Positions 1-61,015 of a DNA stretch of 61,015 nt are shown piece by piece. The translations under genes were made by a program, and so were the position numbers. The notes under the pieces were generated by a model that was given only the letters and a program-made list of their open reading frames with translations, had not been told where the DNA came from and made no database searches. Positions within the stretch are counted from its first letter, which is position 1; the number at the start of each line of letters is the position of its first letter. The stretch comes from a virus. The stretch is taken from positions 1 to 61,015 of the IMG/VR virus record IMGVR_UViG_3300017971_000307, one strand, 5' to 3'.

Positions 1-17
1 CACAGGGAGAATCAAAA

Positions 18-332
18 ATGACCAACACCAATAACACCAATAACAACACCAACACCAATAACAACACCACCAACAATGAAATAAACGTTGATCTTTTGAA
101 AGATCAACCAAAAACTTACAGCAAAACCGAGGTTAGAGGGTGTTGGGAGGTTCTCTACATTCGGTGTCCTCTTACCGAGGATACCGCTGGCGTAACAGAT
201 AGATATTACGCTAAAAAAGCAATAGCCAAAAGGTGGGTCGGAGATGAGGGTGAATGGTATGCGAAATGCAACAGAAGCCAGTGTACTTCTAAAAAACTTT
301 ATCTCCAATATAGAGCTCTATTAGACAAATAG
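18..332 (+). CDS. hypothetical protein with Asn/Thr-rich N-terminus
   Basis: The product is 104 aa and I do not recognise it. Residues 2-20 are almost entirely Asn and Thr, encoded by a simple AAC/ACC/AAT repeat. The rest is a compact basic domain containing RCPLTEDTAG and CNRSQCTSKK, with three cysteines that could bind metal. The ATG at 18 follows a good Shine-Dalgarno (CAGGGAGAATCAAAA-ATG). The gene ends 22 bp before a strong terminator at 355, so it is probably a single-gene transcript of the early type. The low-complexity N-terminus is likely disordered and may vary in length between relatives. Function unknown. Confidence 0.75.
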   Translation: MTNTNNTNNNTNTNNNTTNNEINVDLLKDQPKTYSKTEVRGCWEVLYIRCPLTEDTAGVTDRYYAKKAIAKRWVGDEGEWYAKCNRSQCTSKKLYLQYRALLDK

Positions 333-354
333 AGCTTTATTAAATAAATTCACA

Positions 355-377
355 AAAGCCCCTTTGATAGGGGCTTT
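355..377 (+). terminator. Rho-independent terminator after the first gene
   Basis: Perfect 9-bp inverted repeat AAAGCCCCT / AGGGGCTTT with a 5-nt loop, followed by the T-rich CTTCTTTT. It is nearly identical in design to the terminator at 806-828. Confidence 0.85.
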
Positions 378-418
378 CTTCTTTTAAGAAGGAAAATTAT
401 TATATTCGTAAATATTTG

Positions 419-447
419 TTGACATAACGCTATTACCATGTCATATT
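419..447 (+). promoter_or_regulatory. sigma70-like promoter (TTGACA-N17-CATATT)
   Basis: TTGACA at 419-424, a 17-nt spacer, and CATATT at 442-447, lying between a terminator and the gene at 479. The promoter and its downstream leader (ATATAACAAACAA) match a second site at 46612-46640 (TTGATA-N17-CATATT, then ATATAACAAGCAA). Two such copies support a real promoter class. Confidence 0.7.
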
Positions 448-478
448 TAATATATAACAAACAAACAGGGGAATAAAG

Positions 479-781
479 ATGGCCAATCAAAAAAACCTTA
501 CCAGAGATCAAATCGAAAACCAATTTGACATTCGCTTAAATCACCTTGGTTTGGATATTATGGCTCAAGGCGAAGAAAATGGAATTCGAGTTAGTTGCCT
601 ATCAAAAAATCTTGTTCGTCTGTATGATGCTACCGATGAAGCCTATTTTCATGCTAACGATGCTTATAAACTTCTTTTTTGCGAAGGACTAGATAACGAA
701 CGTGAGACCGATGTACTTGCTGTTTTTTGGGAAGTGAGTGAAGAATATAGAATTCTAGGTAATGGCGGTTTTTCTAGATAA
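479..781 (+). CDS. hypothetical early protein
   Basis: The product is 100 aa and acidic, with no recognisable domain, membrane segment or signal peptide. It is predicted to be mainly helical (for example the DATDEAYFHANDAYKLL stretch). The ATG at 479 follows CAGGGGAATAAAG, a good ribosome-binding site. It has its own promoter (419-447) and its own terminator (806-828), so it is transcribed as a single gene. This arrangement is typical of small early host-takeover proteins, but the function is not readable from the sequence. Confidence 0.75.
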   Translation: MANQKNLTRDQIENQFDIRLNHLGLDIMAQGEENGIRVSCLSKNLVRLYDATDEAYFHANDAYKLLFCEGLDNERETDVLAVFWEVSEEYRILGNGGFSR

Positions 782-805
782 TCAGTTGACAACACTGAAC
801 ATTTT

Positions 806-828
806 AAGGCCCCTTACATAGGGGCTTT
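806..828 (+). terminator. Rho-independent terminator
   Basis: AAGGCCCCT / AGGGGCTTT, a 9-bp stem with one G-T wobble and a 5-nt loop, 25 bp after the stop of the preceding gene. Only a short T run follows the stem. It shares the CCCCT...AGGGG core with the terminator at 355-377. Confidence 0.75.
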
Positions 829-869
829 AAACGTTAAATAATAGAAAAATAAATAAAAAAAGTATTAAG

Positions 870-898
870 TATTTTCTATAATATCCGATTTATATAAT
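870..898 (+). promoter_or_regulatory. possible promoter, TATAAT boxes
   Basis: Two TATAAT hexamers (877-882 and 893-898) lie between a terminator and the gene at 925. Neither has a good -35 hexamer at 17 bp, so the exact promoter is uncertain. The position argues that one of them works. Confidence 0.35.
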
Positions 899-924
899 AA
901 CAGGGCAAACAACAGGGAGAAATT

Positions 925-1107
925 ATGAAAAAGCTAAACGCTATTCTAAATAGGACTAAAGTTAACTCTGGTTGTTCAATAGAAGAACAGCACACAGCGG
1001 CTCTAATAGCTCTCAAAATGGCAATAAATATGAATAATCCTATGGTTATTGCCAGAGCAAGAGTTGCTGTTTATAAAACAAGTCAACGTCGTTCCCGTTT
1101 AGCCTAA
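925..1107 (+). CDS. small basic hypothetical protein
   Basis: The product is 60 aa, Lys/Arg-rich, and predicted helical, with the basic end SQRRSRLA. No family recognised. The ATG at 925 is preceded by ACAGGGAGAAATT, the same ribosome-binding site style as the gene at 18. It is the last intact rightward gene before the 1.3-kb gene-free segment. A nucleic-acid-binding role would fit its charge, but that is only a guess. Confidence 0.65.
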   Translation: MKKLNAILNRTKVNSGCSIEEQHTAALIALKMAINMNNPMVIARARVAVYKTSQRRSRLA

Positions 1108-1386
1108 TTGGAATTTCTAGGTTCAAAAAAACCCCCCACAAAACAACCCCCCATCAACCATAAAACGCGCAAAAACAAAGACCCCCATCAAAAAATCCCC
1201 AAAAAAGAGCGAAATACAATAAAATAACACCTTCGCATAAAACAAAAAATCCCCCATACCAAAAAAATCGCATAAATAAAATCTTCAATAATAACCATAA
1301 CAAAATAAACCCCTCTTAATTAATTAACCTATTAACATTATAAACATATAACCCTTATACAATAATAAACTAATAACTCATGTATC

Positions 1387-1509
1387 CCTCCAGAAACCTC
1401 CAGAAACCTCCATACAACCTTCATATCAATCCAAATACGTTATAATACCTCCTAATGCCTCCTAATACGTTATAATGCGTTGTAAATTCTCATAATGCGT
1501 TGTAAATTC
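1387..1509. repeat. cluster of short direct repeats (iteron-like)
   Basis: Directly visible repeats: CCTCCAGAAA at 1387-1396 and 1397-1406, then CCTCCA; ATACGTTATAAT at 1435-1446 and 1465-1476; CCTCCTAAT at 1448-1456 and 1458-1466; ATAATGCGTTGTAAATTC at 1472-1489 and 1492-1509. Periods are multiples of 10 bp (10, 30, 10, 20), close to helical phasing. That suits a multi-copy protein-binding array such as an origin. Function inferred only. Confidence 0.6.
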
Positions 1510-1616
1510 AGGCGCATATCACATTTCCTTACAATAACGGCAACTTACGTATACTGCCATATAGAAGAATACAAAGTAGAGATATCTGCGCAAATTGCTT
1601 ACATGTAGGGGAAATT

Positions 1617-1726
1617 ATGAAAAAGCATTGTGATATAAACAGTGCTTTGATGAAAAGGAATGTTATTTTGAGTTAAGAGGTGATGGAATTGATATAATTT
1701 CAATCCCTGAATCTATGGTATCCTAA
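1617..1726 (+). pseudogene. probable remnant of a small gene, frameshifted
   Basis: A ribosome-binding-like GGGGAAATT precedes an ATG at 1617 that reads MKKHCD and stops after 19 codons. A second frame from about 1634 reads on as coding-like sequence (CFDEKECYFELRGDGID...) to a TAA at 1724-1726. Joining the two frames would restore a protein of about 36 aa. No family can be assigned to so short a piece. The call rests on the coding look alone. Confidence 0.3.
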
Positions 1727-2412
1727 TAATATATGGACCTTAGCTTTCTCAAAGCTTCTTCTAACCTTCCATAATCTACCTCCTATACAGCAGGTATCTC
1801 CCTATTGTAAGCTTCTCAGTCAAACGTATGGGGCATCCTATGTATAGACCTACCCTTGAAGAAAGCTCAATCATTTCAACAATAGTACCCCTTACCTGTA
1901 CTAATCTGGAATATTTCTGTGTAATATAAAGTTGTAAGGGCTGTAAGTATTTGTATTTATATATGGCCTATAGGCAATATATAAGTTGGAACTAAGATTA
2001 TTTTATAATGGATATATGGTATATATATCAGTTATTTAGAGTGTTTTTTAGAGTGTTTTCAAAGCATTAGTTCAAACAAGTTGAACGTTTTCTATGTGGT
2101 ATGTAATATCAATAGGTTAGGTGCTATTTGTAAGCTTTTAGCCCCGGGGTAAGAAAACCTTCCATCCCTTCCAACGTTCCAATAAATACCATTGTCTCTT
2201 AAAGGCCTAGAATTCACCATTATAATATCTATATTATCTCTTTATTTTGTATTCAAATATGGTCAAATGTATGTTCCGACCCTCAATGTGTGTTCATGCC
2301 TACACGTGTGCCTACCCCTTAACACATGAAGAAGGTTTACGAAAAGGACTGCCAAAAGAGAGAAAAAAATTATATTATATAGATATTATAATGAACGATT
2401 GAGGGAGCATAA

Positions 2413-3336
2413 ATGCAAGTACCTTTTAGTTATCAAGGTGGAAAGTTTAATATAGCGAAAAAGATATGTGACTTGATACCGAGACACACAGTATATGTTG
2501 AGCCATATTTTGGAAGCGGCGCGGTATTTTTTAGAAAGAGATATCCTTTAATAAGTAATAATCATCATTACAGAGAAGTGTTGAATGATTTGAATAGTGA
2601 CATTTATAATTTTTTCAGAGTGTTAAGGGATAGAGGAGAAGAATTAAAATTGAAGTGTGAGTTGACGCCTTATTCTAGAGAAGAGTATAAGATTTGTAAA
2701 GATCGAGAGAATTGTGATGATTTGGAAAGAGCGAGGAGATTTTATATATCTGCAAACATATCATTTGGAGGTAAATTGGATAGTGGATTTGGAAGGAGTA
2801 TATATGGTAAAAATAATCCATTATCGTTAATAAATAAAACGAATCTTTTGTTAGATTTTTCTAAAAGACTGAGATTAGCATATATAGAGAATGTAGATGC
2901 GATTGAATGTATAAAGAGGTGGGATTCACCGCAGACGTTTTTTTATTGTGATCCTCCATATCCTGAAACGAATCAAGATGGATATAAGCATAAATATACA
3001 ATATTTGATTTCGAGAAACTGATAGATGTTTTAGATTCATGTGTTGGTTCTTTCATTTTGAGTAGTTATGATAATGGATATTATCCAAAGAACAGTGAGA
3101 GATTTGAATTGGATACAATATGTCACATATCTGGCAAGGGTAAGACATTTAGAGATGGAGGAGATAAGAATTCAAAACCGACTCAAGAATCTATGGGGAA
3201 TAGAAAGCGAAAAGAGATTTTATATGTTCGTGGTTCTAGAATAGACGTTAGAAAAGAGATACAAATTTTATACGACAAGGGTTTGTATGATAGTTTTTAT
3301 GATAGTTTTTATGATTTGATAGAAAGTGATTATTGA
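2413..3336 (+). CDS. DNA adenine methyltransferase, D12 (Dam-like) class
   Basis: The product is 307 aa and should transfer methyl groups from S-adenosylmethionine to N6 of adenine in DNA. The order of motifs is that of the D12 (alpha) class: motif X PFSYQGGK at residues 4-11, the SAM-binding VEPYFGSG at 29-36, and the catalytic DPPY at 180-183. Length fits Dam/M.DpnII-like enzymes. The ATG follows TTGAGGGAGCATAA. The extreme C-terminus has an in-frame duplication (DSFYDSFYD) from a tandem 12-bp DNA repeat. The likely role is protection from host restriction or marking of replicated DNA. Target specificity cannot be read. Confidence 0.93.
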   Translation: MQVPFSYQGGKFNIAKKICDLIPRHTVYVEPYFGSGAVFFRKRYPLISNNHHYREVLNDLNSDIYNFFRVLRDRGEELKLKCELTPYSREEYKICKDRENCDDLERARRFYISANISFGGKLDSGFGRSIYGKNNPLSLINKTNLLLDFSKRLRLAYIENVDAIECIKRWDSPQTFFYCDPPYPETNQDGYKHKYTIFDFEKLIDVLDSCVGSFILSSYDNGYYPKNSERFELDTICHISGKGKTFRDGGDKNSKPTQESMGNRKRKEILYVRGSRIDVRKEIQILYDKGLYDSFYDSFYDLIESDY

Positions 3337-3338
3337 TG

Positions 3339-3715
3339 CTATTGTTCTCCAAGATGAGGAACGGCTTCCTCGCATTGAGAATGGATAGCTCTTATTTTTT
3401 CTTCTAGCTCTTTGATTCTTTTTTTATAAGCTTCTAATGTGGCCATAATTGGAGTAGCATTTAATTCATAAACGGTTTCTGCTGTTTCGGCTACAATTTT
3501 ATCGTAACACGGAAGACCGCAATAGCCATCTAGAGAGTATCCTATAAGTTGTGCAAATTGACTATGTTCATCGAGTGATACATTCCACGTGTCGATTTCA
3601 TTTCAATCAATACCACCATCATTGAGTAGCCGACGAACAATTTTATTTTTTTGAATCGAATGATACCTTTATGATCTTTGACTAAGGGTTGAATTGGATG
3701 TTTTTTTTCGGTCAT
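3339..3715 (-). pseudogene. broken copy of a widespread conserved phage protein
   Basis: Reading from 3715 gives MTEKKHPIQPLVKDHKGIIRFK, then a run of seven As (complement) shifts the frame. One base further the protein resumes (NKIVRRLLNDGGID), meets an in-frame TGA, and then continues with the family hallmark QFAQLIGYSLDGYCGLP and a coiled-coil tail to a TAG at 3339-3341. The motifs PLVxDxxGxIRFKxN, IVRxLLxxGGID and QFAQLIGYS match a conserved phage hypothetical family. Two lesions are needed to explain the reading, so I call it inactive rather than recoded. Sequencing error could account for the A-run shift, but not easily for both. Confidence 0.75.
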
Positions 3716-3821
3716 TTTGTTTTCCTTTTTTGATTTCTCTATATTTTTCTGCTATTAGCGTTATGGCCAATAATGGATACCATAATATGTTACAACCATC
3801 AAACCATTGCATGCCGTGCAT
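3669..3821 (-). CDS. small hypothetical protein with one hydrophobic stretch
   Basis: The product is 50 aa, starts MHGMQWFDGC and ends with a basic tail. The start at 3821 has a good ribosome-binding site (AAAAAGGAAATAAAAT-ATG on the minus strand). A short hydrophobic stretch (ILWYPLLAITLIA, about residues 13-25) could be a membrane anchor. Its 3' end overlaps the start of the broken gene 3339-3715 in another frame. Function unknown; reality is supported mainly by the ribosome-binding site and by its place in the operon. Confidence 0.5.
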   Translation of the reverse strand: MHGMQWFDGCNILWYPLLAITLIAEKYREIKKGKQNDRKKTSNSTLSQRS

Positions 3822-3835
3822 ATTTTATTTCCTTT

Positions 3836-4159
3836 TTACAATGCTTTTAGCATTTCATCTCTTTGGTATGTTTTGATTTTGTCTAAGATGTTTTCAAGAA
3901 ATACAATTGCGTCATTGACGATATTTTCGTGTGAAGAATTTTTATCATAATAGACGGAATTGAATTCTTCCATAATACCATCAAATTCCTTATGGTTTAG
4001 TCCTAGGATGGAAAGAGTATTGCTTTCATTTATAAGCATAAAGAGAAGATTTAGCATATTGGAAGATATAAAGATTTTGTTTCCAGTATCCAATTTACCT
4101 TTTAGAATGTGTAAGATATTTTGGACAAAAAAACTTATTGTTGATGCATTTAGTTTCAT
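3836..4159 (-). CDS. hypothetical protein
   Basis: The product is 107 aa, mostly helical by composition, with no signal peptide or known domain. The start at 4159 overlaps the stop of the upstream gene (ATGA), and a ribosome-binding site (AAAAGGAAAAATTC) precedes it, so it belongs to the leftward operon. Function unknown. Confidence 0.7.
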   Translation of the reverse strand: MKLNASTISFFVQNILHILKGKLDTGNKIFISSNMLNLLFMLINESNTLSILGLNHKEFDGIMEEFNSVYYDKNSSHENIVNDAIVFLENILDKIKTYQRDEMLKAL

Positions 4160-4377
4160 GAATTTTTCCTTTTATTAGAGTAGCACTTGTTATTTACGAA
4201 AGAAATATAGCCGATACAATCTAATGTTTCGACAATCTCTCTTATAAGAATAGTGTCATCACAGTCTATTTTATCAGCAATGCCAGGAACAGTGATGCCT
4301 GGATTTTCTTTTATGGCCATTTTTATTTTCATTGTGAGTTCAGCAAGTTTTGTTAATTTTTTTCGTATTTGACTCAT
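4156..4377 (-). CDS. small helical protein, possible winged-helix fold
   Basis: The product is 73 aa. The pattern of a basic first helix, then NPGITVPGIADKIDCDDTIL, a further helix and a terminal beta-hairpin-like YISFVNNKCY resembles a small winged helix-turn-helix. This is a fold guess, not a family match. It overlaps both neighbours by 4 bp, so translation is coupled. It may be a local regulator. Confidence 0.65.
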   Translation of the reverse strand: MSQIRKKLTKLAELTMKIKMAIKENPGITVPGIADKIDCDDTILIREIVETLDCIGYISFVNNKCYSNKRKNS

Positions 4378-4604
4378 CTGTATAGACCCTTTACGCCTTC
4401 ATTGGGATCAACATGAACTTGAGCGGAATATCCTCCACAATGAGGACATTTTCCTCTAAATCTATCCCACCAGGAAGCGACTTCTTTTTCGCAAAAGATG
4501 CATAGGTATAAATTACAACCACTACAACCACTACAACCATTACAACCATTACAACTAATCCAATGGTGATAATAACCTTTGTTTCGATTAAATATCGAAA
4601 GCAT
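4374..4604 (-). CDS. zinc-ribbon protein with Cys-Gly-rich repeat
   Basis: The product is 76 aa. Residues 18-36 form a repeat of (C-N/S-G), then LYLCIFCEKE and GKCPHCGGY give two CxxC pairs typical of a zinc ribbon. The Cys-Gly stretch is encoded by a 9-bp tandem repeat (4515-4550), so its length is probably variable. It overlaps the downstream start at 4377 by 4 bp. Likely a small metal-binding protein; partner unknown. Confidence 0.75.
   Translation of the reverse strand: MLSIFNRNKGYYHHWISCNGCNGCSGCSGCNLYLCIFCEKEVASWWDRFRGKCPHCGGYSAQVHVDPNEGVKGLYR
4515..4550 (-). repeat. 9-bp tandem repeat inside the zinc-ribbon gene
   Basis: On the plus strand four units ACAACCACT, ACAACCACT, ACAACCATT, ACAACCATT stand head to tail, followed by a partial unit. 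Because the unit is 9 bp, copy-number change adds or removes Cys-x-Gly triplets without breaking the frame. Confidence 0.85.
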
Positions 4605-4608
4605 TAAA

Positions 4609-4749
4609 TTACTCCTCTATATTATTCCATAATAAGTCATAAAAAAGACTTTTGGTTGCCTCGTTGTGAATCTCACGAATATACTTCGTTCGTCCTGGAT
4701 CTATCGTCCTAATCGCTACATTCAACCAAGCTTGATAATGCCAATACAT
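4609..4749 (-). CDS. 46-aa protein of the MYWHYQAWL pair
   Basis: The start at 4749 has a clear ribosome-binding site (AGAAGGTCAAATA-ATG) and the stop lies 4 bp before the next gene. The first nine residues, MYWHYQAWL, are identical to those of the 51-aa gene at 11291-11446; the rest differs (IDPGRTKYIREI, ending LLWNNIEE). Both proteins end in IEE. The shared aromatic N-terminus argues for a real family of tiny proteins. Function unknown. Confidence 0.7.
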   Translation of the reverse strand: MYWHYQAWLNVAIRTIDPGRTKYIREIHNEATKSLFYDLLWNNIEE

Positions 4750-4800
4750 TATTTGACCTTCTTTTTTTTATTTTGGGTTTATGGTTAGGATCGAACCAAT

Positions 4801-5127
4801 CTAAGGTTCTGGATCTATCTCAAGCTGTTCAGGCTCCAAAACTAATGTGCATTCATTAATGTGTACAACTTTCATCGTGATATCTTTGACCGTTACAAGC
4901 TCACCTACTCTTAATATTGGCCAGTGTCTTGGTACTGGTTCACCATTTGCTCTAACAAGTTTTTTTTGTAAAGTTTTTGAAGCATTTTTAACAAGATCTT
5001 CTATTGTTTGTATTTTATCAAATTTCGGATTATCTAGCTTTTGTCCTGCAAGCTTAGCAAGCATTTCTTTTTGTCCATCACTAAGATCTCTAAATAAAGG
5101 TTCAAATTTACCAGTTTTAGGATTCAT
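4801..5127 (-). CDS. hypothetical protein
   Basis: The product is 108 aa. The N-terminal half is helical and charged (FRDLSDGQKEMLAKLAGQ). The C-terminal half (WPILRVGELVTVKDITMKVVHI...TLVLEP) looks like a small beta-barrel of the type seen in many short phage proteins. The start overlaps the stop of the MazG-like gene by 4 bp, suggesting co-translation. No function assigned. Confidence 0.75.
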   Translation of the reverse strand: MNPKTGKFEPLFRDLSDGQKEMLAKLAGQKLDNPKFDKIQTIEDLVKNASKTLQKKLVRANGEPVPRHWPILRVGELVTVKDITMKVVHINECTLVLEPEQLEIDPEP

Positions 5128-5453
5128 CGATTATCACCACTTCCTTTTAATCTATTCCTTTTTTTTCTTGAATGTAGCTTATCTAAATTTGTTTTAGCTA
5201 CATCATCTAATGATATACCCATCTCATATGAGATAGCAGCCAGATACCACAATACATCACCAAGTTCTTTACATAAAGCGTTTATATGTTCTCCTGTTAT
5301 GACTCCATCATGGTCTCTTATTATCTTTTTTATTTTCCCTGCCACCTCACCAGCTTCTTCGCTTAGCCCTAATACAGGATAAATTATATTATTCCCTATA
5401 TTTGGATAAATAGCTGTACTTAAAGCTTTTTTTTCATAATCTTTAATATTCAT
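5124..5453 (-). CDS. MazG-like nucleotide pyrophosphohydrolase
   Basis: The product is 109 aa, one MazG domain. The metal-binding pattern is visible: GLSEEAGEVAGK (E32, E33, E36) and KELGDVLWYL (E63, D66), the EExxE...ExxD signature of the all-alpha NTP pyrophosphatase superfamily. Such enzymes hydrolyse (d)NTPs to NMP and pyrophosphate, and phage copies are thought to adjust nucleotide or ppGpp pools. It overlaps its downstream neighbour by 4 bp. The substrate cannot be read from the sequence. Confidence 0.9.
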   Translation of the reverse strand: MNIKDYEKKALSTAIYPNIGNNIIYPVLGLSEEAGEVAGKIKKIIRDHDGVITGEHINALCKELGDVLWYLAAISYEMGISLDDVAKTNLDKLHSRKKRNRLKGSGDNR

Positions 5454-5550
5454 TGCTTATCCTATAATAAATCACTTTGTTTGTCTAGCTTACGAATTTC
5501 AACTATTTCCAGAATGGAAACACTTCATTTGTCTTCTTTATCTGTTTTTA

Positions 5551-5979
5551 TTATTTTTTCATATCTTCCATGCATTTATGCGGATTTATTGGAACAAAAA
5601 CAAAAAAGTATTCGGGTTCAAATTCTTCATAAGGAACATAATCGGGTTTATTACTAGCAGGATCAAATATAAGTCTACCTCTCCTCCATACAACTGCATG
5701 TCCTTTAGCACATGCAATAATTGGAACTTTATCAAGGCTCAAAGATAGCGATTCTAATAATTTACTCTCCTTATCTTTCGGAATAAAAGTGACTTCAACA
5801 AATCCTCTCTCTTCAAACCAATCATCCCAATGTGGAATCTCTCCACCATTCTCAACCAATAACATCGGATCCTTGGAAGCTAAACGAAAATGTGGGACTT
5901 CTTCTATCTCTAATTCAAATATAGAAGCTATACACGCTCTGTAACAATCATCATGATATTGTTGATACACTTTTTTCAT
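5551..5979 (-). CDS. C39-peptidase-like (papain-fold) protein
   Basis: The product is 142 aa. The start YQQYHDDCYRACIASIFE with Cys12 and Cys16, the later KGHAVVW (H94) and LIFDP (D106) form the Cys...His...Asp order of C39/papain-like folds, found in a common family of phage hypothetical proteins. Whether it is an active peptidase is unknown. The ATG follows GAGGAATTTAAAGCCA on the minus strand. The roughly 95 bp downstream (5454-5550) hold only a coding-like fragment without a start codon. Confidence 0.7.
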   Translation of the reverse strand: MKKVYQQYHDDCYRACIASIFELEIEEVPHFRLASKDPMLLVENGGEIPHWDDWFEERGFVEVTFIPKDKESKLLESLSLSLDKVPIIACAKGHAVVWRRGRLIFDPASNKPDYVPYEEFEPEYFFVFVPINPHKCMEDMKK

Positions 5980-6066
5980 TGGCTTTAAATTCCTCGTTTT
6001 TCTTTACACAGGTTAAAACTTTTCAATTTTCATATTCTGTTTCTTTTCTTTTTTATTGATTTATTT

Positions 6067-6354
6067 TTAATTAAATTTTACCAATGTAGGAGTATGTCCT
6101 CCACATTTATATATACGTGTGTTAGGTACAAATGTTACAGCTTCAGAGATATTATCACCTTGCTGTGTCGTTACTTGGACAATACAGCCTACTCCAAAAA
6201 TCTCCATGGCTTTTGTGCTTTTCATCCAATTTTGTTTTTTACTTGATGCTTTGCATAACAAGACCCATGTATCTGGATCCCCGTATACCTCAACATCTGA
6301 TACCTTCTTTTTTGCTTCTTCTGTGTTCTTTACATTTAATGTTTTATCTGGCAT
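6067..6354 (-). CDS. hypothetical protein
   Basis: The product is 95 aa, soluble. The middle part (DPDTWVLLCKASSKKQNWMKSTKAMEI) looks like an alpha/beta domain and the end (YKCGGHTPTLVKF) is beta. It overlaps the upstream HExxH gene by 11 bp, so the pair is probably expressed together. No function recognised. Confidence 0.75.
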   Translation of the reverse strand: MPDKTLNVKNTEEAKKKVSDVEVYGDPDTWVLLCKASSKKQNWMKSTKAMEIFGVGCIVQVTTQQGDNISEAVTFVPNTRIYKCGGHTPTLVKFN

Positions 6355-6649
6355 CTTTTAACTCCTTAAATATCTTGCACAGATCTTGAACAGCTAATTC
6401 TTCTTCTTTTTTTCCACCACGTCTTACCGCAGTAAAAAGAACATGAATTATTTCATGAAATGCATATTGGTCAATACAAATACCCTTCGGACAACAAGAC
6501 ACTTCTACTTCTGGCATATTCTGATCAAAAAAAATCCGCCCAGAAAATTTTTTTGTATATTCAGAAATGTCCTCTGATTCAATAATCCAGTTGTCTAATA
6601 GACGAAATTTAGATGACCAATAATCTAATCTTTTAGCTAATTCTGACAT
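6344..6649 (-). CDS. small HExxH metallopeptidase-like protein
   Basis: The product is 101 aa. It contains HEIIH (residues 65-69), the zinc-binding HExxH signature, followed by an acidic EEELAVQ helix that could supply a third ligand. The short length and surrounding beta strands (GRIFF, EVEVSCCPKGICIDQ) resemble minimal zincin-like phage proteins. Zinc binding is likely. Peptidase activity and target are unproven. Confidence 0.7.
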   Translation of the reverse strand: MSELAKRLDYWSSKFRLLDNWIIESEDISEYTKKFSGRIFFDQNMPEVEVSCCPKGICIDQYAFHEIIHVLFTAVRRGGKKEEELAVQDLCKIFKELKDAR

Positions 6650-6699
6650 TATTACCTCATTGTGTCGTTATTTAAATAATTCAAACATTGCTTGTTTTA

Positions 6700-6942
6700 T
6701 CAATTGTATTCTCCATTCAACCTTTTGTTCGCAGTATATTCTATCAATGCACATAAGATAAAAAATAATGTAGGAAGACTAAAAATTAATACTGGCATAT
6801 AAATCATATGCCATGAAATATCTAATATTTCCTTTGGTAGCAATAAGTTTATAATGCCTATAGAAAATGCAACACTGTAAACTATTCCAAGAAATAAACC
6901 ATATATTCTTAAAATAATATTAGTTAATACTTTTTTTTCCAT
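6700..6942 (-). CDS. small protein with two membrane segments
   Basis: The product is 80 aa from the ATG at 6942, chosen because GAGGAG stands 6 nt upstream; a longer reading to 7008 lacks such a site. Two hydrophobic segments are obvious: IYGLFLGIVYSVAFSIGIINLLL and MPVLIFSLPTLFFILCALI, with short polar ends. It should sit in the inner membrane. It could be a holin-like or superinfection-exclusion protein, but nothing sequence-specific supports either. Confidence 0.7.
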   Translation of the reverse strand: MEKKVLTNIILRIYGLFLGIVYSVAFSIGIINLLLPKEILDISWHMIYMPVLIFSLPTLFFILCALIEYTANKRLNGEYN

Positions 6943-6995
6943 GTTCATCTCCTCATAATAATGGTTTTTTATTACACCAAATATTGTAATCAATA

Positions 6996-7460
6996 CTATC
7001 TTCTGCAAAAGATATGTTCCATCGAATACATTATCTTGTGTTCACATTTTTTACTCAATGCTTGATTGAATTGAATTTCATTCATAGATTTATTGAACAA
7101 ATCAAAAGCAGTCAAAGTATCATATTCTTCACCAATGCGAACAATCATGTTTATGAATACTACATGATTAACTGATGAAGACATAAACAATTCGATGATA
7201 AGACAAGCTTTTTTTGTACCCTTGCATTTGTAATAGTGTTTTTCATCGTAAAATGTATTTTGTCTTGCTTTGATATGGCCAAACTTAAATGTTTTTACGA
7301 TGATTCCAGCTGCTTGGTTTATTGTGTGTTTGATATCACGATATAGATTTGAATCTATGAATGTAACAATATCTTCCTTTGTGGTTGTTTTTATTTTATG
7401 TTCAAATGTATCATTTGTAGTATTGATGTATTCGTTTTTTACGATAAATTTATATGACAT
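6996..7460 (-). CDS. hypothetical protein, possible relative of 9318-9752 and 10860-11294
   Basis: The product is 154 aa. Layout: a short beta start (YKFIVKNEY), a helix with NQAAGIIVKTF, and a hydrophobic strand (ACLIIELFM) followed by an MIVRIGEE strand and a helix (FDLFNKSM). The same order is seen in the genes at 9318 and 10860, although identity is low. Ribosome-binding site AAAGGATACTTCT. Function unknown. Confidence 0.7.
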   Translation of the reverse strand: MSYKFIVKNEYINTTNDTFEHKIKTTTKEDIVTFIDSNLYRDIKHTINQAAGIIVKTFKFGHIKARQNTFYDEKHYYKCKGTKKACLIIELFMSSSVNHVVFINMIVRIGEEYDTLTAFDLFNKSMNEIQFNQALSKKCEHKIMYSMEHIFCRR

Positions 7461-7551
7461 AGAAGTATCCTTTTATATTATTTAACTTAATGGTATCGAT
7501 ATTGCAATTAATACCTTTAATATACATGTTTCTACGGTTGATCGTAATGAA

Positions 7552-8232
7552 TTATTCTTTTTGAAAAGTTAAATATCTTGAGCATAGGTGTGCTGGCAAT
7601 TTTGTATTATGTTCAGTGACCAGACAACCAATTTCTTCTATTGAAGAAAATGTATTTATTTTTGTCAATTGATCATTTTTACGTATATCCAAATTTCCTT
7701 TTACATTTTTCAAGCTATCAAACCCTTCGATTGTTTCTAATTTATTACATAGAATAATGGTCAATGAACCACCAATATATTTTAAGCTATTTATGCCATT
7801 GATATTTTTCAAATCATTAAGTCCCATGATGCTTAAATTACCACAACAATGTTTTAAATTATTAATTCCTGATAAATTACCAATTGGACTATCAACTATT
7901 GATATACTTTTCATGATATGAGTTATTGAAGCCATAAAATCAAGATTAGTTACGTTGTTTGATTGAATACAGGCATTACCAGATATTTGATTGTACATGC
8001 CACGCCATAGAATATCCGGATCATTGATGAACTCCCTTCGTTCATGGTTGTAATTCCATCCCCATATTTTAGGAGGAAAATGTTTTGCTAGACTAAGACG
8101 CCAATGAACAGATGGACCTTTAGCACCAGCTTTATCCATCCATTCTTCAAAGTTATCAATGGTGAATATGCCTTCATGCATTCCATCCCAAAACACAGCG
8201 GTAAATTCATCTATTTCTTTATTATTGTTCAT
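7552..8232 (-). CDS. leucine-rich-repeat-like protein
   Basis: The product is 226 aa. Residues 1-85 form an N-terminal domain (FTAVFWDGMHEGIF...WRLSLAKHFPP). From about 95 on there are repeats of about 20 residues of the form L..I.G....NG.NSLKYIGGSLTI, LETIEGFDSLKNVKGNL and LTKINTFSSIEEIG. These match receptor-L/BspA-style beta-solenoid repeats. Such repeats usually bind protein or sugar partners. It is the largest recognisable protein of the leftward block with its membrane-anchored neighbour, with which it may work. Confidence 0.75.
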   Translation of the reverse strand: MNNNKEIDEFTAVFWDGMHEGIFTIDNFEEWMDKAGAKGPSVHWRLSLAKHFPPKIWGWNYNHERREFINDPDILWRGMYNQISGNACIQSNNVTNLDFMASITHIMKSISIVDSPIGNLSGINNLKHCCGNLSIMGLNDLKNINGINSLKYIGGSLTIILCNKLETIEGFDSLKNVKGNLDIRKNDQLTKINTFSSIEEIGCLVTEHNTKLPAHLCSRYLTFQKE

Positions 8233-8233
8233 T

Positions 8234-8986
8234 TTATTTTTGAATAACTAGTATAGGTTGTGCCTTTAATCTTATTCCATCAATAAGTTCATCCCCATTA
8301 TTATCAACTTCTATCAAAACAGCTGAAGCTCCATGCAATTTTATCTTTGGTAAATCAAAACAAAAAGGACGTGAAAACCGAAAGATGCGTGGCGTATCCA
8401 TAATATTAGGAGGTTCATTATTTGAACGAAATTCTCCTTTCAATCTCCAACCATCTTCTACAATTTTTCCATCTAAAGTTACTTCGCATAAACAATGCTT
8501 ATTAATGATAATATTATCGTATTGAATATACACATAAGCAAAGTATTTATAATCTTCTTTACCTACATTGATAGTATTTCTAATACATTTATCATCTGAA
8601 ATCCAATAAACACCATCTTCAGCCACTACATCATCGATATTTTCAAAAGGAAGGATAGCCTTTGTTGAATTATTTTCAAAAATAAGAGGTGAAACTTTTT
8701 CTGGTTCTTTATTGATTTTTTTTTCAGGAATCATATAAGGTAGATTCTTATCTATGAGTGTTCGGATATCTGCTGTTAATTCTGACCGAAAATCCTTTTG
8801 AAAATTTTCTTGTAACGATTTTATATTTTTAATTAATTTCTCTGTTTGCTGCCTATGGTATAAAATGAATAAAATAAGAGTGGCCAAAAATGCAAAAAAA
8901 ACAGCATTACGTTTTACAGCGTTTTCAAGTGCAATTGTTAAATATCTTTCCAAAATTGTATTTTCATTTTTATGTTTTAAGCTCAT
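8234..8986 (-). CDS. membrane-anchored protein with periplasm- or cytoplasm-facing beta domain
   Basis: The product is 250 aa. One membrane segment lies at about residues 28-44 (AVFFAFLATLILFILYH), then a coiled-coil-like stretch (about 48-80), then a beta-rich domain (from about 100; VYIQYDNIIINKHCLCEVTLDG). There is no cleavable signal peptide, so it is probably a type II membrane protein. One base separates it from the LRR-like gene and it overlaps the upstream gene by 4 bp. Function unknown. Confidence 0.75.
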   Translation of the reverse strand: MSLKHKNENTILERYLTIALENAVKRNAVFFAFLATLILFILYHRQQTEKLIKNIKSLQENFQKDFRSELTADIRTLIDKNLPYMIPEKKINKEPEKVSPLIFENNSTKAILPFENIDDVVAEDGVYWISDDKCIRNTINVGKEDYKYFAYVYIQYDNIIINKHCLCEVTLDGKIVEDGWRLKGEFRSNNEPPNIMDTPRIFRFSRPFCFDLPKIKLHGASAVLIEVDNNGDELIDGIRLKAQPILVIQK

Positions 8987-9303
8987 TGTCTGCCTCTTGG
9001 ACCATATTCTTTATTTTTATCTTTTAATCTTCTTATTTCAAAGTCCAATAAGCATTTTAGTATATATGATTTCTGTTCTTCTTTTAAACAACTCTCTTTG
9101 TACCATAGATAAAGAATATCAAATACAGCTCTTAATGATTCGAGTTTACATAATGAAATAGCATCATCTTCTAATAGATCAACCAAACGAGTAGCTAACT
9201 TTATTTGTTTATCCAAGGTCATTTTTTCGTAAAAAATAGAAAGTGCATCTTTTAACACATCAATGACAAAACTGATATCTTGTGTTTTTTTTATTTTTTC
9301 CAT
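8983..9303 (-). CDS. hypothetical helical protein
   Basis: The product is 106 aa, almost entirely helical by composition, ending in a basic tail (RLKDKNKEYGPRGRQ). It overlaps the membrane protein gene by 4 bp. No domain recognised. Confidence 0.7.
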   Translation of the reverse strand: MEKIKKTQDISFVIDVLKDALSIFYEKMTLDKQIKLATRLVDLLEDDAISLCKLESLRAVFDILYLWYKESCLKEEQKSYILKCLLDFEIRRLKDKNKEYGPRGRQ

Positions 9304-9317
9304 TTTATTTTTCCTTT

Positions 9318-9752
9318 TTATGAATGATCGAGTAAAATGATTATCTCAAAACCATTCTTACTTGGATGTTCAAAATCAAAATCGAACCACCAATTATCTT
9401 CAAAACTTCGTAAAAGTTTTCTTGCTTCTTCGGGATTATATAACTTTGGTAGTTTTATCCAAAGAAGTAAAGTGTTATCGTATTGACCGTCGCATTCAAA
9501 ACATCTTGCTTCTATTATGAAATTTATTTGATTATAATATTCTGGTTTATCTTTATACTCTTCTTCTATGAAGAATTTATCAGTGGTTTCTTTGAGATAT
9601 TCACAATTGAACCATTTTGTTAGGTGGTGGCATGCAATATCAAGCTTATCTTTCGTATTCCAAAAGACATCTGACATTTTAAATTCCCAAAGGATTTTAT
9701 CGATAATCATACTGCTTTCATAATTTGTTCTTATGATATATCTGAATCCCAT
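9318..9752 (-). CDS. hypothetical protein, paralogue of 10860-11294
   Basis: The product is 144 aa. It starts with a strand (FRYIIRTNY), has a helix TKDKLDIACHHLTKWF, strands INFIIEARCFECDG and LLLWIKLP, and ends EDNWWFDFDF...GFEIIILLDHS. The gene at 10860 shows the same sequence landmarks (TKDLIHEACANFVKV, PIFILEIDYHHHCECC, DKTWWYD...GLLSIIPYL). Gene duplication within the leftward block is likely. Function unknown. Confidence 0.75.
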   Translation of the reverse strand: MGFRYIIRTNYESSMIIDKILWEFKMSDVFWNTKDKLDIACHHLTKWFNCEYLKETTDKFFIEEEYKDKPEYYNQINFIIEARCFECDGQYDNTLLLWIKLPKLYNPEEARKLLRSFEDNWWFDFDFEHPSKNGFEIIILLDHS

Positions 9753-9759
9753 AATTCTA

Positions 9760-10032
9760 TTATTCTTTCAAAGGTTCTACCAATAGTACTTTAAATGTTC
9801 TAATCCTTGGTGGTGAACACAAAAGTATTTGACTATCAACACTTACATTATGAATTTTTAATTTCATTGTTCTACCAGTGGTATATTTATCATTATTGAC
9901 TTCAATAATTTTAACAATTTGATTAACGCAATATTTTTCATTATCAAAATATACTTCTTTAGGAGAATCGAGTTTTTGCATTTGTTCAAAAAATTTTTCT
10001 GAACAAATTTTGGTATGATTTATTTTTTTCAT
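9760..10032 (-). CDS. hypothetical protein
   Basis: The product is 90 aa, a short helix followed by a beta-rich domain (KYCVNQIVKIIEVNND...MKLKIHNVSV). Its start overlaps the stop of the deoxyribosyltransferase-like gene by 4 bp, so the two are co-translated. No function recognised. Confidence 0.7.
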   Translation of the reverse strand: MKKINHTKICSEKFFEQMQKLDSPKEVYFDNEKYCVNQIVKIIEVNNDKYTTGRTMKLKIHNVSVDSQILLCSPPRIRTFKVLLVEPLKE

Positions 10033-10439
10033 GGTTTAAATTTTCGATTTATTAAACAAGTAATGATATTACACAAATCTAAAGCTTCATCAAGTGAATT
10101 GACTACTTTGATGAATTCAATATTTTTAACGAAGAAATGACTTGGAACAATACCACCATGATCTATAATGATAACAGGTATTGATTCGGCAATTGCAATA
10201 CCTAGCTCTATACAGCATCCAACTGATGTTTTAGGATCCGACCTTAGTATAACGCAATCTGCATTTTTAACACCTTCAACATCTTTAAAAGCTAAAGTTC
10301 TTAACTGTTCTTTTGTGAATCCATCTTCTGAGTCAAAGGTCCAGTCATGAGTTATGGTATGACCTAGATCAGTGATCCATTTCATTTCATCCCTGACAAG
10401 AGTCATATTACTACTTGGTGCTGAGAAATAAATCTTCAT
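10029..10439 (-). CDS. nucleoside 2-deoxyribosyltransferase-like protein
   Basis: The product is 136 aa. It starts with a strand and the SAP loop (MKIYFSAPSS), then THDW, ADCVILRSDP and SVGCCIELGIAIAESIPVIII. The late G-x-x-x-E-x-G-x-A-x-A pattern is the nucleotide-binding signature of the nucleoside deoxyribosyltransferase/DUF4406 superfamily, which cleaves or exchanges the base of (deoxy)nucleosides or nucleotides. Together with MazG and ThyX it points to nucleotide-pool remodelling. The catalytic Glu is probably the one in CIELG. Confidence 0.8.
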   Translation of the reverse strand: MKIYFSAPSSNMTLVRDEMKWITDLGHTITHDWTFDSEDGFTKEQLRTLAFKDVEGVKNADCVILRSDPKTSVGCCIELGIAIAESIPVIIIDHGGIVPSHFFVKNIEFIKVVNSLDEALDLCNIITCLINRKFKP

Positions 10440-10494
10440 GCTTTACTCTTCCTTTTTGTTTTTTATCTTTTAGAGATTCATTGATTCTTATAAG

Positions 10495-10788
10495 TTATAA
10501 TTCTACTTCACGAGCATAGTGTTTGGAATAACCTTTTTCTTTAATATTCTTTTTTAAGGATTCTAATTTTTTTTGCCATTGTTTATAATCTCTTGGCCAT
10601 TTGCACCAAAAGTCTATACTATTGCACCATCGATCGAAATTTTTCGCTACACCAAATTCGATTATTCCAGTGTGTTTGAGTGCTCTGACATGTATTTCTT
10701 CATTTGCAATTTTTATAATTGTATATCCATTGCCATCTTTGTCAAGAAATTCAAAATCATATAATTTACTTTTTTTCTTTTTTCCCAT
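10495..10788 (-). CDS. hypothetical protein
   Basis: The product is 97 aa, with a Lys-rich start (MGKKKKSKLYDFEFL), a beta segment (NGYTIIKIANEEIHVRAL) and a Trp-rich helical end (WCNSIDFWCKWPRDYKQWQKKLE). Such composition suggests nucleic-acid or protein binding, without a family match. The 70 bp downstream of it carry no gene. Confidence 0.65.
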   Translation of the reverse strand: MGKKKKSKLYDFEFLDKDGNGYTIIKIANEEIHVRALKHTGIIEFGVAKNFDRWCNSIDFWCKWPRDYKQWQKKLESLKKNIKEKGYSKHYAREVEL

Positions 10789-10859
10789 AATAACTTTATC
10801 CTATTAAGCTAGTTTTCTTAATTGATCTTTTGTAAATTTATCTCTTTATTCCTTATTAT

Positions 10860-11294
10860 TTATAAGTAAGGTATTATACTTAATAACCCATTGCTTCGAT
10901 GACAATTATCATACCACCATGTTTTATCGAATACATTGACGATTCGCATAAATTCTTCATGGTGAATTATTTTACCTCCATGTACGATAAGATGCATTCT
11001 ATCTTTGTTTTCTGGTTGCAAACAACATTCACAATGATGATGGTAATCTATTTCGAGAATAAATATTGGATAATCAAAAGGTACTTTGTTGTATTCATTT
11101 TTTCCATAATAAATATTTTCATTTTTTTGACTTACCATGTAAGAAGTGTATTCGGTATAAAAATAAGTTTCATTAGATAGTACTTTTACAAAGTTAGCAC
11201 ATGCTTCATGTATAAGGTCTTTTGTTTTTATAAACGGTTCAGAGTTTAAAAACTCATTTACGTTTTCACTGTCTATGTAGAATTTGAAGTTCAT
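10860..11294 (-). CDS. hypothetical protein, paralogue of 9318-9752
   Basis: The product is 144 aa from the ATG at 11294. This start is chosen because it forms an ATGA overlap with the stop of the 51-aa gene upstream; a longer reading frame to 11324 would run into that gene. Landmarks are FKFYI, TKDLIHEACANFVKV, PIFILEIDYHHHCECC and DKTWWYD, mirrored in the protein at 9318. The HHHCECC cluster could bind metal. Function unknown. Confidence 0.75.
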   Translation of the reverse strand: MNFKFYIDSENVNEFLNSEPFIKTKDLIHEACANFVKVLSNETYFYTEYTSYMVSQKNENIYYGKNEYNKVPFDYPIFILEIDYHHHCECCLQPENKDRMHLIVHGGKIIHHEEFMRIVNVFDKTWWYDNCHRSNGLLSIIPYL

Positions 11295-11446
11295 TCTTCT
11301 ATTCTTCCTAAAGCATATGACCAAAAAATAGGAAAACCTAGTTTAGGTTCTGGAACACCCCAAATCATTGGTATGTTGTAAATGCAAATTGGTCTAGCGT
11401 TGTTGTAACAAATATCCGTAAGCCAAGCTTGATAATGCCAATACAT
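11291..11446 (-). CDS. 51-aa protein of the MYWHYQAWL pair
   Basis: It reads MYWHYQAWL, then a segment with two Pro-Ile motifs (ARPICIYNIPMIWG) and ends ALGRIEE. It shares its first nine residues and the IEE end with the 46-aa gene at 4609. The start lies 2 bp after the stop of the gene at 11449, and the stop overlaps the next ATG (ATGA). It is too short for default gene callers, but the context and the paralogue support it. Function unknown. Confidence 0.7.
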   Translation of the reverse strand: MYWHYQAWLTDICYNNARPICIYNIPMIWGVPEPKLGFPIFWSYALGRIEE

Positions 11447-11448
11447 TG

Positions 11449-11808
11449 TTAAATTTTCTTTAAGAGCTTCAAGATACCGTTTCGGATCTCTTCTTCATTT
11501 TTTGCTCTTATATTGAATTTTTTTCTATTATTCAAAGAGAGGCAAATGTAAGCAAAGTCATTCGCTGATTTTGCACTTATACTTATCGTGAAATAATCAT
11601 TGTGAAATGCTTTATCATGAAAAATCACCCTCCATATTGGGACTTTGATAGTACCATATATTTTTGAGAGAGTAAAAATAGACTCATCAGCGTTGTTCAC
11701 AACCCAATTGAGAGAATCTTCAATTGGATGCTTCCATTTATTCGCTTTGAAAGGAGGATTGTTCTCGAGTCTATCGATCGTTGACTTTATTTTGTTTTTT
11801 AATGTCAT
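11449..11808 (-). CDS. hypothetical protein
   Basis: The product is 119 aa. It begins with a basic helix (LKNKIKSTIDRLENN), then a beta region (IKVPIWRVIFHDKAF, YFTISISAKSANDF) and ends in a helix EEEIRNGILKLLKKI. It resembles the other small alpha/beta proteins of the block, without a family match. The start at 11808 overlaps the stop of a possible 18-aa leader gene. Confidence 0.7.
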   Translation of the reverse strand: MTLKNKIKSTIDRLENNPPFKANKWKHPIEDSLNWVVNNADESIFTLSKIYGTIKVPIWRVIFHDKAFHNDYFTISISAKSANDFAYICLSLNNRKKFNIRAKNEEEIRNGILKLLKKI

Positions 11809-11861
11809 AGTGTCTCCAAATTCTTCTTAAATTGTCTCATTACGGGCCATCCTGTTTCCAT
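11805..11861 (-). CDS. possible 18-aa leader gene of the leftward operon
   Basis: The frame METGWPVMRQFKKNLETL starts at 11861 after AAAAAGGTGAATTT, a good ribosome-binding site, and its TGA overlaps the ATG of the next gene. It is the most upstream frame of the leftward block and could couple translation or be a leader peptide. So short a frame could also be chance. Confidence 0.4.
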   Translation of the reverse strand: METGWPVMRQFKKNLETL

Positions 11862-11912
11862 AAATTCACCTTTTTGATTTTTTATTTTCTATTTATTTTG
11901 ATAGGAATATTT

Positions 11913-12035
11913 ATGTCATTAAATAAGCAGTATGTCAACACAAAAATAGATATTCACAAAAACAAAAATTGTATTTTTGATTTTAATGAAATACCTTTAA
12001 AGATAAGTATTAATTTTGAGGTAATAAATGAATGA
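11913..12035 (+). CDS. 40-aa hypothetical protein ahead of terminase
   Basis: The start at 11913 follows TAGGAATATTT; a longer reading from 11832 lacks a ribosome-binding site. The product begins MSLNKQYVNTKID and ends LKISINFEVINE. It overlaps the terminase start by 8 bp and is the first rightward gene of the virion module. It is too short for a normal small terminase, so I give no function. The 50-bp divergent gap to 11861 must contain promoter signals for both directions, but none is obvious. Confidence 0.55.
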   Translation: MSLNKQYVNTKIDIHKNKNCIFDFNEIPLKISINFEVINE

Positions 12036-13863
12036 CTTATTTGACAAAGATAAAGAAATCGAAAAAGGTGGTGTTAGTGGAAGCATTGCAAATGAATTAA
12101 GTGAAAGTCTTATTAATTTCGATGATTTATGCGATAGAGAATTAACAGACAAAGAAATTGAGCGTTTGAGTGATGTTGTGATGGAATATTGCCAGCGTCA
12201 AAGTGGCGTAGACCTTTATTCGTATCAATACGAATTTGGTTGGCGAATTGTATATTCAATTTTGGTTGAAGATGCAGAAGAGATAACGTCACTATTTTCG
12301 AGACAATCTGGTAAAACGGAAACAACAGCTCTCGTTGTATGTGGTTGTTTAGTTATATTACCAATTCTTGGAAACATTTTTAAAGGCGATGAACGAATAA
12401 GTAAATTTGCAAAAGGTTTATGGGTCGGGATTTATGCACCAAATTACGAACAGAGTGGAATCATGTGGCAACGTATGAGGACACGAATGTACTGTGATTC
12501 AGCTAAAAAAATGCTTTTAGATAGTGATATCAATATTGACCTTAATGAATTAAGTAAAGACCTTTCGTTGCCAAATGGTAGTTTTGTATTTTGTGGAACT
12601 GCATCACCACAAGCTAAGATAGAAGGTCGAACATTTCATGTTATTATAATCGAAGAATGTCAGGATGTTTTAGCTCATGTTATTAGAAGTTCAATTCATC
12701 CAATGGGTAGTGCTACAGCTGCTACTATTATTAAAATTGGTACACCTTCTCGTGATAAAAATGAATTCTATTTAGCTTGTCAGCGTAATAAAAGACATGA
12801 TGTAAGTAAAGGAATGGTTCGTGATAAAAAGCGTTTACATTTTGAATTCGATTACACGGTAGCTCAAAGATACAATAAACGTTATAGAAAATATGTTGAA
12901 AAAGAAATGCGTCGTTTAGGTGAAGACTCTGATGATTTCAAAATGAAATATCGTCTTCATTGGTTACTCGAGCGCGGTCTTTTTATTACTGAAGATTTAT
13001 TCAAAGAGTGTGGAATTGATAATTCAAAACAACCATTGATTAAAGTTATTGGTAAGGGTAACAGAAAACAAAAGTTCAAATTTATCAGACCGTGCAGTGT
13101 TGTAACTCATGATTCTCACAATGAACACGTTGCTTCTATTGACGTTGGTCGATCAAATTCAACTGTTGTAACCGTCGGACGTGCATTTTGGGATGGTCCA
13201 ATTGAATATGCTGGTGAAGATAGATTTCCTATTCACATATCAAATTGGTTGGAGCTTTATGGTGATGATCATGAAGCTCAACACCCACAGATAATTAATT
13301 TCTTAAAGAACTATAATTTATCTTCAGTCATTGTTGATGCTACTGGTAAAGGAGATCCTATTTTTTCACGTTTAGCATCAGAACTTTATAAGTTTGATAT
13401 ACATGTAGTTTCATTCGTTTTCAACGAATACAATAAGGACATTGGTTATAAAATTTTACTGCAAGAATTACAAAATAAACGAATTACATATCCCGCGAGT
13501 GCACATGCTACTAGAATGAGGAAATGGCAACGTTTCTATCAACAAATGACTGATTTAAGTAAAACATGGCGTGGTCAAAGAATGGTTGTATCGAAACCAA
13601 AAGGTGATGATGATGCAAAAGATGATTATCCAGATTCATTAATGTTATTGTGTTATTTGGTTAATGTTGCTGGTGATCAAGAGATTCAAGAGAGTATAAA
13701 TCCTTTTGTTGGTCGTGCTGCTAGACAATTAGAAGCGGATAAGATGAGAGATTTCAGAGCTTGGTATAACAAAGGTATAAATAACCAAACAATTGTAACT
13801 AATCCAAGAAGATATAACTATCTTAAAGGTTTAAGAAAAAGTAAAAGAGGTAAATGGGAATGA
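12028..13863 (+). CDS. terL: terminase large subunit
   Basis: The product is 611 aa, the ATP-driven DNA packaging motor and nuclease that docks on the portal. The ATPase part has the Walker A-like SRQSGKTE (residues 91-98) and Walker B IIIEECQD (E at about 208). The C-terminal RNase H-like nuclease has SIDVGRS (D372), IVDATGKGDP (about 435) and DDYPDSLMLL (about 531), the three acidic positions expected. The length is normal for the family. No small terminase is evident nearby; the 40-aa gene upstream is too small. The gene overlaps the following gene by 10 bp. Confidence 0.96.
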   Translation: MNDLFDKDKEIEKGGVSGSIANELSESLINFDDLCDRELTDKEIERLSDVVMEYCQRQSGVDLYSYQYEFGWRIVYSILVEDAEEITSLFSRQSGKTETTALVVCGCLVILPILGNIFKGDERISKFAKGLWVGIYAPNYEQSGIMWQRMRTRMYCDSAKKMLLDSDINIDLNELSKDLSLPNGSFVFCGTASPQAKIEGRTFHVIIIEECQDVLAHVIRSSIHPMGSATAATIIKIGTPSRDKNEFYLACQRNKRHDVSKGMVRDKKRLHFEFDYTVAQRYNKRYRKYVEKEMRRLGEDSDDFKMKYRLHWLLERGLFITEDLFKECGIDNSKQPLIKVIGKGNRKQKFKFIRPCSVVTHDSHNEHVASIDVGRSNSTVVTVGRAFWDGPIEYAGEDRFPIHISNWLELYGDDHEAQHPQIINFLKNYNLSSVIVDATGKGDPIFSRLASELYKFDIHVVSFVFNEYNKDIGYKILLQELQNKRITYPASAHATRMRKWQRFYQQMTDLSKTWRGQRMVVSKPKGDDDAKDDYPDSLMLLCYLVNVAGDQEIQESINPFVGRAARQLEADKMRDFRAWYNKGINNQTIVTNPRRYNYLKGLRKSKRGKWE

Positions 13864-14120
13864 AAAAAACTTTTCCAGTAAAAAAGGATCATTCAATTTT
13901 ATATTGTATACATGTTAAGGAAAATGATATTGGTCATTTAATTGGATTTGATCCATCTATTGAAGTTTCTAATGGTGGTGAAATAATTCTTGCTGATGGC
14001 ATTATTATATGTACTAGTTGTTTACTAGAATATGAAAATAAAATGAAAGAAATACCAATAGGTGATTTAATTGTATACGAAGAAGATAGCTATCTCGCTA
14101 TATCTACAACACAGAATTGA
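13854..14120 (+). CDS. hypothetical protein between terminase and methyltransferase
   Basis: The product is 88 aa. Residues 15-60 look beta-rich and include CTSC (CIHVK...IICTSC), possibly a metal site. It starts inside the terminase end (AGAGGTAA-ATG), so translation is coupled. A second ATG two codons later could also be used. Function unknown. Confidence 0.7.
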   Translation: MGMKKTFPVKKDHSILYCIHVKENDIGHLIGFDPSIEVSNGGEIILADGIIICTSCLLEYENKMKEIPIGDLIVYEEDSYLAISTTQN

Positions 14121-14128
14121 GGTATTCC

Positions 14129-15118
14129 ATGTTATATTATGGAAACTGCTTAGATATACTTCGTGAAGTACCTAATAATTACTTTTCTACAGTAATAACT
14201 GATCCTCCATATGGTATATCGATTTTTAGTAAAGATTGGGATAAAGATTTTCCTAATGAAACTATATGGAAAGAGATATTAAGAGTATCAAAACCTGGTG
14301 CATTACTATTATGCTTTGGTTCTCCAAGGATTTATCATCGAGTTGCTTGTTCCATTGAAAATTCTGGCTTTAATATTAAAGATTGTCTGATGTGGTATTA
14401 TAAATCGGGTATGCCAAAAGGAACTAACATTTCAAGAATGATAGATAAAAAATTGGGTTGTAAACGTCCAATTATTGGTTACCAAAAACTTACAGGTAAT
14501 GCATGCACTTCGTTTAAGGAAAAAGGTGGTAATTACGGAATAAGAGTCAAAAACACTCCACCACAAATAACACCTATAACAGGTCCATCTTCGGATGAAG
14601 CTAAAGTATGGGGTGAACAATTTACAGGATTAAAACCAGCATATGAACCAATAGTAGTTGGAATGAAACCAGTTGATGATAATTATGCAAAAAATGCACT
14701 TAAGTGGGATGTAGCTGGATATAATATAGAAGAATGCAGAACTGAAGGTCGTCACCCAGCTAATATCATTCTGAGTGAAGATGGAACTGATGAAAAAGTT
14801 GATAACGATATTGGTGATATTGTAACAGAGATAGATGGCGTTGTTTATAAAACGAAAGCTTCTAGATTGTTCTATTGTGTCAAAGCTAATAGAAAAGAGC
14901 GTGGTATTGATAATATACATCCTACTGTGAAACCGATAAAATTAATGCGATATCTTTGCAGATTAACAAGACAACGTGGAAAGGATATTGTGCTTGATCC
15001 ATTTATGGGTTCTGGTACTACTGGAATTGCTGCTAAAATGGAAGGTAGGAAGTTTTTTGGAATTGAAATTGATCGTGATTACTTTGAGATTGCAAAAAAA
15101 CGAATTGAACAGACATAA
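14129..15118 (+). CDS. DNA methyltransferase, N6-adenine/N4-cytosine (beta class)
   Basis: The product is 329 aa from the ATG at 14129, which has GAGGT 5 nt upstream; an in-frame TTG at 14117 lacks such spacing. The catalytic TDPPYG (D25) comes first and the SAM-binding LDPFMGSGTTG (from 289) last, the order of the beta class (N6_N4_Mtase). HPTVKP before the SAM motif is also typical. It methylates adenine N6 or cytosine N4; specificity is unknown. It sits inside the packaging module, unlike the Dam-like enzyme at 2413, so the phage has two unrelated enzymes. Confidence 0.93.
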   Translation: MLYYGNCLDILREVPNNYFSTVITDPPYGISIFSKDWDKDFPNETIWKEILRVSKPGALLLCFGSPRIYHRVACSIENSGFNIKDCLMWYYKSGMPKGTNISRMIDKKLGCKRPIIGYQKLTGNACTSFKEKGGNYGIRVKNTPPQITPITGPSSDEAKVWGEQFTGLKPAYEPIVVGMKPVDDNYAKNALKWDVAGYNIEECRTEGRHPANIILSEDGTDEKVDNDIGDIVTEIDGVVYKTKASRLFYCVKANRKERGIDNIHPTVKPIKLMRYLCRLTRQRGKDIVLDPFMGSGTTGIAAKMEGRKFFGIEIDRDYFEIAKKRIEQT

Positions 15119-15134
15119 GTTGTGGAGGTGAATT

Positions 15135-16709
15135 ATGTCATATTGGGGTACTCAAATGAGATCGATTGTCACAAGTACCTTTCATGACAGTATGTCAATT
15201 GATCATTACACGCGTTTAGCAAAATATAGAGAGTATTGGCTTTATTATTTAAGTAAGCATTGGAGCTATTCACGGGATCCTGGCGATCCTACCATTACGA
15301 TAAACTATTCTAGACGTGTTGTTGATATCGCGAACAATTTTACCTTTAAAAAAGGTTTCATTGTTAAAATACCGGATGATCCATCTACACCTGCGAATGA
15401 AGCTGAGGATCGAGAATTTGTTCGTGTCATGCTTGAGGAAACGTGGGAGAAAAACTCTAGATTGTTGTGGTTAATTGAAGCATCTCAACAGGGTGCAGTA
15501 ACAGGCGATCTTTTCGCTCGAGTATCATGGGAAAATAATGATCTTTTAGAAGAACCTTATGCAAAAATTGACATAATCCCTTCACATCTATGTTTTCCTG
15601 AATTTGGTGGACCAAGTGGTGTTGAAAGAAAAAAACTCAAAAGAATTATGATTTTGACACCAATTTATGAAAGATGTCATCTTCCTCAAAAACCATCATT
15701 TACATTTCCGCATTATGGAACCAATTTTGATACAGCAATAATGCAAGAAATATGGACAGCTCCTGATTACCATCCTGATGGATCGATTAAGAATTATGCA
15801 ACTGTTCAGTACTTTAGAAATAATGAACCACTTGGACCACCATTAATTAATCCAATTGGAGAAATACCAGTGGTTCATATTCCTAATTATCCTTTATCAG
15901 GTGAGTCTTATGGGATTTCAGATATGGTTGATATTATTGAGCTCAATAGAGAATTAAATGAAAAAGCTACAGATATTTCGGATGTAATCAGCTATCATGG
16001 ATCCCCGGTAACTATTTTAAAAGGTGCGAAACTAAAAGACCTTGAACGTGGAGCTAATAAAGTTTGGGCAATTCCAGGTGATGGCGATGTGAAAAATCTT
16101 GAATTATCCGGCGATCTATCAGCATCAGTTAATCATTGGAAAATGATTAAAGAATCACTTCTAGAGTTGGCTGGAATACCTGAAGAGGTATTAGGAAAAG
16201 TTCAAGCTGCAAGTAATGCATCTGGAGTAGCATTAGCTATCAGATATATGCCTTTAATGGAAAAATATCATATCAAAACTCTTATTTACGGTCTTGGTTT
16301 ACGATTAATTAATCGATTGATAATGAAAATAACAGCAATTGGTGATCCTGCTTTTGGAGAAAAATTTAATAGTTTATATCAAGGCAATAAATATAGAAAC
16401 AATGTTGTTTTTCCTGATCCAATGCCGATGGATGAAGCTGTTGAACTTGAAAAAGCTCGAGCAAGATTGGATTTACTACTTTCGACCAGAAGAGAAGAGC
16501 TTGAAAAGATGGGTAAATCTCAGGGTGAGATTGAAAAAATTATGCAGGATATCAGAAATGAAGCGGAAGAAATGAATGAGATGATGTTTGATATGCCTAA
16601 AATTGAACGTGGGAAAACTCAAAATATGCGTGGTGGAGTTCCAGAAGTTAGAGCACAAAAAGTTAGCAATACAGCTGCTAAAAAGACACTTTCATTTTCT
16701 GACGAATAA
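15135..16709 (+). CDS. portal protein
   Basis: The product is 524 aa, the dodecameric ring at the capsid vertex through which DNA is packaged. It resembles the SPP1 gp6/DUF1438-type portals: an N-terminal domain beginning with YTRLAKYREYWLYY, a central EIPVVHIPNYPLSGESYGISD, then the stem-helix region (ASGVALAIRYMPLMEKY) and a long charged helical C-terminus. It follows the terminase and methyltransferase and precedes the MuF-like gene, the expected order. Ribosome-binding site GTGGAGGTGAATT. Confidence 0.92.
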   Translation: MSYWGTQMRSIVTSTFHDSMSIDHYTRLAKYREYWLYYLSKHWSYSRDPGDPTITINYSRRVVDIANNFTFKKGFIVKIPDDPSTPANEAEDREFVRVMLEETWEKNSRLLWLIEASQQGAVTGDLFARVSWENNDLLEEPYAKIDIIPSHLCFPEFGGPSGVERKKLKRIMILTPIYERCHLPQKPSFTFPHYGTNFDTAIMQEIWTAPDYHPDGSIKNYATVQYFRNNEPLGPPLINPIGEIPVVHIPNYPLSGESYGISDMVDIIELNRELNEKATDISDVISYHGSPVTILKGAKLKDLERGANKVWAIPGDGDVKNLELSGDLSASVNHWKMIKESLLELAGIPEEVLGKVQAASNASGVALAIRYMPLMEKYHIKTLIYGLGLRLINRLIMKITAIGDPAFGEKFNSLYQGNKYRNNVVFPDPMPMDEAVELEKARARLDLLLSTRREELEKMGKSQGEIEKIMQDIRNEAEEMNEMMFDMPKIERGKTQNMRGGVPEVRAQKVSNTAAKKTLSFSDE

Positions 16710-16722
16710 ATGGTGATTCATA

Positions 16723-17772
16723 ATGGCAGAAGAGCCACGTCTTTCAGGTACTATTTTAGAATGGGCAAAAAGAGCTCCTAGATCTGCTGTTTCTTGGGGT
16801 GACATAGAATTAGCTCAATCAAGAGAAGTATTGTTTCGTTCATGGATATCTGATTCTAGAAATTTGAGACGAATATTGAATGATACATCTCAAAAACTCA
16901 CCGGTTTTATAACAGAGGATTCTTTTAGCTCGAATGATGGAAGACTACTTAATGCGGATAAAAATAGGATACAAAGAAATTCATCTCGAGCTATTTCACA
17001 TGCAAGAAAACAAATCGAATCAGAAATTGAAGATGGTGTTGAGTCAGCAATAAGAAGAGCACAACTATCTCAAGAACGTCATTTACAGCGTCTTGGTTTG
17101 AGACGACTTGATCAAAAAACACGAATGGCAATTCGCGAAATGTCTTTAAAAGCATTGGATGAAGAATTCCCAAGGGGCTCGGGTAAGAGTTTTAGAATGA
17201 GGTTAGAAGCATTAGAAAAAAGACATATTGTTCAAGTTAATGGAATTTCTGAAAGAACATTTACTCGGGGTGGTGCATCAGAAATTATTCCGAGAGATAT
17301 TGATCGTGGATTAACTTTTAGGGGACCTGGCAATACAACTGTTAGAGGTGGATCAATGTATCGTCAATCTCAAAGATTGATGGTTGCAGAAGAAACTCGT
17401 CTAGCAAATATGGTTGAAGTTAAAACAGTCCAAGCAATGGGTGTTATGTTTGCATATTGGCGACTGAATCCTTCACATAAATGGTATGGAGGAAAAGAAA
17501 TTTGTGAACACTATGCATATAAAACCAATCCTGATGTTGTTGCAGAATTCCACCGCCTAGGGATTTCGACTTCGGGTATTTCTTTTAATGGTTTATATAA
17601 AGTAATGGATTGGCCACAATATCCACATCCTTATTGTAAGTGTTATCCAGAAGCATTGTACCTTCCAAGTTATCGTCAATCGGAGACATATGTTCAATCC
17701 TCAAATGAACAAGCGAGTATTATTCTCGGTGAGCTAATAGCTTTAGGTCTCTTGACATTTAATGAAATCTGA
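16723..17772 (+). CDS. phage head morphogenesis protein (MuF-like minor capsid)
   Basis: The product is 349 aa. The C-terminal part carries KWYGGKEICEHYA and PHPYCKCYPEAL, the cysteine/histidine landmarks of SPP1 gp7/Mu gpF-like minor head proteins. The N-terminal two thirds are helical. It lies between portal and scaffold, the usual place. It is thought to be a minor head component acting at the portal vertex and possibly ejected with the DNA. Confidence 0.88.
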   Translation: MAEEPRLSGTILEWAKRAPRSAVSWGDIELAQSREVLFRSWISDSRNLRRILNDTSQKLTGFITEDSFSSNDGRLLNADKNRIQRNSSRAISHARKQIESEIEDGVESAIRRAQLSQERHLQRLGLRRLDQKTRMAIREMSLKALDEEFPRGSGKSFRMRLEALEKRHIVQVNGISERTFTRGGASEIIPRDIDRGLTFRGPGNTTVRGGSMYRQSQRLMVAEETRLANMVEVKTVQAMGVMFAYWRLNPSHKWYGGKEICEHYAYKTNPDVVAEFHRLGISTSGISFNGLYKVMDWPQYPHPYCKCYPEALYLPSYRQSETYVQSSNEQASIILGELIALGLLTFNEI

Positions 17773-17875
17773 ACACAAAGTTAAAAGTCAAGTTGTTTAT
17801 ATGTTGAATAAAGTTATTCGGCATAGAATAAAAGGAATTGCATCTAAAATAGAAAGGAAAGTGACATGGCTTTAA
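17762..17875 (+). CDS. possible small basic protein, overlapping both neighbours
   Basis: A 37-aa frame (start MKSEHKVKSQVVYML, end IERKVTWL) fills most of the gap between two virion genes, overlapping the previous stop by 11 bp and the next start by 10 bp. It is Lys/Arg-rich but lacks a ribosome-binding site, so it would depend on coupled translation. Real status is doubtful. Confidence 0.3.
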   Translation: MKSEHKVKSQVVYMLNKVIRHRIKGIASKIERKVTWL

Positions 17876-18051
17876 ATGCAGGAAAAGTAGGACCATCTAA
17901 CCAAGGTAAAACCGAAAATGGTCGTGGTTCCAAACCTATTTTTAACGCGAATAAAGGAATGCGTAAAACTGGCCGTGTTCAAATGAATCCTGTTCGCGTT
18001 TCAAATACTGGTTTTGATTATAGAAAGATTAACGATCCTAGATTTGTTTAA
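17866..18051 (+). CDS. small basic virion-region protein
   Basis: The product is 61 aa, rich in Gly, Asn, Lys and Arg (KVGPSNQGKTENGRGSKP), probably disordered apart from its end (SNTGFDYRKINDPRFV). The ribosome-binding site AGAAAGGAAAGTGAC is good. The position between the MuF-like gene and the scaffold suggests a head role such as DNA binding or capsid cementing. No homology recognised. Confidence 0.7.
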   Translation: MALNAGKVGPSNQGKTENGRGSKPIFNANKGMRKTGRVQMNPVRVSNTGFDYRKINDPRFV

Positions 18052-18078
18052 TTTTTAATTTAAGGAGTTTAAGAGGAA

Positions 18079-18810
18079 ATGGAAGAAGAACCAAAAAAAG
18101 AAGATGTTCAAAACGTCGATAATGACGAAACGCAAAAAACACCGCAACAAAAAGATACGCCACCCTCTGAAGATTTAATTAGTAAAGAGGATTTAGAAAA
18201 ACTACTCAATAAAGCACGAAGCGATGAAAAAGGTAAGCTTTATAGCAATATTGAGGATCTTAAAAAGAAATTTTCTGCTCAAAGTGAATCAATGGGAAAA
18301 TTGAATAAAGAAATTGAGCAGAAAAATAAAGAGATTGAAGATTTAAGAGCAGGCAAAACAAAAGTTACTGATTCACTTAATAGGGAGTTGAGAGAACTAA
18401 AAGCATCACATGAGAAGATGAAAAAAGCTATGGAGATAGTTGCAACAGAAGCAGCATCACGATTAAGTCAATACAAACTAGACATTTATCGCGAAAAAGA
18501 GATTGGTAAATCTGGTTTGGTTCATTTGAAAGATTTTGTTACTGGAAATAATGAACAAGAAATAGCTGCATCAATTGCTTCGCTTACTAAGAAGGAAAAA
18601 CTTATAGAAGAAGAAGCAGCTAAAAAAGCACAAAGTAGTCTTGTTGCAAATCTTCCATCACCACTTTCTCCGAATGGTGCACCTAGTGTAACCACCGATG
18701 CCATTGTGAATCCACAAGATAAACAGAAACTCTCTAAGCTTCGCGGTGAAGAATGGGAAAACACATACAAAGATCTGCTCTTAAAAGCGAAACAAAAAGC
18801 GGGCGTATAA
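18079..18810 (+). CDS. capsid scaffold protein
   Basis: The product is 243 aa. It has an acidic Pro/Glu-rich start, a long coiled coil (about residues 40-165; KKFSAQSESMGKLNKEIEQK), and a C-terminal part with KLRGEEWENTYKDLLLK. This is the typical build of DUF4355/GP20-like scaffolds. The basic C-terminal helix would bind the capsid protein. It directly precedes the capsid gene and follows AAGGAGTTTAAGAGGAA. Confidence 0.85.
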   Translation: MEEEPKKEDVQNVDNDETQKTPQQKDTPPSEDLISKEDLEKLLNKARSDEKGKLYSNIEDLKKKFSAQSESMGKLNKEIEQKNKEIEDLRAGKTKVTDSLNRELRELKASHEKMKKAMEIVATEAASRLSQYKLDIYREKEIGKSGLVHLKDFVTGNNEQEIAASIASLTKKEKLIEEEAAKKAQSSLVANLPSPLSPNGAPSVTTDAIVNPQDKQKLSKLRGEEWENTYKDLLLKAKQKAGV

Positions 18811-18824
18811 TCTAATAGATATTA

Positions 18825-18840
18825 CTCCCGTTTTAGGGAG
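18825..18840 (+). promoter_or_regulatory. hairpin enclosing the capsid-gene ribosome-binding site
   Basis: CTCCC (18825-18829) can pair with GGGAG (18836-18840) across GTTTTA. The GGGAG is the Shine-Dalgarno for the capsid ATG at 18847. The 5-bp stem is short, so it may modulate rather than block initiation, or stabilise the message end. Confidence 0.45.
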
Positions 18841-18846
18841 ATAAAA

Positions 18847-19809
18847 ATGACTAATTATTCTGGTGTCCATACCGCTGGTAGTGTGGTTTCAATTCCACAA
18901 TCTATCAGAGATGTATATTCGTTGTACATCATGCACGAAGCGCAAGCTGTTATGCGATTTGAAGATTTTGCTGTTCAAAAAACTGAACTTCTTGCTCAAC
19001 CAGGACAAAATATCTTCTTCACTCGTTATAATAATTTGAATCTTGGTGGACAACTTCAGGAACATGTTGCTATTGTAACTCAAAATATGACAGCCGCTCA
19101 ACAATCCGTTACCGTTACTGAATGGGGTAATGGTATTGGCGTTACCGAAAAAATGCTTCAAATGTCTTTTGATGATTTGATGGCAGAAGCATCAGTTCTT
19201 CTTGGACGAGACTACGCAGTTGTAAATGATCTTATGCTGAGAAATACAATTGTTAATGCGGCACAAATTGTTTATGCTGGTAATAAAGCAAGTCGCGCTG
19301 CACTTGATGGTGGTAATGATTATTTTGACGTTGAAGTTATTCGTCAAGCTGTAGAAATTCTTCAAACAAAAAATGCACCAAAATTTAATGGAGAATTCTA
19401 TGTTTGCTTCCTTCACCCTCATCAAGCCGCATATCTAAAACGTAATCCTGATTGGGTTGCTGCAAACAATTATCATCAAACACGCCGTTTGTTCAATGGT
19501 GAACTTGGAATGTGGGAAGACGTTGTATTTATTGCTACAACCCACATGAGAAATGGTGCAGCTGCATCTACAGATCCTGGATATGAAGCTACTATGGTTA
19601 ATGCCGCCACAGGTGGTGCTGTAGCTGCTAATGTTTATGAATCATTCATTTTCTCAGATATGGCATATGCAAAAGCCATTGGACTGCCGGTTGAACTTAG
19701 AGATGATGGTGTAAATGATTTTGGTCGTTTACATAAATTAGCCTGGTATTCGATTATGGGTGCTGGGATCCTTGAAGACGATTTTATCGTAAAAATCGAA
19801 ACCGTTTAA
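18847..19809 (+). CDS. major capsid protein, N4-gp56-like
   Basis: The product is 320 aa. The sequence layout (RDVYSLYIMHEAQAVMRFEDFA, VTVTEWGNGIGVTEKM, DYFDVEVIRQAVEIL, FYVCFLHPHQAAYLK, GELGMWEDVVFI) is that of the N4-gp56 family of HK97-fold capsid proteins. It forms the icosahedral shell. It has its own strong GGGAG ribosome-binding site within a small hairpin. No N-terminal delta domain is visible, consistent with a separate scaffold protein. Confidence 0.93.
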   Translation: MTNYSGVHTAGSVVSIPQSIRDVYSLYIMHEAQAVMRFEDFAVQKTELLAQPGQNIFFTRYNNLNLGGQLQEHVAIVTQNMTAAQQSVTVTEWGNGIGVTEKMLQMSFDDLMAEASVLLGRDYAVVNDLMLRNTIVNAAQIVYAGNKASRAALDGGNDYFDVEVIRQAVEILQTKNAPKFNGEFYVCFLHPHQAAYLKRNPDWVAANNYHQTRRLFNGELGMWEDVVFIATTHMRNGAAASTDPGYEATMVNAATGGAVAANVYESFIFSDMAYAKAIGLPVELRDDGVNDFGRLHKLAWYSIMGAGILEDDFIVKIETV

Positions 19810-19855
19810 TTTTAATGTTATAAATCAATAATAACTTTCAAATAGAGGGATAGAC

Positions 19856-20167
19856 ATGCCTAGGGGTCGACCGAGAAAAAAGAAAATCAGAGACGATATC
19901 TTGGCAGATATTGATGAATCAAAACCAATTTCTGAACAAGAAGATGTTTTTGAATCAGAAAAGATCTCTGAATCAAAGAAAGAAGAAAAATATAAAGAGA
20001 ACAGTATTGTTAAAAATAACACTAAACAAAAGACAGAAATAGCTAGAGCAAAAGTCACGACATCAAAATATATTGCGGGTAAATGGTGGCAATTAAAACG
20101 CGGTAAAAAGATAAATGCACCTGATATTGTAATTGAAAGCTTAAGAAATGCTGGCTTTGTCGAGTAG
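19856..20167 (+). CDS. basic/acidic linker protein, possibly DNA-binding
   Basis: The product is 103 aa. It starts with RGRPRKKKIR, which resembles an AT-hook, then has a long acidic disordered stretch (about 15-55), then a compact end with WWQLKRGKKINAP. The C-terminal domain resembles short head-completion proteins, but the match is weak. The ATG follows GAGGGATAGAC. Function unknown. Confidence 0.7.
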   Translation: MPRGRPRKKKIRDDILADIDESKPISEQEDVFESEKISESKKEEKYKENSIVKNNTKQKTEIARAKVTTSKYIAGKWWQLKRGKKINAPDIVIESLRNAGFVE

Positions 20168-20199
20168 CACACCCTTCATTTAATTGATATCTTTAATCT

Positions 20200-20973
20200 A
20201 TGGCAACTGAAGAACAAGTCATAGATTCGACACGAAGAACAGTAGCTGATTTTGAGTCACCACGTAAATATGATGATGATTATTATAAGGATGCTATTGA
20301 AAGAGGTTTGCAGAAATTAAACTTCGATTTTGGTGAGTCTTATGCAATAGTTCCCGATGTTCCATTTGATCGTGTTTTCCTTCTTATAAAATTAGCTTCG
20401 ATAAACATGTGCTGGTTTCGTGCGTCAGAAGGTGCAACTGGTGATAGCGAAATAGAACATGTTGAAACAAAATACACAACAATAGCAGTGCCTAATCTTT
20501 CGGTTACTGACGGAAATACAGGAGATAGTCGCGGTCCAACATACTGGATGAAACTAGCTGATAAAATTCAAGAAGAATATGACAACGAAGTTGGAAGTTC
20601 AGCTGGTCAAAACCAAGGTTCAGAAGTTGAAATTGGAACTGTTAGAAGGATATCTCTTACTAACGGTGGTTATAGAAAACGTGTTTTGGATCCTGGATTA
20701 GATGCTGTTACCATTACAACTTTAGTTTCGGGTAACGATGTTACAATTTCTTGGTCAAAACTTCAAGTTGAAGATTTTTTCTCTTACGAAGTTGTTCGCT
20801 CTGAAGATGGAACCTTTGATGATGAAATTGTTATAAGAACAGAAACTGATATCCATGTCACAGAATATACCGATGAATCTGTTGTGTCTGGTACATGGTA
20901 TTACAGAGTAAAATCTGTAAATAGGAATTTTCTAAAAACAGATAGTTCAACATCAATAGCGGTGGTTCCATAA
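20200..20973 (+). CDS. head-tail connector with C-terminal Fn3-like domain
   Basis: The product is 257 aa. Residues 1-110 are helical and fit the DNA-packaging/adaptor type of neck protein. Residues 160-257 have the strand pattern and motifs of fibronectin type III (VTISWSKLQVEDFFSYEVVRSED... TWYYRVKSVN). Such Ig-like additions decorate the particle surface. Unusually there is no Shine-Dalgarno before the ATG at 20200 (TATCTTTAATCT), so initiation may be weak or depend on upstream translation. Its stop overlaps the next start by one base. Confidence 0.75.
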   Translation: MATEEQVIDSTRRTVADFESPRKYDDDYYKDAIERGLQKLNFDFGESYAIVPDVPFDRVFLLIKLASINMCWFRASEGATGDSEIEHVETKYTTIAVPNLSVTDGNTGDSRGPTYWMKLADKIQEEYDNEVGSSAGQNQGSEVEIGTVRRISLTNGGYRKRVLDPGLDAVTITTLVSGNDVTISWSKLQVEDFFSYEVVRSEDGTFDDEIVIRTETDIHVTEYTDESVVSGTWYYRVKSVNRNFLKTDSSTSIAVVP

Positions 20974-21395
20974 TGGCAACTCGAGAAGAAATAATTCAGG
21001 ATAGAGTCGAACAAGTCATTACTGATTTTCAAAATGGATCCATTCGATATTATCCATATATATCTGGTTCGACAGACGTCTATAAACAAAGAACAAAAAC
21101 ATTTGGTACTCCTATTTCGCTTACTGGAAGAGCTATTTTAGATCCTACATCTGAACAAATTACATTTATCGGAAATGGTGAATTATTCGATATTGCTTTT
21201 TTATTTAGTAGGGTTGAATTGGTTGCAAAATTTCCATCTGCAAATGAAGGTGAATGGCTTGATGTTGATGCTCAAATTGAATGGTTCAATGGTCGAAGAT
21301 ATAAAATAGAAAGAGTTCATCCTTCAGGGCAAATTGCTGAAAAGTTTCTTTTGACTATTGTACTCGCAAACTCAATTGAAGGGCAAAGAGATTAA
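20973..21395 (+). CDS. neck/head completion protein
   Basis: The product is 140 aa: a short N-terminal helix, then a beta-barrel-like region (VYKQRTKTFGTPISLTGRAIL, WLDVDAQIEWFNGRRYKIERVHP). The length and place between adaptor and HK97-gp10-like protein fit a head-closure (stopper) protein of the SPP1 gp16 type. The assignment is by position and fold appearance. Confidence 0.7.
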   Translation: MATREEIIQDRVEQVITDFQNGSIRYYPYISGSTDVYKQRTKTFGTPISLTGRAILDPTSEQITFIGNGELFDIAFLFSRVELVAKFPSANEGEWLDVDAQIEWFNGRRYKIERVHPSGQIAEKFLLTIVLANSIEGQRD

Positions 21396-21874
21396 TGGCA
21401 AAAGTAAAAAAATATGGCGATTGGGATAAATTAAGTGATTGGAAAAAGTATATAAAGTCTGACAAGCCATTGAAAAAAATTGTCAATAAAATGGATAATC
21501 TTGGCAAAACTGTCAGGGATGCACTTAAAAATCATATAAAATCAAATGATCTTCCTTGGAAAAAATTATCTCCTATAACAGTGAGAATAAAAGGTAATAA
21601 TAAAATTTATATTGATCATGGTACTTACATGAATAAAATAATTCATTCTGTTAGACCAACTAAAGATAATGGTCTTATTGTTGTTATTACCACAAGAGGA
21701 AATCATTATTCTGGTTTGAGTGCTAATGAGTTGGCCAAAATACTCGAGTATGGAACAAGTAAAACACCTGCTAGACCTTTATGGAGACCGACTTTTGAAG
21801 AAATGAAAAAGATGAAAGAATTTGAAGATTTTATTGATATAGGAGCAATTTTTTCATTCAAAGGTACGGATTAA
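21395..21874 (+). CDS. HK97 gp10-like tail completion protein
   Basis: The product is 159 aa. It shows RDALKNHIKSND, the conserved LAKILEYGTSKTPARPLWRPTFEE pattern (E-x-G-T-x-x-x-P-A-R-P-x-x-R-P) of HK97 gp10/minor tail proteins. It should act at the neck-tail junction. Overlaps both neighbours by one base. Confidence 0.85.
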   Translation: MAKVKKYGDWDKLSDWKKYIKSDKPLKKIVNKMDNLGKTVRDALKNHIKSNDLPWKKLSPITVRIKGNNKIYIDHGTYMNKIIHSVRPTKDNGLIVVITTRGNHYSGLSANELAKILEYGTSKTPARPLWRPTFEEMKKMKEFEDFIDIGAIFSFKGTD

Positions 21875-22536
21875 TGACAGCTGTTTCTATAAAAAATATT
21901 GATGAAGCATTAGCTTTAAAATATAGTGGTTTATCAATTGATATAGGTGATCCACCGGTTTCGACACCAGTAACAGTTTTCGTGGAAGAACCATCAAGCG
22001 AAGAATACAAGGAAAGAGTATATCCATCTATTGCAATTAAATTTTTATCATTAAGTGAAAATTCTCCTTCTAGACATTCAGATGATGAACAAGAAGAAGA
22101 ATATGATTATGATGATACGGTTACTCCACCAATTAGAACAATGAGAAAACGTGGTGATAGATATGAGATATCTTACACAATAGATACATGGCACAAAATT
22201 AGAGCTGGTGAGAGTCGTGATTTATTGAGATATGCGATTATAGAAACAACTCCTACACGTGGATATATAACTGTTACTGATATTGATGGTGGTTCACAAG
22301 ATTTATGGGTGTTTTGGAATGGTACTTTAACAACTTTAGATGAACAACTTAATGACGTTGTTATTTATCACAAAACATTAACTGTTAGAATTTTGGCCAA
22401 ATTATTACCAGACAAAACACTTAGAGAATACAAAACTGCTACTAAGTTGACATGGAAATTTTCAAACAACGATGATCCACCAGTGGATCATTCCATCATG
22501 GACATTACGGATAGTGGAGTTGAAGCAGGCTCTTAA
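21874..22536 (+). CDS. tail terminator-like protein
   Basis: The product is 220 aa, an alpha/beta protein with an acidic insert (SDDEQEEEYDYDD). The position directly before the sheath gene, and strands such as RYEISYTIDTWHKIRAGES, fit a tail terminator that caps the tail tube/sheath. No definitive motif. The 92-bp gap after it contains TGTGGC...GCCACA (a 6-bp inverted repeat with a 35-nt loop), which may be part of the sheath leader. Confidence 0.65.
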   Translation: MTAVSIKNIDEALALKYSGLSIDIGDPPVSTPVTVFVEEPSSEEYKERVYPSIAIKFLSLSENSPSRHSDDEQEEEYDYDDTVTPPIRTMRKRGDRYEISYTIDTWHKIRAGESRDLLRYAIIETTPTRGYITVTDIDGGSQDLWVFWNGTLTTLDEQLNDVVIYHKTLTVRILAKLLPDKTLREYKTATKLTWKFSNNDDPPVDHSIMDITDSGVEAGS

Positions 22537-22628
22537 TTCTGTAATGATTTAATAGATGTGTGGCATAGAGATTACAACCCTTTGCAATAAACAAAACGCC
22601 ACATTAAACAAAACTGTATGGAGGGAAA

Positions 22629-25109
22629 ATGACAGTTTATATTAGACCTGATGTCTATACCGAGATCAAGAAACAATTAAATCCTCCTATACAACCCGTT
22701 GCATTGGGTTTTGGTGCCTTGATTGGTATAACTGAAAAAGGACCTTTACGGGTTGTAATAAGGACACGAACTTTCGAGGAATGGACTAGAATTTATGGTC
22801 GAAGAGAAACTCGATCCGATATGGCTTATGAAGCTGAAGCATTTTTCAAAGAAGGTGGTGTTGAGCTTCTTACTTCTCGTGTTGGAAATTATTCTGACAT
22901 TGATGACAACACAACTTATACCGGGGTTGCTGCATCAAGAACAATTACTACGCAGGGTGTAGCAGCTACTTCAGCAGAAAAAACTGGCCTTGTAGGACCA
23001 TATGTTTTAAATGCAGGAGATAGTTTTACTGTTGATGTTGATAACGCTGGTGCGACACCAGTAACATTTGATGCTGCTCGAGCAACCAAAGCTGGATCTG
23101 GTCTTTCTATCACTGATATTAATGGCGAAACTTTAGTTCTTTCATTCGATTCTGGAGCACCTTTAGGAAATCAAACCGTTACTTTTACAGCTACTCACGC
23201 CGGTGATCCTGATGGTGCAGCTGCTGAAATTAATTCGCAAATCGTTGGTGGTTTTGCTGTTGTTAATGCAGGTGAAATCGATATTAGTTCTGACACTCAG
23301 GGGACTAATTCGCTTGTTACGATTGTCAGCGGAACGGCATTAACAGAACTTGGTCATACAGCTGGTGCATCTTCGCCAGGAACAGGTGATGTTGCAAATA
23401 TTAAAAACGTCACAACTGCAGAAGTTAAAACAGTTGTTGAAGCTGATGCTTCACCTGCGACTGTAACTGAAAATGCAAATGGAAGTTTCAAAATTTCATC
23501 ACCAACAACAGGTGTAACTTCTGAACTCGATTTCACAGTTGGTCTTGCTGCATTAGGAATCATTGTTGAAACAATTGTTGGAACTGCTGCTGGTGGAACA
23601 CAAAATACATTAAAACTTGAAGCTGGTTACAAAAGTTATATCAGTCCTGGTGAAAGAGGTAATGATTTAGAAACATTAATTACCCAAAATCCAAGACATC
23701 CTAGTGCTGGTGCTGGGAATGATCTTGCTGCTAATATCACAGCATTAGATACATCTTTACAAGTTACAAGTCTTTCTGGTATCCAAGAAAGATCAGTTAT
23801 TCGTGTTTGGGATGGAACAAATGAAGAATTCCATCAAGTTCTTGATGTTCGCAACGTTGTAACAGCTGGTGTTGTTGCATTTTATGTTGACATTGTTGGC
23901 AGTTTTACAAATGCATTTACTACCGCAACAACTCAAATTGAAACGCGTGAATTTGACCTTCAAATTTTTGAAGATAATGTCGAAGTTGAAGCCGGTAGAT
24001 GGACGCAAATGTCTATGCTTGATGTAGCTGACAATTATGTTGAAACATTGATGAATGATGATGCTACTGGATCAGAATATCTCTTTGCAACAGACCTTGA
24101 TGCTGCAATTGGAATTGGTGCTGATTTACCTGCAACAGATTCAGCTCGAGTAGCTTTAACTGGTGGTACTGATGAAACTACTGGCATAACGAATGTTGAT
24201 TGGATTGGAACCGAACTAGGTAAAACTGGTATATATGCACTTAATTCAGATATCGAATTTATGCCAGTTGCATATGTTGGGAATAACGATTCTGCTGTTG
24301 TAAATCAAGCACTTCAATATTGTGAATCAAAATTATTCCTCGAATACATTGGTCATGTGACTTTGGGATCAAGTGCATCAATTGCGATTGGTTATAGACA
24401 ATCTACTCTTGGTGCTAATTCATATTATGGTTGTATTTATGCTGGCGGAATAAAGGTTTATGATCCAGAAGGAAGTGGATCAAATCCAAAGCGTTCTATC
24501 GCAGGTGTGGGTGCTTTCGCTGGAAAGAGAGCTAAAGTTGACAATATTCCATCACCAAACGGTGGACCTTGGCAAGCACCAGCAGGAGAAGGTGATTATG
24601 GTGAATTAATTTCCGCTCTAGATGTTGTTGATATTTATGATGATACTGATCATGGTAATATGAATGATGCTCATATTAATGTTTTGAGAAAAAAAGGCAA
24701 GACTGCACCAGTTACAATCAGTGGTTCGCGTACTCTTGATGATAGTGTTTCTCAAGAATGGAGATATATTAATACAATCCGTTCACTTCAATTTATGCAA
24801 AAATCAGTTGCTGATGGAACAAGTTGGGCTGTTCAAAGAAATAATGAAGAGAGAACTTGGGAGACATTAAAAGATAGAGTTGATACTTTCTTATCTAATT
24901 TAATTCCTCAACGTGCATTCCCAACAAACAGAAAAGAATTAGCATTTTTTGTAAAAATGGGAATCAATGATGGAACAATGACGCAAGACGATATTGACAT
25001 CAGAGGTCAAATGATCGGGGAAGTCGGTGTTGCTTTGCAAAAACCTGGTGAATTCGTAGTTTGGAGATTCGCACAATTCCAAGGCGGAACTGACATCACC
25101 AATGTATAG
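22629..25109 (+). CDS. contractile tail sheath protein
   Basis: The product is 826 aa, longer than typical sheaths (about 400-660). The N-terminus (TVYIRPDVYTEI, FGALIGITEKGP) and the C-terminal half (YLFATDLDAAIGIGADL; SQEWRYINTIRSLQFMQKSV; DIRGQMIGEVGVALQKPGEFVVWRFAQF) match contractile sheath proteins. Between about residues 95 and 330 lies an inserted Ala/Thr/Gly-rich beta region that looks like two related repeats, probably a surface protrusion. It makes this an elaborated sheath, and with the tube gene next door proves myovirus morphology. Ribosome-binding site TGGAGGGAAA. Confidence 0.92.
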   Translation: MTVYIRPDVYTEIKKQLNPPIQPVALGFGALIGITEKGPLRVVIRTRTFEEWTRIYGRRETRSDMAYEAEAFFKEGGVELLTSRVGNYSDIDDNTTYTGVAASRTITTQGVAATSAEKTGLVGPYVLNAGDSFTVDVDNAGATPVTFDAARATKAGSGLSITDINGETLVLSFDSGAPLGNQTVTFTATHAGDPDGAAAEINSQIVGGFAVVNAGEIDISSDTQGTNSLVTIVSGTALTELGHTAGASSPGTGDVANIKNVTTAEVKTVVEADASPATVTENANGSFKISSPTTGVTSELDFTVGLAALGIIVETIVGTAAGGTQNTLKLEAGYKSYISPGERGNDLETLITQNPRHPSAGAGNDLAANITALDTSLQVTSLSGIQERSVIRVWDGTNEEFHQVLDVRNVVTAGVVAFYVDIVGSFTNAFTTATTQIETREFDLQIFEDNVEVEAGRWTQMSMLDVADNYVETLMNDDATGSEYLFATDLDAAIGIGADLPATDSARVALTGGTDETTGITNVDWIGTELGKTGIYALNSDIEFMPVAYVGNNDSAVVNQALQYCESKLFLEYIGHVTLGSSASIAIGYRQSTLGANSYYGCIYAGGIKVYDPEGSGSNPKRSIAGVGAFAGKRAKVDNIPSPNGGPWQAPAGEGDYGELISALDVVDIYDDTDHGNMNDAHINVLRKKGKTAPVTISGSRTLDDSVSQEWRYINTIRSLQFMQKSVADGTSWAVQRNNEERTWETLKDRVDTFLSNLIPQRAFPTNRKELAFFVKMGINDGTMTQDDIDIRGQMIGEVGVALQKPGEFVVWRFAQFQGGTDITNV

Positions 25110-25119
25110 GAGGTAAAAA

Positions 25120-25587
25120 ATGGATGATCCTTATAGGGATTTTAAATTTGAGGTAGAAATCGCAGGATTTCTTCGCGCCGGTTTTTCCAAAGTTTCTGGA
25201 CTGAAACAGACAACTGAAGTGGTTGAATACAGAGAAGGCGCCGATAACGAAACACCGAGGAAATTGCCAGGTCAAACATCGTTTGAGAACGTTACTCTAG
25301 AAAGGGGTCATTCAAACGATGAAGACTTTATCAATTGGTCACAAACTATATTCAATCTTGATAGAGATAATGGTGAACAAGGAATTGGAATAGGTGATGA
25401 TGATAACTTTAGAAAGGATGTTGTCGTTTACCTCAAAAATAAATCAGGTCAAAGGAAAGTAAAGTGGAAGGTCAAAAAGGCTTGGCCTATGGATCATTCT
25501 ACTACTGATTTGGATGCAACAGCAAACAATGTTTCGATAGAATCCCTCATTTTGGCCAATGAGGGAATTAAGATGACCAAACTTTAA
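25120..25587 (+). CDS. tail tube protein
   Basis: The product is 155 aa, of the T4 gp19-like/Hcp-like tube family: DPYRDFKFEVEIAGFLRAGFSKVSGL, TTEVVEYREGAD, and the late KKAWPMDHSTTDLDAT...IESLILANEGI are the recognisable landmarks. It forms the inner tube inside the sheath and follows the sheath by 10 bp with AGGAGGTAAAAA. Confidence 0.94.
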   Translation: MDDPYRDFKFEVEIAGFLRAGFSKVSGLKQTTEVVEYREGADNETPRKLPGQTSFENVTLERGHSNDEDFINWSQTIFNLDRDNGEQGIGIGDDDNFRKDVVVYLKNKSGQRKVKWKVKKAWPMDHSTTDLDATANNVSIESLILANEGIKMTKL

Positions 25588-25647
25588 TCAATTAAAATTG
25601 ACAAATCTAAAAAGTTGATAAAATAGAAAAAATAAAAGGAGACATTT

Positions 25648-26472
25648 ATGTCTGAAGTTAGTCTTGATCCTAGTGAAATTAAACTTGATGATGAAAACAA
25701 ATATACTGTATTGGAAGATATTTCTGATAATATAGTTCTTCCAATCGGCATAGAAAAAAATGGTGTTCGTTATCGCAATATTGTTATTGATGAATTATCA
25801 GGTATTGATGAATCACTTGCCGCAAATAAAAAGAAAACTGGCGGCAATCCTGCAAAAGCACTTACCAAAGTACTAGCTAGATGCATTCAAGAAATTGAAG
25901 ATCTTGTTCCTAGAAAGAAAAATCCAGATAAGTTAATTGACGAATCGATAACCAGAAACATGTATCAATGTGATCGTGATTTTGTTCTTTCTAGAATACA
26001 AATTTTGTCTGAGCAAGATGATGCTGTTCTTCGTGGTAAATGTCCGAAGTGTCAGACTGTTGTTGAACAAGATGTGAAAATATCGAATAGAAAAATAATT
26101 TCTTGGCCAAAAGATAAACCTGCACAAATAGATTTTGAATTGAAAAGAGGATATTTTAAAGATGGTGTTCATCATAGAAAAGGAACTATGCGTTTTACAA
26201 AAGGTGCAGATCAAGAACATGTAGCAATGCTTGCAATGGATGATTACGCAAAAGCTTTAACTGCTATGTTTGCTGCAACTATAATAAAACTAGGTGATAT
26301 GGATGGCATCGATCAAGACATAGCATCTAAATTAAAATCAAGAGATAGACGATTGTTATTCAATCTTGTTCGCGAACAAACTCCTGGAATTTTAATGTGG
26401 GAGTTTTTACAATGCTATAATTGTTATTATGATGAGGTGGAAGCTGTTCTTAGTATGTCTTCTTTTTTCTAA
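25648..26472 (+). CDS. tail assembly chaperone, short form
   Basis: The product is 274 aa. It lies between the tube and tape measure genes and ends at a slippery site followed at once by TAATAA, so it is the unshifted (gpG-like) form. It contains a possible metal site CPKCQ (residues about 132-135). The rest is helical with two folded regions. It is expected to bind the tape measure protein and recruit tube subunits. Ribosome-binding site AAAAGGAGACATTT. Confidence 0.85.
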   Translation: MSEVSLDPSEIKLDDENKYTVLEDISDNIVLPIGIEKNGVRYRNIVIDELSGIDESLAANKKKTGGNPAKALTKVLARCIQEIEDLVPRKKNPDKLIDESITRNMYQCDRDFVLSRIQILSEQDDAVLRGKCPKCQTVVEQDVKISNRKIISWPKDKPAQIDFELKRGYFKDGVHHRKGTMRFTKGADQEHVAMLAMDDYAKALTAMFAATIIKLGDMDGIDQDIASKLKSRDRRLLFNLVREQTPGILMWEFLQCYNCYYDEVEAVLSMSSFF

Positions 26473-26666
26473 TAAGCGACGGGGATGCAGAGCGTCTTCG
26501 TCAAAGTTTATTAGATCAGGTACATCATATTGCACATCGTTATGGATGGACAGAATCAGAAATATTATCCCTTCCAAGTTGGAAACGCAAAGAATATTGC
26601 GATCGAATTTCAGAATTAATCAAACAAGAAGACAAAAGATTGAAAGCAATGATGGGAGCTAGATAA
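25648..26666 (+). CDS. tail assembly chaperone, frameshifted long form (GT-like)
   Basis: A -1 shift at 26463-26469 joins the 274-aa short form to a 65-aa extension that starts LISDGDAERLRQ and contains HRYGWTESEILSLPSWKRKE, ending LKAMMGAR at the TAA 26664-26666. The RYGWTxxEILxLP..... pattern is typical of GT-type extensions. The result is a 339-aa minor product. The TAA overlaps the ATG of the tape measure gene by one base. The extension has no start codon of its own and is invisible without the shift. Confidence 0.87.
26463..26469 (+). promoter_or_regulatory. -1 ribosomal frameshift site T_TTT_TTC
   Basis: The zero frame reads TCT TTT TTC TAA TAA. The heptamer T_TTT_TTC has the exact X_XXY_YYZ form. 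Slipping back by one base opens a frame that codes for a well-formed 65-residue extension to 26666. The site and the gene order match the programmed G/GT frameshift of phage tail chaperones. Confidence 0.9.
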
Positions 26667-29545
26667 TGGCTGGTGCTGGTGAAACACTTATGCTTGGAAT
26701 AGCCGTTGAATTAGACGCTTCAGGTGTTGTTCGCGGTGTATCTTTGGCAGAAGAACAACTAGAAAGATTGGAAAGAAGATCGCGTAACAGTGGAAGAAAT
26801 GCGATGCAAGATCTTCAAAACCAATTAAGTGCTGGATCACAAGCTGCTGGTTCAGCGATGATGGTTGGTTTAGGTGCTGTTGGTGCTGGTGAAGCAATGA
26901 GGCGAATGGTTCTTAATCCCATGCTTCAAAATGCAGAAGAATTTGAAGTTGAATTTTCTAGACTTGGATTTGTTAGTGGCGCTATGGGTGATGAACTTGA
27001 AGCGATGAGAGCACTTGCTTTAAGAACAGGTGTTGAAACTCAGTTTTCTCCAACACAAGCAATGAGTGGTCTAAGAAGATTGAGAGCAGCTGGTTTAGAA
27101 ACTCAAGAATCAATTCATGCTCTTAGATCATCTTTGGATTTAGCAACTGCTTCGGCTGGAATGCTTGGTTTAGATAGGGCAACTTTATCAACAGCCGCTG
27201 CTATAGCACAATTTAGACATCAGTTTGATACAGCAAATGAAAGAATGAATGCTAGTAAAACCATTATGGATAATTGGGCACAAACCACAAGAGAAACTGC
27301 ATTATCAATGGAGGATTTACCTGTAATAATGCGTTCTCTTCGTGGTATGCCTAATGTTTGGGAAGCTAATGCCAATGAAGTTTTTGGTTTGGCTGGTATG
27401 CTTCGTTCTGCTGGTCTATCTGCCGCTGATTCTGCACAAGCTGTTTCTGGATTAGGAAGAAGATTTGCTATTTTATCAAGATCTATGGCGAGATGGCAAC
27501 GTATGCAAGAACGTGGATCCCGTCGAATGATGCCCGAAGCTGTTAGGGCATTTAAACGATTCGGTGTTGAAATTTTCGACTCTGAAGGAAAAATCAGAGG
27601 AATGACTACAGTTGTCGGTGAATTGATTGACGCATATAGACGATTCGGATCAGATGAAGATAGAATTAGAGACCTTAACACACTTTTAGGAATGCAAGCC
27701 GCCCAGGTTGTTTCAGCTGGAGCAAGCTTTAGACGTTTCGGTATGGAAGGTAGTGGAGCTATGGCCGAAATGATTAGGCGTATTGGTGATAGCGAAGGTG
27801 CAATGAGAGCTGGCGCAGCTGCTTTTGAAAATACATTACAAGGAATGAAAATTTTTGTTGTTGGTTCAATGCAGACAATTGCTGTTGTTCTTGGTGAATT
27901 ATTAGCTCCAGTAATTAAAACAGTTGTAACACTTGCTAAAGAAATGGCTAATGGATTTCTTGCTTTTATAAATGCCTATCCTAATGTGGCTCGAGGAATA
28001 GCAATATTTATTCTTGGCTTTACGGTTTTAACGATAGCTGGAGGAACACTTATTGTTGTCGTTAGTGGTTTAGCTATTGGATTATTAACTCTTGTATCTG
28101 CTTTTGCGGCATTATCTGTAGCTGGTGTGACTTTGACTGGCGTTATAGCTGCATTAGAGATGGTAATGTGGCCGTTATTGGTTGTCACTGCTTTGTTAGC
28201 TGCTCAATTCATTGCATTTATTATTGTTATTTCTGCGTTTACTTATGCTTATCAAACTAATTTAGGTGGATTGAAGGACTTTATTGATGATTGGGTTGGC
28301 GATATCAAATTAATTTGGAATTCATTGGTTGATTGGTTTAAAAATGATCAAAATTCAATTTCTGCAACGTTAAAGGAAAAACTTGAAGAACGTGGACTTG
28401 ATCAGACTTTTTTGAGAATAGCCGGTTTTGTTGTGAGATTACAACTTGCATTTAAGAGAGCAAAAGAAATTATCGTTCCTGTTGGTGAAGTAATTTTTTC
28501 TGTATTTGATATGGTTTTGAAAGGAATTATTTGGGTTGTCGATGGAATAGAAGATCTTCTTGCTGGTTTAGGTGTTAAATTTGATGAAAATACTAGTAAA
28601 TGGGAAACAGCAGGACAAATTATAGGAATCGTTTTCGCTGGTCTTCTTGTTGTTGCTTCTATTGCTGTACTTGGATTAACAATTGCTCTTAGTACACTTG
28701 CAGCTGTACTTCTTCTTTTGACGTTACCGTTGATTATTGGGATAGCATTATTGGGATTATTTATTTATGGAATTATTTCTTTTGCCACAGAAGTATCTAA
28801 TAAATTAGCACCGATAAAAACAGCATTTTATGATGTTCAAGTTGCAATATATCAAGCATTTCTTCCATTGATTATATTTTTTGAACGAATACAGCAATAC
28901 ATCTTTTCGTTTCAAGAATATCTTTCTGAATTAGCTGATAATATTATTATGGCAATGTTGCCAGTTATAATCTTTTTTGAAAGAGTAGGAATAACCATTT
29001 ATGAATTTTTCGCAAATCTTATTTCAAGAGTAGGAGAAGCTGGTTCAGCTTTGGTCGAGTCATTTAAAGCAGGTATTGAATCACAATGGAGTAATTTTGT
29101 TGGGTGGTTTTCTAGTAAATTAAGTGCAATAAGTAGCTTTTTACCGCAAAGCGATGCTGAAGCCGGTCCTTTATCTGCATTAACTGATAGTGGTAGATCA
29201 TTGGTCACAACTTTTCAAACTGGTATGGATTCAGCATTCCCTCAGCTTCTTACTGGATTTCAGGAAGGACTTGGTGGGATTGCCTCAATGCTAGGCATAG
29301 GAGAAGAAGGTGAAACCGGCAGAATTGGTGGTATGTCTCCAGCTGGTGTTGTTGAAACAGCTGTTGGTGGAACAACACCAGCAACAGCATCACCTATAGG
29401 TGGAAGGAATATTTCTGTCAGAATTGGTGATATTAATATTTCAGTTCAACAAGCTTCACCAGAGGAGGCAGAAAGACTCGCATCAATGATTATTGATAGG
29501 ATCAACAATGCAGTAAACGAAGAAACTGAGGTAACTTTCTCATGA
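26666..29545 (+). CDS. tape measure protein
   Basis: The product is 959 aa, which should set tail length and travel to the host membrane on ejection. The N-terminal third is the TP901/PhiCD-like tape measure core (PTQAMSGLRRLRAAGLETQESIHALRSSL order). From about 435 to 530 and 650-700 there are long hydrophobic segments (for example GIAIFILGFTVLTIAGGTL), and the end is Ser/Gly-rich with a beta patch (RNISVRIGDINISV). At about 1 residue per 1.5 angstrom it would imply a tail of roughly 140 nm. Confidence 0.92.
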   Translation: MAGAGETLMLGIAVELDASGVVRGVSLAEEQLERLERRSRNSGRNAMQDLQNQLSAGSQAAGSAMMVGLGAVGAGEAMRRMVLNPMLQNAEEFEVEFSRLGFVSGAMGDELEAMRALALRTGVETQFSPTQAMSGLRRLRAAGLETQESIHALRSSLDLATASAGMLGLDRATLSTAAAIAQFRHQFDTANERMNASKTIMDNWAQTTRETALSMEDLPVIMRSLRGMPNVWEANANEVFGLAGMLRSAGLSAADSAQAVSGLGRRFAILSRSMARWQRMQERGSRRMMPEAVRAFKRFGVEIFDSEGKIRGMTTVVGELIDAYRRFGSDEDRIRDLNTLLGMQAAQVVSAGASFRRFGMEGSGAMAEMIRRIGDSEGAMRAGAAAFENTLQGMKIFVVGSMQTIAVVLGELLAPVIKTVVTLAKEMANGFLAFINAYPNVARGIAIFILGFTVLTIAGGTLIVVVSGLAIGLLTLVSAFAALSVAGVTLTGVIAALEMVMWPLLVVTALLAAQFIAFIIVISAFTYAYQTNLGGLKDFIDDWVGDIKLIWNSLVDWFKNDQNSISATLKEKLEERGLDQTFLRIAGFVVRLQLAFKRAKEIIVPVGEVIFSVFDMVLKGIIWVVDGIEDLLAGLGVKFDENTSKWETAGQIIGIVFAGLLVVASIAVLGLTIALSTLAAVLLLLTLPLIIGIALLGLFIYGIISFATEVSNKLAPIKTAFYDVQVAIYQAFLPLIIFFERIQQYIFSFQEYLSELADNIIMAMLPVIIFFERVGITIYEFFANLISRVGEAGSALVESFKAGIESQWSNFVGWFSSKLSAISSFLPQSDAEAGPLSALTDSGRSLVTTFQTGMDSAFPQLLTGFQEGLGGIASMLGIGEEGETGRIGGMSPAGVVETAVGGTTPATASPIGGRNISVRIGDINISVQQASPEEAERLASMIIDRINNAVNEETEVTFS

Positions 29546-30117
29546 GTGTAACTGATCGACCATTAACAAAAGGATATATTGCTAGAATTTATAGAGGTAA
29601 TATTATAGCAATTCACAATTTTCAATACAATCCTACAACTGTCAGTCGTGTAATGAGTGTTCAGTATAACTATGATTCGCCACCTGGATCAGCTTCGCCA
29701 AATGCATTTTTCAAAAGTATTGATGGGAACAAAATAACATTAGAACTTTTATTAGATGCTGTAGAATCTTATTCTACAGACAAAGAAGGTGTTGGAGCTC
29801 AAAAAGCTTTTTTTGAATCATTTATGCAGCCAGATATTGATTCATATTCTGAAGATTTAGGACAATTCATTCCTCCACCACAGGCAAGATATGGTTCTGG
29901 AAACGAAAGTTTTGATGTTACTGTTGATAATGTTAGATTCAATGATGTTCGTTGGAATAGGCAACATATTTGTACACGATCAAGGGTTCAATTACAAATG
30001 ACGACTTACTGGACGGATCGTTATAAGCTATTAGCTTGGTTACATCATTTAGAAACTCTTCGTTCATTAGTTTCTGTTTATCCTGGTGAACGAGAAAGAA
30101 CGCTGGACGGTATATAA
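29542..30117 (+). CDS. CIS-tube-like / tail hub adaptor protein
   Basis: The product is 191 aa. The features IAIHNFQYNPTTVSRVMSVQYNYDSPPGS and an end that repeats a tube-like beta pattern (VDNVRFNDVRWN...RVQLQMTTYWTDRYKL) resemble the contractile-injection-system tube-initiator family (PF19266-like). It would connect the tube to the hub. It overlaps the tape measure end by 4 bp and the LysM gene by one base. Confidence 0.75.
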   Translation: MSVTDRPLTKGYIARIYRGNIIAIHNFQYNPTTVSRVMSVQYNYDSPPGSASPNAFFKSIDGNKITLELLLDAVESYSTDKEGVGAQKAFFESFMQPDIDSYSEDLGQFIPPPQARYGSGNESFDVTVDNVRFNDVRWNRQHICTRSRVQLQMTTYWTDRYKLLAWLHHLETLRSLVSVYPGERERTLDGI

Positions 30118-30416
30118 TGACTATTTTTAATGGTTCAAGATATAGGCTTTCTGATGTTATTCAGTCTGAAGATGCAGATAATATCATTGAGTCAACGTAT
30201 ATTATTCGCGATACAACTATCTTACCTCCTGAAGGATCAACACCCTATCTAACAAAACCAGGAGATACATTTGAAAAAATTGCTAAAAATAAATATGGTG
30301 ATGGGAATAAATGGTATGTATTGGCTGATATTAATTCACATATATTTTTCCCATTGGATTTAGAAGTTAATACTTTGATCTATCTTCCACCAGAAACATT
30401 TGTGGTTTCGTCATGA
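30117..30416 (+). CDS. LysM-domain baseplate protein (gp53/X-like)
   Basis: The product is 99 aa. Residues 45-92 are a LysM fold: YLTKPGDTFEKIAKNKYGDGNKWYVLADIN...NTLIYLP. LysM proteins next to the hub act as small baseplate parts linking hub and wedge (T4 gp53, P2 gpX). The start is embedded in the previous stop, and its own stop overlaps the next start. Confidence 0.88.
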   Translation: MTIFNGSRYRLSDVIQSEDADNIIESTYIIRDTTILPPEGSTPYLTKPGDTFEKIAKNKYGDGNKWYVLADINSHIFFPLDLEVNTLIYLPPETFVVSS

Positions 30417-31870
30417 CAGTTAGAGCACCAATAGCAGTTATAAGGATAAATGATCAAGAATTCTCATCTGATCAAATAAGAAAATTAAAAAAAGTAACCT
30501 ATACTCAAAGAGATAGAAAAGCTGACACCGGTGAACTTACATTTGAAGATAATGATAACTTTTTCATTGATTCGAGGATTCTAAAAAAAAATAAAGAATT
30601 CACATTGCTCCTCGGTTGGGTTAATGAGATGGAACCACGTGGTCCATTTATTGTTAAATCCTACAAAAAAACATATCCTGAAAATGGTAACTCTGAATTC
30701 AATGTTACTTTTCAAGACAGATCACAAAGATTGAATAGACAACAGAGACGATCTAGACGTGTTAATGTTTATCCACATCAGATAGTTCAAGAGATAGCTG
30801 AAACATATGGTCTTTCTGCTGAAATAGAATCGATTGATGATGTAAGATTTACGGAAGAAAATCCACATATTCAATCAAATCAAACCGATGGTAGAATGCT
30901 TCAACAATTAGCAGAAAGATATGGATATATTTGGGGAATAGAAGGGAACACTTTATACTTTAGAAGACCGGTTGATAGAGAACAAATTGGAGAACAAGTT
31001 GAAGTACCGGTTCTTTCTTATAAATGTAATGATTATTCCATTAAATCGTTTACACCTGATATTAAATCATCAAGTGGAAGAAGACGACGTGCATCACGTC
31101 AAACTGGATCAAATATTGATTTATTGAATGGTAATAATGATAATTTAGGAATTTTTAATTTCAATCAAGCGAGGGAAACTGTTGCTGGTTCTTTACCTAG
31201 ATTGGGTGAAGCAATCGGAATATCTCGGGGTGAACAGTCAGATGATACTGAACCACCAGCTAATGAGCAAAGAGTAACCGATACTCAATCTAATACACAA
31301 AATCAAAGACAAGAAAGATCTGGAAGATTTTCGGTTGATAACATAACACAAGCATTTGGTCGATTGACCTCTGAAATTGAGAATGATGAAAATAACAGAA
31401 ACGAAGAGTCTGAGCCTGGAAATGAAAGTGCAACCGCAACACCAGATAATGAAAACGAAGCAAATAGACAAGCCGCAGGTAGAGTGGTTCGTGCATCAGA
31501 AATAGTTGAAGGAACAGTCAGACTTTCAGTTGCATCAATGAGATGGAGACCATCCATGTCTGTTATTTTGGCTGGTTTGGGAACAGAACTTTCAGGACGG
31601 TATATTGTAAAAGAAGTTAATCAAACTGTTTCCGTTTCAGATACTTTCAAGACAGAATTGAAAGTTAGAAGACAAACATTCAGAGCATCAAGTCAAGCCA
31701 CACAACAAATTGCTGATGCTACTGATACATCATCAAGCTCGAATAGTGGAAGTAATAATTCTTCTGAAGGTCAACCGCAAAGAACAACCCAACAAGAAGC
31801 AAGAGTACAGGTTGATGCTATAAGGCAAAGATTTTCTCGAACTATTCGGGTTAATGGACAGGAACAATAA
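30413..31870 (+). CDS. baseplate hub protein (gpD/gp27-like)
   Basis: The product is 485 aa. The N-terminal 230 residues carry the late-control-D/gp27 pattern (GELTFEDNDNFF, FIVKSYKKTYPENG, QRSRRVNVYPHQIVQEIAETYG, LQQLAERYGYIWGIEGNTLYFRRP). Residues 230-370 are a long Asn/Gln/Ser/Arg-rich, low-complexity insert. A second folded part follows, and the C-terminus is again Ser/Gln-rich. It should form the trimeric hub on which the spike sits. Confidence 0.87.
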   Translation: MTVRAPIAVIRINDQEFSSDQIRKLKKVTYTQRDRKADTGELTFEDNDNFFIDSRILKKNKEFTLLLGWVNEMEPRGPFIVKSYKKTYPENGNSEFNVTFQDRSQRLNRQQRRSRRVNVYPHQIVQEIAETYGLSAEIESIDDVRFTEENPHIQSNQTDGRMLQQLAERYGYIWGIEGNTLYFRRPVDREQIGEQVEVPVLSYKCNDYSIKSFTPDIKSSSGRRRRASRQTGSNIDLLNGNNDNLGIFNFNQARETVAGSLPRLGEAIGISRGEQSDDTEPPANEQRVTDTQSNTQNQRQERSGRFSVDNITQAFGRLTSEIENDENNRNEESEPGNESATATPDNENEANRQAAGRVVRASEIVEGTVRLSVASMRWRPSMSVILAGLGTELSGRYIVKEVNQTVSVSDTFKTELKVRRQTFRASSQATQQIADATDTSSSSNSGSNNSSEGQPQRTTQQEARVQVDAIRQRFSRTIRVNGQEQ

Positions 31871-31872
31871 TA

Positions 31873-32781
31873 ATGTTAACACCTGGTATAGATGAATTTA
31901 GACAAAGATATTCAGGGAGATATTTCGGAAAATATAGAGGTGTTGTTGTTAAGGTTGGTGAAGATGATAGGAAATTGATTAGGATAACAACTCGAGTACC
32001 AGTCATTTTGGGTGATCAGGAGTTAGGGTGGGCATTACCTTCAGATGGTGGTGGATTAAGAAACGGTCGTGTATGGGCACCAAGCCCAAATGATTTTGTA
32101 TGGATTGAATTTGAAGAGGGGGATCCAAGTAGACCAATATGGAGTCATGGCCCATGGGGTAATAGAGATAATGAATCTATGCTTCCCAAGCATGCTCGAG
32201 GTGAAACCGAAGAGATAGATGAGAAGATCAGAAATGTTGGGATAATAAATCCATCTACATTTGCCGGTGAATATCCAAATGTGAAGATAATGCGATCCGT
32301 ATCTGGACACCTTTTAGAATTTGATGACACAGAAAATGAACAACGTGTGCAACTTGCACATAATAATGGTTCTAGAATTGAAATGTTAGCTGATGAATCA
32401 GTTGAATTTGTGACAAAAGGTGAATTGAGACAATTTATTTCTGAAGCAATGAAAATAGAGGTAATAAAGGCACTCGAGGTTTTATCTCACGAAGCATCAA
32501 CTTTTGAATCAGAAGATACAACAACGATAAAATCTGCTGGTGGTGAAATACTTATGAATTCATCATCATCACCAGCAGTTCAAGTCGGTGGTTCTGGAGC
32601 AACTGAACCATTTGTAAAAGGAAACAAGTGGAGTTCATTGATGAATGATTTATTAACTCTTCTAGCAAGACATACTCATGTAGCCACACCACCAACTGGT
32701 GTTCCGGTTGAAGCAAGTGAATTTTTAGCTCTTATTTTACAGCTTGCTGATTCATTAAGTGATTATCTTAAATCAAAATAA
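31873..32781 (+). CDS. baseplate spike protein (gp5/gpV/VgrG-like)
   Basis: The product is 302 aa. The OB-fold region is clear: YRGVVVKVGEDDRKLIRI, LGWALPSDGG, VWAPSPNDFVWIEFEEGDPSRPIWSHGPWG. Then a beta-helical stretch (MRSVSGHLLEFDDTE...RIEML) and a helical C-terminus follow. This is the OB-fold plus short needle of phage spikes. No lysozyme domain is fused, unlike T4 gp5. Confidence 0.88.
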   Translation: MLTPGIDEFRQRYSGRYFGKYRGVVVKVGEDDRKLIRITTRVPVILGDQELGWALPSDGGGLRNGRVWAPSPNDFVWIEFEEGDPSRPIWSHGPWGNRDNESMLPKHARGETEEIDEKIRNVGIINPSTFAGEYPNVKIMRSVSGHLLEFDDTENEQRVQLAHNNGSRIEMLADESVEFVTKGELRQFISEAMKIEVIKALEVLSHEASTFESEDTTTIKSAGGEILMNSSSSPAVQVGGSGATEPFVKGNKWSSLMNDLLTLLARHTHVATPPTGVPVEASEFLALILQLADSLSDYLKSK

Positions 32782-32969
32782 ATCAATTCAAAAAAAAATG
32801 GAAGGACCCTATACATTGTATGGTTTGAGTAGGATGGCTAATGTATAGGGCTTTGTGAAGTGATTTTTTGAATATTAAACGTAAGAAATTTATACAACAA
32901 TAAATTAAATGAGTCAATAAAATATTTTGTGTTTATGTGAACGTCTTTATTAAGATGATATAGTTATGT
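32782..32969. other. 188-bp intergenic region with hairpin
   Basis: The gap between the spike and the gp25 gene. It holds an A run (32792-32799), the inverted repeat 32807-32850 with the shared 14-nt motif, and an AT-rich tail. No ribosome-binding site is seen before the following ATG. Confidence 0.7.
32807..32850. repeat. 11-bp inverted repeat with conserved loop motif
   Basis: CCCTATACATT (32807-32817) pairs perfectly with AATGTATAGGG (32840-32850). The 22-nt loop contains TATGGTTTGAGTAG (32819-32832), which recurs at 46024-46037. In both places AGGGCT follows 28-29 nt from the start of the motif. It is not a clean terminator on the plus strand because no T run follows. On the minus strand a T run does follow, but there is no leftward gene here. 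Confidence 0.75.
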
Positions 32970-33353
32970 ATGGCAAGTTCAACACCAAAAGGTATTTCTT
33001 TTCCTTTTAGATTCACAAATTCTGGTGGTGTGAAGAAATCAGAAGGTGTCAATAAAGTTGTCGATAATATGATAGCACTTGCTTTAGCAAATAAAGGCGA
33101 ACGTGTTGTTAGAGGTGACGTTGGCACAATAGGTTATTCTTTGGTTTTAAGAAATTTCACCGATGATGAATCATTGGGTATTATCAGAGATGTAATTCGC
33201 GAAGCTTTAACTAAATATGAACGTCGTGCATTTATAAGGTCTATTAGGATTTTTACTGAAGATACCAAAGATGGTAGAGGAACTTTTTTGGATATTGGTT
33301 TTATTTACAAAGAAACTGGTGAAGTTTCATCATTTAAAAAACAAATAGCTTAG
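32970..33353 (+). CDS. baseplate wedge protein gp25-like
   Basis: The product is 127 aa of the GPW/gp25 family: PKGISFPFRFTNSGGVKKSEG, MIALALANKGERVVRGDVGT, TKYERRAFIRSIRI. It starts sheath polymerisation at the baseplate. The ATG at 32970 has no visible Shine-Dalgarno. It is the first gene after the 188-bp gap. Confidence 0.88.
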   Translation: MASSTPKGISFPFRFTNSGGVKKSEGVNKVVDNMIALALANKGERVVRGDVGTIGYSLVLRNFTDDESLGIIRDVIREALTKYERRAFIRSIRIFTEDTKDGRGTFLDIGFIYKETGEVSSFKKQIA

Positions 33354-33362
33354 GGGTTTAAA

Positions 33363-33530
33363 ATGCCTAGAAAGAATAAAGCAACTCGAGAAGATTTACA
33401 AAAAGCACTTGAGCTTGGAATTGAGTCATCAAATCCTTTTAAAAAGCCAATCGAAAAACTTAGTGATCTTCTTCATGAAAACAGAGATTCTGGATCAATG
33501 TTTACACCTGCACATCGCACTAAGAGGTAA
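33363..33530 (+). CDS. 55-aa hypothetical protein between gp25 and J genes
   Basis: The frame starts MPRKNKATREDLQKALELG after TAGGGGTTTAAA and ends AHRTKR at the TAA 33528-33530, 2 bp before the next ATG. It is helical and basic. It is too short for most gene callers, but the ribosome-binding site and tight fit between two baseplate genes support it. It may be a small baseplate component. Confidence 0.65.
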   Translation: MPRKNKATREDLQKALELGIESSNPFKKPIEKLSDLLHENRDSGSMFTPAHRTKR

Positions 33531-33532
33531 AA

Positions 33533-35284
33533 ATGCCAACAGTAACCACATTATCAGGGTTTACTGTTTCAATAGACCTTGGGACAAGAGACTTCGAGGG
33601 ATTTCGTTTTGACGCTTTGGAATTAGCTGATTCCATTGCTGTAGACTGGAACGATCGATCCGAAGCTGATCCTGGTGTTACTCTTACAGAACTTATGGCT
33701 TTTATGATGGACAACTTATCTTATTATCAAGATAGGTGTGCAAATGAAGCCTTTTTTCCAAGTGCTGTACAAAGAAGATCTATCATTAAACATACGCAAC
33801 ACATCGGATACACATTAAGTCCAAACACAAGTGCAAGCGTAGAATTAACTTTCGTAACAAATGCCTCTGGAACAATTCCAGCAAATGAACGTATAACCGT
33901 TGATACATCAGATGGTTCTGATCCAAATACGTTTGAACTTGAAAGCGATTTTGTTTCAACTGGTGCTGGAACTTATACTGGTGTGATTGCTCTCAATGGC
34001 ATAACGACAAGTGAAACGATTGGTTCTAGTAATGGAACAGCAGATCAAAAATTCCCATTAACAGATTCACCATTGACAAGAAATCCAGATGGAAGTTGGA
34101 GTTTAAAAGTATATGTAGCTGAAGGTGGACCAGCTGTTTTATGGGAAAGGGTTGATAATTTTAATCTCAGTGAACCACTTGATAAACATTACAGAGTTGA
34201 TATTGATGAAAATGATTATGCAGACGTTGTTTTCGGCGACGGTGTTAATGGAAAAATTCCTGCTTCAGGGACGAATAATATAACCTCTACGTACAGAACT
34301 GGCGGAGGTCTTTCGGGTAACTCTGTTGGTGTTGATAAATTAACACAATTAAATGGTAGCTATCCATTTATTGATTCTGTGACAAATCCTGAGCAACCAA
34401 CCGGTGGACAAGATAAAGAATCCAATGAAGAAGCGAAAGAGAATGCGCCTCTTTCTATTGCGGCAAATGATCGTGGTGTATCACATCCTGATTATGTCGC
34501 TCTAGCAAAAGAAGTACCAGGTGTTTCTCAGGCTGTTGCTCAGAATGGAGATGGCGTATATATAGAAGAAGTTATTATCTCGAGTACTGGAAGTAATCCT
34601 GTTCCTACTGGTGATTGGGATCCATATTTGGAAACAGGATCTGGAATAATTGGTAATGTCGGTTTGTATATCAATGAACGAAAAAGTACTCCTGTTATAC
34701 TTTATGTATTACCATGTCAGGTTTTTGAAATAATAATCGATTTTACTGTTTATCTTTTCAATAATTATAGCAGAAGTGATGTTCAGCGTGCTATAGAAGA
34801 TGCAGTAACAGAAGCATTTGATGTTAATAATTTAAGGTTAGGTCAACAAGTTCCTGTTTCGCTACTATGTGATACAGTTGAAGATGTTGCTGGTGTTGAT
34901 TATTTAACAGTTAATAGATTCCAGAGACAACCATATTCAAGATTGAAGAAATCATTATCTGATATTACTTTTGATCCTATTACCGTTAACCAAAATACAC
35001 TTAGAGATAGATGGACTGTAAGATTTACTTCTTCAACTAATTTCACTGTTGAGGGTTATAGCACTGGTCAACAAATCGGAACTGGAACAATTGGTACAAC
35101 ATATACAACAGATAATGGTGGATTGAGTTTTCTTGTGAATGCAGGAACAATATCACCCAGTGCTGGAGATAGATGGGAAATATTGACTAGTCCATATGTT
35201 GGAAACATGGATCCTGATTTTGATGAATTAGGCAAATTACTTGCTGACACGTTTACGTTTACGATTATTGGAGGACAAGGTTAA
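33533..35284 (+). CDS. baseplate wedge protein J-like (gp6)
   Basis: The product is 583 aa. It shows the J-family landmarks: GFRFDALELADSIAVDWNDRSEADPGVTLTELMAFMMDNLSYYQDRCANEAF, VVFGDGVNGKIP, NAPLSIAANDRGVSHPDYVALAKEVPGVSQA, and the late KPLSDITFDP-like region. It would make the inner wedge. It is longer than P2 J (302) because of extra beta domains in its C-terminal half. Confidence 0.9.
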   Translation: MPTVTTLSGFTVSIDLGTRDFEGFRFDALELADSIAVDWNDRSEADPGVTLTELMAFMMDNLSYYQDRCANEAFFPSAVQRRSIIKHTQHIGYTLSPNTSASVELTFVTNASGTIPANERITVDTSDGSDPNTFELESDFVSTGAGTYTGVIALNGITTSETIGSSNGTADQKFPLTDSPLTRNPDGSWSLKVYVAEGGPAVLWERVDNFNLSEPLDKHYRVDIDENDYADVVFGDGVNGKIPASGTNNITSTYRTGGGLSGNSVGVDKLTQLNGSYPFIDSVTNPEQPTGGQDKESNEEAKENAPLSIAANDRGVSHPDYVALAKEVPGVSQAVAQNGDGVYIEEVIISSTGSNPVPTGDWDPYLETGSGIIGNVGLYINERKSTPVILYVLPCQVFEIIIDFTVYLFNNYSRSDVQRAIEDAVTEAFDVNNLRLGQQVPVSLLCDTVEDVAGVDYLTVNRFQRQPYSRLKKSLSDITFDPITVNQNTLRDRWTVRFTSSTNFTVEGYSTGQQIGTGTIGTTYTTDNGGLSFLVNAGTISPSAGDRWEILTSPYVGNMDPDFDELGKLLADTFTFTIIGGQG

Positions 35285-35880
35285 TGAGTAGCGATAGACG
35301 TAAAGAATCTATAACCAACAAAATAACGCCTATACCAACTAGCGACATTGATGTTATCAGTAAAAATTTGCAAAAAACAGCTAGTGCAGTAACCATTATG
35401 GGTGCAAACATAGATGTTATAAAAAATGACATATTACCACCTATGGCAAAAACGACTCAAGAGACAAAAGAAGGTCTACTCAGATTAGAAGGAAGAGTTA
35501 ATTCTATCGAGAATAAAGGTCATTATTGTCTTGAGTCTGAAAAACATAACAAACATGAAAATAAATTATCATCTATCTCAACTCAACAAAAAAACACCAG
35601 TAAACTCCTATGGTCATTTATAGGTGTTTTTTCAATAATATGTAGCGCAGTATTCAGTTTTGCTTTCATGACGCAAAGTGTTTCAGCAAAAAATTCTACA
35701 GAAATAAACAATAATTACAAAAATATAAAAAGAAATGAATTGGATATAAAAAGTCTAGAAAAATCACAAAATCGCAATAATAAGATATGGAATAATAACG
35801 GTGATTCTACTTTAACAAAAGGCGAAAGAGAAATGATATTGATGATTTTGAACAGTGAAAAAAAAAGATCATCAGAGTGA
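35284..35880 (+). CDS. single-pass membrane/coiled-coil protein
   Basis: The product is 198 aa. A helical region with coiled-coil character (residues 20-105) is followed by one membrane segment (about 108-130; SFIGVFSIICSAVFSFAFM) and another helical, Lys/Asn-rich tail. The place between J and fibre genes is unusual for a membrane protein. Spanin, superinfection exclusion and tail-associated roles are all conceivable. No family recognised. Start overlaps J's stop by one base. Confidence 0.65.
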   Translation: MSSDRRKESITNKITPIPTSDIDVISKNLQKTASAVTIMGANIDVIKNDILPPMAKTTQETKEGLLRLEGRVNSIENKGHYCLESEKHNKHENKLSSISTQQKNTSKLLWSFIGVFSIICSAVFSFAFMTQSVSAKNSTEINNNYKNIKRNELDIKSLEKSQNRNNKIWNNNGDSTLTKGEREMILMILNSEKKRSSE

Positions 35881-35892
35881 ATGGAGCTTTAA

Positions 35893-36051
35893 ATGGCTTA
35901 TGGAATAGACGAATATGGTACTAGCTATTATGGTGGTACTCCAGTTATAGAGCCAATTATCATTCGAGACTTGGTTGATGCAGATATAGAAATCAATGAC
36001 GGTATTTATAGGGTTGAAGTAGAAGAAAATTACAATGTCACAATCGGATAA
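35893..36051 (+). CDS. 52-aa hypothetical protein
   Basis: The product begins MAYGIDEYGTSYYGG and ends ENYNVTIG, beta-rich and acidic. The start YG...YG-SYYGG motif resembles the first residues of the tail protein at 39010 (MSYGSGAYG), a feature common at the N-termini of some baseplate and fibre proteins. Ribosome-binding site TGGAGCTTTAA. Function unknown; likely a structural accessory. Confidence 0.65.
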   Translation: MAYGIDEYGTSYYGGTPVIEPIIIRDLVDADIEINDGIYRVEVEENYNVTIG

Positions 36052-36074
36052 ATTATTTTTTGTAGAGGTAAATT

Positions 36075-36404
36075 ATGGCGAGATTTAACATAAAAAGAAA
36101 CGATACTTTACCTTCTATAACTGCGACAGTAAAAGACTCTAGTGGTAATGCCGTTGATTTAACCGGTGCAACTGTAAAATTCTTAATGTATAGAGAAGGA
36201 ACAGAAAAAGTTAATGATTCTGCAATAATAAAATCTCCTCCAACTGATGGTATTGTTAGATATGATTGGAAAACTGGTGATACAGACACAGAAGGTGAAT
36301 ACAAGGCAGAATTTGAAATTGATTTTGGTGCTAGTGGAAAATTCACAGCACCGAATAACACGTATATTTTCGTAAAAGTTTACGAAGATTTAGATAATGC
36401 ATAG
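36075..36404 (+). CDS. BppU-like N-terminal domain protein
   Basis: The product is 109 aa with an Ig/BppU-like layout: FNIKRNDTLPSITATVKDSSGNAVDLTGATVKFLMY, GIVRYDWKTGDTDTEGEYKAEFEI. The single beta-sandwich is known from baseplate upper proteins that attach receptor-binding parts. Here it is stand-alone. Ribosome-binding site AGAGGTAAATT. Confidence 0.8.
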   Translation: MARFNIKRNDTLPSITATVKDSSGNAVDLTGATVKFLMYREGTEKVNDSAIIKSPPTDGIVRYDWKTGDTDTEGEYKAEFEIDFGASGKFTAPNNTYIFVKVYEDLDNA

Positions 36405-36412
36405 GGTTTGAC

Positions 36413-37270
36413 ATGGCTTTAACAATACAAATAGCTATAGATGTGACAGGAGAAACAGCTGGAACACCAGGTGTTGCCAGAGATTTTACTTATGCAAAAT
36501 TGGGTACAGCACCAACAGTTACATTTCGTTTAGGTGATGTAACAGGTGTCAATTCATATTCGTGGCAGTTTGTTGATATTCCATCTGGTTCATCAGCTGT
36601 ATTATCATCATCAACAGCTGCACAACCAACTTTTACTCCTGATCTTGATGGAACCTATCTTGTACAATGTACGGTCAATGAAGGCGAAACCTATGCACGA
36701 AATGCAATTGCATTTAGAACACAATTTAAAAATTTCAGAAAACCAGCTGCTGGTGAAACTGTCGAATTTGATACTGTAAAAGGATGGCAAATAGCGTTAA
36801 ATGAATTATTCGACTTAATTGATGTAGCAATAGATTTTGATGCTGATGCAGTACATGTAAACCTACCAAGCGAAATAAATGCTATTACTGAAAAAATAAA
36901 TCCATCCGATGCTGATGTTGTTGTAATAGAAGATTCTGCTGATAGTTATAATAAAAAAAGGATGAGACTTGATAATATAAGAAGGTCGCCTTCAAAAATT
37001 AGAACAATAAATTCAAATGATAGTATTCTTATTACTAATGAAACTATTTTACTTGATGGTAGTTCAAATTCTGTAACTGCAACATTACCAACAGCCGTTG
37101 GATATAGTGGTTATAGTCTTGAAATAAAAGCTATATCAATTGGTACAACATACACCGTTGAACTTGATACAACTGGTGCAGAAACAATAGATAGTGAATC
37201 ATCATATACTTTTATAGAGAATGAGTCTGTAAAAGTTAAATCAGATGGTTCAAATTGGTTTATTTTCTAA
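36413..37270 (+). CDS. Ig-like tail/baseplate protein
   Basis: The product is 285 aa. Residues 30-100 form an Ig/PKD-type domain (SYSWQFVDIPSGSSAVLSS...DLDGTYLVQCTV). The C-terminal half is beta-rich with a pattern (ILITNETILLDGSSNSVTATLP) seen in many phage fibre C-terminal domains. It probably decorates the baseplate or fibres. 9 bp after the BppU-like gene. Confidence 0.75.
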   Translation: MALTIQIAIDVTGETAGTPGVARDFTYAKLGTAPTVTFRLGDVTGVNSYSWQFVDIPSGSSAVLSSSTAAQPTFTPDLDGTYLVQCTVNEGETYARNAIAFRTQFKNFRKPAAGETVEFDTVKGWQIALNELFDLIDVAIDFDADAVHVNLPSEINAITEKINPSDADVVVIEDSADSYNKKRMRLDNIRRSPSKIRTINSNDSILITNETILLDGSSNSVTATLPTAVGYSGYSLEIKAISIGTTYTVELDTTGAETIDSESSYTFIENESVKVKSDGSNWFIF

Positions 37271-37279
37271 GGTGGTAAA

Positions 37280-38992
37280 ATGTCACACAACAAAAAAGTA
37301 ATAAGATATTATGATAAAATAGCAGATTTAGAAAGACCAAATAATTTCGATTCTAACATATGTCAAGTTGGCGGATATGCTTCAATAAATGATGGTGGTG
37401 GAGGTACCTTTATATGGGATAAAGATGCTTTGCTTGCTGAAGATGATGGTGGAACAATTATATCTCCTGATAGTGGTGCAACTGGATTGTGGAAACGTGT
37501 CTATAGTGGACATATGAATGTGAAATGGTTTGGCGCTAAAGGAGATGATTTAAATGATGATACTACAGCCATTCAAGCTGCGTTAAATGGTGATGCTAGA
37601 TCTGTATTCTTCCCACAAGGAACATATAGGATAAGTACTGATATTACCTTGGGTAGTTATATTGATATCATAGCTGATAAAGATGCAAAAATTTACAGAA
37701 ATGTAGATGGATCTGGTGATATTTTTTCTGCTGATAATGAAAATGATATTCGCATAAATGGATTAATTATAGAGGGTTCAGTTTCAATTGTAACTGATAC
37801 TGATACTGTAAAAGGTATCGATTTTGATAATTGTTCCAATATATGGATCGAAGATTGTAAGATTCTACATTGCTCTGAATGTATAGAAATAAATTTTAGT
37901 GATAAAATATGGATTAAAAATTGTGATATTTATGAATTTAGTAATATAGGAATAACGTGTTCTAGATCAGCTTCATGGCATATTCTTGGTAATGTTGTTA
38001 GAGATTGTTTTGGTCAAAGTCAAAATTATTGTATTACATGCACAGGTCAAAGTGGAGATCAAAAAGAATGTGTTATTTCTAATAATACACTTTTAGACAA
38101 TCCATCTTGGTCTGCGATTATGATACATGATACCTATGATGTTCGGGTCATAGGTAATATTATGAAAAATGTAAGGAATGGAATTGATTTTGGTCATCTA
38201 ACTAGTGGGAACGATGTAGAGTGTATTATTATTGCTAACAACTATATTGAAGGTGCAACAGTTGATTTTTCTACTGGAAAAAATTGTGGTATTTATGTAT
38301 ATGGTGTGCCAGGTAAAAACTGTAAAAATGTAACGATAACAGGAAACGTTGTTCGTGCATTTAATAAATTTGGTGGACCGTCAACACCAGCAGGTGGCAT
38401 AGGTTTAGGTTTTATTGACAGATTAACTGTTGTTGGAAATTCAATTTATGATGTTGATTCAGCAGGCAATTCGAGAGCCGCTGGTATATGTATATTTTTT
38501 GATTTGAATAGTGCAACAATAAGTAATAATGCAATGGAAGATTGTGTTAATGGTGTACATTGTTTTAACTCACAATTGAATGATGTTGTATTTTCTGGCA
38601 ATACTATTCGCAATTCAACCAGAGGATTTTGGCTAGATGGGGTAATTTCGAGTAGAAGTAAAATATTTGGTAATGAAATAAATGCTACAAATAAAATAAT
38701 TCATGCTGCCGTTGGAGGTTTGCAACCTATTCATGATATCAGATATCAGTCTGGAACAATAACAACAGCCATCGCTCCTGGTACAACATATTCAAATAAT
38801 GCGCCTATGTTTGGTGTTAGAGCTGGTGATCCTATTGGAGTTACTATTAATACATCTATTGTTGGTTTAATAATAACGGCTCATGTTAATGCTAATGATT
38901 CAATTGTATATCAAGCATATAATTCAACAGGAGGAACTATAAATTTAACCAATGAAGTATTTAGTGTTGTTCCAATAATTAGATCTACTTAA
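37280..38992 (+). CDS. pectate-lyase-like tailspike
   Basis: The product is 570 aa. The N-terminal part (about 1-85) is a head/neck domain, then NVKWFGAKGDDLNDDTTAIQAAL marks the start of the pectate-lyase-3-type right-handed beta-helix, with many parallel-beta rungs (residues 150-480, e.g. NIWIEDCKILHCSE, VTITGNVVRAFN). Such spikes recognise and often cleave host surface polysaccharide. Catalytic residues cannot be placed with certainty. Confidence 0.87.
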   Translation: MSHNKKVIRYYDKIADLERPNNFDSNICQVGGYASINDGGGGTFIWDKDALLAEDDGGTIISPDSGATGLWKRVYSGHMNVKWFGAKGDDLNDDTTAIQAALNGDARSVFFPQGTYRISTDITLGSYIDIIADKDAKIYRNVDGSGDIFSADNENDIRINGLIIEGSVSIVTDTDTVKGIDFDNCSNIWIEDCKILHCSECIEINFSDKIWIKNCDIYEFSNIGITCSRSASWHILGNVVRDCFGQSQNYCITCTGQSGDQKECVISNNTLLDNPSWSAIMIHDTYDVRVIGNIMKNVRNGIDFGHLTSGNDVECIIIANNYIEGATVDFSTGKNCGIYVYGVPGKNCKNVTITGNVVRAFNKFGGPSTPAGGIGLGFIDRLTVVGNSIYDVDSAGNSRAAGICIFFDLNSATISNNAMEDCVNGVHCFNSQLNDVVFSGNTIRNSTRGFWLDGVISSRSKIFGNEINATNKIIHAAVGGLQPIHDIRYQSGTITTAIAPGTTYSNNAPMFGVRAGDPIGVTINTSIVGLIITAHVNANDSIVYQAYNSTGGTINLTNEVFSVVPIIRST

Positions 38993-39009
38993 AGAAACAC
39001 AGGTGATTT

Positions 39010-40239
39010 ATGAGTTATGGTTCTGGTGCATATGGATTAATACCTTTTGGATCGACTCCGATACTTGGTCCTTCTGCAGTAAGGGAGATAGGTGATTTTC
39101 AATTTAATGTAAAAGCAAAAAGTGAAGGTTACACTATCCGTATTGAATGGAGTGTGCCATTGGTATCTGATGCACCAACATGGACAAGACGTATAAAAAT
39201 TCTACGTAAAAAAGGCGAATGGCCACAATCGTATGATGATTCTGGAGCTTCTATTGTTATTGATGATGTCTATCCAGCTATAGCTGAGGATTATTTTATT
39301 GATCAAACAGGTTTAGAAGCAGGTGTTATATATTACTATGCTCTTTTTGCAGAACGAAATGATGGAAATTGGATTAGTGATAAAATAGCAAATCGTGATT
39401 CTGCATATCCTTATGATAGATGGGGATTTGTGGAATATATGTATGATAGCTTACCTCGAGGTTATCGATCGGAAGATGTAGACGTTCAGCACTTGTACCA
39501 ATTCCTTTCTGTAATAGGAGCTATTTTTGATAATTCAAAAACAGATATTGAGAATTTGTTGACATTGTTTTCCATTGATGAAGTTCACGATGATCTGATT
39601 TATTTGATGGATCGCAAAGTAGGCTGGCCAACATGGCATGATGCAAATGGACTAAAACGTCGAGAAGATGCAGCTGAAGCAGTTGATTTTTACAAAATAA
39701 AAGGTCGTGCAGCTGCATATGATCAATTGTTATCTGGTATTAGCAGTTGGGATCTTACTGTTGTTGAGGGTTGGAAATATGTTTTATTTACGAATGGACT
39801 TTATAACTCAACTATTGTTGATACAACAAATCCAGATACGATAAGATTAATGGGCCGTATTGATGACATCAACAAATATATAAATGATTCTAATGGATGG
39901 CATAGTGTTTCTGGACTGGGATTTTTCCTAGAAGAGATTCCAGGTGTATCAGGTCCTATAACTTCTTCAATGATCGAAAGGTCATTTGAATTAATCGAAT
40001 GGAGCAAAGCTTCATATGTAACATATGGCTTAATATTTACACCTGTATCTGAAGAAGAAATAGCGGCAACAGATATCACGGATGAATATGAAGACATTTA
40101 TGGTTATTTATACGGTTCAACGATTGAAGAATTAAGTTATGAAACTAGCGATTTAGGTCTTTTTGTTACAAACGATTTAACCAAAACAACAAATACATTA
40201 ACCGACAGGATTTTCCATCCTGACATTAACTATATATAG
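39010..40239 (+). CDS. tail protein I-like (baseplate) protein
   Basis: The product is 409 aa. After the start (MSYGSGAYGL) comes an Fn3-like segment (YTIRIEWSVPLVSDAPTW, ADIIYYYAL-like). From about 140 the P2-I/tail-protein pattern is clear: LPRGYRSEDVDVQHLYQFLSVIGAIFDNSKTDIENLL, GWPTWHDANGLKRREDAAEAVDFYKIKGRAAAY. It links the wedge to the fibres. Confidence 0.85.
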   Translation: MSYGSGAYGLIPFGSTPILGPSAVREIGDFQFNVKAKSEGYTIRIEWSVPLVSDAPTWTRRIKILRKKGEWPQSYDDSGASIVIDDVYPAIAEDYFIDQTGLEAGVIYYYALFAERNDGNWISDKIANRDSAYPYDRWGFVEYMYDSLPRGYRSEDVDVQHLYQFLSVIGAIFDNSKTDIENLLTLFSIDEVHDDLIYLMDRKVGWPTWHDANGLKRREDAAEAVDFYKIKGRAAAYDQLLSGISSWDLTVVEGWKYVLFTNGLYNSTIVDTTNPDTIRLMGRIDDINKYINDSNGWHSVSGLGFFLEEIPGVSGPITSSMIERSFELIEWSKASYVTYGLIFTPVSEEEIAATDITDEYEDIYGYLYGSTIEELSYETSDLGLFVTNDLTKTTNTLTDRIFHPDINYI

Positions 40240-40250
40240 AGAGATAGAAT

Positions 40251-40871
40251 ATGATAACAGAAAAAATCAAAATGGCTACCGATAGTTATAAAGATAAAAT
40301 CATAAAGAAAGAGTTTAATGTATCTGATGATGACAATCACTGTTCGTTGCCAATAAAAATAAGTGGTGAATGGGAAGATACTTATTTTTACAAAGATGGA
40401 TCCAAGAAAACAAAAAAAGGTATAATTAAACCTAATCAGATTCAAAATACTTTCGCTGATTTATTGACTGCTTTGTGCAAAAGAGAAACAGGTTATGACG
40501 GTATTACTTATCTCGCAGTTGGTCGTGGTAATGTCACATGGGATTCATCAGCACCGAGTCAGCCATATTCTCAAACGACATTGGAAGATGAATTTTTTAG
40601 AAAAGCAATTCCTACAACAGATATTGTATGGGTCGATCCAGTAACAAATGTTCCAACTGGTGGAACACCGAGTTCTAAAATAGAAATAACAGCAACTTTG
40701 GCATATTCTGAAGCTAATGATACATTGAGAGAATTTGGTCTTTTCGGTGGAACAGCAACATCAACACTTGATTCAGGAGAAATGGTAAACTGGATCATAC
40801 ATAGTAGAATTGATAAAGACTCAAGTTTTGAGATTCAACGAAAAGTTAGAATCAAATTTGAGACTCGATAG
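40251..40871 (+). CDS. tail fibre-associated protein
   Basis: The product is 206 aa. NTFADLLTALCKRETGYDGITYLAVGRG and the later EANDTLREFGLFGG...MVNWIIHSRIDKD match a family of phage fibre-assembly/tail-knob proteins commonly found next to gpI. The last part is beta-rich. A receptor-binding or fibre-attachment role is likely. Confidence 0.75.
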   Translation: MITEKIKMATDSYKDKIIKKEFNVSDDDNHCSLPIKISGEWEDTYFYKDGSKKTKKGIIKPNQIQNTFADLLTALCKRETGYDGITYLAVGRGNVTWDSSAPSQPYSQTTLEDEFFRKAIPTTDIVWVDPVTNVPTGGTPSSKIEITATLAYSEANDTLREFGLFGGTATSTLDSGEMVNWIIHSRIDKDSSFEIQRKVRIKFETR

Positions 40872-40882
40872 GAGGAATAGGA

Positions 40883-43855
40883 ATGCCAGGTAATGAACCC
40901 AATGTAAGTCGTGATAGTTTTGACACAACTAAATTTTATGACAAAGTCTCAATTCAAGATGGTGTTCCTGTTGTTGATTCTGATTGGAACGAAATGCTCG
41001 ATGTTCTTCGCATGTCAATATTACTCCATATTGATTCTTTAATGGGTGGAGGTTATCGAGTTGGAACAACATCTTTTCAACCCAAAAATGCAACATCAAC
41101 AACGAATAATTTTGCTATCGATGATGGTTGGGCATTAGTCGATGGTGTTATAATCCCATCAACAAATGATGATCCTCCACAAGAATTTGATTATGATAGC
41201 GAAGATAATTATTTAGTTGCTGGAACTGTTACCGCTATCAATGGCGGTGCTGGAACCATTGAAGATACAGAACAATTTTTTCAAAGCTTTCATGATTTAA
41301 TAGCAACGGGAAATCACGGTGCATGCCGTGTAAAAATGTTAACAGGAACAGAAGCAGGGAATTTTTTCTCAATAACTGCATTCACCTCAACAACCTTAAC
41401 TTTATCTGGTGGAATAGGGACAATAGGTGTTGGTGATACATTCAAAGTTGTTTTGCCTTCATTAACAACTCCAGTAGCACCAAGAATTGATTCTGTTTAT
41501 ATTATGGCTTGGTGGGAAGATATTGCTTCTGAAGAAGATTCTAATATTGTCAATCCAGGTTTAGGAGTTGAAGCATCTCACAGATCTCAAAGAAGATGGT
41601 GTGTTCGTGTTAATGAAAACACCTCGAGTGTTCCATCAACTTCAGTTATACAATCTTTTACGGCTAGATATCTTAAAATAGCTGAAATGCAAAGAACAGC
41701 TTCAGCAACAATAGATTTTAGTTCAACTGTAACTTTGACAGATTCAAATATTGGCGATTCTTTTTATAGTTTTTACAATAGCGCATTTGGTGGAACTGGT
41801 ACATCTATTGGTGTAAATACTGATTACACAAATGGACCATTAACAGATATTAATGGTGGTGGATTAGGTGATCTTGATCCTGGAACACTATCTGATGCTT
41901 TAGCTAAAATTAATACCACTCTTGTTAATAGGAGAGCATATACAGGTGTTGTAACAGATGGGACAAGTTCAACTGGTGGAGATTATAATGGTGCTAATGG
42001 AATTGATGATATTGATGGATTGACTGGTGGAAAATTTCTTATAAGAAGAGGGACTCACACCTTTAGTTCTGTAACAAGTTTGGGAACAACGAAAGAATTT
42101 CATCTTGATGGTGAAGGTGCAATACTTTCAAAAATTCATGCACCATCAGGATTGAGTTCTGATTTTATTATTACAGGATCCATAAACGATGTGTATCTTG
42201 AATCTGAAGACACGACATATTCTTTCGGGTCATCTGATGATGATGTAGGTTTATCTTTAAGAAATGTACAATTTGAATCTGGAGCATTGAGGATAAGTGG
42301 TGGTAAAATTGATTGGAGAGGTGGATATAATACAGGAAATACCGCTTCAAAAGATCATGCATCAACTTTGGAAATAAACGATGATATTAGTAATCCTTAT
42401 GGCATTATAGATAATGTATATTTTGGGAATCCAAATACAGGCGGTACTCCAATTGCAAGTGTTTATCTTAATGCGATATCTTCAGGTGTTTTAATTGATC
42501 GTTCTGGTAGAGGTCTTGTATTTAGAAATTGCAAATTTTTCTCATCTGAAACGGGTGTAGATGCTTTAAGAATTAATTCATGCGATATATCTATTAAATT
42601 TCAAAATTGTACATTTGAGTCAGATGTTGGTGCTGGTTGGTGTGTCCAATTAATAGATTCAGATAACGTAAGTTTTGAGGATTGTTCATTTAATCATGAA
42701 GATGGAAAGCTGTTAAGGATTGGATCAGGATCTGGTGGTAATAAATTTAAGAACTGTTCATTTACTGCAAAAGATGGAACTACCGTAGCAGATCATCAAT
42801 TTATTGTTGTTCATAGTGCTCTTTCTAGAGGGACATATTTTACAAATTGTTCATTGAAAATAGAGGATAGTATTGAGGACCAACCTACTGGTGAACCACT
42901 TGTTGAATTTGGTGGTGAAAATGGAACAAGAGTTTCTGGCAATCAAGCAATTGTTATAGATGGATTTCATATCGATCTTTTAGATGCTGGTAACATCCAA
43001 GCAGACACACTATTTTTGTTTTGGGGTTCAAGTGATGAGAATGAACCTTCTCGTTATAGTAACATAACTCTATTTATGAATGGAAAATCCAGATCAATTG
43101 CAGCTAGTAGTGGTAAAGCAAATTTAGGAACTTCTGATGCAGCATTAATGGAATTTATTGGTGATGCTGATGTAAAAGTACATGTTGAAAATGTAAAAAT
43201 AATTGATATTGGTGGTTCGTCATCTTCAATAGATCAAGGAAGTGTAATTAATATTGAAGATTGCATAATGAAAGGATTATTTATTGACGGAAATAGTATT
43301 AATAACGTTGGTATATATGATAGCGTTATAGCTATTTATGATAATTCAGAACTGTATGATGTTATAATTGGTGAAAGTGATTATATTCCTAGTGATTACT
43401 TAATTGACATTGGAAATGGTAATAATTCAAAAGTTATAGGTGGAAGAATTGAAAATGTTGATAATAATAATGTTAGTAGTCTACCATATATTGCTGTTAG
43501 TGGAGAAAATGAAATTAGTAATATAAGATGGACTGCTGAACCAAGGATAACGAGAAACATTATAACAACATCTGCTAGTCAGTATTTTATTAGAATAACT
43601 GGATGGTTTGTTAAACATACTGTAAGTGGTACAGTGCAATTTGTAAAATCACCTGCAACGAGCAAAACTATCTCTGTTGTCAATAATACAGTTTATTGTA
43701 ATTTAAGTGGTGCAACAGATGTTATTGACTTAGACGGCCAAAGTTCGCTTGTTGATGGAAATATTCTTGCATCATCTTCTGCAACAGCACCAACGATTGA
43801 TAATGTTGGTGTTGGATCAACAACAGGTGATAATGTTCTTGCAGCAAGTGTTTAA
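40883..43855 (+). CDS. large beta-helix tailspike with DUF6519-like N-terminus
   Basis: The product is 990 aa. The N-terminus reads FDTTKFYDKVSIQDGVPVVDSDWNEM, the DUF6519 signature of phages and contractile injection systems. Residues 330-990 are rungs of a right-handed beta-helix (repeated N-C-S/T-F patterns such as FRNCKFFSSE, FQNCTFESD, FKNCSFTAKD). It is the largest receptor-binding candidate; the last part could be the specificity domain. Ribosome-binding site AGGAGGAATAGGA. Confidence 0.85.
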   Translation: MPGNEPNVSRDSFDTTKFYDKVSIQDGVPVVDSDWNEMLDVLRMSILLHIDSLMGGGYRVGTTSFQPKNATSTTNNFAIDDGWALVDGVIIPSTNDDPPQEFDYDSEDNYLVAGTVTAINGGAGTIEDTEQFFQSFHDLIATGNHGACRVKMLTGTEAGNFFSITAFTSTTLTLSGGIGTIGVGDTFKVVLPSLTTPVAPRIDSVYIMAWWEDIASEEDSNIVNPGLGVEASHRSQRRWCVRVNENTSSVPSTSVIQSFTARYLKIAEMQRTASATIDFSSTVTLTDSNIGDSFYSFYNSAFGGTGTSIGVNTDYTNGPLTDINGGGLGDLDPGTLSDALAKINTTLVNRRAYTGVVTDGTSSTGGDYNGANGIDDIDGLTGGKFLIRRGTHTFSSVTSLGTTKEFHLDGEGAILSKIHAPSGLSSDFIITGSINDVYLESEDTTYSFGSSDDDVGLSLRNVQFESGALRISGGKIDWRGGYNTGNTASKDHASTLEINDDISNPYGIIDNVYFGNPNTGGTPIASVYLNAISSGVLIDRSGRGLVFRNCKFFSSETGVDALRINSCDISIKFQNCTFESDVGAGWCVQLIDSDNVSFEDCSFNHEDGKLLRIGSGSGGNKFKNCSFTAKDGTTVADHQFIVVHSALSRGTYFTNCSLKIEDSIEDQPTGEPLVEFGGENGTRVSGNQAIVIDGFHIDLLDAGNIQADTLFLFWGSSDENEPSRYSNITLFMNGKSRSIAASSGKANLGTSDAALMEFIGDADVKVHVENVKIIDIGGSSSSIDQGSVINIEDCIMKGLFIDGNSINNVGIYDSVIAIYDNSELYDVIIGESDYIPSDYLIDIGNGNNSKVIGGRIENVDNNNVSSLPYIAVSGENEISNIRWTAEPRITRNIITTSASQYFIRITGWFVKHTVSGTVQFVKSPATSKTISVVNNTVYCNLSGATDVIDLDGQSSLVDGNILASSSATAPTIDNVGVGSTTGDNVLAASV

Positions 43856-43932
43856 GAAATCCTAAAATATAAATGATAGATTCTGTATCTATACGTTGTA
43901 CCGGGGACGAAACTCGGTGAAGGGAGGCGAAG
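43856..43932 (+). promoter_or_regulatory. structured 77-nt leader before 43933
   Basis: Two small hairpins: ATAGAT/ATCTAT around TCTGT, and ACCGGG/CTCGGT around GACGAAA (one G-T pair). They are followed by GGGAGGCGAAG before a TTG start. The compact structure may tune translation. No -10/-35 seen. Confidence 0.4.
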
Positions 43933-44463
43933 TTGGGTCAAGATTTACGTAAGCTCGACTTAATCGCTTTGACAGCAAGTCAAACAGCAACAGAAAAACT
44001 TTTTGCTTTCTTGGTTGGATTGAGAGAAGATGCAGCTTTAGGTGTTGCAGGAGGTGACACAACAATTTTTCATAAAGCGCAAGACGTTTTAGAAACAAAT
44101 GCTAATGCAACAGATTTACCCACGGTTATTACATTAGCAAACGCGTTGAAAGTTAAAATAAATAATCATTTTGCTTCAACTGGAACAACAGGTGTTCATG
44201 CTACTGCATCGGCCGAAACAATTGCAGCTGCTGATGCAACGGATCAAGGAACCGCAAACACATTGTGTAATGAGCTAAAAGCTGATTATAATACTCACCT
44301 TAGTGAGGCAAGTGTTCATCTTAACAATGATGGAACAAACACAGTTACTTCAGCTGATGCTACAGATCTTGCGAGTTCTATAACATTGGTGAATGAGATT
44401 AAAGCAGATTACAATCTTCACGTTGTTTCTGTGATCAACACGCCTCCTATTGAGGCACCATAA
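43933..44463 (+). CDS. repeat-containing virion-region protein (TTG start)
   Basis: The product is 176 aa. The start is TTG at 43933 with GGGAGG 6 nt upstream. Residues 55-170 hold three tandem repeats of about 40 aa: NATDLPTVITLANALKVKIN..H, ADATDQGTANTLCNELKADYNTH, ADATDLASSITLVNEIKADYNLH. The helical repeat with T-L-x-N-E-L/I-K-A-D-Y-N is plain. It may be a rod- or spacer-like virion protein. No family recognised. Confidence 0.8.
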   Translation: MGQDLRKLDLIALTASQTATEKLFAFLVGLREDAALGVAGGDTTIFHKAQDVLETNANATDLPTVITLANALKVKINNHFASTGTTGVHATASAETIAAADATDQGTANTLCNELKADYNTHLSEASVHLNNDGTNTVTSADATDLASSITLVNEIKADYNLHVVSVINTPPIEAP

Positions 44464-44495
44464 ACCGGTAAAAACCGAGTGAGAGGTATTAAGTA

Positions 44496-44870
44496 ATGGC
44501 TATATTAAAAATCGGTTGGGATCTTTTCGCTGGTTCAACGCAAGCAGGAACTGATTCTGGAATTCCTGCGGTTTTAACATGTGAAACTGCACAAAAAGGG
44601 AAACATTACGTTCAAGTGCAACGTCTTTCGGATAATCAATATTGGGATTGGGTTGCTGCAGGTTGGCAAGCTGGTGCTCCTACTGATGCCGAAAATGGTG
44701 TCTTTTTTGGAAGTGTTTCACAACGAAATATCCACCCTTCTATTCGCAGACTTTCAATGAGATTGCCGAAAGAATTACTTGATGGTGTTACTGCCGCAGG
44801 TCTTAAAATTTGGGTTTATCCTGATGGTGGAAGCGCCACAACATATATTCAAATGAATTATCTTCCATAA
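44496..44870 (+). CDS. hypothetical beta-rich virion-region protein
   Basis: The product is 124 aa, with many aromatic and beta-type segments (GKHYVQVQRLSDNQYWDWVAAGWQ, LKIWVYPDGGSATTYIQ). It follows the repeat protein by 32 bp and precedes the lysis region. Decoration or fibre role is possible; nothing specific. Ribosome-binding site GAGAGGTATTAAGTA. Confidence 0.75.
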   Translation: MAILKIGWDLFAGSTQAGTDSGIPAVLTCETAQKGKHYVQVQRLSDNQYWDWVAAGWQAGAPTDAENGVFFGSVSQRNIHPSIRRLSMRLPKELLDGVTAAGLKIWVYPDGGSATTYIQMNYLP

Positions 44871-44909
44871 GCTTTTCTATCTTCGTTATTTTTTCTACAT
44901 TAATATATC

Positions 44910-44938
44910 GAAACAAAATAAGATAAGTCTGTTATAAT
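44910..44938 (+). promoter_or_regulatory. promoter with extended -10 (TGTTATAAT)
   Basis: TATAAT at 44933-44938 with TG one base upstream (extended -10) and a weak GAAACA 17 bp further upstream. It lies at the only sizeable gap after the virion genes and 18 bp before the next ATG, so it probably starts the following group. Confidence 0.55.
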
Positions 44939-44955
44939 TTTGTTTGGAGGTATTT

Positions 44956-45375
44956 ATGAACGAAGTTGTTTCTATTGTTTTCAGTTATCAATTTATAATG
45001 ATAGGTCTTACCGTTGCATTTATGATTTTTCTTTTCTTTAGAATTGGTTCAATGCTTTGGTCTATTAATAATACAGCAATACGTGGTTTTTTAAGATTTA
45101 CATATGCGATATCACCATGGGTACCACCAATGATAGGTGCAATTGTTGGTGCTGTTCCTTACTGGCCAGCACCTGAAGCATTATCTTTTTTACCAGAGGA
45201 TCGACAATACTATGCGATGATCATACTCGGATTGTTTGCTGGTATTTTTTACGAACGTATTTGGAAGGGATTTAGACAAGTTATAAAAGCTCGAGGTGTC
45301 GATCTTAATATTGACTTGATTCCCAAAAAACAAATTGAGGGGGATACAAATGAACCGGGAGATTCGTCCACTTGA
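44956..45375 (+). CDS. small membrane protein, holin candidate
   Basis: The product is 139 aa from the ATG at 44956 (TTGGAGGTATTT just before; an upstream TTG at 44944 overlaps that site). Three hydrophobic segments: about 8-30 (FMIFLFFRI), 52-70 (PPMIGAIVGAVPYW) and 80-100 (YYAMIILGLFAGIFY). The C-terminus is charged. Size, three membrane segments and place after the virion genes suggest a holin, but no family signature was recognised. Confidence 0.6.
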   Translation: MNEVVSIVFSYQFIMIGLTVAFMIFLFFRIGSMLWSINNTAIRGFLRFTYAISPWVPPMIGAIVGAVPYWPAPEALSFLPEDRQYYAMIILGLFAGIFYERIWKGFRQVIKARGVDLNIDLIPKKQIEGDTNEPGDSST

Positions 45376-45832
45376 CATAACTTTTTCGACAGCATCTTCA
45401 AAGGCAGCAAAACAGCTATACGATCGGTTATGTCTAATCACGCACATAGGGGGAATTTGTACAAAGCTCATAAACAATACAGGTGTTCCGTCTGTTAGAG
45501 GGACATTAGTAAAAGCATGTTTAGCGAAAGATAGATGTTTTATATTAACTCCTCCGATATCGGATGAAGTTTTAGGTGTAGTTTATGATGATGGTGTTCA
45601 GCCAGGTGATGAGTGTAGAATAGTAATTGCAGGTGTAGCAGAACTTTTATTAAAAGATGGAACTGGCTCAATTAGAGGAAATAGAGCTGAAGTTTCTGAT
45701 ATTCCAGGTAGGGCTTTAGCAATAGGATTACACCCAAATCCTAATAATTCGTTAATAGAAGTGGGCCATATTTTAGAAAACAAAGCACCAGGTATTAATG
45801 TTTTGGCGCTTTGCTTCATGCAGTATTGTTAA
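45350..45832 (+). CDS. beta-rich small protein, paralogue of 48165-48695
   Basis: The product is 160 aa from the ATG at 45350 (GAGGGGGATACAA upstream). Its core is shared with the gene at 48165: GVVYDDGVQPGDECRIVIAG, LLKDGTGSIRGN, EVSDIPGRA and HILENK. Such Gly-rich beta modules resemble DUF2190-like capsid-decorating proteins, a weak link. It overlaps the holin candidate by 26 bp. Function unknown. Confidence 0.75.
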   Translation: MNREIRPLDITFSTASSKAAKQLYDRLCLITHIGGICTKLINNTGVPSVRGTLVKACLAKDRCFILTPPISDEVLGVVYDDGVQPGDECRIVIAGVAELLLKDGTGSIRGNRAEVSDIPGRALAIGLHPNPNNSLIEVGHILENKAPGINVLALCFMQYC

Positions 45833-45837
45833 AACAT

Positions 45838-45870
45838 AATGGTATGATTTTATCATTAAATCATACCATT
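45838..45870. repeat. 13-bp perfect inverted repeat
   Basis: AATGGTATGATTT (45838-45850) pairs with AAATCATACCATT (45858-45870) around TATCATT, 6 bp after the stop of the preceding gene. No T run follows on the plus strand. It could stabilise the message 3' end, act as a weak terminator or be an operator. Confidence 0.7.
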
Positions 45871-45952
45871 GTTGTGGAACGGGGTTGTTAGTATAAGATA
45901 CTGTATCATGTTCAATGAATATGTCAATATTTATTTTTATTTTATTTTTTTG

Positions 45953-45981
45953 TTGACAAACTGTTTTTTATTTGACATGAT
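45953..45981 (+). promoter_or_regulatory. promoter TTGACA-N17-CATGAT
   Basis: TTGACA 45953-45958, 17-nt spacer, CATGAT 45976-45981. The predicted transcript start near 45988 lies about 95 nt before a strong terminator (46053-46084), so the unit may make a short RNA or a leader. Confidence 0.55.
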
Positions 45982-46023
45982 GATATTAGTTTTTCTTATT
46001 AATATTTTTCTCATTTTTAGTTT

Positions 46024-46037
46024 TATGGTTTGAGTAG
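46024..46037. repeat. second copy of TATGGTTTGAGTAG
   Basis: Identical 14-nt sequence to 32819-32832. AGGGCT follows at 46053, 29 nt from the motif start (28 nt in the first copy). In this copy AGGGCT is the first arm of the terminator stem. Confidence 0.75.
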
Positions 46038-46052
46038 TAATATTCATGTTTT

Positions 46053-46084
46053 AGGGCTAAGTAGAAATGCTTAGCCCTTTTTTT
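46053..46084 (+). terminator. strong Rho-independent terminator
   Basis: AGGGCTAAG (46053-46061) pairs with CTTAGCCCT (46070-46078) around TAGAAATG, followed by TTTTTTT. It separates the preceding transcription unit from the DUF5662-like gene. Confidence 0.9.
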
Positions 46085-46105
46085 AGGTTAAACGAAAGGA
46101 TTTGT

Positions 46106-46615
46106 ATGATACACGTAAAACATGTTATTAAGTATATCAATTACATTTTAAAACATAAATGGTATGTTTTTTTGGAATGTTGTAAACTTGGCATTCTATG
46201 GCAGGGGATTACTCACGATCTTTCTAAATTTTCAAGAAAAGAATTTATTCCTTACATGAAAAAATATACCATAGGTTTAAAAGACGAAAAGACAGATTCC
46301 GATTTTTGTGAGGCTTGGCATCATCATATTGCTAAAAATCCACATCATTGGGAGCATTGGACTTACCTAGAAGTAAGTGAAACACCCAATGGTGAACAGG
46401 ATAAAGAAAATATTGCAATAAAAATGCCAAAGAGGTATGTAAAAGAAATGCTTGCTGATTGGAGGGCAATGTCAAAAACTTTTGGACAAAAAACAATAAT
46501 AGAATGGTATGAAAAAAATATTACAAAAATGGTTTTACATAATGAAACGCTTCAAGAGTTATATAAGTTATTTACGATAGAAGAAGTTTCTGAAATAATG
46601 AAAAACAAGTGTTGA
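46106..46615 (+). CDS. DUF5662-like protein
   Basis: The product is 169 aa from the ATG at 46106 (AAAGGATTTGT upstream); a longer frame to 46067 would start inside the terminator. It shows HDLSKFSRKEFIPYMKKY, AWHHHIAKNPHHWEHW and MPKRYVKEMLADWRAM, the His/Asp-rich pattern of DUF5662, a family of phage proteins of unknown role that may bind metal (HD-like). The promoter for it is not evident, because it lies just after a terminator. Confidence 0.85.
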   Translation: MIHVKHVIKYINYILKHKWYVFLECCKLGILWQGITHDLSKFSRKEFIPYMKKYTIGLKDEKTDSDFCEAWHHHIAKNPHHWEHWTYLEVSETPNGEQDKENIAIKMPKRYVKEMLADWRAMSKTFGQKTIIEWYEKNITKMVLHNETLQELYKLFTIEEVSEIMKNKC

Positions 46616-46640
46616 TATAACATAAAGAGTATGTCATATT
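46612..46640 (+). promoter_or_regulatory. promoter TTGATA-N17-CATATT
   Basis: TTGATA 46612-46617, 17-nt spacer ending ATGT, CATATT 46635-46640, then ATATATATAACAAGCAAGGAAAT. It closely matches the promoter at 419-447, including the ATATAACAARCAA leader. The leader runs into a 9-codon frame at 46677-46706, which is probably not a gene. Confidence 0.65.
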
Positions 46641-46800
46641 ATATATATAACAAGCAAGGAAATATCATGAAACAAGTTATTATTAAATTAAAATAAAATT
46701 TTATATAGTAGTTTTTCATGTAAGACCACCAAAAATAATTTGACAAAAAGCTTAAATATTGATACACATAATTAATGTAGTATTTCATAGCATTCTCCAA

Positions 46801-46833
46801 CAAAAGCCTGGTTTAGATAAAATCAGGCTTTTG
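46801..46833 (+). terminator. terminator of first micro-unit
   Basis: CAAAAGCCTG (46801-46810) pairs perfectly with CAGGCTTTTG (46824-46833), 13-nt loop, followed by CATTTT. With a TTGACA at 46740-46745 upstream (weak -10 at 46763) it would end a transcript of about 60 nt. Confidence 0.8.
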
Positions 46834-46844
46834 CATTTTAAAGG

Positions 46845-46873
46845 TTGACATTTTTGTCATAAACTGATAAAAA
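46845..46873 (+). promoter_or_regulatory. promoter TTGACA-N17-TAAAAA
   Basis: Consensus TTGACA at 46845-46850 and a weak -10 at 46868-46873, immediately after the terminator at 46801 and about 30 bp before the terminator hairpin at 46905. Confidence 0.45.
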
Positions 46874-46904
46874 TTTAGTATGTGTTAAATTGAGTTTGGC
46901 TTCA

Positions 46905-46942
46905 GAAAGCCGTTGGCACGGAATCCAACGGCTTTCGCTTTT
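46905..46942 (+). terminator. terminator of second micro-unit
   Basis: GAAAGCCGTTGG (46905-46916) pairs with CCAACGGCTTTC (46925-46936), 12-bp perfect stem, followed by GCTTTTT. The upstream GGCTTCAGAAAGCC can form a competing hairpin that would break the terminator, as in attenuators. Confidence 0.85.
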
Positions 46943-46947
46943 TAAAG

Positions 46948-46976
46948 ATTGACATTATTTCATTTTTAGGTTTATT
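46948..46976 (+). promoter_or_regulatory. promoter TTGACA-N17-TTATTA for the structured RNA
   Basis: TTGACA 46948-46953, 17-nt spacer, TTATTA 46971-46976 (TTATTATATT region). The predicted start is close to 46983, at the first hairpin of the structured segment. Confidence 0.6.
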
Positions 46977-46982
46977 ATATTT

Positions 46983-47440
46983 TTTGACGCACACCGTGGT
47001 GTGTCGGTTTTCCTTTAGGAGGAAAGAGTTTTGAAGCTAAACTTAAAAACAACGACACGGAATTTTTTTTCGATAGATTATGGTAGATCTATCAATATGC
47101 TTCGCCCTACCATTCTGGTATTATCAATCACTAAATTCTCGAATAAAAGAAAAACTTTTATACAGGCCTGCGCCGAATATTTTTCGGTGTGTCCTCTGAT
47201 AAAGGACGGGACACCGTTTGTTGGACCCCATCAAAATCCAACCATCCCCCCCCAACGGTGTGAGATTTATATTGATGATGACAGAAATAGATGCCCACAG
47301 TTTAAGATTCCTACCCAAATGGTCAGGGAATTTTAAAGCAAAGCATCGTTCCTTCTTTCCTAGCCTGGATGGCCTTGCAGATAGACCAGACCAGGGTTAA
47401 GGGGGGGGTCTATGTAGAGATGGAAAAATCTGCAAAAAAA
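46983..47440 (+). ncRNA. candidate large structured non-coding RNA (about 450 nt)
   Basis: The segment is visibly richer in G and C than its surroundings and dense in hairpins, while no frame looks like a phage protein. Visible pairings: GCACAC/GTGTGT at its start; CGGTGTGTCC with GGACGGGACACCG near 47188-47218; GTTGGA/TCCAAC at about 47219-47241; ATTCC/GGAAT near 47305-47332; CCTGG/CCAGG and ATAGACC/GGTCTAT at 47363-47413; and a long-range C8 (47246-47253) with G8 (47401-47408). It has its own promoter. A 101-codon TTG frame (47031-47336) overlaps it, but it has odd composition. Class unknown; giant phage RNAs such as GOLLD and ROOL are comparators only. Confidence 0.5.
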
Positions 47441-47448
47441 GGAGAGAA

Positions 47449-47913
47449 ATGAGTAAAAAAAACAAGATAACTTTTGAGCCAAATTATGAGAAACTAAAAG
47501 TAGCGAAAAGTGCTCTTAGAAAAAAAAGAGTTAATCGATGTGATGCTTTAAGAAAAATGACAGAACCACGTTATGATAAAATATATAAGGATGGAGTTAA
47601 GTGGCTCAATGATTTAGGTGGTGAAGTGAATTTGGATAAAGATAAAATAACAAGAGACCTTGAAAAAGCAAAATGTGAATCAGAGAAAAAGGTTAATGCA
47701 ATTGAACAAGAAAGATATGATAAAATGATGCATGATGTTTTTCATCGTATCGATTTGGCGGTAAAAAAATTAATGGATGATATTTCTGGACTCATATATG
47801 GAGGTGATGATCGTGAAGGTGTTCTTAATTTTGAAGGTTACAAAGATGGTTATGAAGAAGCGATTGAAGATGTCTTAGATATTTTGGAGGAGATAAAAAT
47901 TGACAACAGTTAA
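47449..47913 (+). CDS. hypothetical coiled-coil protein
   Basis: The product is 154 aa, highly charged and helical throughout, ending in an acidic tail (GYKDGYEEAIEDVLDILEEIK). The ATG follows AAAGGAGAGAA, directly after the structured segment. No family recognised. Its end overlaps the next gene. Confidence 0.75.
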   Translation: MSKKNKITFEPNYEKLKVAKSALRKKRVNRCDALRKMTEPRYDKIYKDGVKWLNDLGGEVNLDKDKITRDLEKAKCESEKKVNAIEQERYDKMMHDVFHRIDLAVKKLMDDISGLIYGGDDREGVLNFEGYKDGYEEAIEDVLDILEEIKIDNS

Positions 47914-48100
47914 AAATATGTTTGAGTTAATTAAATCATTAATTTGCAGGACAGTACCCAGCGAGAAGGAACAAACACGTTGTCGTGAAGCTAGTCATAG
48001 ACGGATTGTGGCAATGTTATCTCATGGAAATTTTGATTCATATTATACTAAAAGTGATATTGATTGTCTTAGGAGTAAAATTGACATGATGGAATTTTAA
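47900..48100 (+). CDS. small hypothetical protein (TTG start)
   Basis: The product is 66 aa starting at TTG 47900, with GAGGAG 7 nt upstream inside the previous gene. It is basic, with helical segments (KEQTRCREASHRRIVAM). An in-frame ATG at codon 7 is the alternative start. Function unknown. Confidence 0.6.
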   Translation: MTTVKNMFELIKSLICRTVPSEKEQTRCREASHRRIVAMLSHGNFDSYYTKSDIDCLRSKIDMMEF

Positions 48101-48164
48101 ATAAATTATTGTTATTAGATTTCTTTTTTTATTGATTGTATATTTTATAAGTGGAGGTTATCTG

Positions 48165-48695
48165 ATGACCATTAGAGAATTAGATGTAATGGAAGCAGCT
48201 GCTTCAGGTGTTGCAGCAAAAAGAGTAAAAGATGAACTTGATGGTTATGATAGCCGGATCACTGTTCTTGAAGGTAATCAAACAGATATCCAATCTCAAT
48301 TAACTCCAGAAGGTGGGATTGCTATTTATCTTACAAATAAAACTGGTTCTGCTTCCATTAAGGGAACAGTTATTGAAGCATCAGCAGGAACAGATAATTC
48401 ATTTGGTGTTGCACCAAGTAATGCTGTCGATCCTATTGGCGTTGTTTATGATGATGGAATTGCTGATGGAGAGCTTTGCAGGATTGTCGTCGCTGGTAGG
48501 GCACAGGTTTTGTTGAAGGATACAACGGGATCAACTCGAGGAAATTGGGTTGAGGTATCTGATGTAGCCGGAAGAGCAAATGCAACCTTGGCTAGTCCAA
48601 ATCAAGTAACACATTTTGCGGAAGTGGGACATTCTCTAGAAACCAAGACTGGTGGAACTAATGTTTTATTATTTTGTATGATACATTTTAATTAA
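48165..48695 (+). CDS. beta-rich small protein, paralogue of 45350-45832
   Basis: The product is 176 aa from ATG 48165 (GTGGAGGTTATCTG upstream). The first 55 residues are a helical coiled-coil arm (KRVKDELDGYDSRITVLEGN), then the shared module (GVVYDDGIADGELCRIVVAG, LLKDTTGSTRGN, EVSDVAGRA, HSLETK). The extra arm could trimerise it. The same module is used twice in the phage, so it is likely a real structural or decoration element. Confidence 0.78.
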   Translation: MTIRELDVMEAAASGVAAKRVKDELDGYDSRITVLEGNQTDIQSQLTPEGGIAIYLTNKTGSASIKGTVIEASAGTDNSFGVAPSNAVDPIGVVYDDGIADGELCRIVVAGRAQVLLKDTTGSTRGNWVEVSDVAGRANATLASPNQVTHFAEVGHSLETKTGGTNVLLFCMIHFN

Positions 48696-48704
48696 GGTGA
48701 GAAT

Positions 48705-49043
48705 ATGTTAAAAGTTTTATGTTGGATAAAGAATAATATTTGGAAAGCACTGAGTGCTTTTTTTGGTGGAATAGCTGTTATTTTTGGTTTAGGATTTTTA
48801 ATTAGAGGTAAGGTTATCAATTCTGTTCGCAATGAAAGTGCTATTTTAGAGCTGAAAAAAAATATCTCATCATGGAAAATTCGCAGTGATGAATTGAGGA
48901 AAAATGTTGAGATAGACGATTTGAGGTTAATTGAAATAGAGAAAGAAAAGGAACATCTCAAAAATGAGATTGAACGTGCGAGGGATGTTTTTGGTTTTAC
49001 AAATGAAGAGATAGTGGAGGCATTTCGTGAATTGGGTTATTAG
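48705..49043 (+). CDS. membrane-anchored coiled-coil protein, spanin candidate
   Basis: The product is 112 aa. A membrane segment at about 13-33 (LSAFFGGIAVIFGLGFLI) is followed by a long charged coiled coil (40-95). This is the build of an inner-membrane spanin, though some virion-associated proteins look the same. The end overlaps the next gene by 17 bp. Confidence 0.65.
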   Translation: MLKVLCWIKNNIWKALSAFFGGIAVIFGLGFLIRGKVINSVRNESAILELKKNISSWKIRSDELRKNVEIDDLRLIEIEKEKEHLKNEIERARDVFGFTNEEIVEAFRELGY

Positions 49044-49536
49044 AAATCAATTTATGATTTTGAGTTTTATTTTCGTCATTATATATCCGACCAATTCATT
49101 CGCAGAATTAATACAAAATGAATCGGAACGAATAAGTCAGGTAGAAGAAGACCATCAGTCAAGAGTAAATTCTATTCGTGAATTGCAGTATAGCGGTGTA
49201 TCTGGGATTTGGTTTCCAAGGCGGAGCGCGTTGTCATTGTTGGCAGATTCTAGAGAGCTTCGTATTCAAAGAAGGTTCGTTCTTTTGCAAGGCGAAGAAC
49301 TTCAGCTGATCAGAATACAGATGAATCGTCTCCGTGAAATTGCAGACATGGAAAGGAACATGTTTGAATCGGCTAATGCGCTTGCAGAGTCAGCCGAGAG
49401 GAGAGCTTTGGAGGCAGAAACCAGTAGAGATGCATGGTGGAGACATCCAGCTTTGTGGGTTGCTGTAGGTGTTGTCATTACAATTTTGCTAGAAGTTGCA
49501 GCGGTAGCAGTTTTCGCCTATATTGATCCTGGATGA
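49027..49536 (+). CDS. exported coiled-coil protein with C-terminal membrane segment
   Basis: The product is 169 aa starting at GTG 49027 (GTGGAGGCATTTC upstream). It has a signal peptide-like start ending NSFA-E (cleavage about residue 26), a coiled coil (30-125) with many Arg/Glu, and a C-terminal membrane segment (WVAVGVVITILLEVAAVAVFA). No lipobox cysteine is present, so it is not a classic o-spanin. It may nonetheless act with the previous gene in the envelope. Confidence 0.65.
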   Translation: MNWVIRNQFMILSFIFVIIYPTNSFAELIQNESERISQVEEDHQSRVNSIRELQYSGVSGIWFPRRSALSLLADSRELRIQRRFVLLQGEELQLIRIQMNRLREIADMERNMFESANALAESAERRALEAETSRDAWWRHPALWVAVGVVITILLEVAAVAVFAYIDPG

Positions 49537-49708
49537 TTAAATATGACAAGCTTTTTCGTTATATCAAAAACATTTTTAACTTTCTTTCTTTACAACCTTC
49601 AAATTTTATATTATTCTTAAAGTATGTGATATAAGTGCTAAAAAACATTGGCGAATACCGATAGAGGATTTGTGTGTATTGGTACACATTTATCTACAGG
49701 AGGATAGC
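49537..49708. other. 172-bp leader region of the replication operon
   Basis: It contains a promoter (49589-49617) and, just before the next gene, TGTGTA-TTGG-TACACA (a 6-bp palindromic hairpin at about 49673-49688) and the ribosome-binding site AGGAGGATAGC. No gene seen. Confidence 0.65.
49589..49617 (+). promoter_or_regulatory. promoter TTTACA-N17-TATTCT
   Basis: TTTACA 49589-49594, 17-nt spacer, TATTCT 49612-49617, upstream of a continuous rightward series of replication genes, so it is the likely start of that operon. Confidence 0.55.
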
Positions 49709-50230
49709 ATGGTTGTTAGTGGTCCTAGAGGTGCATTCAAGAGTCAAATCGAATTGGCTTTACAGAATTCAAAAAAGAAAAGAAAAGTAAAAATGAAAAA
49801 ATCTCCTCGTGATAGATACGAGGAAAAGCGGGAAGATCAATATAATGTGATTGATTTTGAGTTTCTGTTCAATGATTTATGGGAAACTTCAAGAATAAGA
49901 GGAAATCCTTATCGTTGGACGATGAAGGAAAAGGGTCAGATGAAGAGATTTATAAATGAATTTTCATCTGAAGAAATTGTCAAATTATTCAAATATGTTT
50001 TTAAAAATTGGCGAGATATCGCTATAAGATATCGCCTAAATTCAAAGCCAAGTGTTTCGTTGATTTATGGATTTAGGCGTTCATTTTTTAATGAACTAGA
50101 GAACGATGGACCAATACATCGTTCGATGCACGTTCAGTATAGAGAGCTAAAAAGAGAACGATCGTCTAACGCTCGTTATGATTCCAGTGTAGATGATTTT
50201 TCATCTGCCTATGACATGCTTAATCAATGA
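49709..50230 (+). CDS. hypothetical replication-region protein
   Basis: The product is 173 aa from ATG 49709 (ACAGGAGGATAGC upstream). The first 50 residues are very basic and probably disordered; the centre is helical (WTMKEKGQMKRFINEFSSEEIVKLFKYVFKNW). The position just upstream of a DnaC-like loader fits an origin-binding or loader-helper protein, but there is no family match. Confidence 0.7.
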   Translation: MVVSGPRGAFKSQIELALQNSKKKRKVKMKKSPRDRYEEKREDQYNVIDFEFLFNDLWETSRIRGNPYRWTMKEKGQMKRFINEFSSEEIVKLFKYVFKNWRDIAIRYRLNSKPSVSLIYGFRRSFFNELENDGPIHRSMHVQYRELKRERSSNARYDSSVDDFSSAYDMLNQ

Positions 50231-50241
50231 TGAGGTAATTG

Positions 50242-50487
50242 ATGAAATTAAAAAAAGAAAAGATAAGTGAGAGAGCATTAAAGAGCATGCGACGTATCGA
50301 AATAGTCAGGGAAGGAGATTATGATTCTGGTGTTGCTCGAATAAATGTTTATGAAGCTGGAAGACAAAATCCTGTCGAATCTTACAGAACGAGAACAGAG
50401 CAGGATTTGAGCAGAACTTTGAGAGCGTTTAGAGCAAAGTTTCGTGTTCCAATTCAGAATGTAAAAGACATGTTTCATGGATTGTGA
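50242..50487 (+). CDS. small basic hypothetical protein
   Basis: The product is 81 aa from ATG 50242 (TGAGGTAATTG upstream). It is Arg-rich with one beta segment and a helix (TRTEQDLSRTLRAFRAKF). The stop overlaps the next start by 11 bp. Function unknown. Confidence 0.7.
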   Translation: MKLKKEKISERALKSMRRIEIVREGDYDSGVARINVYEAGRQNPVESYRTRTEQDLSRTLRAFRAKFRVPIQNVKDMFHGL

Positions 50488-50779
50488 AAGTAATAAGACT
50501 ACTAGAATGCTTGATAAAGCTTATCGTTTTGCTATGGATGGATGTTCTGTTCTCGTAATGATACGTGATATGTCTTTTGCTTATTATTGTTTGGGAATAA
50601 TTGAAAAAATGGATAACATCGAATGTTTCGAGAAATTTATCACAGGTAATTCACCTTCGATAAAGTTTCAAAAAGGATCCATATCTTTTTTATCTGATGA
50701 AAGAATGAAAAGTATTTGGCTCCTTGGAAGAAAAAATACGAAGGTCTTATATGATCATCATTATCTTGATATTAAATAG
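50477..50779 (+). CDS. hypothetical protein
   Basis: The product is 100 aa. The pattern (KAYRFAMDGCSVLVMIRDMSFAYYC, IKFQKGSISFLSDERMKSIWLLG) resembles a small alpha/beta P-loop-derived fold without a Walker motif. It directly precedes the AAA+ loader gene. Function unknown. Confidence 0.7.
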   Translation: MDCESNKTTRMLDKAYRFAMDGCSVLVMIRDMSFAYYCLGIIEKMDNIECFEKFITGNSPSIKFQKGSISFLSDERMKSIWLLGRKNTKVLYDHHYLDIK

Positions 50780-50791
50780 AATGGTTTGATT

Positions 50792-51394
50792 ATGAAACTG
50801 AGCAAAGCTCACTATGAATACATGAATATTGGTAGGCGTTTTTGGGATGCCAATGTTTTTAATTTGAGACCTTCACAAAAAGAGGCTGTTAAGGATTATG
50901 TTAAGAGATTTAAATTTTTCATTTCTAAAGGCGTTGGTCTCTTTTTGTGGGGTCCAAATAGTTCAGGAAAAACATATGTTTCTGCAAGTCTATTAATACT
51001 CGCATGGGAAAGATGGCTTGTTTCGGGATATTGTGTTACAGCTGCTTCGTTAAAAGAAAATTTTGTCAAAGATATGCCTGTTGATTTTGGTAGCGAAGAA
51101 ACCGTTATAACTAGAGCTATTAGGTCGCAAATTTTGGTTATCGATGACTTAGGTAGAGAGCATCGATCGACCAGTGGTTTTGCAGAGAACAGGTTCGATA
51201 TGTTGCTTAGAGATAGATCTCGTGATTTAAACACAACAATTATTACCTCAAATTTAAATCCTGATGATTTTAGAGATATTTATGGAGTATCTTCATTTGA
51301 ATTGGTCAGAGAAAATATGCACTTTGTTAAATTGAATGGAGAAAATATCCGTGCAATAAAAGAGTGTGGTCTCAATAGATTCCTAAACCAATGA
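50792..51394 (+). CDS. DnaC-like AAA+ helicase loader
   Basis: The product is 200 aa, with Walker A LWGPNSSGKT (residues 52-61) and Walker B ILVIDDLG (114-121), plus a Sensor-1-like TIITSNL. Size and motifs fit phage DnaC/IstB-type loaders, which place the DnaB-like helicase at 53025 on DNA. The start at ATG 50792 is preferred over an upstream TTG. Its stop overlaps the next gene (ATGA). Confidence 0.88.
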   Translation: MKLSKAHYEYMNIGRRFWDANVFNLRPSQKEAVKDYVKRFKFFISKGVGLFLWGPNSSGKTYVSASLLILAWERWLVSGYCVTAASLKENFVKDMPVDFGSEETVITRAIRSQILVIDDLGREHRSTSGFAENRFDMLLRDRSRDLNTTIITSNLNPDDFRDIYGVSSFELVRENMHFVKLNGENIRAIKECGLNRFLNQ

Positions 51395-52404
51395 AAAGAG
51401 TTAAAATGAGAGTAAAAAAATTCAAAAACTATAGTGGTTTTGTGGTTTATGGCAGGGAAGATATTATGGATCATTTGTATATTGTTCCTGATTATGAGGA
51501 AAATCATTTAGAAAGAGCTTTTTTAGTTACTTTTTTGGTGGAATGTGGCGGTCTTTTTGGAACTGTGATGAATTATGATGGGACTGGAATGACAGCTGGT
51601 CCATGTCAAAATATTTTAGTTTATCCAAGACATTTAAGAGATTCATCCGTAAAAAACGATCAAGGTCCTTTGTGTAAATTGCTTAGGGAAATTGAATTAA
51701 TTGGTGGTATTGACGGGTTGAAATCTCTTTTTGATTTATTTAGAGAACACAGAATTTATCTTGCACAAGATGGTAAATTTAGATGGTCGTGTGATATTGA
51801 TGAAGTTCACGGCGGCGAAGCGTATGATTTTTTTGCTGGTGATTTAGTACCAGGAAATATTCTTCGCGCTGTTGTTATGCAGGAAAAAACTGGTAATGTT
51901 CCATCTGATTCTAAAAGGAGAAATATTGCAGAAAAGTTTGTTTTGTTGTTCCATAGAATTTTTTCTGATCGGAAAACATTTAGTTTACAAAAAAGTTTTG
52001 AGATTCAGAAATTTATTGATTATTCCAGGAGACAAACAATAAGAACTAAAAAAGGTAAGACTATTGAAGGTGTTTTATATAGTGATATAAACAGAACTAC
52101 TATTCATGATTTAGGTCAAGAACTTGATCTTGCTATGAATCTTTTTTGGTGTTTTCTATTCAATGCCCCATCTAAAGCTAAAGTTGTTTTATCAAAGGCA
52201 ATAAATAAAAGTGATGGTTTAGACAAAAAAGATTTGGCAAAAAATATTATTATTGATTTTGCCACAAATAATTTTGCTCATTGGAATTGGAGGGTTAAAA
52301 ATGGAAGGTACGAAAGATTTCGTACGGCAGCAAAGACACTTGATTTATGGGAAGATTCTTTGTTTGCTGATGATGGGATTTGTCCAAGGAGGTTTTTATC
52401 ATGA
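51391..52404 (+). CDS. unassigned protein, possible lysozyme-like fold
   Basis: The product is 337 aa and not recognised with certainty. Residues 48-73 (FLVECGGLFGTVMNYDGTGMTAGPCQ core) resemble the E...DG-x-G-x-T/S-x-G signature of lysozyme-superfamily enzymes (E51, D63), followed by a largely helical region. If right, it may be the endolysin, which is otherwise missing from this window. The place in the replication operon argues against it. It overlaps the loader gene (ATGA) and the following gene. Confidence 0.6.
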   Translation: MKRVKMRVKKFKNYSGFVVYGREDIMDHLYIVPDYEENHLERAFLVTFLVECGGLFGTVMNYDGTGMTAGPCQNILVYPRHLRDSSVKNDQGPLCKLLREIELIGGIDGLKSLFDLFREHRIYLAQDGKFRWSCDIDEVHGGEAYDFFAGDLVPGNILRAVVMQEKTGNVPSDSKRRNIAEKFVLLFHRIFSDRKTFSLQKSFEIQKFIDYSRRQTIRTKKGKTIEGVLYSDINRTTIHDLGQELDLAMNLFWCFLFNAPSKAKVVLSKAINKSDGLDKKDLAKNIIIDFATNNFAHWNWRVKNGRYERFRTAAKTLDLWEDSLFADDGICPRRFLS

Positions 52405-52661
52405 AAGATGAAGGTTTAATGTGCAAATATGATTTATTTAAGAATGGCAATCCTGTGGATAAAAATGGTATTTATTTTGTTTTGAAATTAAATTCTTCAG
52501 ATCCAGTGCATGCTAATGCATGTCAATTTGCAGCGTTAGCGTATGCAATGAAAATGAAAGATCATTTACCAATACTTTCTTCTGATTTAGAGATTCTTGT
52601 TAAACATATACGTGAATTTGGAGATTCAAAGCTTTTTCGTGATATTCAAGATAATAGTTGA
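52401..52661 (+). CDS. hypothetical protein
   Basis: The product is 86 aa from the ATG at 52401, which overlaps the previous stop (ATGA) and follows AAGGAGGTTTTTATC. Residues 14-34 (NGNPVDKNGIYFVLKLNSSD) look like a beta segment, the rest is helical. A common phage hypothetical type; function unknown. Confidence 0.7.
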   Translation: MKDEGLMCKYDLFKNGNPVDKNGIYFVLKLNSSDPVHANACQFAALAYAMKMKDHLPILSSDLEILVKHIREFGDSKLFRDIQDNS

Positions 52662-52668
52662 GGTTTTT

Positions 52669-53025
52669 ATGTTAAGAGGTGAAATATCAAATAAACCTTC
52701 GCCAATAATTGCTATTGACTATAAGATTCTTGCTAAGGAAGAAAAAGGGAAAATCATATTAAAAGAAGGTGCCATTGGATGGTTAGAAAGAAATTGGGGA
52801 TTTCGTTTTATTGTTATGATTGTGGAATGTTTTGATGCTGATAAGTATGAATTTTTGTTATCTGATTATGTTGCAGAAGTTAAGAAATTTGATATAGGTT
52901 TCGATTTATGGCTTTGGTTAAAGCAAAATCCTCAGATATATAAATTTTTTACTAATGATACAATGTTATACCGTCCAATGTCATCAATCTGTTTTAAACA
53001 TAGTGGGTGGAATCAGAGGATTTGA
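52669..53025 (+). CDS. hypothetical protein
   Basis: The product is 118 aa from ATG 52669 (TTGAGGTTTTT upstream). It is alpha/beta with an aromatic-rich middle (WLERNWGFRFIVMIVECFDADKYEFLL). The stop overlaps the helicase start (TGATG). No family recognised. Confidence 0.7.
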   Translation: MLRGEISNKPSPIIAIDYKILAKEEKGKIILKEGAIGWLERNWGFRFIVMIVECFDADKYEFLLSDYVAEVKKFDIGFDLWLWLKQNPQIYKFFTNDTMLYRPMSSICFKHSGWNQRI

Positions 53026-54284
53026 TGGATATTGAAGCAGCGTTTATCTCAAATATTATTAGAAAAAATACAATAAAAGATGTTATTGATGAAAACTTAC
53101 CTGAAGAATTGTTTTTGCATAGATTGGATGAATGGCTTTTTCTTAAGGCATTTTATAGTGATCATGGTAATGTTCCGCCATTAGATTATTTTAAAAGTAA
53201 ATTTCCTGATTTTGAGATTGATCCTATTGATTCAGAGACAAGTTTTTTCATAGGAGAATTAAGGAAAAAATATGCTCATAACTTAATGACCGAAGCTATG
53301 AAATGTGCTGCACCGTTGTTGAAGTCTAAGGATCCATTTGCTGCTTTAGATGTTTTTAAGAAAGTTGTTCTCGATATAGAAAGAGAAACTATTGAATCTG
53401 AAGATGTTAATTTAACTGAAACGGTATCAGAGAGATTGGATGATTATCATAAGACAAAAGACAAAGGTGGTATCACAGGCCTTCCTTCATTATGGTATAT
53501 TTTAGACAAAGCAACTCTTGGGTTTGGTCCAGGTGAATTATGGATGATTGCAGCTCGAGGATCTGTCGGTAAGACGTGGTTTGAAACAATTCTTGCAAGA
53601 TATCATTGGGGAATTGGATATGTTCCACTTTTAATTTCTGAAGAGATGGAATGCAAACAAATCGCTAGAAGGTTTGACGCTGTAAATGCCAAGGTATCAC
53701 ATATGCGATTGAGATCAGGTGATTTAAAAAAGGAAGAGTATAATAGGTTCGTTGATTCTTTGAAAGACATGTCTGGTAGGCATCCTTTTTGGATATCTGG
53801 TGGGAGCGATCATGATGATATTTCGGTTATAAAATCGAAAGTCGAAAAATACAAACCTGATGCAGTCTATATTGATGGTGCGTATTTTTTAAATGATGAA
53901 AATGGCGCAAAGACGAGACATGAACGTTTAGATAATATCTTTAAGGATCTAAAGAAAAAGATTGCTAAACCATATGGTATACCTGTAATAGTCACTCATC
54001 AATTTAACCTTGAAGGTACTGAGCTTGATGGTAATGAGAACACATTGGCTTATGGTGATTTTCAAAAATGGATGGACGGTATTATCGGTATGTATCAAAC
54101 GGATGACTTAAGACTAAATAAAGAGATGTTGATTAAGTTATTGAGGATTAGAGAAGGTACAAAAGTTGATTTTGTTGCCACATGGGATTTGGAAAATATG
54201 GTATTCGATCACAAAGTCAAAGGTAGTGATGATGTTGATTATGATAATTGTGAGGATAACTTATTAGATATAGTTGATTTATAA
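53025..54284 (+). CDS. DnaB-like replicative helicase
   Basis: The product is 419 aa. It has a helical N-terminal domain, then the RecA-like core with Walker A ARGSVGKT (residues 177-184), LISEEMECKQIARR (motif 1a-like), AVYIDG (Walker B) and VTHQF (motif H3-like). The linker ending GLPSLWYILDKATLGF before the core is typical. It unwinds the fork with the loader at 50792 and primase at 56450. The start at ATG 53025 is chosen from AGAGGATTTG; an upstream GTG at 53007 is less likely. Confidence 0.92.
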   Translation: MDIEAAFISNIIRKNTIKDVIDENLPEELFLHRLDEWLFLKAFYSDHGNVPPLDYFKSKFPDFEIDPIDSETSFFIGELRKKYAHNLMTEAMKCAAPLLKSKDPFAALDVFKKVVLDIERETIESEDVNLTETVSERLDDYHKTKDKGGITGLPSLWYILDKATLGFGPGELWMIAARGSVGKTWFETILARYHWGIGYVPLLISEEMECKQIARRFDAVNAKVSHMRLRSGDLKKEEYNRFVDSLKDMSGRHPFWISGGSDHDDISVIKSKVEKYKPDAVYIDGAYFLNDENGAKTRHERLDNIFKDLKKKIAKPYGIPVIVTHQFNLEGTELDGNENTLAYGDFQKWMDGIIGMYQTDDLRLNKEMLIKLLRIREGTKVDFVATWDLENMVFDHKVKGSDDVDYDNCEDNLLDIVDL

Positions 54285-54502
54285 TGAAAAAGGTTGATAT
54301 TGATTATAAATTACTTTGTGAATTGCTTATTTTATGTCATGAATTAATTAATGAAATAGGTTCAAGTAAAAGTTTTTCGGAAGTATTTCATTATAACAAT
54401 CGATTGAATAGGATAAAAAGCAAAATAGAAAATGAGATGTATGGTTGTGATGAAGCAGCAGAAATTCAATTAATATTAGATTTTATTGGAGGAATCGAAT
54501 GA
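54284..54502 (+). CDS. hypothetical protein
   Basis: The product is 72 aa, helical with a short acidic end. It starts on the helicase stop (TAATG) and overlaps the following gene by 4 bp. Function unknown. Confidence 0.65.
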   Translation: MKKVDIDYKLLCELLILCHELINEIGSSKSFSEVFHYNNRLNRIKSKIENEMYGCDEAAEIQLILDFIGGIE

Positions 54503-54765
54503 TGTTTTATATTGGAGAAAAGAGGGTTTACGTTTGGGAATGTAGATGTGGAAATATGAATAAAAATGAATTGCATGTAGATGTGTTTTTAGGCAATAAA
54601 CATATAAAGAGTGTTATTTGTCCGATATGTTATAGAGAGAAACCATCTTTAATTGGTCGTGTTTTACGAAAAAAGGTGGACAGTATAAAGTCTGGTTATT
54701 CTTTTTTGCGTTCAATGATTAATGGTGATTTTTTTGGTGATATAAAAATACAGGAGATAAAGTGA
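54499..54765 (+). CDS. zinc-ribbon hypothetical protein
   Basis: The product is 88 aa. WECRCGNMNKNE and VICPICYREK give two CxC/CxxC pairs, a zinc-ribbon pattern. The rest is basic. It overlaps the ThyX start (GTGA). Function unknown, likely nucleic-acid binding. Confidence 0.7.
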   Translation: MMFYIGEKRVYVWECRCGNMNKNELHVDVFLGNKHIKSVICPICYREKPSLIGRVLRKKVDSIKSGYSFLRSMINGDFFGDIKIQEIK

Positions 54766-56447
54766 CTAAATTAATTGAATCAAGTTATGAGATTTTAGAA
54801 TATCCAAGGAATATTCTAAAGCGCATCGAAATAGCAGCCAGGACTTGTTATAAAAGCGAGGATAAAATAACAGATACTAGTGCTGAAAAACTTGTTAGAA
54901 GTTTGATAAAACGCGGTCATATGGCTATGATCGAATTTGGCGGTGATGTTTCTGTAAAGTTTATATCGAACCGTGGTTTTTGTTACGATGATCAAACAGA
55001 AGTTTTAACTTATGATGGATGGAAAAAGTTTAAAGATATAAATGGGAATGACTTATTTTTAACCTTAAATATGGATACTAAAGAAGCAGAGTACCAAGAA
55101 AAAATTGGAATAACAATAGAAGACTGGGATGATGATCTTATTTGCGGTAAATCTACAATGGTAGATTTTGCTGTCACCCCAAATCATAGGATGGTTTGGT
55201 TCCATTATGATTCTAGAATTGATAAAAAATGGAAGGTTGATCAAGCAAAAGAAATATATGGAAGAAGAGTGAAGTTTAAAAGAGGTTTATTCAAAGAAAT
55301 GCCTGATAGAACCTTATGTGAAGATTCTAAGTATCTCAATCTTCATCCGCAAATATCAACAATTCCGTTTGCTAAATTCATGGGTTTGTTTATAACAGAT
55401 GGCACTTTATGGAAAGGTAAAGATTCTGGAGGAAGGGTTACTATTTGTCAGATAAAAGAATCTGGCAGAATTTATATTAAAACTGTGTTGGAAGAGCTTG
55501 GTTGGAAATATTCAGAGAAAAAAGATGGGTTAAGAATAAACGATACTAAACTATATAAGTTTATGAGAATATTTTTCCCATTAGATGAGAAGAAAACGTA
55601 TACTGGTAGAATCCCACATTTTATAAGGCATGCATCAAGAAAATACATTCAAGCATTTCTAGATGGTGCAATTGTTGGTGATGGAAATATTCATAAGACT
55701 AATGGTCATAGAATAATATATACCGCCAGTCAGAAAATGGCTGGTGATTACCAAGAGTTATTTATGAAAGCTGGTTTTTGTGCATCGGTAAGAATTGATA
55801 ATAGAGTCGGGCGAAAAAGAGAAATCAAACCTGGTATAGTAATAGAGAATAAAGTGAGTCAATATGTTGTTTCTGTTACAGATAGAACTGATGAACACTT
55901 ATTCAATAAACAACATTGGAGCAAAGCTTATTATAAAGGCAAAGTCTATTGTGTAACAGTTCCGAATGGAACATTGTACGTCAGAAGAAATGGTAAAGCT
56001 TTTTGGTCAGGTAATACACACGAGATGGTTCGCCATAGATTATGTTCTTTTGCGCAGGAAAGTACTCGTTATTGTAACTATGGCAAAGGTAAATTTGGTA
56101 AAGAGATAACAGTTTGTTATCCACATGATATTATTGATATGAGGATACCAGATATATCAAATGGTCTTAGATGGGATATAATTTATAAAATACTTGGTTC
56201 GTGGAAAAAATCTGAAGAAGAATATCTTAGCTTGATTGAAATGGGTTGCCCTGCTGAGATTGCTCGTGAGGTTTTACCCATTGGTTTAAAAGCTGAAATA
56301 GTTGTATCTGCTAATGTTAGAGAATGGCGTCATATATTCAAGCTTCGTACATCTAAAAAAGCACATCCAAGAATGAGAGAATTAATGATTCCTCTTTTGT
56401 CAGACTTTAAATCTCTTATGCCAGTTGTCTTTGAAGATATTGAATAA
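54762..56447 (+). CDS. thyX: flavin-dependent thymidylate synthase ThyX with intein
   Basis: The precursor is 561 aa, start GTG 54762 (AGGAGATAAA). Residues 1-73 and 419-561 make a 216-aa ThyX: RTCYKSEDK, HMAMIEFG, then THEMVRHRLCSFAQESTRY carrying the RHRxxS signature (R424-H425-R426, S429). It makes dTMP from dUMP with FAD and methylenetetrahydrofolate. A 345-aa intein (54981-56015) interrupts it four residues before the RHR motif region, so splicing is required for activity. Confidence 0.93.
   Translation: MTKLIESSYEILEYPRNILKRIEIAARTCYKSEDKITDTSAEKLVRSLIKRGHMAMIEFGGDVSVKFISNRGFCYDDQTEVLTYDGWKKFKDINGNDLFLTLNMDTKEAEYQEKIGITIEDWDDDLICGKSTMVDFAVTPNHRMVWFHYDSRIDKKWKVDQAKEIYGRRVKFKRGLFKEMPDRTLCEDSKYLNLHPQISTIPFAKFMGLFITDGTLWKGKDSGGRVTICQIKESGRIYIKTVLEELGWKYSEKKDGLRINDTKLYKFMRIFFPLDEKKTYTGRIPHFIRHASRKYIQAFLDGAIVGDGNIHKTNGHRIIYTASQKMAGDYQELFMKAGFCASVRIDNRVGRKREIKPGIVIENKVSQYVVSVTDRTDEHLFNKQHWSKAYYKGKVYCVTVPNGTLYVRRNGKAFWSGNTHEMVRHRLCSFAQESTRYCNYGKGKFGKEITVCYPHDIIDMRIPDISNGLRWDIIYKILGSWKKSEEEYLSLIEMGCPAEIAREVLPIGLKAEIVVSANVREWRHIFKLRTSKKAHPRMRELMIPLLSDFKSLMPVVFEDIE
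54981..56015 (+). mobile_element. intein with LAGLIDADG-type endonuclease in ThyX
   Basis: It begins with Cys74 (CYDDQTEVLTYDGW, block A), has the TPNH block B, two LAGLIDADG-like motifs (FMGLFITDGTLW and FLDGAIVGDGN) and ends in NGTLYVRRNGKAFWSGN with Thr419 as the first C-extein residue. The penultimate residue is Gly, not the usual His, a known variant. The acidic residues of both LAGLIDADG-like motifs are present, so homing activity is plausible. Confidence 0.92.
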
Positions 56448-56449
56448 CG

Positions 56450-57436
56450 ATGGATAGAGAAGGTGTTTTTTGGGTATTGGATCAATTAGGTATTGATCGA
56501 ATAAGGAATCGAAATGGTAAGAACGTTTCAGTGTCTTGTCCTTTGGCTAAATATGGTAGAAGAGGTCATAATTCAGAAGTAGATTATAGACCTTCGCTTA
56601 GTATTTTAATTAATCCTAATATGCCTTCTAAAGTCAAATGTCATGCATGTAAATTTCGTGGTGAATTAAGTTCATTAATTAGAACTATAAATAGATATTC
56701 AAAAGACAATCTAAATCCATTATTGAAAAAAGTTATAGAGATGGAAGATATTGATCCTGAATGGCTTGCAAATTCTATCACTGATTATGAACATGTTGAA
56801 GAGAGATATGTTGAACGGATAATTGATGAATCGGAGATATTAAATTATACAAATAAGACACATGGTTATTTTGTAAATGAACGTGGATTAAGTATTGACA
56901 CATTAAAATCATGGGGAACCGGATATGATCATGATAATCGCCGCGGTTTTTTTCCGGTCAGAAATATTGATAGTAAATTGGTTGGTGCGGTAGGTCGTTC
57001 GATTAATGATTATATAAAACCTAAGTACTATAACTATTTTGAATTTAATAAAGGTAGATATTTATATGGTGAGGATAAATGCACTAGTGGTTCGATTGGT
57101 ATTATAGTTGAGGGAATTATTGACACCTTAAAGCTTTGGCAATTATTGTATGATCGTGATGTATTGAATGAGTATTCTGTGGTGTCCATTCTAGGATCAG
57201 ATCCAACTGAACATCAGCTTAATAAAATAGTAAAATTGTTTGATGTTGTTATTTTATTTTTTGATAATGATGGTCCTGGTTGGAGTGGGACTATGAAGGC
57301 GGTTAAGTTTTTGGGTAAAATAATTCAGGTAAGGGCTGTCTCTTATCCATATCCGGTTGGGGGCGATCCGGATGAATTGATAAGACGTGGTTATAATGTT
57401 TTTGAATTGATTCAGAATTCTAGTTTAGTTTTTTGA
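56450..57436 (+). CDS. DNA primase (CHC2 zinc finger, Toprim)
   Basis: The product is 328 aa. The zinc site is C30-x9-H40-x23-C64-x2-C67 (CHC2 type). The Toprim domain has IIVEGIIDTL (about 218) and LFFDNDGPG (about 270), the metal-binding E and DxD. It lacks a fused helicase, matching the separate DnaB-like gene. It makes RNA primers for the polymerase at 58448. Starts 3 bp after thyX. Confidence 0.9.
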   Translation: MDREGVFWVLDQLGIDRIRNRNGKNVSVSCPLAKYGRRGHNSEVDYRPSLSILINPNMPSKVKCHACKFRGELSSLIRTINRYSKDNLNPLLKKVIEMEDIDPEWLANSITDYEHVEERYVERIIDESEILNYTNKTHGYFVNERGLSIDTLKSWGTGYDHDNRRGFFPVRNIDSKLVGAVGRSINDYIKPKYYNYFEFNKGRYLYGEDKCTSGSIGIIVEGIIDTLKLWQLLYDRDVLNEYSVVSILGSDPTEHQLNKIVKLFDVVILFFDNDGPGWSGTMKAVKFLGKIIQVRAVSYPYPVGGDPDELIRRGYNVFELIQNSSLVF

Positions 57437-57460
57437 AATCATTTTCATGCCAAAAAGATG

Positions 57461-57489
57461 TTGACATATTATTTTTTATACACTATGAT
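57461..57489 (+). promoter_or_regulatory. strong promoter TTGACA-N17-TATGAT
   Basis: Consensus -35 at 57461-57466 and TATGAT at 57484-57489 with an exact 17-nt spacer, between primase and SSB genes. It probably gives extra, strong expression of the SSB, which is needed in large amounts. Confidence 0.85.
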
Positions 57490-57538
57490 ATTAACCAATC
57501 AAAAAAACGCCCATAGTGGGGTATGAAAGAGAGAGAAA

Positions 57539-58387
57539 ATGTCTTGGTATCGAACTGGTAGAGAAGCAAAAGAAAGAATCAAGAGAGAGAAAGAGAAAAA
57601 AGAAAAGCGTAAAGAGGATCGCGAAAAATGGTACCTTCATCCATATGTTAGAATATGGATGCGTCCAGGACAAAAATTGACATGTACTTTTGTTGATGAT
57701 AATCATCATCCAGAAGGATATGATTGGCCGTATGAAGTGTGCGAACATCAGGTGAAAATAAATAATAATTGGGAAAATATTACATGCACAAAAGGTATGA
57801 AAGTTAAGGATTATTATCAAATACTTGGAACCAAAGATCCTTATGTGTTGAAAAGTGAAGGTATCATTGATGATATCAATAATTTTTCTGATAATGATAG
57901 TGTTGGTTGTGTTCTATGTGAACGCAGTTTTTATTCGTTTAGTATTGTTCCGAACACCGTGATAGATCATGAAGGTTGGGTAGATAAAGAAGGAATTCAG
58001 CATTCCGATGTTCTTAAACTTTTGGTTGTAAAAAATTTAGGATATAGTCATCTTGAATCTCAAAGAGAAAAACGCGGTGGATTACGTGGATGCCGATTCG
58101 AGATTGAAAGAATGACACCTGATTCTCCTAATACGGGAGACAAGTTTGATTTCGAGGGAAAAATAGAGTTGCCTGATGATATCCAACCAGCACCGTACAA
58201 CGAAGTATTCAAACCTAAAACACCACGTGAATTAATTGAATTAATTGGTAATAGAAGAGGTGTTTCTAAATTTAATAAAAAGAACAAGAATGAAAATCAA
58301 AAAAATAATCAAGGCAATTATAGTAATACTAGTAATACTAATTATTCTAGTATTAGTAATAATGATAAAGATATTATTCCTTTTTAA
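57539..58387 (+). CDS. phage single-stranded DNA-binding protein
   Basis: The product is 282 aa. It starts with a long basic helix (REAKERIKREKEKKEKRKED), then WYLHPYVRIWMRPGQKLTCTFVDD, EVCEHQ, CTKG, CVLCERS (Cys positions of a zinc-containing OB-type family found in phages), VIDHEGW, then an Asn/Ser-rich disordered linker (about 240-275) and ends DKDIIPF, an SSB-type acidic tip. It would cover ssDNA at the fork. Own strong promoter. Confidence 0.82.
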   Translation: MSWYRTGREAKERIKREKEKKEKRKEDREKWYLHPYVRIWMRPGQKLTCTFVDDNHHPEGYDWPYEVCEHQVKINNNWENITCTKGMKVKDYYQILGTKDPYVLKSEGIIDDINNFSDNDSVGCVLCERSFYSFSIVPNTVIDHEGWVDKEGIQHSDVLKLLVVKNLGYSHLESQREKRGGLRGCRFEIERMTPDSPNTGDKFDFEGKIELPDDIQPAPYNEVFKPKTPRELIELIGNRRGVSKFNKKNKNENQKNNQGNYSNTSNTNYSSISNNDKDIIPF

Positions 58388-58447
58388 TTAATATAAATAA
58401 CTTTAGGGAATCGTCGTAAATAAAGTCGGCTTTTTTCTGGGTGTCAA

Positions 58448-60289
58448 ATGAATACATTGATAACAAACAGCGAAGAATTAATAGCTTTGACAAACAAAGT
58501 TTCTAATTTTGATAAAATTGGCATAGATTATCAAACAACCAGTTATTATACAGATAATAGATCTTGTAGTTGTATTGACAAAATGAAATTTGTTGGTTTT
58601 GGTTTAGGATTACCTGATGGTAGTAAATTTTATTGCCCATTAGGTCATAATAAAGGTTATAATATTTATGATTCTGTTGATTTGTTGAAGAAAATTTTCA
58701 ATGATAAGAATAAAATTGTTTGGTCTCATGATGTTAAGTTTAGTTCTATTGTAACAAAAAATATTGGAATTGAGTCGAATGTAACATGGAGGGATTCTAA
58801 AATTGCGTGCTGGTTACTCGGTTATGGTGTTGGTAGGAATTTAAAACTGAGAGAGTTATTAAGATCAATATTCGATATTGGTGTTGTTGAATATAGTGAA
58901 ATTATACCGATGAAACAAAGGGCTCATGAGGTTAATCCTCAAGTTATGGCTAGTTATAGTTCTAATATGGCTTTGTGGAGTTTGATGCTTGGTGAACGTA
59001 TGATTCCTGAGTTGATTAAATTTGAAATAAATAAGGTATTTACTGACATTGAATGTCCGATTGCTTCAGAGGTTTTACCTCATATAAATGAAGTTGGTAT
59101 TGGTATTGATAAAAATCTCTTAGTAAAATTGAGAGAATATTTAATTAATGAAAATAACAGGATAACAGAAGTTTTTGAATCGATTGTGGGGGTTGATATA
59201 TCGTGCAATCAGTCTGTTAGTAGTAAATTGATTGATGAATTGAAGTGGTGGAAATTACCATCGAATATTAGGCGTGGTAGAAGTGGTTATTACAGTATTA
59301 ACCGTGATAATCGTAAATTGATATCAAGGGAATTGGACAAAAAGTCCCTTCCTTATAGGGTAATGCATTATAAAAATACGTTTGAAAAATATAAAAAGAT
59401 AATAAATACCTTTACAACAGGTTTGGTGAAAAAGGCAGAATTTAACGATGATGGTAGGATTAGAGCAGATTGTAGTCAGACTGATGTGGTTACTGGTAGG
59501 CTGGCATTTTCAAATCCAGCATTACAACAGATTCCTATTCGTTCAAAAGTAGGAAGTAAAATAAGAAAAGCTTTTATTCCTGATGAAGGATGGACTTTTT
59601 TTGATGCCGATTATTCTTGTGCTGATTTAAGGATGATTGCTTATCTTTCAAAAGATCCTGCTATGATTGATGTTTTATCTTATGTTGATAATGATTTACA
59701 TTTAAAGACATCACAGGAGTGTGATTGTTCTAGGGATGAAGGGAAAAAAGCTAATTTAAGTTTAATCTATGAAGCAACACCCAAAACTCTTTCAAGATTA
59801 TTGAATATTCCCATTGGAAGAAGTTGTGATATTTATGGTAAATGGCATAAAACTTATCCAGGTGTAAAGGAATATCATAAAAGGGTTCATAAATTTGCTA
59901 AAGAATATGGTTATATAAGAACCATAACAGGAAGAATTATATATATAAATGGTTTTGATTCATCAAATATTCAGGAACGGTTAAAAGCTGAAAGATGTGC
60001 ATCGAATTATCCTGGTCAAGGAAGTGTTGCTGATGTCATGAAAATAGCAATGCGAAATTTGATCAGAGATTGGAAAGATCGTGGTGTCCTTTATGATTAT
60101 TATAAAAAGACTGGTAAAGCGAAACTCAATTTAAATGTGCATGATGAGTTACTGGTTGAGCTCCGCAATGATTTTATAGATGAGGGATCCAATGATGTCG
60201 TTAGGCATATGAGTGATGCATTGAATCTTTGTGTACCGTTAGAGGTTAGTGGTGGTTTTGGTAAAAATTGGCTTGAGGCCCATTCATGA
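58448..60289 (+). CDS. family A DNA polymerase with degenerate proofreading domain
   Basis: The product is 613 aa. The polymerase motifs are present: motif A DADYSCADLRM (about 386-396), motif B GKKANLSLIYEATPK (about 438-452) and motif C NVHDEL (about 563-568). The N-terminal region has the layout of the 3'-5' exonuclease, but catalytic residues differ: IGIDYQTT has Gln29 for the Glu, SHDVKFSS has Asp95 and Ser99 in place of N and D, and YSSNM has Met174 for the Asp. Proofreading is therefore probably absent. It replicates the phage genome. Confidence 0.9.
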   Translation: MNTLITNSEELIALTNKVSNFDKIGIDYQTTSYYTDNRSCSCIDKMKFVGFGLGLPDGSKFYCPLGHNKGYNIYDSVDLLKKIFNDKNKIVWSHDVKFSSIVTKNIGIESNVTWRDSKIACWLLGYGVGRNLKLRELLRSIFDIGVVEYSEIIPMKQRAHEVNPQVMASYSSNMALWSLMLGERMIPELIKFEINKVFTDIECPIASEVLPHINEVGIGIDKNLLVKLREYLINENNRITEVFESIVGVDISCNQSVSSKLIDELKWWKLPSNIRRGRSGYYSINRDNRKLISRELDKKSLPYRVMHYKNTFEKYKKIINTFTTGLVKKAEFNDDGRIRADCSQTDVVTGRLAFSNPALQQIPIRSKVGSKIRKAFIPDEGWTFFDADYSCADLRMIAYLSKDPAMIDVLSYVDNDLHLKTSQECDCSRDEGKKANLSLIYEATPKTLSRLLNIPIGRSCDIYGKWHKTYPGVKEYHKRVHKFAKEYGYIRTITGRIIYINGFDSSNIQERLKAERCASNYPGQGSVADVMKIAMRNLIRDWKDRGVLYDYYKKTGKAKLNLNVHDELLVELRNDFIDEGSNDVVRHMSDALNLCVPLEVSGGFGKNWLEAHS

Positions 60290-60303
60290 TAAAGGAGGTA
60301 ATG

Positions 60304-60504
60304 ATGGATTGTCAAAAATGTCCTTGGGTTCGTAGGGATCCAAACCAATTAGGTAACAGAATGAAAAATCAGGATAACAAAATTCAAGAATTAGAAAATA
60401 GATTACATAAAATGGAGCGATTTTTATGTAATTCAAATGTAAAAGAATCAAAAGAGGATAATTCTGTAGAAGATGAATTTAATGATGATGATATTCCTTT
60501 TTAG
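60304..60504 (+). CDS. 66-aa protein with SSB-type C-terminal tip
   Basis: The product is 66 aa from ATG 60304 (AAGGAGGTAATG upstream; ATG 60301 is an alternative). It has CQKCPWVRRDP at the start, a central coiled coil (KIQELENRLHKME), an acidic linker and the end FNDDDIPF. The last six residues equal the C-terminal tip of bacterial SSB, the docking site for PriA, RecQ, exonuclease I and others. No OB fold is present. It could be a decoy for SSB-binding host enzymes or a recruiter for phage proteins. Confidence 0.8.
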   Translation: MDCQKCPWVRRDPNQLGNRMKNQDNKIQELENRLHKMERFLCNSNVKESKEDNSVEDEFNDDDIPF

Positions 60505-60570
60505 TATTTATTATATTTTGTGTTCAAAATGTGATTTATTATTTGGGTTATATTATTAGGGTGAAAAAAA

Positions 60571-61015
60571 ATGAATAGGAAAGAATATCACGCAGATTAT
60601 TGGAAAAAACACGGGAAAGAAATAACAGAAAAACGTAAAGAGAGATACCGCAAAGATCCGGAGTATCGCGAAAAAGCAAAGCAACGATCAAGAGAATTTA
60701 GAAATAAGATTGCTAAGAATAATTCTAAGAGTAAGATAGAAAAAATCAAAAAGGATTATATAATTTTTGATGTTATTTTATCGAATAATGAATCAAGGCA
60801 AATTAAATGTTATCGGTTGAATTATATCGCTAAAATTCTCGAAAGATTGCCCAGGACTATATTAAGATGGGAGGAGAATAAAAAATGCTCTTTTCCTCGA
60901 GCGATGTATGGAAATAAAAGGCATCCTAGATTGTATACACAATTACAAGTTAATGAATTGGAAAGAATCTATGAAGAAACAAAATGTTTATATGGTTCTT
61001 TGATTGTTAAAAATC
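60571..61015 (+). CDS. HTH-like basic protein, open at the window end
   Basis: At least 148 aa are visible and the frame runs off the end of the window. The start MNRKEYHADYWKKHGKEITEKRKERYRKDPEYREKA is a basic N-terminal motif seen in phage proteins. A middle part (LNYIAKILERLPRTILRWEENKKCSFP) resembles a MerR-like helix-turn-helix (residues about 90-125). A ribosome-binding-like AGGGTGAAAAAAA precedes ATG 60571. Probably a DNA-binding regulator. Confidence 0.7.
   Translation, partial: MNRKEYHADYWKKHGKEITEKRKERYRKDPEYREKAKQRSREFRNKIAKNNSKSKIEKIKKDYIIFDVILSNNESRQIKCYRLNYIAKILERLPRTILRWEENKKCSFPRAMYGNKRHPRLYTQLQVNELERIYEETKCLYGSLIVKN

Follow-up and report, generated by a model that had tools for sequence, protein, structure and literature searches.

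A GC-rich segment at positions 46983-47448 of the virus record IMGVR_UViG_3300017971_000307 is tentatively read here as a structured 5' leader that codes for no protein and belongs to a small accessory operon (genes 47449 and 47900), located in extra DNA of the phage's likely lysis region. All coordinates are positions in the whole stretch of 61,015 bases, here called the window. The original prediction for this locus was a large structured non-coding RNA. Its non-coding and structured character held up, as judged by flat GC across codon positions, codon scores like those of spurious frames and fold statistics, whereas a stand-alone RNA is the less likely reading.

The segment had been singled out as about 450 nt richer in G and C than its surroundings, and base composition agrees with this: GC content is 0.418 at 46983-47448 compared with 0.237 at 46401-46800, 0.315 at 47501-47900, and 0.338 in the window. 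GC values as high as this are also found in some late genes. A promoter had been proposed at the start of the segment, and there is indeed a promoter-like site there (Table 1), which can alternatively be read with a 17-nt spacer and TTATTA. This site is the top-scoring one across 45800-48200, a region without a general excess of promoter-like sites (18 observed, 13.4 ± 3.6 expected). Transcription from it is predicted to start near 46985. Further upstream lie hairpin-promoter modules whose hairpin-to-promoter junction is duplicated (46826-46855 and 46930-46959; 30 nt, 87% identical). Similar upstream elements (ATGTCATATT...ATATATAACAA) are present at 419-470, before gene 479, and at 46612-46660, before a possible 9-codon ORF (46667); they perhaps represent a phage promoter class.

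At least six plausible stems had been proposed for the segment, and folding predicts more than six. A transcript starting at the last promoter would open with H1. In the adjacent H2, the probability of the local pairing of UUUUCCUUU with AGGAGGAAAG ranges from 0.02 to 0.90, and that of its distal pairing with AAAGGAGAG, in the Shine-Dalgarno region, falls from 0.95 to 0.00-0.10 once at least 52 nt of the gene are added. The helices of domain A form with probabilities of 0.77-0.98 in seven contexts, and those of domains A and B together hold 0.61-0.99 irrespective of whether the RNA ends at 47448, 47500, 47600, or 47913. The 3' part (47349-47448) is ambiguous, with context-dependent helices at 0.15-0.86. 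The C8 and G8 runs, predicted to pair over a long range, are complementary, and the window contains no other G or C runs of at least 7. Their duplex is worth -19.0 kcal/mol, compared with 2.6-3.9 kcal/mol needed to free both runs, the pseudoknot penalty being excluded from this balance. We also considered a small upstream transcript as an antisense RNA to domain A through 9 complementary nucleotides and rejected it, as 31 of 200 shuffles equal this complementarity.

Table 1. Predicted features in and around the segment (SD, Shine-Dalgarno; P, pair probability).
Feature	Position	Strand	Remarks
Terminator-like hairpin	46801..46833	+	14-nt arms, 93% complementary; missed by terminator scan
Promoter-like site	46845..46874	+	TTGACA, 18 nt, AAAAAT; 10/12 consensus matches
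Intrinsic-terminator-like hairpin	46905..46936	+	12 perfect pairs, then T run
Promoter-like site for the leader	46949..46978	+	TTGACA, 18 nt, TATTAT; 11/12 consensus matches
H1, 5'-terminal hairpin	46984..47007	+	P 0.57-0.94 in five contexts; also flagged as terminator-like
H2 hairpin	47008..47027	+	UUUUCCUUU can pair with local AGGAGGAAAG or, solely in an RNA that stops at about 47448, with distal AAAGGAGAG
101-codon frame, TTG start	47031..47336	+	AGGAGG 8 nt before TTG; judged non-coding
H3 hairpin	47072..47093	+	8 pairs; P 0.90-0.98 in seven contexts
Domain A	47113..47286	+	long closing helix, four-hairpin junction, 56 nested pairs
C8	47246..47253	+	unpaired at about 95% in nested ensemble; located in an 11-nt domain A bulge
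Domain B hairpin	47290..47347	+	5 + 12 + 3 pairs; P 0.61-0.99 in seven contexts; z -5.3 with chosen boundaries
Pyrimidine tract	47353..47361	+	alternative partners: G8, or SD of gene 47449 (P about 0.86 with the full gene present)
G8	47401..47408	+	partner of C8 in proposed pseudoknot
SD region (AGGAGAGAA) of gene 47449	47440..47448	+	last few bases of the segment
Gene 47449, 154-aa frame	47449..47913	+	predicted mostly helical; first gene after the leader
66-aa frame (47900)	47900..48100	+	overlaps end of gene 47449

A terminator scan returned no terminator-like site from 47008 to the ATG at 47449, and the 3' end of the segment carries the SD of the gene that follows; a 5' leader is therefore a simpler explanation than a stand-alone RNA. 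Because the same scan overlooked the 46801-46833 hairpin, its negative result between 47008 and 47449 carries little weight. Frame 47900 is likely to share a transcript with gene 47449. For the product of gene 47449 we detected no family at E 0.001 and no match in phages or GTDB contigs, and its single-sequence structure model is of low confidence (mean pLDDT 48).

It is rather unlikely, in our judgment, that the segment encodes a large, independent non-coding RNA of a new class, one that would be abundant in infection, like GOLLD, ROOL, and the ICP1 transcript, and would obtain its 3' end by processing near 47448. The segment has its own promoter-like site, lacks a coding signature and contains the defined domains A and B. 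In addition, a 9-pair helix (47008-47016 with 47438-47446) could close the RNA if it ended there (P 0.89-0.95). However, this helix is strong only in sequence cut at 47448 and is lost once the gene is included, for which reason we left it out of the model. The 3' end, where no terminator-like site was found, resembles an ordinary SD before an ATG.

Rfam also speaks against this alternative. No match reached the gathering threshold anywhere in the window. With the threshold relaxed to E 5, 46640-47500 gave eight matches, none of which came close to its gathering score (best E 0.31), and GOLLD was absent among them. As stated in the original prediction, the segment thus could not be matched to GOLLD or ROOL; with no match to either model at the gathering threshold, we conclude that it is neither. 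A known riboswitch or other cis-regulatory leader was dismissed likewise, no curated Rfam model having matched at the gathering threshold. Neither a tRNA nor a tmRNA was found, with zero tRNA genes in the 61,015 bases of a record that may be a fragment.

A precedent for a stand-alone RNA comes from phage ICP1. This phage is reported to produce an abundant non-coding RNA of about 800 nt from ORF-less space between gp139, with which the lysis cluster begins, and gp140, and has no phage tRNAs (PMC7567579). It is the nearest parallel in setting, since our segment also is ORF-less, adjoins putative lysis genes and occurs in a phage without tRNA genes, but the ICP1 RNA is longer and was seen by RNA-seq, whereas ours is a prediction from sequence. 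GOLLD RNAs, many of which exceed 800 nt, and ROOL RNAs are both often found near tRNA islands, and pseudoknots are predicted in ROOL (PMC12286853). Both resemble the segment in being phage-encoded; GOLLD is in addition large, structured and of unknown function, and ROOL shares with it multiple stems, the pseudoknots being predicted in ROOL and one being proposed here. They differ in having Rfam models of their own and in their frequent tRNA-island context; the 460-nt segment matches neither model, and the window has no tRNA gene. Further hallmarks are a homo-oligomeric nanocage for GOLLD and, for ROOL, kissing loops and pseudoknots that are conserved and backed by covariation, to which a possible C8:G8 pairing would be the counterpart here. 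A looser parallel is provided by the two lncRNAs of phage K, seen by RNA-seq and likened by the authors to GOLLD and ROOL for their proximity to tRNA genes (PMC9241854). Like the segment, they are intergenic phage RNAs of unknown function, but their setting is different.

The only homologue recovered in the searches that we ran is a second, identical copy of this phage on IMG/VR contig 3300017963_000302. Viral-contig searches with the protein 47449 and with the neighboring DUF5662 protein retrieved this copy only, as did three DNA patterns taken from the segment, exact patterns reaching only near relatives. A covariance model of domain A (R1), which was built on two identical rows and therefore also reaches only near relatives, gave one match in 18 records, again the same phage, and within the window found only itself. 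In 17 other records, most of them fragments, the best DNA match to the segment had an E-value of 0.32 and the covariance model had no match. Blastn of 46640-48150 against phages gave no match. With the 466-base segment as query and an E-value limit of 10, 26 phage records were returned, the best 20 of which all had E-values of at least 2, about chance. A 20- or 21-mer common to a group of Escherichia phages is among the matches listed, and an organism tally of the 26 records contains no Vibrio phages. Three plasmid records gave matches, all confined to the A+T-rich DNA that precedes the segment. A literature search, which an unnamed RNA would escape, yielded no description of this RNA.

The genomic setting departs from the original prediction, which placed the segment between lysis and replication regions. 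It instead seems to lie within the lysis region, with a putative membrane-protein gene (44944) and putative spanin-like genes (48705 and 49027) on either side. The labels membrane protein, spanin-like, lysis and cassette were assigned from position and sequence; BLAST gave no link between 44953 and the membrane proteins of relatives, and the link is made by position. The terminase has relatives at 56-61% identity and one at 36%, and the syntenic region is present in four long relatives of 104-113 kb (G012, G013, G014, and G017). With a small frame set and composition correction off, the anchor genes 44496 and 49027 were matched in all four, with E-values no higher than 5e-23 and 1.3e-10, respectively, and 48705 in three (E 6e-4 or better) and weakly in the fourth (E 0.049).

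From the end of 44496 to the start of 49027, the relatives have about 0.7 kb (two of them), 0.9 kb, and 2.0 kb, compared with 4.2 kb here. Our phage thus carries 3.2-3.4 kb of extra DNA relative to three of them and 2.2 kb relative to the fourth, which has a 431-aa frame of its own between the anchors. The extra DNA contains the paralogous genes 45350 and 48165 (intervals 45335-45832 and 48132-48695; 42% amino-acid identity), which flank a DUF5662 family gene (46106-46615; Pfam E 2.5e-39), the hairpin-promoter modules, the segment and the accessory genes 47449 and 47900. A search of phages with the protein at 48132 returned nothing.

Some observations concern other parts of these genomes. The ThyX-like frame at 54762-56447, a label given from reading the sequence, looks intein-interrupted, and the terminase of one relative (L009/L026) has a long in-frame insertion that is intein-like in appearance. 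A stretch of about 1.3 kb at 1108-2412 is devoid of a convincing gene; its first part (1108-1480) is strongly G-poor (G 0.054, C 0.273) and contains short direct repeats, two C6 runs and tandem units of 10 and 20 nt. The stretch looks like a replication-origin or terminus region.

Folding energies place the segment well below its shuffled versions, with a minimum free energy of -135.6 kcal/mol, a z-score of -3.54 and none of 100 shuffles as low. In a comparison with 105 intervals of 464 nt from the same phage, taken from 12001 on, the segment reached a z-score of -3.63 (mean -1.0, sd 1.4). Three of these intervals were as low or lower, one of which (46801-47264) includes the upstream terminators as well as a large portion of the segment. 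The excess stability resides in the 5' two thirds, and a few other phage intervals likewise fold more stably than shuffles. The 3' part (47346-47411), with a z-score of +0.47, does not exceed its shuffles in stability. Taken as a whole, the segment is about equally stable on the minus strand (z -3.53); for domain A alone, the plus strand is favored (z -5.15 versus -2.46). This value, the z-score of about -5.2 obtained for domain A and that of domain B all refer to boundaries picked after folding. The unbiased 175-nt interval nearest domain A has a z-score of -3.88, and 16 of 716 such intervals reach -4 or lower (16 shuffles each).

Bases with a partner at a probability above 0.8 make up a share of 0.45 of the segment, compared with a genome mean of 0.22. 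This share is matched by 2 of 131 intervals, one of them overlapping, and by 1 of 150 shuffles. Ensemble entropy is equalled by 15 of 131 intervals and 9 of 150 shuffles, and base-pair distance by 12 and 7, respectively. The second most stable of the 105 intervals, 50513-50976 (z -4.93), lies where genes 50477 and 50786 meet.

These statistics bear directly on the reading of the segment as an ordinary, functionless intergenic leader or spacer that came with the gain of the accessory cassette and has the structure expected of such sequence. The absence of the segment from the relatives is consistent with it, just four of which hold the syntenic region, as are the three equally stable intervals, the similar folding of both strands and the unremarkable 3' part. 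The SD of gene 47449 adds to this, because its burial is ordinary for the phage: it is outside the 12 most buried among 46 gene starts, and an upstream complement of at least 9 pairs occurs at 9 of the 46, 47449 included. The strongly paired share argues against a mere spacer, however, as does the co-occurrence of C8 and G8, for which a first-order Markov estimate gives about 1.4e-5 expected chance occurrences within 200 nt. On balance, we consider a spacer unlikely.

Returning to the 5' leader, the fold suggests how it might influence gene 47449. The RNA would begin near 46985 and continue through into the gene. Domain A would display C8 in its bulge and the 3' part would display G8 in a loop, while the pyrimidine tract at 47353-47361 would lock the SD into the base stem of the 3' part. 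The C8:G8 pseudoknot may then steady this closed state and keep translation of 47449 low. With C8 and G8 apart, G8 could compete for the pyrimidine tract and the SD would be more easily freed; a host factor, the ribosome, temperature or a metabolite are candidate triggers of such opening. The calculated cost of exposing the SD is 3.9-8.6 kcal/mol when both runs are kept unpaired to mimic the pseudoknot, and 1.7-3.2 kcal/mol otherwise; the pseudoknot would thus make the closed state harder to leave, and losing it would ease opening. Most of the SD pairing persists without the pseudoknot when the full gene is included, and these calculations therefore do not demonstrate an on/off switch. The 3' part, which would have to carry this control, has a fold no better than expected by chance.

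Translational riboswitches and RNA thermometers are structured leaders in which the SD is sequestered. The logic proposed here, in which an upstream domain would affect access to the SD, is shared with them, but our segment comes without a ligand, conservation or a family match. A bolder version of the leader reading describes a new class of large phage RNA, in which a three-domain leader controls access to the SD of an orphan gene in a lysis-region cassette through an unusually strong long-range pseudoknot between the C8 bulge and the G8 loop. We regard this version as improbable.

That the segment has no frame resembling a phage protein proved correct at the level of significance. The single candidate, the 101-codon frame at 47031-47336, was worth testing because AGGAGG precedes its TTG at a good spacing and because a frame of this length is rare in shuffles (3.3% of 2000 when both strands are considered and 1.3% of 2000 for the plus strand). 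The frame is most likely non-coding. Its GC content by codon position is flat (0.39/0.40/0.40), whereas GC3 is 0.19-0.35 in 11 genes compared. Its codon score of -0.17 lies below the 0.07-0.48 of 16 in-frame small genes, indicating non-phage codon usage, and falls among the values of 39 spurious frames (mean -0.10, sd 0.30). One of the 16 genes (20200-20973) was also in the training set, 48166-48695 was left out as out of frame (the right frame starts at 48165), and the spurious set may include a few real genes.

Residues of about 48-92 weakly match a family of base-plate tail-tube proteins, with E-values of 0.036 in PHROGs, 0.2 in Pfam and 0.003 in a search of this family against the phage's own genome alone. 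We take this match as chance, with a relic as the alternative. Homologue searches with the 101-aa frame gave only chance-level matches in phages, none in GTDB contigs or the PDB, and only the same phage in IMG/VR, and its single-sequence structure model has a pLDDT of 33. A protein-coding gene acquired from elsewhere, to which the SD-like motif, the frame length and the tail-tube match would point, is therefore very improbable in view of its composition, codon score, lack of homologues and poor model. We give almost no credence to an element acting as DNA and not as RNA (packaging, replication or hypermutable C8/G8 tracts), for although such long G/C homopolymer runs are unique in the window, both keep their lengths in the other copy of this phage, the layout of promoter, SD and gene fits an mRNA, and no tandem repeats were reported in the segment.

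If real, the structured leader would add one more orphan structured RNA to the few large phage RNAs known. Its setting, in a lysis region of a phage without tRNA genes, would be like that of the ICP1 RNA, which would make lysis regions worth searching for such RNAs.
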